Shown here piece by piece: positions 1 to 32,095 of a stretch of 32,095 bases of DNA. Below the pieces are notes generated by a model that was not told the origin of the DNA, ran no database searches, and saw nothing but the letters and a program-made list of their open reading frames with translations. Source of the stretch: Acidobacteriota bacterium (GTDB taxonomy: Bacteria > Acidobacteriota > Terriglobia > Bryobacterales > Bryobacteraceae); NCBI GenBank assembly GCA_025354525.1, contig JANXMS010000224.1:1-32095 (forward strand), in the 5' to 3' direction. The translations under genes were made by a program, and so were the position numbers. Position 1 is the first letter of the stretch. The number at the start of each line of letters is the position of its first letter.

Positions 1-545
1 AACTCGGCTTCGTTCCGCAAAAGCCCAACCCCGCGACCCGGGCATCACCGGCTTCGTTCCGCGGAACCCCGCTTCCCCCGAACCGTAGTTCGCTCTTTGA
101 CGACCCAACCGCAAAACCGGCGACGAAACCCCGGCTCGCAAATTCGGCTTCGTTCCGCAGAACCCCGCTTCCTCCGAACCGTAGTTCGCTCTTTGACAAC
201 CCAACCGCGAAACCGGCCACGAAACCCCGGCTCGCCAACTCGGCTTCGTTCCGCAAAAGCCCAACCCCGCGACCCGGGCATCACCGGCTTCGTTCCGCAG
301 AACCCCGCTTCCCCCGAACCGTAGTTCGCCCTTTGACAACCCAACCGCGAAACCGGCCACAAAACCCCGGCTCACAAATTCGGCTTCGTTCCGCAGAACC
401 CCGCTTCCCCCGAACCGTAGTTCGCTCTTTGACAACCCAACCGCGAAACCGGCGACGAAACCCCGGCTCACAAACTCGGCTTCGTTCCGCAAACCGGTCG
501 TCTCCGGACCGGAGTCTGCTGAACGATTGCCCAACCGCCAAACCG
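1..545. repeat. Higher-order tandem repeat array (96-bp and 44-bp subunits in a 236-bp super-repeat), truncated by the window edge
   Basis: GGCTTCGTTCCGC recurs at 6, 50, 146, 242, 286, 382 and 478, giving spacings 44, 96, 96, 44, 96, 96. CGAACCGTAGTTCG recurs near 79, 175, 315 and 411. The array degenerates after about 490. Confidence 0.93.
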
Positions 546-575
546 GCAAATTAAAGCGTACCCGGATACCAAACT

Positions 576-1079
576 TTACCGGTGCCAAACCCGCCCGCGT
601 CGGGCGAGATATTCTGGCATAGCCCAGCGCCCGGCAAGGCCCCACGTAGATATCCAAGTCGAGGAAGCTGAAGGTACTCCATCATCCGTCGAGCTGACCA
701 GTCGTTCGACCTCCGACCCTGGCATCCACCACCGCCGTCGAGACAGCCCGCGTCGTGCGAAATATCCCGCCAAAGCCCGGTGCCCGGCAATCCCGACCCC
801 GTAAGCCGCCAAGTCGAGGAAGCTGAACGTGGTCCCCAACAAACGGGCCAGCATCCGTAACGCCCACCAGTCGTTCGTCAGCAACCCCGCCGGGATCCCC
901 GTCAGTTGGAAGCACTCGATTACGACCATCACCAACGCCGCCGCCCAATATCGCCCAAGGATGGAGCACACCATCGCGGCGTAGAGCACGTCCCCCATGT
1001 ACTTGTCCCACAGCACATTGCCAAGCGGCACTCGCCGCGACAACAAACCTACGGCAATGATCGCCAAAAGCGGCCGCAC
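576..1079 (-). CDS. DUF2809-like small membrane protein with an aberrant C-terminus
   Basis: MRPLLAIIAVGLLSRR...DKYMGDVLYAAMV...ECFQLTGIPAGL...FSFLDLAAYGVGI resembles DUF2809. The C-terminal ~55 aa come from a degenerate partial duplication. Confidence 0.65.
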   Translation of the reverse strand: MRPLLAIIAVGLLSRRVPLGNVLWDKYMGDVLYAAMVCSILGRYWAAALVMVVIECFQLTGIPAGLLTNDWWALRMLARLLGTTFSFLDLAAYGVGIAGHRALAGYFARRGLSRRRWWMPGSEVERLVSSTDDGVPSASSTWISTWGLAGRWAMPEYLARRGRVWHR

Positions 1080-1086
1080 GGCGATC

Positions 1087-1740
1087 CTAAAACACCCGCT
1101 TGGTCAGCTTGTCGATCGAGAACTTCGCCGTCTCGGCAATGGCCATCACGGTCATCACCCCGGCCTGCACCGGATCCGTCACCACCAAGTCCGCCGCGTC
1201 GGGCACCGAACCCGCCATGTTCAAACTGACGACCAGCAACCCCTTTGCGCGGACCTCCCGGACGGCCGTTTCAATCTCCCCGCCCATCAGCGAACCCGCC
1301 AAGACAAGCGCCTTAGCCCGAGGCAATCGAGCAACCGCGCGAACCGCTGCCGCCAACGCCTGTTCCCCCACCAGCGGGATCGTATCTACCGAAATGTGCT
1401 CGCCCCGGATGTTGTGCCGGTCGGCCTCCATGATCGCCCCAATCGCCACCTGCCCCACTTGCGCCCCACCACCCATGATGATGATCCGCTTGCCGTAGAC
1501 CTTCTGCAGCGTCTCGACCAACTCGACATCCCGGACGCATTCGAGCGCCCGCAGGTCGCGCAGCATCGCCTCCGGATCGCCGGGTAGCTCGACTTCCAGA
1601 TAGGTCCGCGAGTTCGTCACACTCTCGATGATCTCCACCGAGGCGATGTCGCCCTGATGCGCCGCGATCACCCCGGTCAGTTGATGTAGAAACCCTGGCC
1701 CAGCGTCGCCCAGGGCTTCGAGGCCCACTCGCTGTCTCAT
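1087..1740 (-). CDS. ACT-domain protein with a DUF5612-like C-terminal region
   Basis: N-terminal ACT-like segment (DAGPGFLHQLTGVIAAHQGDIASVEI...), then GGGAQVGQVAIGAIMEADRHNIRGE...VLAGSLMGGEIE...SLNMAGSVPDAADLVVTDPVQAGVM. The start at 1740 overlaps the upstream stop (ATGA). Confidence 0.7.
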   Translation of the reverse strand: MRQRVGLEALGDAGPGFLHQLTGVIAAHQGDIASVEIIESVTNSRTYLEVELPGDPEAMLRDLRALECVRDVELVETLQKVYGKRIIIMGGGAQVGQVAIGAIMEADRHNIRGEHISVDTIPLVGEQALAAAVRAVARLPRAKALVLAGSLMGGEIETAVREVRAKGLLVVSLNMAGSVPDAADLVVTDPVQAGVMTVMAIAETAKFSIDKLTKRVF

Positions 1741-2270
1741 AGCTCGTACTTCTTCACGATCTCGGGCCAATGCCCCTGCGCCGTCAAAATCAGTTGCACC
1801 ACGTCGCGGACCGCGCCCTGCCCGCCCCGATTCGGAGTCACCCAATGCGCCGCCGCCTTCACCTCGTCGCGGGCGTTGGCGGTGGCTATTCCGAACCCCA
1901 CCCGACGCATAATCACTACGTCGGTGAAGTCGTCCCCGACGTAGGCCACCGACTCAGGGTCGATCTGCGAGTCCTTCAAAATCTCTTCAAGGATTGGGAT
2001 CTTCTCAATGTGCCCCTGGTAGATGTAGGCCATCTTGCACTGCTTCGCGCGAACTTCGGTCGCAGGCGAAACGCGGCCACTAATGACGCCGGTCTTGATG
2101 CCGTACCAGCTCAGCCATTGCAGTCCGATGCCGTCCTGAGAGTCGAACCCCTTGGTCTCAAATATGCCGCCATCGGCGGTCGGGACGTTCCACAAGGTCC
2201 CATCGGTCAGGACGCCATCGACGTCCATCAAAAGTAGCTTAATCTTCGCGGCTCGTTCGTGCAGGGTCAC
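1737..2270 (-). CDS. HAD-family KdsC-like phosphatase (3-deoxy-D-manno-octulosonate 8-phosphate phosphatase-like)
   Basis: KLLLMDVDGVLTDG...FDSQDGIGLQWL...TGVISGR...VAYVGDDFTDVVIMRRVG: HAD motifs and KdsC architecture. Confidence 0.85.
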   Translation of the reverse strand: MTLHERAAKIKLLLMDVDGVLTDGTLWNVPTADGGIFETKGFDSQDGIGLQWLSWYGIKTGVISGRVSPATEVRAKQCKMAYIYQGHIEKIPILEEILKDSQIDPESVAYVGDDFTDVVIMRRVGFGIATANARDEVKAAAHWVTPNRGGQGAVRDVVQLILTAQGHWPEIVKKYEL

Positions 2271-3085
2271 TCCGCCAGTTTATCAGCCTCCACCGCCCAA
2301 ACCCTAAAGCTGTCGAGGAGATATGGCCCGAACGTGGTGGCGATGGCCACGTCGGCGGCGTCGCGCCCGCGGGCGATCAACACTCGACCCATTCGTGGCT
2401 CGTTGTTGCGCGGATCGAAGACGTGCCAAGCACCGCTCAAAAAGACCTCGAACCACGCCGCGAAGTCGCCCAAGCCATGCGGAACCGGCGTCCCCATGTA
2501 GCCCAGATAACCCGTGCAATAGCGCGCCGGCATATTCAAACAGCGGCAGAGAGCGACGGCCAAATGGGCGTAATCGCGGCACACGCCAGCACCTTCCTGC
2601 TGGGCTTGCCAAGCGGTCTTCGTCGGCGATGCCCGCTGGTAATCGAAAGCAATATGGCTATGCACATAGTCGCAGATCGCCTGCACGCGCGCCCAGCCCA
2701 ATGGCGTGTCGCCGAAACGGCTCCAGGCAAAATCGGACAGGAGATCCGTTTCGCAGTAGCGACTTCCGAGCAGGAAGACCAGCGTCTCCTCGGGCAAGGT
2801 CTCAACGGTCTGCTGCCAAGCTTCGGGCACCACCGGGTCGGCCAAACCAGAGTTCCGAACCACGGCTCCATTCGTGATGCGAAACATTCCGGACGGCGCG
2901 ACCAGACGACTGCACCAGTTGCCGAAGCCATCTAGATAGCCAGTAATCGGGACGGCAGGGTCGGTAGCCAGAAACTCGTTCGAAACGATATCTTCGCCCC
3001 GGGAATGGTGGACGTCCACCGTCAAAATCAACGGCGTATCCTGCGGGAATTGGTAGACCAGTTCGAACCCGACTCGGATTAGCAT
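2267..3085 (-). CDS. Transglutaminase-like family protein
   Basis: Core EGAGVCRDYAHLAVALCRCLNMPARYCTGY...DFAAWFEVFLSGAWHVFDPRNN has a Cys-His-Asp arrangement. Start MLIRVGFELVY at 3085; the stop overlaps the kdsC-like start by 4 bp. Confidence 0.88.
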   Translation of the reverse strand: MLIRVGFELVYQFPQDTPLILTVDVHHSRGEDIVSNEFLATDPAVPITGYLDGFGNWCSRLVAPSGMFRITNGAVVRNSGLADPVVPEAWQQTVETLPEETLVFLLGSRYCETDLLSDFAWSRFGDTPLGWARVQAICDYVHSHIAFDYQRASPTKTAWQAQQEGAGVCRDYAHLAVALCRCLNMPARYCTGYLGYMGTPVPHGLGDFAAWFEVFLSGAWHVFDPRNNEPRMGRVLIARGRDAADVAIATTFGPYLLDSFRVWAVEADKLAE

Positions 3086-3134
3086 GGAGGATCGTACCAC
3101 GGCGGCCACCTCCCCATGTTGTAATAAAAGGAAT

Positions 3135-4055
3135 ATGAAGGTCCTGCTCGCGCTCCTACTAACTGCTGCGGTGTTCGCCCAAACTCCAGCCCCCGCAAAG
3201 AAGCCGTCTTTCCTCGACAAGGCCACGATGGAGGCCTATATTCGCCATCTCTACGTTTGGCCGAAACAGATCACCGTCGTTATCTCGGATCCTCAGCCTT
3301 CGCCGATCGAAGGTCTCCTTTCGGTTACCGTGGCCGGTTCAATGGGCGCAGCGCGGCAGGCCCAGCAGTTCTTCGTGTCAAAGAACGGGGAGCGCGTCAT
3401 CCAGGGCACCGTTCTTGAAGCCGCGAACAACCCGTTCAAGAAAGATCTGGACCTGCTGAAGACCGACCTGCAACCCGGCTACGGAACCCCGGGAGCTTCG
3501 GTGGTCGTGGTGGTCTTCTCGGATTTCCAGTGCCCCTACTGCAAGCAGGAGGCGAAGATGATCCGGGACAACCTGAACGCGGCGTTTTCGAAGGAAGTCC
3601 GGGTCTACTTCAAGGACTTTCCGCTAGAGCAGATTCATAACTGGGCCAAGTCAGCCTCGATCGCCGGCCGCTGCGTCTTCCGCCAGGATACGGCCAAATT
3701 CTGGGACTATCACGACTGGATCTTCGCCAATCAGGAACTGACGACGGCCGAGAACCTGCGGTCGAAACTCGAAGGCTTCGGCGTCGAAAAGAAGCTGGAC
3801 GTACCGGACCTATTGAAGTGCTTCGATACGAAGGCGACCGAGGCCGAGGTGATGAAGAACTGGGCCGAAGGTCGGGCGCTCGAAGTGAACTCGACGCCGA
3901 CGATCTTCGTCAACGGCCGCCGCCTGTCGGGCAGCGTCAGTTGGGACCAGTTGAAGCAGATCGTCGAATTCGAGATCGACTATCAAAAGACGGCCAAGAA
4001 CGCCGGCGAGAATTGTGGCTGTGAATTGAAACTCCCCTCTCCATTAAACCCGTAA
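3135..4055 (+). CDS. Secreted DsbA-family thioredoxin-fold protein
   Basis: Signal peptide MKVLLALLLTAAVFAQ, then VVVVVFSDFQCPYCKQEAKMI and cis-Pro region NSTPTIFVNGRRLSG. Confidence 0.88.
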   Translation: MKVLLALLLTAAVFAQTPAPAKKPSFLDKATMEAYIRHLYVWPKQITVVISDPQPSPIEGLLSVTVAGSMGAARQAQQFFVSKNGERVIQGTVLEAANNPFKKDLDLLKTDLQPGYGTPGASVVVVVFSDFQCPYCKQEAKMIRDNLNAAFSKEVRVYFKDFPLEQIHNWAKSASIAGRCVFRQDTAKFWDYHDWIFANQELTTAENLRSKLEGFGVEKKLDVPDLLKCFDTKATEAEVMKNWAEGRALEVNSTPTIFVNGRRLSGSVSWDQLKQIVEFEIDYQKTAKNAGENCGCELKLPSPLNP

Positions 4056-4056
4056 C

Positions 4057-5859
4057 ATGCGCCTTGCTACTCTGAGTATCTTTGCCGCGGCTTTGCTCGC
4101 GGCCGCTGAACCTGCTGAACAGGCCTATTTAGCCCACATCAAGTACCTGGCAAGCGAAAAGCTGAAGGGTCGTGGCACGGGAACACCGGAGCTGGAACAG
4201 GCGGCGGATTACATCGCCCGCGAGTTCAAAGCGGCCGGCTTGAAACCCGTTGACTCCTCTTACTTCCAGAAGTTCCCTGTTACAACGCAGGCTAAGCTCG
4301 GCAGTAAGAACCGACTAACGCTGACGATGCAAGGGAAGAAGACCTTGGTGAAGTTCAACGAAGACTTTATCCCGCTGAACATGTCCAGTTCGGGCGACTT
4401 TTCGGGTGAGGCGGTTTTTGTCGGCTATGGCATCTCTGCGCCCGAATATAACTATGATGACTACGCAGGCGTGGACGTCTCAGGGAAGGTCGTCGTCATG
4501 CTGCGGCGGGAGCCGCAGGAGACTGACGACAAGGCGACCTTCAACGGGCGGGTGTATACCCGGCACGCGCAGTTCGATTCGAAGACAACTAACGCGAAGC
4601 TCCACGGAGCCAAGGCGGCGATCATCCTTAGCGACGTTCTTTCGAGCGGTTATGGCGAGATCGAGAAATTTGCCAAAAACGCCGGTCCAGCCAACGCGGG
4701 GATCCCGGCGATCATGGTGAAGGGCGAGGTCGGGGAGAAACTTCTAGAGGCCGCGGGGCTGAAACTGCGGGAGATCCACGAGGGCATCGATAAGGATATG
4801 AAGCCACGGTCGCAGCTACTGGGCAACGTCTCGGTGGCTCTGCGCGCGGACGTGTCGCGGGAGGTTCGGCAGGTGAGGAACGTGGTCGGTTATCTGCCGG
4901 GTGAGTCGAACGAGTTTTTAGTGGTGGGCGCGCACTACGACCATTTGGGCTTGGGCCAGCAATTTTCAATGGCGCCGAGCATGGCGGGCAAGCCCCACTT
5001 CGGGGCGGACGATAACGCGAGCGGCACGGCCGGAGTGATTGAGTTGGCCAAGCGGTTCGGCGCGATGGCGAACCGGAAGCGGGGGATTTTGTTCATGGCG
5101 TTCGCGGGCGAGGAGTTGGGATTGCTCGGTTCAAGCTTTTTCGTCAACAACCCGCAGTTGCCATTGGCCAAGGCCGTGACGATGATCAATATGGACATGA
5201 TTGGACGAGTGAAGGACGGGCGGGTGTTCGTGGGCGGGAGCGGGACGGGTTCGAATCTGAAGGCGATACTGGACGGGACGTCGACGCACGGCTTGCAGTT
5301 TGATACGTCGGAGACCGCGGGGTACGGATCGAGCGACCATACTAGCTTTACGACCAAGCAGGTGCCGGTTCTGTTCTTTTTCTCGGGGCTCCATGCCGAC
5401 TATCACAAGCCGAGCGATACCTGGGATAAGATCAATGCCGTCGACGCCGTCAAGTTGCTGGCCTACGTCGGCGAGGTGGCCGAGAAGCTAATTTCGCAGG
5501 AGCGTCCGCAGTACGTTCGGGTGCTGCCGCCGCAAAGTGCTCATTCCGGGACGGCGCAGTCGTCGGGCGGATCGTCGGGCGGATCGTCGGGTTATGGGCC
5601 GTACTTCGGCTCGATTCCTGATTTTGCGGAGCCGCCGAAGGGTGTTCGCTTCGCAGATGTCCGGGATGGTTCGCCGGCTGGAGTGGCGGGGCTAAAGGCG
5701 GGCGATATCATGATCGGCTTCGACGGGAAGGACGTGGGGAACCTGATGGATTTCACGGTGCTGCTGCGGCAGAAGCGACCGGGAGACGAAGTCGAGGTGA
5801 AAGTGCTGCGGGCCGGACAAACTATTTCGGTCAAGGTACGGTTAACGGCGAGAAAGTGA
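4057..5859 (+). CDS. M28-family zinc aminopeptidase with PA-like insert and C-terminal PDZ domain
   Basis: VVGAHYDHLG, DDNASGTAGVIELAKR, AGEELGLLGS and SDHTSF motifs; C-terminal GSPAGVAGLKAGDIMIGFDGKDV (PDZ) after an SSGGSSGGSSGYG linker. Confidence 0.92.
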   Translation: MRLATLSIFAAALLAAAEPAEQAYLAHIKYLASEKLKGRGTGTPELEQAADYIAREFKAAGLKPVDSSYFQKFPVTTQAKLGSKNRLTLTMQGKKTLVKFNEDFIPLNMSSSGDFSGEAVFVGYGISAPEYNYDDYAGVDVSGKVVVMLRREPQETDDKATFNGRVYTRHAQFDSKTTNAKLHGAKAAIILSDVLSSGYGEIEKFAKNAGPANAGIPAIMVKGEVGEKLLEAAGLKLREIHEGIDKDMKPRSQLLGNVSVALRADVSREVRQVRNVVGYLPGESNEFLVVGAHYDHLGLGQQFSMAPSMAGKPHFGADDNASGTAGVIELAKRFGAMANRKRGILFMAFAGEELGLLGSSFFVNNPQLPLAKAVTMINMDMIGRVKDGRVFVGGSGTGSNLKAILDGTSTHGLQFDTSETAGYGSSDHTSFTTKQVPVLFFFSGLHADYHKPSDTWDKINAVDAVKLLAYVGEVAEKLISQERPQYVRVLPPQSAHSGTAQSSGGSSGGSSGYGPYFGSIPDFAEPPKGVRFADVRDGSPAGVAGLKAGDIMIGFDGKDVGNLMDFTVLLRQKRPGDEVEVKVLRAGQTISVKVRLTARK

Positions 5860-5924
5860 GATGCTCCCTAATACAATTGGGCTATGCGACCGATTAGACT
5901 GAAAGGAAGGGATCCCGTCTCAAC

Positions 5925-6566
5925 GTGTCAGAACCAGCCGCCATCTTGCGTACTCCTAGCGTCCAGCATTGGAAAATGCCTCCGCTGATCCTCCACCCGT
6001 TTTCGGACTCGAACGGGCCGAACAAGCTTGTCGAGAGTTCTCGTGCGAGCATGATGTTGCAGGGACTTTTACCAAACAACGAATTTTCGGTCGACGAGTT
6101 GGATCGAAAGCTGTTGGATGGGCGGTATTGCGAGATTCGGATGCTTTACTACGTCGGCAAGGATTTGCTGCGTTGGATTGAGCAGTGCATGGATCTGGTT
6201 GCTCGTGAGGAGACGCTGCGCCAGCGGAATGTGAAGGAGCAAAGTTTCGCGAATTTGCTGGTGGAAGATCCCCCGGAGGCGGTTAAGACGAAGCTGCGGA
6301 AGTGGGGTGTGGCGGACTATCGTGCCATTTTCTCGCGGGCGCTTGGCTTGAACAGCATCTTCGGCGAAGTGCCGGTGCGGACGGATTTGGCGACGGAGTT
6401 TACGCGGAACTACTATCGATACGCGGACCAACTTTACGCCTGTTATCTTTCGTTGTCGCCTCATGCGCAGATCCACTCTTCGGAGTTTGAGTTCGATTTG
6501 TTTGCATCGGGAGAGTATTCTCGAATGCTTGAGAAAGAGTGGGGCGCTTCGGCCGACGCGGAATAG
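5925..6566 (+). CDS. Conserved-looking hypothetical protein (213 aa, GTG start)
   Basis: Open frame preceded by a purine-rich GAAAGGAAGGGATC. No family recognised. Confidence 0.7.
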   Translation: MSEPAAILRTPSVQHWKMPPLILHPFSDSNGPNKLVESSRASMMLQGLLPNNEFSVDELDRKLLDGRYCEIRMLYYVGKDLLRWIEQCMDLVAREETLRQRNVKEQSFANLLVEDPPEAVKTKLRKWGVADYRAIFSRALGLNSIFGEVPVRTDLATEFTRNYYRYADQLYACYLSLSPHAQIHSSEFEFDLFASGEYSRMLEKEWGASADAE

Positions 6567-6807
6567 GACCGCGCTTAACCGGGCTCGGAGCGAACCCGCG
6601 CCGGAGTGGGGGGGGGCGCGAGCGAGGAGGCGTGCTTCGGGGGAGGCACCGCTTTGCACCGCGGAAAGGAGCCCAGCGACTGGGGTGCGTCCTCGCCGGA
6701 GCGAAACGAACCCACGCCGACATATAGGCGTAGTGGGTGATTTACGGGTCCGCCGCTAAGGGGTACCGGGAGGAACTGGACCCAGGGGCTGGAGGCGGGT
6801 AGCGGAA

Positions 6808-6945
6808 GCGCGGGCGGGTCACCGGGGCCGGAGGGGAAAGAGGCTCGGGAACGGAGCCGCTGGGGGCGCGGGCGGGTCGCCGGGGCCGGAGGGGACAGCT
6901 GCTCGGGAGCGGAGGCGCTCGGGCGCGGGCGGGTCACCGAGGCGG
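6808..6945. repeat. GC-rich ~57-bp tandem repeat (about 2.4 copies)
   Basis: GCGCGGGCGGGTC(A/G)CCG(G/A)GGC at 6808, 6866 and 6923, with intervening (G)CTCGGGA(A/G)CGGAG blocks. Confidence 0.8.
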
Positions 6946-7015
6946 GGCCGCGGGCGGAAGAGAGGGCGGTTTCGCTGCCGATGTGGGCGGTGCTATTACG
7001 GAACGAAGCCAGGCC

Positions 7016-7159
7016 CTAAGATGGGATTAGCGATGCCAACTGCTCCATCTCTTTCAAACTCTCCTCCTGGCAATCTAAGTCGCCCACAACCTTCGCTTCC
7101 TCCATCGCCGTGGACAGATTGAGATGCATCAGACTGAGTTGAAAAGCTAGATCGATCAT
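7016..7159 (-). CDS. Candidate small protein (47 aa), not in the ORF track
   Basis: Translates as MIDLAFQLSLMHLNLSTAMEEAKVVGDLDCQEESLKEMEQLASLIPS*. No homology evidence available; starts just downstream of the terminator-like hairpin on the same strand. Confidence 0.3.
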   Translation of the reverse strand: MIDLAFQLSLMHLNLSTAMEEAKVVGDLDCQEESLKEMEQLASLIPS

Positions 7160-7194
7160 ATCTTCGTCTATCGGCAGGAAGGGAGCGTTTCGTT

Positions 7195-7239
7195 AAAAAA
7201 AAACAGCCCGTCCTTGGACGGATCCAAAGGCGGGCTGTT
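7195..7239 (-). terminator. Rho-independent terminator (minus strand)
   Basis: On the minus strand AACAGCCCG-CCTTTGGA-TCCG-TCCAAGGA-CGGGCTGTT is followed by a T tract (nine As at 7195-7203 on +). Confidence 0.88.
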
Positions 7240-7497
7240 AAGGTTTACAACGGGAGTGTACAACGCAGGAACCGCATGAGTTCCGTTGATGATCCCAGGA
7301 TAGAGGCTCGGACAGATTGGTTGGGCAGGGTTTATGAGGAAATAAGGGGGAAACTGCTTTTGGAGGGCCGAACTTGAGGGGGAAAGGCGAGAACAACCTT
7401 TTCCGCCTGAGCCTTGACTGGTTTCATCACGCAAATAAGAAGAGCAATCAAGTGGCCAAACTCGAAGAAACCCGAGGTCGCCTTATTTCAGCGCTAA

Positions 7498-7529
7498 ACA
7501 GGCAATATACCTAGGAATATATTGCCTGT
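7498..7529. repeat. Perfect 12-bp inverted repeat with 8-bp loop
   Basis: ACAGGCAATATA-CCTAGGAA-TATATTGCCTGT. Confidence 0.9.
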
Positions 7530-7550
7530 AGTACGAGAGGAACCGTGCAA

Positions 7551-7593
7551 TTTTGGGAGTGTGTTCCGTTTTGGGACTCCCAAAACGAAACAC
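7551..7593. repeat. Overlapping alternative hairpins downstream of the tolC-family gene
   Basis: GTGTTCCGTTTTGGGA-c-TCCCAAAACGAAACAC (15 of 16 paired) overlaps an alternative TTTTGGGAGT/ACTCCCAAAA pairing (7551-7560 with 7576-7585). Confidence 0.85.
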
Positions 7594-7597
7594 GCGA

Positions 7598-9508
7598 CTA
7601 CTGGACGCCGGGGACGGTGCTGGGCGGTCTAGCCACGGTGCCATTAAGTGCTTCGTCCATCTCGATGCTATTAGCAACGAGAGTTTGGCCGGTGGCTCGT
7701 TCGAGATCATTACGAGACCGGGCGTAGGCGCTGAGAGCGGCGACTTCGTTGGCTTGGGCTGAGGTGAGGTCGCGCTGGGCCTGGATGACGAAGAAGATGG
7801 TGGAGGCACCGAGGGTGTACTTCTTCTGTTCGGCGTCGAGGGTCTGTTCCTGGAGGACCCGATTCTTGACCGAAGTCTGGTGACGGGCGCGCGCCTGCTG
7901 GAGACTGATGACGGCATTTTGGACGTCGACACGTACTTGGTTCAACTGTTGTTGGAGGCGGACCTCACTTTGGCGAACGGCGAGTTGTTCCCGGAGCATG
8001 TCGGCTTGCGCGCCGCGGTTGCGAAGCGGGATATTGAGAGTGACGCCGAAGGAGTAGTCCGGGAAATTGCGGCGGAAGACTTGGCCGATGGCGGTGCCGT
8101 AACCGCCGAGGAAGAAGCCGTCGACGGCTGCCGGGTTACGGATGATGGGGTTGAGGTTCGTTGCACCGGGCACGGGCGGGACGGGCAACTGGTTCAAGAG
8201 GCCGGAGAGGCCGTTGTTCTGGAAGCTGCCGAAGGCGTCGACGGTGGGTTTGAGGGCGTTTTTCGTACCGACGAGACCGATCTTGGAACTATCGATATTG
8301 ATTCGCGACTGCTCGACTTCGGGGCGGAAGTCCATGGCTTTGTTGACAAGATCCTGGATGGGCTGGACGGGTTCGTTTTCGGGGATCCGGATTTTATCGG
8401 TGGCGATGATTCGGGAATCGGCGAGGGCTGGGCTGGCTACGCCGGTGCGGGAGAGGGCGTTTTTGAGGACCGTTTCCTGTTGGAGGAGATTCGTTTCGGA
8501 GATGGTCAATTCCTGTTGGCTGCGGGCGACTTCGGCTTCGGCGCGGATGATCTCGATGGGCGCGAGGGTGCCGATTTCAACCTGCTTTTTGTTATCGTCG
8601 TAGAGCTTTTGGTTCAGGGCCAGGGCTTGGCGCTTAACGACGACGTCTTCGTTGGCGGCGACGAGGTCCCAATAGAGGCCGATGACGCTGGCGACGGTGG
8701 CGATGACCTGCTGTTTGAAGACGAGCTCGGACACCTTGTAATTATTCCGGGCGATGCGGATGTTTCGATTATTGACGGCGAAGCCGAAGCCTTGGAGCAG
8801 TCGTTGTTGGACTTGGATGTTGGCGTTAATGGTCTTGGACGGGTTGAAATCGAGACGGCCTGAGTTTTGGTCGGAGAAGAAGTTATTGAAGCCCATGCTG
8901 ACGCTGGTGCCGGTGAGGAAGGCTTTGCTAATGCCGAAAGTAGAAGTAGTCCGTTCGGAGATCAGCGAGCTGGTGCCGGTGTTAAAAAGAGTGGTCTGGG
9001 GCTGGGTTTGTTTTGCGAACTGCGTGGTCGAGGTGAAGACGGGGTCGAGGTTCTGGACGTTTAGTCCGGAACCGGTACTGACCGTTCCGACGCCTTGGCC
9101 GGAGCTTTGGATGCCGTTGACGAGTTGGCTGCCGCCGCCGGTGGTTCCGGTATTGATATTGTTTTGTGCGGCGCGGACGGCACCGCCGGCGTTGGCGCGG
9201 TCAAAGTCGGCCCGAGAGATTTTGGGTCCGTAGCGTTGGAGCTCGATGTCGAGGTTGTTCTCGAGGGCGAGGGCGATTACGTCCTGAAGGGACAGGTAGA
9301 GTTTGCCGGCGCGCAGCAACTGATCGAGACGATTGGAGTTGCTGACGTTGATGGGGGCGACGTCGCGCCAGGAGTAGGGCTCGGTGAGGCGGCTTTGCCA
9401 CCAGTTCCCGATGGAGGCACCGGACTGTTTCGGCTGTTGGGGAAGGGCTGCCGGGCTCACCATGAGCAGGGCGCAGAAAAGGCTGATTGGACGTCTGATT
9501 GAAATCAT
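7598..9508 (-). CDS. TolC-family outer membrane efflux protein
   Basis: Signal peptide, LSLQDVIALALENNLDIELQRYGPKISRADF, and two long helical repeats with ...RPEVEQSRINIDSSKIGL... Confidence 0.9.
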   Translation of the reverse strand: MISIRRPISLFCALLMVSPAALPQQPKQSGASIGNWWQSRLTEPYSWRDVAPINVSNSNRLDQLLRAGKLYLSLQDVIALALENNLDIELQRYGPKISRADFDRANAGGAVRAAQNNINTGTTGGGSQLVNGIQSSGQGVGTVSTGSGLNVQNLDPVFTSTTQFAKQTQPQTTLFNTGTSSLISERTTSTFGISKAFLTGTSVSMGFNNFFSDQNSGRLDFNPSKTINANIQVQQRLLQGFGFAVNNRNIRIARNNYKVSELVFKQQVIATVASVIGLYWDLVAANEDVVVKRQALALNQKLYDDNKKQVEIGTLAPIEIIRAEAEVARSQQELTISETNLLQQETVLKNALSRTGVASPALADSRIIATDKIRIPENEPVQPIQDLVNKAMDFRPEVEQSRINIDSSKIGLVGTKNALKPTVDAFGSFQNNGLSGLLNQLPVPPVPGATNLNPIIRNPAAVDGFFLGGYGTAIGQVFRRNFPDYSFGVTLNIPLRNRGAQADMLREQLAVRQSEVRLQQQLNQVRVDVQNAVISLQQARARHQTSVKNRVLQEQTLDAEQKKYTLGASTIFFVIQAQRDLTSAQANEVAALSAYARSRNDLERATGQTLVANSIEMDEALNGTVARPPSTVPGVQ

Positions 9509-9659
9509 GAGGTTCGAATAGGGAGTAGTGGGAAGGACGATCTCTACAGGGCCGTTGTTCCAGGAAACATCTATATGTTAACGCAAGACTTATCGATGTT
9601 CTATGTTCGATATTGGGACGTTTGGGAATGGAGGGCCGGTGCTGCTATGCTGATCGGGA

Positions 9660-10247
9660 ATGTCTGATCCAGTTTTGTCGATCTTTGAAGCGACCGGCGC
9701 CTATTTGAAGGGCCATTTTCGTTTGACGAGCGGGCTGCATAGCCCGGAATACTTGCAGTGTGCGAAGGTTCTGCAGCACCCGAACCACGCATTCGACTTT
9801 GGTGTGGGCTTGGGGCGGGCGTTTGCGAAACTGACGGGGGGGCGGAAGGTCGACATCGTAGTGAGCCCGGCGATTGGGGGGTTAATTATTGGCCATGAGG
9901 TGGCGCGGGCGATGGGGGCCCGTTTTTTGTTTACGGAGCGGGACTCTACGGGGCAGATGACGTTGCGGCGCGGGTTTGAGATTCATCAGGGGGAGACGGC
10001 GGTGGCGGTGGAAGATGTGATTACGACGGGGGGGAGTTTGCGCGAGGTGATTGAGATTTTGGTGGATGCCGGGGTGGAGGTGTTGGCGGCGGGGTCGATC
10101 ATCGACCGAAGTGGCGGGCAGGTGGATTTGGGCGTGAAGCGGGTTGCGTTGGCTACATTGCAGGTGACGGCGTACGGGCCGGAGAACTGTCCCTTGTGTA
10201 AACGGGGTTTGCCGGTGACGAAACCGGGATCGCGGAATGTCGTCTGA
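9660..10247 (+). CDS. pyrE: Orotate phosphoribosyltransferase
   Basis: FRLTSGLHSPEYLQCAKVL...IVVSPAIGGLIIGHEVARAMG and the PRPP motif VAVEDVITTGGSL. Confidence 0.95.
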   Translation: MSDPVLSIFEATGAYLKGHFRLTSGLHSPEYLQCAKVLQHPNHAFDFGVGLGRAFAKLTGGRKVDIVVSPAIGGLIIGHEVARAMGARFLFTERDSTGQMTLRRGFEIHQGETAVAVEDVITTGGSLREVIEILVDAGVEVLAAGSIIDRSGGQVDLGVKRVALATLQVTAYGPENCPLCKRGLPVTKPGSRNVV

Positions 10248-10992
10248 AGTGCGGCGAATCCGGCTGACGATTGCATACGATGGGAGCGAGTATGCGGGTT
10301 GGCAGGTGCAACCGGGGCAGGAGACGATTCAAGGGCTGATTGAGTCGGCGCTGCGGCGGGCGACGAAGGTGGCGGTGTCGATTCAGGGGAGCGGGCGGAC
10401 GGACGCGGGGGTACATGCGCTGGCGCAGGTGGCGGCGTTCACGACAACAAATCCGATTCCGGTGGAGAATTTACAGCGGGCGTTGAATCGCTTGTTGCCG
10501 GCGGCGGTTCGGATTGTGGGGGTGGAGGTGGTTCCGCTGGAGTTTCATCCGCGATTTTCGGCGCGAGGGAAGCACTACGAGTATCGGATTTGGCGGGAGG
10601 AGTTGTGTCCGCCGTTTTTGGCGCGGTATGTGCATCATCATCCGTTTCCGCTGGACGTGGGGGCGATGCGGGAGGCGGCACCGTTGTTGTGTGGGGAGCA
10701 CGACTTTTCGACCTTTGCGGCGGCGGATGCGAAAGACGCGTTGGGGCGATCAAAGGTGCGGCGGATTTTCGGATCGGAGTTGAGCGAGGAGGGATCGTTG
10801 TTAGTGTATCGGGTGCATGGGAGTGGTTTTTTGAAGCATATGGTGCGGAATTTAGTGGGTACGTTGATTGAAGTAGGTCGGGGGAATTTAACGGGGTCGG
10901 GGTTAGTGGAGTTACTCGAGAGGCCGAACCGGGCACGGGCGGGGAATACGGTGCCGGGTCGGGGGTTGTTTTTGGTGCGGGTGGATTACTAA
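10237..10992 (+). CDS. truA: tRNA pseudouridine(38-40) synthase TruA
   Basis: RIRLTIAYDGSEYAGWQVQPGQETIQGLIE...GSGRTDAGVHALAQVAAF...FLKHMVRNLVGTLIEVGRG. Overlaps pyrE by 11 bp. Confidence 0.96.
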   Translation: MSSEVRRIRLTIAYDGSEYAGWQVQPGQETIQGLIESALRRATKVAVSIQGSGRTDAGVHALAQVAAFTTTNPIPVENLQRALNRLLPAAVRIVGVEVVPLEFHPRFSARGKHYEYRIWREELCPPFLARYVHHHPFPLDVGAMREAAPLLCGEHDFSTFAAADAKDALGRSKVRRIFGSELSEEGSLLVYRVHGSGFLKHMVRNLVGTLIEVGRGNLTGSGLVELLERPNRARAGNTVPGRGLFLVRVDY

Positions 10993-12194
10993 GTGAGGGC
11001 GAAGCAGGTTAGTTTGTCCTGGTCGCGTACGAAGAGGCGGCGGTCGGAGACGACGGGAAGGGTCCAGACGGGGAAGTCGCCGCGGCCGATGGAGTGGCGG
11101 GCGGTTTCTTTGTAAGCGGCCGGGGTGGCTTCGGCGAGGGCGAGAACGCCACCTTCACCTTGGAGGTAGAGCATGCCGTCGGCGAAGATGAGTTGGCCTT
11201 TACCGACGCTGCGGTCGCGCCACGCGACTTCGCCGGTCATGAGTTTCATGCAGGTTAGGACGCTCGAGGAGAAGCCATAGACATGCTCGCCGACGAGGAC
11301 GCTGGAGCAGTAATGATTCTTCATGTCGCGGTTGAAATAGACTTCTTCCGCTTTGACCTTGCCGGCGGCGGCGGAGAGTTTGAGAAGGGCGCAGCCGGTG
11401 CCGTAGTCGGAGCTGACGAAGAGGTGGCCGTTCGTGAAGAGCGGAGTGGCGATGTTAGCGGTGCGGTTGGCGACTTTGTCGTAGCGCCAGAGTTGTTCGC
11501 CGGTCGCTCCGTTGAGGCCGACGACTCCTTCACCGGTGAAGGTGACGATATTGCGGATGCCGCCGAAATCGAAGGCGATGGCGGAGGCGTAGCCGGCGGG
11601 GTCGGAGCCGGACTTCCAGATGATTTTGCCGTTGGTTTTATCGAGGGCGACGACGGAAGCGCCGCGGCCGCCGGGCTGGACGAGGACCTGGGGGCCGTCG
11701 ATGAGAGGGGATTCGCTCATGCCCCAGTGGATGACGTGGGCACCGAATTTTTCAACGACGTTGAGTTCCCACTGTTTTTTGCCGTCGGCTTTATTAAGGA
11801 CGGAGAGGGTGCCGTCGGCGGACATGCTGTATAGCATTTGGCCGTCAATGGTGGGGGTTCCGCGGGGGCCGTTGCCGCGGCTTTCGTTGTAGCTGCCGCC
11901 GGCGGGGGTTTGCCAGAGTTTTTTGCCTGTATTGGCGTCGAGGGCGATGACGAATTCGGTTTTGCCTTGTTGGCCTTGGGTGTAGAGTTTGCTGGCGGCG
12001 ATGGAGTAAGAGGAATAGCCTTCGCCGAGGCCGGTGGCGGTCCAGAGGACTTTGGGGCCGTCGGCGGGCCATTGTTTGAGGAGGCCGGATTCGGCGGATT
12101 TGCCATCGCGGGCGAGGCCGCGCCATTGGGGCCATTCGGCGGCGTTGGCGGCGAGGGCGGAGGAGGCGGCGAGGAAGAGTCGGCGGGAGGTCAC
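10989..12194 (-). CDS. PQQ-binding-like beta-propeller repeat protein, secreted
   Basis: GTG start VTSRRLFLAASSALAANAAEWPQWRGLARDGKSAESGLLKQWP... with repeated blades (VIALDANTGKKLWQT, VVALDKTNGKIIWKS). Confidence 0.9.
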   Translation of the reverse strand: MTSRRLFLAASSALAANAAEWPQWRGLARDGKSAESGLLKQWPADGPKVLWTATGLGEGYSSYSIAASKLYTQGQQGKTEFVIALDANTGKKLWQTPAGGSYNESRGNGPRGTPTIDGQMLYSMSADGTLSVLNKADGKKQWELNVVEKFGAHVIHWGMSESPLIDGPQVLVQPGGRGASVVALDKTNGKIIWKSGSDPAGYASAIAFDFGGIRNIVTFTGEGVVGLNGATGEQLWRYDKVANRTANIATPLFTNGHLFVSSDYGTGCALLKLSAAAGKVKAEEVYFNRDMKNHYCSSVLVGEHVYGFSSSVLTCMKLMTGEVAWRDRSVGKGQLIFADGMLYLQGEGGVLALAEATPAAYKETARHSIGRGDFPVWTLPVVSDRRLFVRDQDKLTCFALT

Positions 12195-12688
12195 TTGGTG
12201 ATTCCTTGAATCATGGTTTTGAAGGCGGCTTCGTGGGCGGCGACGACCTTGGCGGGACCGGTGAATTTGAAGAAGACGGAGCCTTGGGGGGCTTCGACGA
12301 TGGCACCGAGCATGCGGTAATCGGGCTTCATGACCTGGTCGGGGGACATGGGGGAGGGGGACCAAGCGTAGGTGCCGGAGAGGTCGAGGTGGGTGATTTT
12401 GTGCCCGGCGACGTTGCCGGCGGTGCGTTTGGTGGGGCTGGATTTTGTGGGAAATTGGCCTTCCCAACGGGTGATGTTGGCTTCTACGCCACCGCCTTGG
12501 CCGGGGCCGAAGTAGAATACGGCGCATTCGCCGGCCTCGGGGGTGCCGGGGACGGTGTAAGTGGCGGCGCGCATGGGGCGTTCTGGGAGGGCTTTCCAGG
12601 TGGCGGGGGTTTTCCAGGAGAGGCCGGAGGCACCGTCGGCGAGTAGAAGGACGGGCAGAAAGATGAGGGGAGCAAGAAAGCGCTGCAT
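12191..12688 (-). CDS. Secreted hypothetical protein
   Basis: Signal peptide MQRFLAPLIFLPVLLLADGASG, then LSWKTPATWKALPERPMRAATYTVPG...; stop overlaps the beta-propeller GTG start by 4 bp. Confidence 0.78.
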   Translation of the reverse strand: MQRFLAPLIFLPVLLLADGASGLSWKTPATWKALPERPMRAATYTVPGTPEAGECAVFYFGPGQGGGVEANITRWEGQFPTKSSPTKRTAGNVAGHKITHLDLSGTYAWSPSPMSPDQVMKPDYRMLGAIVEAPQGSVFFKFTGPAKVVAAHEAAFKTMIQGITK

Positions 12689-12698
12689 ACCTAACATT

Positions 12699-13350
12699 CT
12701 ACCCGTTCGTTTGTTGCGGTTCTGAGACGCTGCGGCGAGTGCGGCGGAGGAGGAGAAGTCCGCCGCCGCTGAGCAGCATGGCCCAGGTGGAAGGCACGGG
12801 ATCGGCGTCGTTCGTGTAAGCAGGCCGGCCAAACCGTCAAGTGCGTTAAAGTTCTAGCTGTCGTACCCGATGGCGCGGATGAGGTGGTGTTCCAGAAGAT
12901 CTCAGTTCCGTCAAACGATGTTCCCATCGGCCCTTCATGCAAGGCCAACCAGTAGGTTTCGGCGGTCAGCGGAATGGACCCGAGGTTTACCAGGAAGCGG
13001 TACTCGGCGGTGCCAAAATTGTTGTATTGTTTGTTCACCAATTGAACGGTTGAGTCGCTGCCCAGTAACAGACTGGTGCCGGGGGCGCCCAGGTTGTCCG
13101 TGAGGAAACGGAAACCGATGGTTCCGGAGAACCGGATTGGTACATCATCGACGTTCGCCGCGCCGAAGAACATTAGGCAATGGAGCGTTGCCGCGCTTCC
13201 GAGAGTGAACTATTGCGCAGTCGTACAGATCGAAAGGTTCGTTCCATTCACACCGTCTGGGCCGCCGCCGTCGTAGATTACGGCGGCGGGAAGGGCTAGG
13301 GAGGGCTGGAGAAGGAAGAAAGTTTTAGCGATGAATCGAGAGATTGACAT
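12699..13350 (-). pseudogene. PEP-CTERM-type exported protein, disrupted by an in-frame TAG and a frameshift
   Basis: MSISRFIAKTFFLLQPSLALPAAVIYDGGGPDGVNGTNLSICTTAQ*FTLGSAATLHCLMFFGAANVDDVPIRFSG...THLTVWPA, then in another frame YTNDADPVPSTWAMLLSGGGLLLLRRTRRSVSEPQQTNG*. Confidence 0.82.
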
Positions 13351-13479
13351 AGGCGCGCTGATGTAACGTTGGCCCAAGAGGCTGGGGACGCTGGCGGGTC
13401 CGTGACGGCATCTAGTCGCTGCATGGCGTATCTTCTATCGGGGTTAGTGGGCCGGGCGCATCGCACGGGACGCCGGAGT

Positions 13480-13833
13480 TTACGTGCGCGAAGTCGGCCA
13501 CAAGACAAGGCGGCCCGGCACCGGAACTATGGGAGATTTTCCCCATGCGGCGAGAAATGACTCCCGGTAGCGGAACCAGGGCGACTGCTGCAAGGTGACG
13601 ACTACAACTGCGAAATTAGGGAATCGCTGCAAAACCCTTGCATCAGTTTCAGCGAAGAGTACATCGCGGGTGAGCAAATAATCAAATCCGGCACCCTCAG
13701 CCTCGGTCACAAGGGCACCGTTCTTCAACGTCGCCCAGCCCCGATACGAAGCGGACTCAGCAGCGATTCCCTTCTCTGGCAAGAGCGAGCGAAGATGTAC
13801 GTCCATGTTCGCGTCGAGCAGCCTCATCCTCAT
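13480..13833 (-). CDS. DUF5615-like PIN-type putative toxin
   Basis: MRLLDANMDVHLRSLLPEKGIAAESASYRGWATLKNGALVTEAEGAGFDYLLTRDVLF: DUF5615/PIN-like pattern. Confidence 0.82.
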   Translation of the reverse strand: MRMRLLDANMDVHLRSLLPEKGIAAESASYRGWATLKNGALVTEAEGAGFDYLLTRDVLFAETDARVLQRFPNFAVVVVTLQQSPWFRYRESFLAAWGKSPIVPVPGRLVLWPTSRT

Positions 13834-14063
13834 GCCGCCGAGCGGAAGGAATCGGCTAACTCTGAGGCTACTGACAGAACGTCAGGGAGCACCTCATGGA
13901 GAAAGCCGTTGGCGAAACTTTCGTCAATGTCCGCGAGAGTCATACCCGAAGCCAGACATTCCAAGATCAAACTAACGGACAGCCTTGTGCCCCGAATCGC
14001 GAGCGTGCCGCCCAGCATCTCCGGATCGGAAACAATCCACGTGTACTTTCCGTAGGGAGCCAT
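13830..14063 (-). CDS. DUF433 domain protein, putative antitoxin
   Basis: WIVSDPEMLGGTLAIRGTRLSVSLILECLASGMTLADIDESF matches the DUF433 pattern; 4-bp overlap with the downstream DUF5615-like gene. Confidence 0.85.
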   Translation of the reverse strand: MAPYGKYTWIVSDPEMLGGTLAIRGTRLSVSLILECLASGMTLADIDESFANGFLHEVLPDVLSVASELADSFRSAA

Positions 14064-14116
14064 CACAAATGCTACCTTTACTGCACTCACGCCGCCAGCA
14101 GGGGGAACTCGGTCGA

Positions 14117-15772
14117 TCAGCGGAAGCCGAAGGCTCCGATGGGGATGCCGAGTTTGCGGGGGTCGCCGTTCGTGGGTTGGAAGGGGGGAGAGACGAGAAA
14201 TTCGACCTGGGCTCGGGCAGCAGGGGCGGGGGGGAGGGAGTAAGTCACGGTCTGCCAGCCAGGCTTGGTGAACGTTTCGCGGCCGAGGGTCTGGCCGTTG
14301 AGTTTTGTTTCCAGGGTCACCTGACCGATTTGCTTTAAGTAAGCGAGGCCGATGTTGACTTCGGTTTGGAACTTCGTTGCTTCGGCGGGACGCCAGAGGC
14401 GGGCGGTGGCGTAAGGTTCGGTCCAGCGGAAACTGGAGTCCCGACCGTGCCAGCCCTTTTCGAGTTGCCAGACGGGGGTGAGACGGGTCATCTCGATCCA
14501 GGCAGAGTCCTGCTGCTCGCCGATGCGGGAAAGGGTGTAGAGGCGCTGGGCGGGGCGGTCCCAACTGAGGAGGGCGAGGGCGGTCTGAGACTCGGGGTGG
14601 GCGTCGACGGAGAGGGTCTCTATGGCCTGGGTGCCGAAGGCGAGTTGAAGGGAGGCCTTGACGCCCCAGGATTGGAGATGGTCGGGCTGGCCATCGATCA
14701 GAAACGTTCGGAGTTCAGGCTGGCGCTTGGCTAAGCCGTAGACCGAGGCGAGATAGGTTTTGGTTTCGTTGGCTTCGGCGATCAAAGTGGAACGGAGAGG
14801 GGGGAGGAGGGCGTAGTTGAGAGGGAGCCAGAGCAGGAGAGCAGCGGCGGCGTAGCGCCAGTTGGTGCGGTCGGCGAAGGCGGCATAGGCGTAGGCCAGG
14901 CCGGCGAGGGGGAGATATAGATAAGAGCTGAGGAGGCGGTTGGGGACTAGGAACATGGGGGCGAGGAATATGACGAACGCCGCTAGGCCCCACCAGACGC
15001 GGCGGTCTTTTGTAAGCAGAGGGATGGGGAGGAGGGCGAAGCCGAGGTGGGGCAGGATGAGGATCTGGGAGGCGTAAAAGTCGATGGCTTGCGCGAGAAG
15101 GGCGGGGGTGAGGCGGAGGCCGTAGGTGCCCTGTTGCCCGCCTTGTTGGAGGATGGCTTGGATTCCGAAGAGGAAGGAGATCGCAAAGAAGGGGGCGAGT
15201 TGGCGGTACCGTTTTTCTCCTAGCCAGTATTCGTAGGCGAGGAGGATTACCGGGAGGCCGATGGCTAGCTCCTTCGATTTATAAGCGCACCAGAATAGGA
15301 GGAGGGACCACCAGGGGTTGCGGCGGGTCCAGGCGATGAGGGCGGCCAGGCAGAACGTGGTGCAGAGGACGTCGAAGAGGGTCATCGACTTCCAGTAGTC
15401 ATCGAAGCAGGCGATGTGAAAGGCGAAGAGGCCGAGGCCGCAGACGCGGGCGGGCCAGGCGCCGGGGAGGAGGCGCCAGAGGAGGGCGAGGTTCAGCAGA
15501 TGGAGCAGTTGGACGGTGGCGAGGAACCACGGGAAGTTCAGGCCGACGGTTTGGTAGAGGCTCCAGAAGATCAGGTGACCGAGGGGTCTGAAGTTGGTCG
15601 AGTAGAACTGGGGGGTGAGGAAACCCCAGAAAAACGTGTCGGCGGTGGTGAAGCGCATCCAGGCGAAGAGGTCGAGTTCGTCACCGGAGAAGTAGCCCTT
15701 GTAGGCTCCCTTGTTCACCACCCAAAGGAGCCAGATCAGGATGGCGCAGAGGGCCGCGGCGCGGGCTTTCAT
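14117..15772 (-). CDS. Multi-pass membrane protein, glycosyltransferase-39-like architecture
   Basis: Many hydrophobic segments (ILIWLLWVVNKG, WWSLLLFWCAYKSKELAIGLPVILLAYEYWLG) and a soluble C-terminal domain. Confidence 0.75.
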   Translation of the reverse strand: MKARAAALCAILIWLLWVVNKGAYKGYFSGDELDLFAWMRFTTADTFFWGFLTPQFYSTNFRPLGHLIFWSLYQTVGLNFPWFLATVQLLHLLNLALLWRLLPGAWPARVCGLGLFAFHIACFDDYWKSMTLFDVLCTTFCLAALIAWTRRNPWWSLLLFWCAYKSKELAIGLPVILLAYEYWLGEKRYRQLAPFFAISFLFGIQAILQQGGQQGTYGLRLTPALLAQAIDFYASQILILPHLGFALLPIPLLTKDRRVWWGLAAFVIFLAPMFLVPNRLLSSYLYLPLAGLAYAYAAFADRTNWRYAAAALLLWLPLNYALLPPLRSTLIAEANETKTYLASVYGLAKRQPELRTFLIDGQPDHLQSWGVKASLQLAFGTQAIETLSVDAHPESQTALALLSWDRPAQRLYTLSRIGEQQDSAWIEMTRLTPVWQLEKGWHGRDSSFRWTEPYATARLWRPAEATKFQTEVNIGLAYLKQIGQVTLETKLNGQTLGRETFTKPGWQTVTYSLPPAPAARAQVEFLVSPPFQPTNGDPRKLGIPIGAFGFR

Positions 15773-17457
15773 TCGGCTTGGAGGAAGTCGAAGTCGCAGC
15801 CGAGATGGGCCTGGGTGACGTGATTGAGGAAGAGCTTGCCGTAGCCGCGGGTGTAGTGGGGCGGGGCGGGTTTCCAGTTGCTGAGGCGGGCGGCGATTTC
15901 ATCGTCAGAGACGTGAAGATGGAGGCGGCGCGTCGAGACGTCGAGGGTGATGAGGTCTCCGGTTTGAACGATGGCGAGGGGGCCGCCGATGCCGGATTCG
16001 GGGGAGACGTGGAGGACGACGGTGCCGAAGGAGGTGCCGGACATGCGGGCGTCAGAGATACGGACGCAGTCGGAGACGCCTTGTTCGAGAAGCACCTTGG
16101 GCATGGGGATGTGGCCCCATTCGGGGAAGCCGGGGGCACCGTGGGGGCCGCCGCCCTTCATGACGAGGACGGTGTTGGCATCGACGGGGAGGTCCATGGA
16201 GTCGATGGAATCGTGCATGTCCTGGTAGCTTTCGAAGACAAAAGCGGGACCGGTGTGGGAGCAGAGATGGGGAGAGGCGGCGGTCTGCTTGAAGACGGCA
16301 CCGTTGGGGGAGAGGTTGCCGCGGAGGATGACGGTGCCGCCTTCGGCGTAGATGGGGTTCGACGCGAGACGGATAACGTCGTGGTTGTGGTTGGGGGCGT
16401 CGGCGACGTTTTCGGCGATGGTTTTGCCGTTGACGGTGAGGGCGTCGCCGTGGAGGTTGGGAAGGAGTTCGCGCATGACGGCGGGGACTCCGCCGGCGTA
16501 GAAGAAATCCTCCATCATATGTTCACCGGAGGGGCGGACGTTGACGAGAAAGGGGGTGCGGCGGGAGATATCGTCGAAGTCCTGGAGGACGAGTTTGTGG
16601 GGGGTGCGGCCAGCGATGGCGAGAAGGTGGACGACGGCGTTGGTGGAGCCGCCGATGGCCATGTCGACGGCGATGGCGTTTTCGAAGGCTTGCTTCGTCA
16701 TGATGCGGGAGGGGGTGAGCCCTTCTTCGATCATTTCGACCATGCGGCGGCCGGCCATTTCGGCGAGGGCGAGGCGGCGGGAATCGGGAGCGGGGATGGC
16801 GGCGGAGCCGGGGAGGGACATGCCGAGGGCTTCGGCGATGACGGCCATTGTGGAGGCGGTGCCCATGACGGTGCAGTGGCCGGAAGAGCGGACCATGCAG
16901 CCTTCAATTTCTTCGAGTTCTTCGGGGGAGACTTTGCCGGTGCGGAAGAGGTCGAAGATTTTGCGGCCGTCGGTGCCTTGGCCGATTACTTTGCCTTTGT
17001 AGTTGCCGGAGAGGGAGGGGCCGCCGGTGAAGATGAGCGACGGGACGTTGGCGGAGGCGGCACCCATGAGCATGGCGGGGGTGGTTTTGTCGCAGCCGCA
17101 GAGCATGACGACGCCGTCGACGGGGTTGGCGCGGACGGACTCTTCAACATCCATGGCCATGAGGTTGCGGAAGAGCATCGTGGTCGGCTTCATGTACTGT
17201 TCGCCGAGGGAGATGACGGGGAATTCGAGGGGGAAGCCACCGGCGGCCCAAACACCGCGTTTGACGGCATCGGCGACGATGCGCAGATGGGCGTTGCAAT
17301 TGTTCAGTTCGCTGAACGAATTGCAGATGCCGACGACGGGTTTGCCGTGGAAGGCTTGGCGGGAGATGCCGAGGGCGCGGATGTTGGCGCGCCGGGAAAA
17401 GTTGTAGTATTCCTTGCCGTTGAACCAGGAGTAACTGCGGAGCTTCGTGGGATCCAT
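15769..17457 (-). CDS. IlvD/Edd-family dehydratase, sugar-acid (arabonate/xylonate)-like subgroup
   Basis: GICNSFSELNNCNAHLR...VKRGVWAAGGFPLEFPVISLGE, VDGVVMLCGCDKTTPAMLMG, CTVMGTASTMA. Stop overlaps the downstream start (ATGA). Confidence 0.9.
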   Translation of the reverse strand: MDPTKLRSYSWFNGKEYYNFSRRANIRALGISRQAFHGKPVVGICNSFSELNNCNAHLRIVADAVKRGVWAAGGFPLEFPVISLGEQYMKPTTMLFRNLMAMDVEESVRANPVDGVVMLCGCDKTTPAMLMGAASANVPSLIFTGGPSLSGNYKGKVIGQGTDGRKIFDLFRTGKVSPEELEEIEGCMVRSSGHCTVMGTASTMAVIAEALGMSLPGSAAIPAPDSRRLALAEMAGRRMVEMIEEGLTPSRIMTKQAFENAIAVDMAIGGSTNAVVHLLAIAGRTPHKLVLQDFDDISRRTPFLVNVRPSGEHMMEDFFYAGGVPAVMRELLPNLHGDALTVNGKTIAENVADAPNHNHDVIRLASNPIYAEGGTVILRGNLSPNGAVFKQTAASPHLCSHTGPAFVFESYQDMHDSIDSMDLPVDANTVLVMKGGGPHGAPGFPEWGHIPMPKVLLEQGVSDCVRISDARMSGTSFGTVVLHVSPESGIGGPLAIVQTGDLITLDVSTRRLHLHVSDDEIAARLSNWKPAPPHYTRGYGKLFLNHVTQAHLGCDFDFLQAE

Positions 17458-17957
17458 TAAGCTTCTATTGTGTCCTAATTCAAAGGCTGTTCGCGCGGAG
17501 TCGCAGATATGGCTGCTTCCGTATTGCCACCGCCGGTCTTGCCGGACGGCGGAGAAGTAGCTTCACGCCGGGTCGTCAAGCCGAGGGTGAGATCAAGGGA
17601 GCGGGTTGGATGGGACGACTCTGGACGGTTCGAGAAACGCCATTGAACGCCAAGCTATTCGATGGCACATGGAGACCGCAAGGATCCACGGCGATTTTTG
17701 CCGGGTTATGAAAATTCAGCCGATCCAGGGTGAACCGAAATGGGGCCCCGGCGTCTGGACCAATAAGATCGAGAACCCGCTATTCGACCGTGATCTTGGA
17801 ACCGGTATTCGGTTTGGGCTCCAGCCCCTCAATGGAAGTATCAATGAGGAGGCGGACACCTTAGAGGAACCCGACGCCGGCGGAGCGGAAATGGTTTTGA
17901 ACGGCTTCGGCGGTGCAGCCACAGGAGTTCGAGTTGGGCTTTTCGTCGGTCAGAGTT

Positions 17958-19145
17958 TTAGTTTATCTTCTGGCCTGCGATCCAGGTTCCGTGGACTTGG
18001 CAGACGTCGTCGAGCAGGATAATGTCGGCGGCTTTGCCGGGGCGAAGGCTGCCGAGTTCGTCGTCGACGCCGAGGATTTCGGCGGGGGTTAGCGAGGCCA
18101 TGCGGATGGCTTGCCAGAGGGGGACGCGGGTGGCTTGTTGGAAGATGCGGACCATTTCGTCCATGGCGAAGACGGAGGAGGCGAGGGCGGTGCCATCGGG
18201 GATGCGGGCTTCGCGATCCTTAACGACGGTGACCATGCCGTGGCGGGGGCCGAAGGTGTATTCGCCGTCGGGCATGCCGGTGGCGCGCATGGCGTCGGAG
18301 ATGATGGCGAGTTTTTCGTAGCCTTTGTTGCGGAACGCGAGGAGCATCATTTCGCGGGAGAGGTGTTTGCCGTCGGTGATGAGTTCGCTGGAGAGACGGT
18401 CTTCGAGGTAGACGGCTTCGACGATGCCGGCGGAGCGGGGGTTGGGGGTGCCGCGCCAACGGTTATTCATGGCGTCGGTCATGGCGCAGTAAAGATGGGT
18501 GGCGTGGGAGGCGCCCCAGTCGAGGGCTTCGACGATTTCGTGATACAGGGCTTCGCTATGGCCGACGGAGGGGATGATGCCTTGGCGGCGGAGGGCTTCA
18601 ATGAGGGGCCGGGCGCCGGGGAGTTCCGGGGCGAGGGTCATGGTCGAGAGGGGGCCGTGTTCGAGGAGTTCGCGCCACTCGGCTTCGACGGGGGGACGGA
18701 CGAATTCGGGGAGGTGGCAGCCGCGTTTGGACTGGCAGAGATAGGGGCCTTCGATGTGAGCGCCGAGGGCGCGGGCGGTGGTTAGGGGGCCGGAGCGGTA
18801 GGCGTTGATGGCTTCGAGGCAGGCGATGATTTCGGGGTGGGAGGCGGTGGCAGTGGTGGGGCAGAGGGCGGTGACGCCGTGGCGGGCATGGTAGGCGAAG
18901 ACGCGGTGGAGGTCTTCTGGGGTTGCGTCCATGAAGTCGGAACCGTCAGCACCGTGGACGTGGATATCGATGAAGCCGGGGGAGACGTGGAGACCGGTCG
19001 CGTCAATTACGGTGCAATCGGGGGGGACTTCGGCCCAAGGGCCGGCGTAGGTTATACGGCCAGCTTGGGCAAGGACGAGGGAATCGGGGACGGGACCGGA
19101 ATCGGTGATGAGGGTTCCGTGGACGAAGGCTAGGCGGTCAGGCAA
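17958..19145 (-). CDS. nagA: N-acetylglucosamine-6-phosphate deacetylase
   Basis: VSPGFIDIHVHGADGSDFMD, GAHIEGPYL, SVGHSEA, ATHLYCAM, ISDAMRATGMPDGEY, GSLRPGKAADIILLD. TTG start inferred at 19145. Confidence 0.92.
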   Translation of the reverse strand: MPDRLAFVHGTLITDSGPVPDSLVLAQAGRITYAGPWAEVPPDCTVIDATGLHVSPGFIDIHVHGADGSDFMDATPEDLHRVFAYHARHGVTALCPTTATASHPEIIACLEAINAYRSGPLTTARALGAHIEGPYLCQSKRGCHLPEFVRPPVEAEWRELLEHGPLSTMTLAPELPGARPLIEALRRQGIIPSVGHSEALYHEIVEALDWGASHATHLYCAMTDAMNNRWRGTPNPRSAGIVEAVYLEDRLSSELITDGKHLSREMMLLAFRNKGYEKLAIISDAMRATGMPDGEYTFGPRHGMVTVVKDREARIPDGTALASSVFAMDEMVRIFQQATRVPLWQAIRMASLTPAEILGVDDELGSLRPGKAADIILLDDVCQVHGTWIAGQKIN

Positions 19146-19173
19146 AGAATTTCCTCTTCCCCTGAGTGTACGC

Positions 19174-19890
19174 CTAGGATTTGCTGCGGACGGTGCCGAG
19201 GCCGCCATCGACGCCGAAGGTTTGACCGGTGATCCAGGCGTTGGCGGGGTCGAGGAGGAAGGCAATCATATTGGCGACGTCCTGAGCGGTGCCGAGGCGG
19301 CCGAGTGCGTGCATGGCGGTGGACGCTTTGGCGGCGGCTTCGTTGGCGGTGATGCGGGCGGTAAGGGGGGTGTCGGTGAGGCCGGGGGCGACGCAGTTGA
19401 CGCGGATGTTGCGGGAGGCGTAGGTGGCGGCGGCGGAGAGGGTGAGGCCGATGATGCCGGCTTTGGCGGCGGCGATGGCTTCGTGGTTTTGGAGGCCGAG
19501 GCGGGCGGCGGCGGAGGAGACGAGCACGACGGCACCGCCGGTGGCCATCATGGATTTGACGGCACCGCGGAGGACGTAAAAGGCGGAATCGAGATTGGTG
19601 CGGAGGACGGCGGACCACTCGTCGTCGGTGGTGATGTGGGCGGGTTTTAGGAGGAGGGAGCCGACGCAGTTGGCGACGCCGTCTATGGGGCCGGATTGGG
19701 CGAAGACGTCGGCTACTTCGGCGGGGGAGGTCGAGTCGGCGAGGAGAGGGGGGGTGCCGAGAGCGCTGGAGAGGAGTGCCAGTTTGTGGGGGTCGCGGGC
19801 GGAGGCGAGGACGGTGTGGCCGCGGGCGAGGAGGGTATGCGCGAGGGCTGACCCGATACCGCCCGTGGCACCGAATATTAGATACGTCAA
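19174..19890 (-). CDS. Short-chain dehydrogenase/reductase
   Basis: LTYLIFGATGGIGSALA (TTG start), VSSAAARLGLQNHEAIAAAKAGIIGLTLSAA, RVNCVAPGLTDTPLT. Confidence 0.9.
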   Translation of the reverse strand: MTYLIFGATGGIGSALAHTLLARGHTVLASARDPHKLALLSSALGTPPLLADSTSPAEVADVFAQSGPIDGVANCVGSLLLKPAHITTDDEWSAVLRTNLDSAFYVLRGAVKSMMATGGAVVLVSSAAARLGLQNHEAIAAAKAGIIGLTLSAAATYASRNIRVNCVAPGLTDTPLTARITANEAAAKASTAMHALGRLGTAQDVANMIAFLLDPANAWITGQTFGVDGGLGTVRSKS

Positions 19891-21413
19891 AGGGTTTCCT
19901 CGCTTTGAGTGATGGGTCGGAGACGATTGAGATTTTTGATTTGAAGGAGCATGCGGGGATTTTTTGCCAGTTTGTCGCGGTGTTTTTCGAGGTATTGCCA
20001 GTACATTGTGGTGAAGGGACAGGCTTTGTCGCCTTCGCGTTGGGCGGGGTCGTAAGGGCAGCCGGAGCAGTAGTTGGACATCCTGTCGATGTACTTGCCG
20101 GAGGCGACGTAGGGTTTGGAGGCCATGATGCCTCCGTCGGCGTATTGGCTCATGCCTAGGGTGTTGGGGAGTTCGACCCATTCGACGGCGTCGACGTAGA
20201 CGGCGAGGTACCATTCGTGAACTTGCTTCGGATCGATACCGGCAAGGAGGCAATAGAGGCCGGTGACCATAAGGCGTTGAATGTGGTGAGCGTAGCCGTA
20301 GTCGAGGGTTTGACGGAGGGTGTGTTTGAGGCAGTTCATCTCCGTTTTGCCGGTCCAGAACCATTTGGGCAGGGGTTCGGTAGCGCCCATTTCGTTGCGG
20401 TCGGCGTAATCGGGCATGTAGTGCCAATAGATTCCACGGACGTATTCGCGCCAGCCGATGATTTGGCGGATAAAGCCTTCGGCTTGGGGCAGGGAGACGT
20501 TGCCGGCGTAATAGGCGGCTTCGGCGGCGGCGACGACTTGGCGGGGGTGGAGAAGTTTGAGGTTCATCGCGGCGGAGAGGCGCGAGTGATAGAGCCAGGG
20601 TTCGGCAGTCCACATGGCGTCCTGGAATTCGCCAAAGCGGTAAAGGCGGTGTTCGATGAAGTCAGCGAGGGCGGCCTCGGCTTCTTCGGGAGTCACGGGC
20701 CAATCGAAATGTTCGAGCGAGCCAGGATGGCGGCTGAAGCGGTATTCGACGAGTTCGAGGACGAATTTGGTCGTGCAGTCCCGTTCGAATTGGAGGGGGG
20801 CTTTGAGCTGGCCGGGGCCGGATTTGGGGAGGCTACCGCGATTTTCGGTGTCGAAGTTCCAGCGCCCCCCGAGTGGATCCTTACCTTCGAGCAGGACCTT
20901 GTGTTTGCGGCGCATTTCGCGGTAGAAGAACTCCATACGGAGCTGTTTTCGCCCGGAGGCCCAGGATTTGAATTCGTCAGTGGAACAGAAGAAAGTTCGG
21001 TCGGGGCGGATTTCGAGCAGGATGTCGGCTTTTTTCGCGGCGAGTTTGAGTTCAGAAAGGACGCGGTAGTCGCCGGGTTCGACAAGGATCAGTTTGGCGG
21101 GGCGGAACTGAGTGACGGCGCTTGCGAGTTCTTTGCGGAGGGAGTGGCTGTTGGAGAAATCATCAAGGCGGCGATAGAAGACGCAGACGCCTTTTTGGGT
21201 CAGGCGCTGTTCGAAGTGGCGCATGGCAGAGAGGAAGAGGGCGATCCGGATTTTGTGGGACCAGACATGAGTTGACTCTTCGGCGGCTTCGGCCATCCAA
21301 ACGGCGTCTTTACTGCGATCGAAGCCGTCAAACGCCGCCGAGTCTTCGTTGAGTTGATCGCCCAAGACGATGACCAGATTCCGCATAAACAAACAGATGC
21401 GGCCGAATTGCAA
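19887..21413 (-). CDS. Cryptochrome/photolyase-related protein (FeS-BCP / prokaryotic (6-4) photolyase type)
   Basis: LVIVLGDQLNEDSAAF N-terminus; GWREYVRGIYWHYMP; EMNCLKHTLRQTLDYGYAHHIQRLMVTG; CSGCPYDPAQREGDKAC (Cx2Cx12C). Confidence 0.92.
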   Translation of the reverse strand: MQFGRICLFMRNLVIVLGDQLNEDSAAFDGFDRSKDAVWMAEAAEESTHVWSHKIRIALFLSAMRHFEQRLTQKGVCVFYRRLDDFSNSHSLRKELASAVTQFRPAKLILVEPGDYRVLSELKLAAKKADILLEIRPDRTFFCSTDEFKSWASGRKQLRMEFFYREMRRKHKVLLEGKDPLGGRWNFDTENRGSLPKSGPGQLKAPLQFERDCTTKFVLELVEYRFSRHPGSLEHFDWPVTPEEAEAALADFIEHRLYRFGEFQDAMWTAEPWLYHSRLSAAMNLKLLHPRQVVAAAEAAYYAGNVSLPQAEGFIRQIIGWREYVRGIYWHYMPDYADRNEMGATEPLPKWFWTGKTEMNCLKHTLRQTLDYGYAHHIQRLMVTGLYCLLAGIDPKQVHEWYLAVYVDAVEWVELPNTLGMSQYADGGIMASKPYVASGKYIDRMSNYCSGCPYDPAQREGDKACPFTTMYWQYLEKHRDKLAKNPRMLLQIKNLNRLRPITQSEETL

Positions 21414-21432
21414 AAAGCGATAAAGTTTTCAA

Positions 21433-22398
21433 ATGGCTACTCATCTGCGCTGGGGCGTTCTCAGCACCTCTAAATTCTTTTCGACGAAGGTTTTGCCGGC
21501 ATTCGCGGGTTGCGAAGTGGCTCGGCTCGAGGCGATCGCGAGCCGGAGCCCGGAGAAGGCTAAGTTGCTGGGGATTGGTCGGGTTTTCGACAGTTATGAG
21601 GCGCTGCTGGCGGACCCGTTGATTGACGCGGTGTATATTCCGCTGCCGAACCATTTGCATGTGGAATGGGCGATGGCGGCGGCGCGGGCGGGGAAGCATG
21701 TGTTGTGCGAAAAGCCGCTGTCGGTGACGGTGGCGGAGGCTGAGCAGTTGATGGGCGTTCAGCGGGAGACGGGCGTTCAGATAGGTGAGGCGTTCATGGT
21801 GGCGACGCATCCGCAGTGGTTGCTGGCGCGGCAGTGGGTGCGGGACGGAAAGATCGGAGAGTTGCGGGCGATTCAAGGGTTTTTCAGTTATACGAACGTG
21901 GACCCGAATAACATTCGGAACAAGGCGGATTTTGGTGGCGGGGCGTTGATGGACATTGGCTGTTACCCGATTTTCACTTCGCGGTTTGTGGCCGAGAGGG
22001 AGCCGCGGCGGGTGTTGGGGTTGCTTGAACGGGATGCGACGTTTGGGACGGACCGGCTGACGACGGCGGTGCTGGATTTCGAGGGTTGCCAGGCAACGTT
22101 TACCTGTTCGACGCAACTGTTCCCATACCAGAAGATGCATTTCTACGGGACAAAGGGGCATATTGAGATGGAGATTCCGTTTAATGCGCCGCCGGATAAG
22201 CCGTGCCGAATTTTCTTGAATGGGGAGGCGGCGGAGTTGCCGGTGATGGACCAGTACACGGTGGAGTTTGATGAGTTTTCGCGGGCGGTGTTGGAGGGAA
22301 GGACGGTGGCGGTGCCGGTGGATATCGCGGTGGGAAATATGCGCGTGATTGAAGGGGTATTTCGGTCGGCGGCGGAGGGGGGCTGGGTAACGCTGTGA
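21433..22398 (+). CDS. Gfo/Idh/MocA-family oxidoreductase
   Basis: RWGVLSTSKF..., AVYIPLPNHLHVEWAMAAARAGKHVLCEKPLSVT, GGGALMDIGCYPI. Confidence 0.93.
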   Translation: MATHLRWGVLSTSKFFSTKVLPAFAGCEVARLEAIASRSPEKAKLLGIGRVFDSYEALLADPLIDAVYIPLPNHLHVEWAMAAARAGKHVLCEKPLSVTVAEAEQLMGVQRETGVQIGEAFMVATHPQWLLARQWVRDGKIGELRAIQGFFSYTNVDPNNIRNKADFGGGALMDIGCYPIFTSRFVAEREPRRVLGLLERDATFGTDRLTTAVLDFEGCQATFTCSTQLFPYQKMHFYGTKGHIEMEIPFNAPPDKPCRIFLNGEAAELPVMDQYTVEFDEFSRAVLEGRTVAVPVDIAVGNMRVIEGVFRSAAEGGWVTL

Positions 22399-22658
22399 GC
22401 CCAAAGGCTAAGTTGCTGTGGCTGGGGCTGGGGGCGGGGCCGGCGTATGCGTTGGTGGCGCTGTTTGCGTTGAAGGTTTTAAAGATTGGGGCGATTCAGT
22501 TTGGGATGTTCAGCGTGATAGTGGCTTGTGTTTATGCGTTTTGGCTGGCGGGGGCGGCGCGGGAGTATGCGGAGTCGCCGGAGCCGTTGACGCCGGAGGC
22601 GAAGAAGGCGGGGGAGGAGGCGATGGAGCGGTTGGTGGCGCGGAAGAAGAAGCGGTAG
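22395..22658 (+). CDS. Small two-TM membrane protein (GTG start)
   Basis: MSPKAKLLWLGLGAGPAYALVALFALKVLKIGAIQFGMFSVIVACVYAFWLAG...; 4-bp GTGA overlap with the upstream stop. Confidence 0.65.
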   Translation: MSPKAKLLWLGLGAGPAYALVALFALKVLKIGAIQFGMFSVIVACVYAFWLAGAAREYAESPEPLTPEAKKAGEEAMERLVARKKKR

Positions 22659-22667
22659 TCTGGGTAA

Positions 22668-23067
22668 ATGGTTACTGAGGCGGAGTATTTGGCTTATCGG
22701 GGGAAGCCGAATTGTGAGTATGTCGATGGGGTGATGATTCCGAAGGCTTGGGGGACTTACAAGCATGGGTCGGTTCGTGCCCGACGTGGCGGTGCAACGG
22801 CGGGAGGCGATTCAGGATCCGAACGCGAAGTTGCCGATTTATCTGTGTGTCGAGATTCTTTCGCCGAGGGAACGGCTTGGCGAAATGCTGGCCAAGGGCG
22901 AGGCTTACTATAACTGGGGCGTGCCGTATTTCTGGGTTATGGACCCGGAGACGTGGATCGCTGGGAGCTATGCGAAGGGCGAGCATCCGAAAGAGGTTGC
23001 GGTGGATGGCGAATTGACGGCGGGCAAAATTTCGATTGCGATGGTTGAGATTGTTTCGGAGATTTAG
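22668..23067 (+). pseudogene. Uma2-family endonuclease-like gene, frameshifted by an internal deletion
   Basis: MVTEAEYLAYRGKPNCEYVDGVMIPKAWGTYKHG then, in the +1 frame, GRFVPDVAVQRREAIQDPNAKLPIYLCVEILSP...; aligns to the intact copy at 23085 with 92 bp missing. Confidence 0.85.
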
Positions 23068-23084
23068 TAAGGTAATCTTGGGAT

Positions 23085-23594
23085 ATGGCTACGCAGGAGA
23101 CGTTGGTTTCAGAAGCGGAGTATTTGGCTTACAGCGGCAAGCCGAATTGCGAATATTTTGATGGGGTGATGGTTCCGAAGGCCATGGGGACACGAAAGCA
23201 CGGGAAGGTTCAGTGGTGGCTTTGCCAGTTGCTGAGTCAGCGAGCGGCTGGGTTTGAGCCGTTAAGCGAGCAGACCGTTCGGCTGCGCGAGGGAAAGTTT
23301 TTAATGCCCGACGTGGCGGTGCAGCGGCTGGATGCGATTCAGGATCCGTACCCCGAACTGCCCATTCATTTGTGTGTCGAGATCCTTTCGCCGGGGGATC
23401 GATTGGGGGAGACGTTGGCGAAGGGCGAGGCTTACCATGACTGGGGTGTCCCGTACTTTTGGGTGGTGGACCCGGAGACGCGGCAGGCTTGGAACTATGC
23501 CAAGGGCGAGTTTCCGAGAGAAGTTTCGGCTGACGGGGAGTTGACGGCGGGCGAGATTTCGATTTCGATGGTCGAGATTTTTTCGGTGCTTTAG
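23085..23594 (+). CDS. Uma2-family (DUF820) putative restriction-endonuclease-fold protein
   Basis: VSEAEYLAYSGKPNCEYFDG...LMPDVAVQR...LPIHLCVEILSPGDRLGETLAKGEAYHDWGVPYFWVVDPETR. Confidence 0.92.
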   Translation: MATQETLVSEAEYLAYSGKPNCEYFDGVMVPKAMGTRKHGKVQWWLCQLLSQRAAGFEPLSEQTVRLREGKFLMPDVAVQRLDAIQDPYPELPIHLCVEILSPGDRLGETLAKGEAYHDWGVPYFWVVDPETRQAWNYAKGEFPREVSADGELTAGEISISMVEIFSVL

Positions 23595-24685
23595 TGCGGT
23601 ATTTGATTCTGTTCCCTGCCCTGCTGCTGGCGCAAGGTGACTTGTTTGAACAGGGCAACCAGCTTTTGCAACGGGGGCAACTGGCGGGGGCGGAGCAGGC
23701 GTATCGGACGCACTTGAAGACGCATCCGGGGCACGTGGAGGCGTTGGCGAATTTGGGGGCGGTGCTGAGTCGGCGGGAGGAGTTTGGCGAGGCAGTGGTG
23801 CAGTATCGGAAGGCGCTGCAATTGCGGCCTTCGCTGGGGCCGTTGCATTTGAATTTGGGGCTGGCTTACTTCAAGACGCAGCAGTGGGGGCCGGCGGTGG
23901 GGGAGTTCGACGCGTTTCTGAAGGTGCAAGCGGGGCATCGGCAGACGATGCAGCTACGGGCATTGGCTTTGCTGGAGCTGGAACGGTACCCGGAGGCGGC
24001 GGTGGCGTTTGAAGGACTTATGCCGAGCGCGGACCCCACGATTCCGCTGGGGCTGGCTACGGCCTATTTGCGGAGCAATCGAGCGGCAGAGGCGCAGAAG
24101 CTTTTGGTGCCGTTGATGGAGCAGGCCAAGAGCCCGGAGTTGCTGCTGGCGATGGGGCAGGCGCTGCTTGTCGAAGAGCGGTTCGACGAGGCGTTGGAGA
24201 CGCTGCTGCAAGCGCGGGCTTTGCAGCCGAAGCTGCCGACATTGGCTTTGCATTTGGGGGCGGTGTACTGGCGGAAGAAGGACGTTGACAAGGCGTTGGC
24301 GGAGTGGCGGACGGAATTGGAGACGGTGCCGGAGAGCGTGCAGGGGCTGTTTACGTTGGGGGCGGCGTTGGCGATGGCGAATCGAGACAAGGTGGAAGCG
24401 GAGAGTTTGCTGCGGGAGGCGGTGCGGCGGAAGCCGAAACACGCGCGGGCGAACTACCAGTTGGCTAAACTGGTGTGGCAGAAGAACAAGAACCCGGAGG
24501 CGGTGGTTTGTCTGGAGCGAGCGATTGGAGCGGATGGGGATTATCGCGAGGCGCATTATCTGTTGGCGACTGTTTACCAGGCGCTAGGTCGGAAGGCGGA
24601 GGCCGCGCGGGAGTTCGCCGCGGTGAAGCGGCTTTCGGCCAAGGAGCTCGCTACGCAGCAGGATTTATTTTCGGAGTCGCAGTAG
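23594..24685 (+). CDS. Tetratricopeptide repeat protein, secreted
   Basis: Signal peptide MRYLILFPALLLAQG (GTG start), then repeated TPR motifs (AEQAYRTHLKTHPGHVEALANLGAVLSRREEFGEAVVQYRKALQLRP). Confidence 0.9.
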   Translation: MRYLILFPALLLAQGDLFEQGNQLLQRGQLAGAEQAYRTHLKTHPGHVEALANLGAVLSRREEFGEAVVQYRKALQLRPSLGPLHLNLGLAYFKTQQWGPAVGEFDAFLKVQAGHRQTMQLRALALLELERYPEAAVAFEGLMPSADPTIPLGLATAYLRSNRAAEAQKLLVPLMEQAKSPELLLAMGQALLVEERFDEALETLLQARALQPKLPTLALHLGAVYWRKKDVDKALAEWRTELETVPESVQGLFTLGAALAMANRDKVEAESLLREAVRRKPKHARANYQLAKLVWQKNKNPEAVVCLERAIGADGDYREAHYLLATVYQALGRKAEAAREFAAVKRLSAKELATQQDLFSESQ

Positions 24686-25458
24686 CGTTCGGGTGCGCGC
24701 CTTGTCATAAAGACAAGACGGGGGGGCTGCATCCGCAGGCGCTGCGGGCGTACGACGGGGTGGGATTTGCGGGGAAGACGCTGCGGGAGAAGGGCGGGGT
24801 GACGTATGCGTATACGGACAAGGGCGTGACGATTACGGAGGGCGGGCAGAAGACGGAGGCGGTGATTCAGTGGATGTTCGGGGCCGGGCACCAGGCGAAG
24901 ACGCCGGTGTTGGAGGTGAATGGGGAGTGGGTGGAACACCGCGTGAGTTGGTACGCGGGGCCGAATAAGCTGAGCTTGACGCCGGGGCATTCGTTTGGGA
25001 CGCCGGCGGATGGAGAAGCGGCTCTGGGGGTGGTGCAGTCGAAGGTGAACGCGGAACGGTGTTTTGGGTGCCACCGGACGGGAGAGACGCCGGGGGTGCA
25101 ATGCGGGGCGTGCCATGACCCGAAGGCGGCGCATCCGGCGAAGGCGAGCAAGGAGGTTGAGCTGTGCGCGGGATGCCATCGGGCTCCAAACCCGACGGCG
25201 GTATCGGCGACGCCGGAGATGGACGACCCGATGAGCGTGCGGTTTGCGCCGGTGGGGTTACAGGCGAGTCAGTGTTTTAAGTCGGGGACACTTACTTGTG
25301 TTAGCTGTCATGATCCTCATCAGCCGGTTAAGGCGAACGTGGACGTGGTTTGTAAGAGTTGCCACGCGAAGGCCGAGCCCGCTGGGTGTGCGGGGTGCCA
25401 CATGCCGAAGGCGAGCCCGACGCCGTTTTTAACGTTTACCGACCACCGGATTCGTTAG
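24667..25458 (+). CDS. Multiheme c-type cytochrome (7 CxxCH motifs); start uncertain
   Basis: CAPCH, CFGCH, CGACH, CAGCH, CVSCH, CKSCH and CAGCH in one frame. The track ORF opens at 24475, deep inside the TPR gene; 24667 (ATT) is a tentative start. Confidence 0.82.
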   Translation: MFGVAVAFGCAPCHKDKTGGLHPQALRAYDGVGFAGKTLREKGGVTYAYTDKGVTITEGGQKTEAVIQWMFGAGHQAKTPVLEVNGEWVEHRVSWYAGPNKLSLTPGHSFGTPADGEAALGVVQSKVNAERCFGCHRTGETPGVQCGACHDPKAAHPAKASKEVELCAGCHRAPNPTAVSATPEMDDPMSVRFAPVGLQASQCFKSGTLTCVSCHDPHQPVKANVDVVCKSCHAKAEPAGCAGCHMPKASPTPFLTFTDHRIR

Positions 25459-25902
25459 GAGGTCGTAGCGGAGGTCGACTTTGTCGAAGCCGTGGCGGTA
25501 GCCTTGGGGCCAGTAGGCGATACGCTCAAAGCCGCAGTGTTCGAAGAACGGGGCGATGTGAGGGGTGGTATCGACGGTGACGTAGCGGGGGGCGTTTTTG
25601 GCGGCGGCGATTTTGGCGAGGCGGTATTCGAGCAGACGGCGGCCGAATCCTCGACCATGATGGTCTCGATGGACCATGCCGAAGACGAGATAGGCGATGT
25701 TATGGAAGTCGTCGATTTCGAAGCCGCCGAAGCCGAGGACGGCGTCGTGGTCGGTGAGGACGTAGAGGGGGCAGGAGAGATCGTGAAGAGTTTGTTTGAG
25801 CCAGGCTTCTTCGGCGGGGGCGAAGTATTCGGGGACATTACTGCGGAAGACCGTGAGGACGGCGGAAAGATGGGAGGGGCGATAGCGACGGAATCGAATC
25901 AC
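25429..25902 (-). CDS. GNAT-family N-acetyltransferase
   Basis: MIRFRRYRPSHLSAVLTVFRSN...LGFGGFEI...LVFGMVHRDHHGRGFGRRLLEYRLAKI...FFEHCGFE. Confidence 0.9.
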   Translation of the reverse strand: MIRFRRYRPSHLSAVLTVFRSNVPEYFAPAEEAWLKQTLHDLSCPLYVLTDHDAVLGFGGFEIDDFHNIAYLVFGMVHRDHHGRGFGRRLLEYRLAKIAAAKNAPRYVTVDTTPHIAPFFEHCGFERIAYWPQGYRHGFDKVDLRYDLLTNPVVGKR

Positions 25903-25921
25903 CCCTCCATGTTAGTTGAAG

Positions 25922-28900
25922 TTAGAAGTAGAACTTCGCCGCGAGTTGGATGAACCGGGGGTCGCGAGCGCCGGTGACGGCACCGAAACCGAACCGGCCA
26001 CCACCGCCGCCCAGCGCCGTGGGCAGATTGGTGATCGCCCCCGAGGTTGGGTTGAATTGAGCGTTGCGGTTGAAGTCCGTGAACTGGGTATGATTCGGGG
26101 CGTTAAACATTTCGACCCGAAGTTGGAGGAAACGTCTTTCGTTGCCCATGGGGAAGTTTTTGAAGACCGAGAGGTCGAGGTTGTTGACCCCGGGCCGACG
26201 GACGATGCGTTGGGCGGATTCGAGACCCTGGCTGCCGACTTGAGGAGCGGCGAAGACGGATGTGTCGACGTAGCGAAGATCGGTACGGTCACCGATGGGC
26301 AGGATGGGGTTGCCCGTGACCCGGACGCGAGGGCCGACCGATTCCGAGCCGGTATAGACGCGGTTGAGTTCGCCGCCGATGCCGGAGAAGGAGACGCCGA
26401 TGTTGGCCGGTTGGCCGCCGATCAGGGACATGAGGCCGGAGACTTGCCAGCCGCCGAAAACGCCGCGACCCACCGGATTATTGAGCGGAGTCAAGCTTTT
26501 GGCGAGGTTGGGCACATCGTAGATGAAGTTGATGACGGCCATTTGAGCGACGTCGAAATCGAGGTAGCTATAGTTGGCAGAACGGTAGTTGGTGGGGTGG
26601 AGGCGGTCGCCGTCTCCGGAGGAGATGCCGAGGGCTTTCGACCAGGTGTAAGCAACGCCGTATTGGAGGCCCTTGCCGGCGTTTTTGTTGAGGCTGACTT
26701 GGAGCGAATGATAGTTCGAGAAGCCACCGAATGAGGTGACGACCGCTTCCCCATGGCCGAGGTAGGGCCGATAGAGATTGACGGGGAGGGCGGTTCGGCC
26801 ATCGAACGAGGTCGCCGCCAAGTTAGCCGATTGGGGGTTCTGATTCTGACGTTGCCAGGCAGAGCCAAAGGGCATGGCGTTGAAGTCGTAAGTCGACAGC
26901 AAGTGGTTCGCGGTGTTGGCGACGTAGCCGACTTCGAGAGCAACGGTTTGGCCGAGTTGGCGTTGGACGGTGAGGTTCCACTGGTAGGTGGAAGGAACAT
27001 TGCCGTTTTGGTCGAAGCCGCGGACGTTGTTCGGGAAGAAGGTTCCGGACAGGTTGGCCACCTGAGCCAAGTTACCGAAGAAGTAAGTAGGCCGAATGGT
27101 GGAGGGTGGGTTCGGCAACATGTCGAAGACAGGGTTGCCTTGGAAGCGGTCGTAGAAGATGCCGAAGCCGGCCCGGACGACGGTTTTCTCGTTGAGTTGA
27201 TACGCGACGCCGAGGCGGGGGGCAAAGTGGATACCGCGGTTATTGATGAGGCCCCTGGGATAGGAGCCGGAGCCGGAGAGGCCCATGCCGTTGGCGTAGA
27301 GGCCGTTGACGAAGGACTTGCCGTTGTTGATGATGGAGCCGGAGAGAGCGTTCGGGACGATGGCTCCGGTGACGGGGTTACGCCCAACATTGACGCCGTC
27401 AACGCGGTCCGGTTGGATGAGCAGAGCACGGCTGCCGTTGTCGTAGAGGCCGGGGTTAAAGGACGAGGTGTTGAGGCCGGCGTCGTACTGCGGCTGGATC
27501 CAGTAGAAACGCATCCCGAAATCGAGGGTGAGTTTCTTGTTGATGCGCCAGTTATCCTGGGCGAACCATTCGACGTTCCAGGAACGGTATTGGCCGTTGA
27601 GGACTTTGTCGGATTGGGCTAGACGATCGAAGTTGCCGAGGAGGGCGTTCGAGAAGGCCCAGTTCGTATCGCCGGGGTTTTGGGAGTTGCGATCGAACCA
27701 GACATCGCCGTTGACGGAGGTGAAGGCGGTTTGGTCTTTACGGCTTTTGTGGAGGTAGATGCCGAACTTCATGGTGTGGGCGCCTTTGACTTTCGTGACG
27801 TTGTCGGTGATGTCAAAGGTGTTGTTGAAGTTGCGGAAGGGGGTTCCGTTGAAGGTGGTGACGGGAGCGTTGGGAACGCCGCCGTAGCGCCAGTTTTGGA
27901 TAAGCCCGAGGGTATCGCCGTTGAAGGGCATTTTGTATTCGAGGCCGAGCTTGGCGCGGTCGAAGGTCTTGTCGACAGGGTCGATGTTTAAGACGTTTTT
28001 CGAAGAGCCGAAGATGAACTCGTTGGTGAGGGTGGGGTTGATGGTGGTGGTGAGATTGTTGACCCAGCTCCAACCGGGGTTGCCGAAGTTCATGGGGGCG
28101 AAGGGAATGTTGTAGTCCGCGTTCCATTGGCCGTAGGCGCGATCCTGCTCGGACCTGGTTTTGATGAAGCGGGAGTAGAAGCGCCATTTGTCGTTGATGT
28201 TGTAGTCGCCGCGATAGATGTTTTCGCGACGGGGGAAGGTGTCCGAGACCTGGGTCAAGTAGTTGAACTGGGGGTCGATGGGGACGTTGGGTTGGGGATA
28301 GAAGTTGAGGATTTTCTGACCATCGCGGCTGATGCGGGAGGCCGGAATGATGTTGCCGGGGAAGCAGCCGCCGCCGCCGGCATTGGTGGCGCAGGGGAGA
28401 TTGCTGAGGGGATCGCGGATGAAGACGGGGCGGCCGTCGCCTTCGGTGGTGCGGGAGAAGTCGCCGCTGCGTTGGGCGGCGGTGGGGACGGTGACGCTGC
28501 GTAGATTGTTGGGCGATAGGCGGTTCTGCCACTCGATGCCGATGAAGAAGAAGAGTTTGTCGCGGTTGGCGTTGATCTTCGGGATGTAGGCGGGGCCACC
28601 GATGTTGAAGCCGGCGGTGTTGTCGCGGAACAGTTGGCGGGAACGGCCTTCGACGTTGTTGCGCCAGTTGTTGGCGTTGAGGCCTTCGTGACGGTGGAAG
28701 ATGTAGCCGGTGCCGTGGAGATCGCGGGAGCCGGATTTGGTGACTACGCTGATGGAGGCACCGGAGGAGCGGCCGTATTCGGCGGGCTGGGAGTTCGTGA
28801 GCATTTTGAACTCGGCGATTTGGTCGATGTTCATGGTGGCGAGTTGACCGCCGTTGGAACCGGTGTCGATGTTGGTGACGCCGTCGACCATGAGGTTGTT

Positions 28901-29455
28901 CTGGTTGTTGCGATTTCCGTTGACGGAGCCGCCGATGCCGCCGGTGGGGACAACGCCGGGGACGGTGCGGGTAAGGTCAAGGAAGGATCGACCGTTGAGG
29001 GCGAGATTGATGACCTGATTGCCGGTAAGGACGCCGCCTTTTTCGGCACTGCGGGTTTGGAGGATGACGCCGGAGGCTTCGACGGTGATGGACTCGGTCA
29101 TGGCTCCCACGGCGAGGGTGAAGTCAGGGAGGTCGAGGCGATCGTTCGCGGAGACGCGGATTTCGGTGCGTTCGACTTTGCGGAAGCCGGTGGCTTCGAT
29201 GGAGACCTTATAGACGGACGGTTTGAGCGGATTGAAGAAGAAGAGGCCTTCCTGGTTCGTCTTCACTTCGCGATTGTCGCCTTGCGCGACATCAGTGAGC
29301 GTGACTTTTGCGCCGACGACGACAGCGCCTTGGCTGTCTTTGACGGTGCCGCGGACAGATCCCGACGACTGTTGACCCAGTGCGATAGCGCTGAGCGAGA
29401 CCAGAGCGAGAAGCGAGCGCAGTACGGAGCTGCGGAGCGCACGTTGTTGCTTCAT
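25922..29455 (-). CDS. TonB-dependent receptor with N-terminal carboxypeptidase-regulatory-like domain (Oar-like)
   Basis: GSVRGTVKDSQGAVVVGAKVTLTDV, plug and barrel motifs (LMVDGVTNIDTGSNGGQLATMNIDQIAEFKMLTN). Start MKQQRALRS with AAGGGG upstream; ends in KFYF. Confidence 0.93.
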   Translation of the reverse strand: MKQQRALRSSVLRSLLALVSLSAIALGQQSSGSVRGTVKDSQGAVVVGAKVTLTDVAQGDNREVKTNQEGLFFFNPLKPSVYKVSIEATGFRKVERTEIRVSANDRLDLPDFTLAVGAMTESITVEASGVILQTRSAEKGGVLTGNQVINLALNGRSFLDLTRTVPGVVPTGGIGGSVNGNRNNQNNLMVDGVTNIDTGSNGGQLATMNIDQIAEFKMLTNSQPAEYGRSSGASISVVTKSGSRDLHGTGYIFHRHEGLNANNWRNNVEGRSRQLFRDNTAGFNIGGPAYIPKINANRDKLFFFIGIEWQNRLSPNNLRSVTVPTAAQRSGDFSRTTEGDGRPVFIRDPLSNLPCATNAGGGGCFPGNIIPASRISRDGQKILNFYPQPNVPIDPQFNYLTQVSDTFPRRENIYRGDYNINDKWRFYSRFIKTRSEQDRAYGQWNADYNIPFAPMNFGNPGWSWVNNLTTTINPTLTNEFIFGSSKNVLNIDPVDKTFDRAKLGLEYKMPFNGDTLGLIQNWRYGGVPNAPVTTFNGTPFRNFNNTFDITDNVTKVKGAHTMKFGIYLHKSRKDQTAFTSVNGDVWFDRNSQNPGDTNWAFSNALLGNFDRLAQSDKVLNGQYRSWNVEWFAQDNWRINKKLTLDFGMRFYWIQPQYDAGLNTSSFNPGLYDNGSRALLIQPDRVDGVNVGRNPVTGAIVPNALSGSIINNGKSFVNGLYANGMGLSGSGSYPRGLINNRGIHFAPRLGVAYQLNEKTVVRAGFGIFYDRFQGNPVFDMLPNPPSTIRPTYFFGNLAQVANLSGTFFPNNVRGFDQNGNVPSTYQWNLTVQRQLGQTVALEVGYVANTANHLLSTYDFNAMPFGSAWQRQNQNPQSANLAATSFDGRTALPVNLYRPYLGHGEAVVTSFGGFSNYHSLQVSLNKNAGKGLQYGVAYTWSKALGISSGDGDRLHPTNYRSANYSYLDFDVAQMAVINFIYDVPNLAKSLTPLNNPVGRGVFGGWQVSGLMSLIGGQPANIGVSFSGIGGELNRVYTGSESVGPRVRVTGNPILPIGDRTDLRYVDTSVFAAPQVGSQGLESAQRIVRRPGVNNLDLSVFKNFPMGNERRFLQLRVEMFNAPNHTQFTDFNRNAQFNPTSGAITNLPTALGGGGGRFGFGAVTGARDPRFIQLAAKFYF

Positions 29456-29562
29456 AGATTTGAACCCCTTGGTTTCAGTTTTTCTCTTTATTAACAAGAT
29501 TTTACCTTCTTAACAGAGAGATTAGGGATACTGTATCGATGCTGCAAGAGGATGTCAAACGG

Positions 29563-30723
29563 ATGACTCGTCGAGGACTTTTCGGTCTCGCGGGGGGGGT
29601 TATGGGGGCGGTGCCGAAGGTTGCAATCAAAGATTTCACGCTGTGGCCGGTGCGGGCGACGGCCCGGACGGTGTGGCTGGTGGTAGAGGTGCGGACTTTG
29701 CAGGGGATATCGGGGTTAGGGGAGGCATCGGACGCGTTTGGATTTGCGGCGACGACGGCGGCGCAGGGGCGGGAGATGGAGGCGATGCTGGGGCGGTTTG
29801 TGGGGTTGATGGTCGGTCGGTCGCCGTTGGAAATTTCTTTTTACAGGAAGGCGGGGGAGCCGTTGGCGCGGAGCGGGGGGTTGGTGGCGGCGACGGCGTA
29901 TAGCGCGGTGGAGCAGGCGTTGTGGGATTTGGCGGGGCAGGCATTGGGGGTGCCGACAGCGACGCTGTTTGGTGGTGCGTTGCAGGGGAGGATGCCGGTG
30001 TACGCGAATATAAACCGGGCGACGACGGAGAGGACGCCGGCGGGGTTTGCGGCGACGGCGAAGCGGGCGGTGGGAGAGGGGTTTCGGGCGGTAAAGGCGG
30101 CGCCGTGGGACGGGTATCCGAAAGTGACGGCGGAGGAGGGGATTGCGTGCACGGAGGCGATTCGGATGGCGGTGGGGGCGGGGGTGGACGTGATGGTGGA
30201 CTGCCATAGCTTGTTCAGCGTGGCGGAGGCGGTGGGGGTGGCTCGGCGGTTGGAGGGGGTGAAGCTGCGGTGGTACGAGGAGCCGGTGGCACCAGAGAAG
30301 GTGGCGGAGACGGTGGCGATTGGGAAGCAGATCCGGCAACCGATGGCGGGTGGCGAGATGCTGTTTGGGGTGGATGGATTTACGCCGTTATGCCGGGAGC
30401 ATTCGGTGGCGGTGATTATGCCGGACGTGAAGCACTGCGGGGGGATGTTGGCGTTGACGCACATTGCGGCGATGGCGGCTGGATATGGGGTGGCGGTGGC
30501 CCCGCATAATCCGAGCGGGCCGGTTTCGACGGCGGCGACGGGGCAGGCGGCGGCGGGGTTGGGCAATTGCGAGATTTTGGAGATGCAGTGGGGGGAGGTA
30601 GGGTGGCGCGGAGAATTGGTGACGCCGACGGAGCGGTTTGTGAACGGGGAGATGGTTTTGGGAGATCGGGCTGGGTTGGGGATTGGTTGGAACGAGGCGT
30701 TGGCGCGGCGGAACCGATTGTAA
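29563..30723 (+). CDS. Enolase-superfamily (mandelate racemase/muconate lactonizing) enzyme, Tat-like leader
   Basis: MTRRGLFGLAGG leader; ALWDLAGQALGVPTATLFGG; VDVMVDCHSLF; RWYEEPVAPEKV; GGEMLFG; APHNPSGPVS. The track start is 29539. Confidence 0.88.
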   Translation: MTRRGLFGLAGGVMGAVPKVAIKDFTLWPVRATARTVWLVVEVRTLQGISGLGEASDAFGFAATTAAQGREMEAMLGRFVGLMVGRSPLEISFYRKAGEPLARSGGLVAATAYSAVEQALWDLAGQALGVPTATLFGGALQGRMPVYANINRATTERTPAGFAATAKRAVGEGFRAVKAAPWDGYPKVTAEEGIACTEAIRMAVGAGVDVMVDCHSLFSVAEAVGVARRLEGVKLRWYEEPVAPEKVAETVAIGKQIRQPMAGGEMLFGVDGFTPLCREHSVAVIMPDVKHCGGMLALTHIAAMAAGYGVAVAPHNPSGPVSTAATGQAAAGLGNCEILEMQWGEVGWRGELVTPTERFVNGEMVLGDRAGLGIGWNEALARRNRL

Positions 30724-30746
30724 GGGGGGCTCCGCCGCGGTGAGGG

Positions 30747-31829
30747 TTAGCGTTGAATGCGGGCTGAGCCACCGGCCGCGAGAGAGCGGACCTGTTCGAC
30801 GGAGGCCATGGTGGTGTCTCCGGGGAAGGTGGTCAGCAAGGCGCCGTGAGCCCAGCCGAGCCGGACGCAGGTTTCGGGTTCTTCGCCGGTGAGCATGCCA
30901 AAGATAAGGCCGGCAGCGAAGCCGTCGCCGCCACCCACGCGGTCGACGACGTCGAGTTCGCAGGTGGGGGAGACGTAGGTTTTGCCGTCGATCCAGGCGA
31001 CCGCGCCCCAGCTATGCCGGTTGGTGGAATGGACCTCGCGAAGGGTGGTGGCGACGACTTTTACCTGCGGATGTTGAGCGCGGACTTGATCAATCATGCC
31101 GAAGAAGGCGGAGGGATCGAGCTTGGAAGCGGCGGCGACTTCGGGGCCTGGGATGCCGAGACCGAGTTGGAGATCCTCTTCGTTGCCGATGATGACGTCA
31201 ACGTTTTGGACGATGCGGCTGATGACTTCCAGGGCGCGTTCGTGGCCGCCGAGGATATTCCAGAGTTTGGCGCGGTAGTTGAGGTCCAGCGAGACGATAG
31301 CCCCGGCGGCTTTGGCCGCTTTCATGCCTTCGATGATGAGCTCGGGGGTGGATTTCGACAGGGCCGCGAAGATGCCGCCGCTGTGGAACCAGCGTACGCC
31401 GCCGCTGAAGATTTCGTCCCAGTTGAAATCGCCGGGTTTCAACTGTGCGGCGGCTTCATTGGAGCGGTTGTAGAAGACGACGGGGGCGCGCATGCCTTGG
31501 CCGCGGTCGCTGTAGACGGTGGCAATGTTGGGTCCGTGGACACCGTCATGTTTGAACCGCTTGTAGAACGGCTTGACGCCCATCGCTTTGACGCGTTCGC
31601 CGATGAGTTCGCCAATGGGGTAATCGACCATGGCGGAAACGACGCCTGTGCGCTGCCCGAAGCAGTCGGCGAGATTGGCCGCGACGTTGAATTCACCGCC
31701 GCTGACGTGAATGTGGCATTCCGTGGCTTTGCGGAAGGGGATGACACCGGGGTCGAGCCGGTGGATGAGGGCACCGAGCGCTACGAAGTCGAGGGCAGCG
31801 TCGGGAAGAATAGGGAGACCGTATTTCAT
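30747..31829 (-). CDS. PfkB-family sugar kinase, 2-keto-3-deoxygluconate kinase-like
   Basis: HVSGGEFNVAANLADCFGQRTGVVSAMV, RAPVVFYNRSNEAAAQL, WFHSGGIFAAL, SLDLNYRAKLW, DVVDRVGGGDGFAAGLIFGML. Confidence 0.9.
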   Translation of the reverse strand: MKYGLPILPDAALDFVALGALIHRLDPGVIPFRKATECHIHVSGGEFNVAANLADCFGQRTGVVSAMVDYPIGELIGERVKAMGVKPFYKRFKHDGVHGPNIATVYSDRGQGMRAPVVFYNRSNEAAAQLKPGDFNWDEIFSGGVRWFHSGGIFAALSKSTPELIIEGMKAAKAAGAIVSLDLNYRAKLWNILGGHERALEVISRIVQNVDVIIGNEEDLQLGLGIPGPEVAAASKLDPSAFFGMIDQVRAQHPQVKVVATTLREVHSTNRHSWGAVAWIDGKTYVSPTCELDVVDRVGGGDGFAAGLIFGMLTGEEPETCVRLGWAHGALLTTFPGDTTMASVEQVRSLAAGGSARIQR

Positions 31830-31880
31830 AAACGTCCCCCTAGTGTATAACGACCGGACTTGCGGGGCCTGGATGAAGGG

Positions 31881-32095
31881 CTACCGGACGGCAATGGTGC
31901 ATTGGATGGGAGTGCCGCCGCCGCGATTGGAGTTGCTCGGGATGCCGAGGTGGAGAATGGCGACGACGACGTTGTTGCCGGGCGGCACACTTTCTGGAAT
32001 TTTCACGTTGATTTGCCAAACTCCAACGAAGCCGGGAGCGAGGCCGGAGAACTGGACTTCAGCATCGCCGGTGTTGACGATGACGCGGGGCCGAA
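31881..32095 (-). CDS. C-terminal end of a protein with a TIGR03437-like (Solibacter-type) C-terminal domain; 5' end outside the window
   Basis: Minus-strand translation RPRVIVNTGDAEVQFSGLAPGFVGVWQINVKIPESVPPGNNVVVAILHLGIPSNSNRGGGTPIQCTIAVR*. Absent from the ORF track because its start lies off the window. Confidence 0.75.
   Translation of the reverse strand, partial: RPRVIVNTGDAEVQFSGLAPGFVGVWQINVKIPESVPPGNNVVVAILHLGIPSNSNRGGGTPIQCTIAVR

Follow-up and report, generated by a model that had tools for sequence, protein, structure and literature searches.

BoxA elements are recognized as RNA by NusB and ribosomal protein S10 in the bacteria in which they have been studied, and that work has centered on rRNA leaders, lambdoid phages, CRISPR leaders, and a few 5′ UTRs. 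They usually lie upstream of what they control, which counts against the reading of a boxA in a 3′ tail that we favor below. Outside rRNA, boxA acts upstream of CRISPR arrays (PMC7862264). At E. coli suhB, Nus factors promote Rho termination (PMC5725501), and the sign of any boxA effect in a 3′ tail could therefore go either way. We found no published report of boxA placed in a 3′ tail of the kind described here.

The window that we analyzed is the entire contig C18 (32,095 bp) of a draft genome of 7.3 Mb in 633 contigs, and it opens with a tandem array. From its sequence, the array is very probably the tandemly duplicated, untranslated 3′ tail of a copy of a multicopy gene, to which we give the working name STGP after its motif STGPRTPEGK..HGL. 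The best explanation overall, with a probability of roughly 0.55, is that the array is an amplified 3′ control region carrying NusB/S10-type boxA sites on a C-rich untranslated transcript.

TRF reports a repeat of period 236 at positions 1–493, with 2.1 copies, 95% matches, and no indels. Anchor motifs start at 1, 45, 141, 237, 281, 377, and 473, and the spacings of 44, 96, 96, 44, 96, and 96 that the original prediction had read from the sequence are thus real. The features of the array and its right flank are as follows.

1–493, + strand: tandem array, 2.1 copies of a 236-bp composite unit (44+96+96), from TRF, anchors, and unit comparison
1–44, + strand: first copy of the short 44-bp unit, lacking boxA; the second copy, at 237–280, is identical
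45–140, + strand: 96-bp unit 1, read as a copy of the STGP-gene 3′ tail from anchors, tail-model match, and unit comparison
92–103, + strand: boxA-like site GCTCTTTGACGA, one mismatch
141–236, + strand: 96-bp unit 2, same evidence as unit 1
188–199, + strand: boxA-like site GCTCTTTGACAA, exact
281–376, + strand: 96-bp unit 3, same evidence as unit 1
328–339, + strand: boxA-like site GCCCTTTGACAA, one mismatch
377–472, + strand: 96-bp unit 4, same evidence as unit 1
424–435, + strand: boxA-like site GCTCTTTGACAA, exact
473 to about 552, + strand: decayed last unit, like the short unit of contig C132 (35/39)
576–1079, − strand: right flank, DUF2809 gene, convergent with the array

There are 11 differences between the two 236-mers (95% identity) and none between the two 44-mers. 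Among the 96-mers, there are 7 differences between units 1 and 3, 4 between 2 and 4, 10 between 1 and 2, and 7 between 3 and 4. These differences lend moderate support to the proposal that the array grew as a composite unit, but 2.1 copies is one duplication and not a long array. Since base 1 of the window is the first base of the contig, the left edge of the array is an assembly break. Contig C132 breaks off within this derived tail as well, its last unit agreeing with window unit 2 at 61 of 63 positions and its short unit with the decayed last unit of the window at 35 of 39. On C132 there is also an STGP gene, oriented as a join would require. Joining the contigs on this likeness, we consider C132 to be probably the left neighbor of C18 and to hold the STGP coding part of the array. 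A second tandem repeat of the window lies at 6808–6943 (58-bp unit, 2.4 copies by TRF).

The array is crossed by open reading frames, frame +3 being open over 3–554 and one minus-strand frame over 1–657, and the statement that no frame crosses the composite repeat was literally wrong. In each, the register changes from one repeat to the next, and when the sequence is shuffled with its composition kept, a frame stays open throughout in about 6% of cases. As had been suggested, the frames therefore remain probable by-products. Nor did the array turn out to lie within a long repetitive coding sequence, the case that the original prediction had set against itself: elsewhere, the unit begins directly after a stop codon.

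What is the repeat unit? Comparison of window positions 1–545 with the whole genome gave matches on eight other contigs. At C25, C132, C272, C175, C451, C512, C5, and C194, the repeat motif comes after the stop codon of an STGP gene, whose product has the motif NRRNAMKSTGPRTPEGKAxSSQNRLAHGLCSS, or of the C-terminal part of such a gene. There are 35 matches to the STGP protein in this genome, and congeners share both the STGP subfamily and the tail. The tail is about 100 bp long and consists of the anchor GGCTTCG(A/T)(A/T)(T/C)CG, a block ACCCCGCCGCCTTCGAACCG, and then the boxA-like GHTCTTTGAMAA 47–49 nt after the stop codon. A sequence model built from the tail (R1) gave 26 matches in this genome; nine members of the genus carry 4–26 matches each, and two further genomes have one weak match apiece. 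Among 150 genomes of the order, nothing outside the genus was found at E≤1e-4. STGP coding sequence lies upstream of 17 of 20 matches examined; none was detectable at two, and one was cut by a contig edge. Some tail copies are decayed. In a search of 396 genomes of the phylum, the anchor TTGGCTTCGWWTCGCAAAA was found in the window's own genome only. The search of this genome and its relatives that had been proposed for the repeat thus showed it to be the 3′ tail that follows the genes of a dispersed family. Within a single clade of one Acidobacteriota genus, STGP has multiplied together with its fixed tail of roughly 100 bp. The proteins gave nothing above cut-off against Pfam, NCBIfam, PHROGs, or PADLOC, and a literature search gave no match for STGPRT and, for the anchor sequences, only an unrelated Coxiella paper.

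The 12-mer in the tail closely resembles a boxA. We collected 42 distinct full-length paralogs by the STGP motif, with the tail not required. The pattern G[ACT]TCTTTGA[CA]AA is exact in 28 of the 42 and has one mismatch in 1 more, and 26 of these 29 boxes sit 47–49 nt past the stop codon. The 13 paralogs without a box are the more distant ones plus L033, which has kept the C-terminal signature and lost the tail. A separate alignment (A1) was gathered by requiring the box, so that its constancy in A1 carries no weight; the evidence lies in the counts for the 42 paralogs and for the 31 tails described below. Because the window's own draft genome has no 16S, we read the rRNA boxA in relatives. 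One such box lies about 100–250 nt upstream of 16S in the rRNA leader of each of five relatives, for instance GATCTTTGACAA in congener G016 and GTTCTTTGACAA in congener G003; the STGP box has the same sequence as rRNA boxA in related species. Its fixed positions are 94–100% identical. Only two positions are loose, and these coincide with the two loose ones of the published gamma-proteobacterial consensus GYTCTTTAANA (PMC5725501). The box is conserved above its surroundings, with the exception of the neighboring block ACCCCGCCGCCTTCGAACCG, which matches the box in conservation and counts against a reading centered on boxA. The window holds seven box matches at one mismatch or fewer, versus 0.63 expected, and four of them are in the array, in register. 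Of the three roles first offered for the repeat, a protein-binding array comes closest, since the conserved element is of the boxA type, with NusB/S10 as the putative ligand. Another conserved block, CCGGTTCACCCGAAGTGTG, occurs about 70 nt after the stop codon, past boxA, in L070, L077, L079, and others, and is repeated within L077.

The STGP family looks phage-derived because relatives adjoin genes for terminase large subunits. Proteins with the STGP motif are encoded on 22 viral contigs, and in both of those tested (L195 and L197), PHROGs identified the next gene as a terminase large subunit. Three distant chromosomal paralogs (L041, L046, and L050) directly precede Terminase_6N genes and are probably prophage remnants. 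The boxA-tailed subfamily stands alone at the loci read, with no adjoining terminase gene. The tail pattern was not found in the viral contigs, and a search of phage records for STGP returned none. An AF2 model of the protein is all-helical (pLDDT 81, pTM 0.56), and fold searches with it gave no significant structural match. A hairpin, usually terminator-like, directly precedes the ribosome site, with a folding energy below −15 kcal/mol in 36 of 41 paralogs. It lies about 15–60 nt before the STGP start (L002, L003, L024, L055–L085, and others) and is flanked by A and T runs (GAAAAGCCCGCTGCGCC..GGCCAGCGGGCTTTTCC); its stem varies in sequence and pairing is kept. Farther upstream, about 100–170 nt before the start, there is a conserved AT-rich stretch like TTGACATTTATATTTC..TTGTTTTCAA, possibly a promoter or binding site. 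A broader proposal, which we put forward as doubtful, is that a gene of phage-packaging type now exists as a multicopy chromosomal unit that controls transcription at both of its ends, through a terminator-like hairpin before its ribosome site and an rRNA-type boxA after its stop codon, in a tail prone to tandem growth, and that it has borrowed the host's ribosomal antitermination machinery with more boxes than an rRNA operon has.

These features also suit an alternative that we judge rather unlikely, in which leader hairpin, STGP, and tail form a small mobile or selfish unit. The tail would then be the end of this unit, the boxA look-alike a DNA recognition or end sequence, and the array an amplified end. 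The copies are dispersed and numerous with conserved leader and tail, the family is phage-linked, and decayed copies exist. Moreover, the copy beside the DUF2809 gene is absent from G006 and G012, where that gene faces a DUF1501-type gene and neither the array nor an STGP copy is found, so that the window's lineage either gained this copy or underwent a rearrangement of the region. A search for the DUF1501-type gene in G000 returned only distant paralogs, and we therefore draw no insertion junction. However, the transposase, terminal inverted repeats, and target duplications of such a unit would all have to be posited, and copies in G000, G006, and G012 adjoin the same gene in different species, which indicates that movement is infrequent. 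It also leaves unexplained why the 12-mer matches the rRNA boxA down to its loose positions. The end of the DUF2809 gene is present twice (578–708 and 731–877), with a degenerate duplicate, 75–89% identical in pieces, lying between the array and the gene.

Why has the tail been multiplied? Long-unit arrays were detected by TRF at 6 of 45 tail loci, with units of 96/236 bp in the window, 116 in C175, 155 in C5, 241 in C25, 127 in G009, and 152 in G006. Some of these units, as in C25, take in C-terminal codons of the gene. The anchor GGCTTCGAAYCG occurs in the GFEPQ codons and again in the tail, which may have supplied short homology for duplication. The idea of a recombination-prone spacer thus holds in part, insofar as the tail is tandemly multiplied at several loci with differing unit lengths. 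Neutral duplication of a repeat-prone 3′ region, with the boxA likeness a mark of shared descent and of no role, would account for the short repeated anchors, the variation of units among loci, and the mismatch in half of the array's boxA sites. Yet conservation is higher in the tail than in the coding end before it. Across the first 60 columns of 31 tails, mean identity to the consensus is 82%, versus 67, 68, and 62% at the three codon positions of the coding end, and the proteins are only about 40–70% identical. Together with the position-by-position match to rRNA boxA, this makes a wholly neutral origin improbable, although the extra tail copies in the window may themselves be neutral.

A structured non-coding RNA, the first of the roles originally offered, would draw on the local palindrome CGAACCGTAGTTCG, the CGAAC-CGTA-GTTCG element ascribed to each 96-bp subunit and indeed present in all four; TTTGACAACC accompanies it in three, and the first 96-mer has TTTGACGACC instead. 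The palindrome CGAAC/GTTCG is private to the window array and is not conserved in other copies of the unit. Folding z-scores were near 0 for five of six sequences (the sixth gave −1.5), RNAalifold over 32 copies proposed three pairs with no compensatory change or covariation, and an Rfam scan gave no match. Neither a stable fold with covariation nor an Rfam match, by which a structured RNA family would be recognized, was therefore found, and we regard an array of structured RNAs as very improbable.

How might an amplified 3′ control region work? In favor of it, RNA from the array would be C-rich and G-poor (42% C, 21% G), and no terminator-like hairpin was seen within the array. The C-over-G bias is nevertheless unexceptional, being reached by 12% of 545-nt strand windows on the contig. 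Past the STGP stop codon, this untranslated RNA would be exposed to Rho. BoxA would bring the rRNA antitermination factors NusB/S10 onto the transcript, and these factors would govern whether polymerase continues past the gene. Repetition of the unit would provide more boxA sites, and its tandem growth would be ordinary duplication between the short anchors that the C-terminal codons share with the tail. We put this Nus mechanism, of which transcription, Nus binding, and the effect on Rho are all inferred, at slightly under even odds.

If this reading is correct, a conserved post-stop boxA, sometimes in tandem, in a multicopy, phage-related family would widen the reach of Nus factors to 3′ ends and perhaps to selfish genes. 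How does the locus compare with known systems? It resembles phage small terminase genes in that STGP homologues precede terminase large subunits, both in viral contigs and at three chromosomal paralogs, but the boxA-tailed subfamily stands alone and STGP matches no known small terminase in sequence or fold. As upstream of CRISPR arrays (PMC7862264), boxA would be on untranslated RNA outside rRNA, whereas the STGP box is inside a repeat unit and behind a gene, with no CRISPR repeats or spacers. The array itself was considered as a CRISPR array and rejected, as its 44- and 96-mers are contiguous without unique spacers. Known boxA elements attached to protein-coding genes are likewise gene-linked, but they are 5′ of the gene, whereas the box here is 47–49 nt after the stop codon. 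Finally, unlike the NusB/NusE antitermination element of rRNA leaders, the STGP box is in a 3′ tail after a stop codon, in many dispersed and sometimes tandem copies with no rRNA nearby, and yet it shares with that element an identical 12-nt core and the same loose positions.
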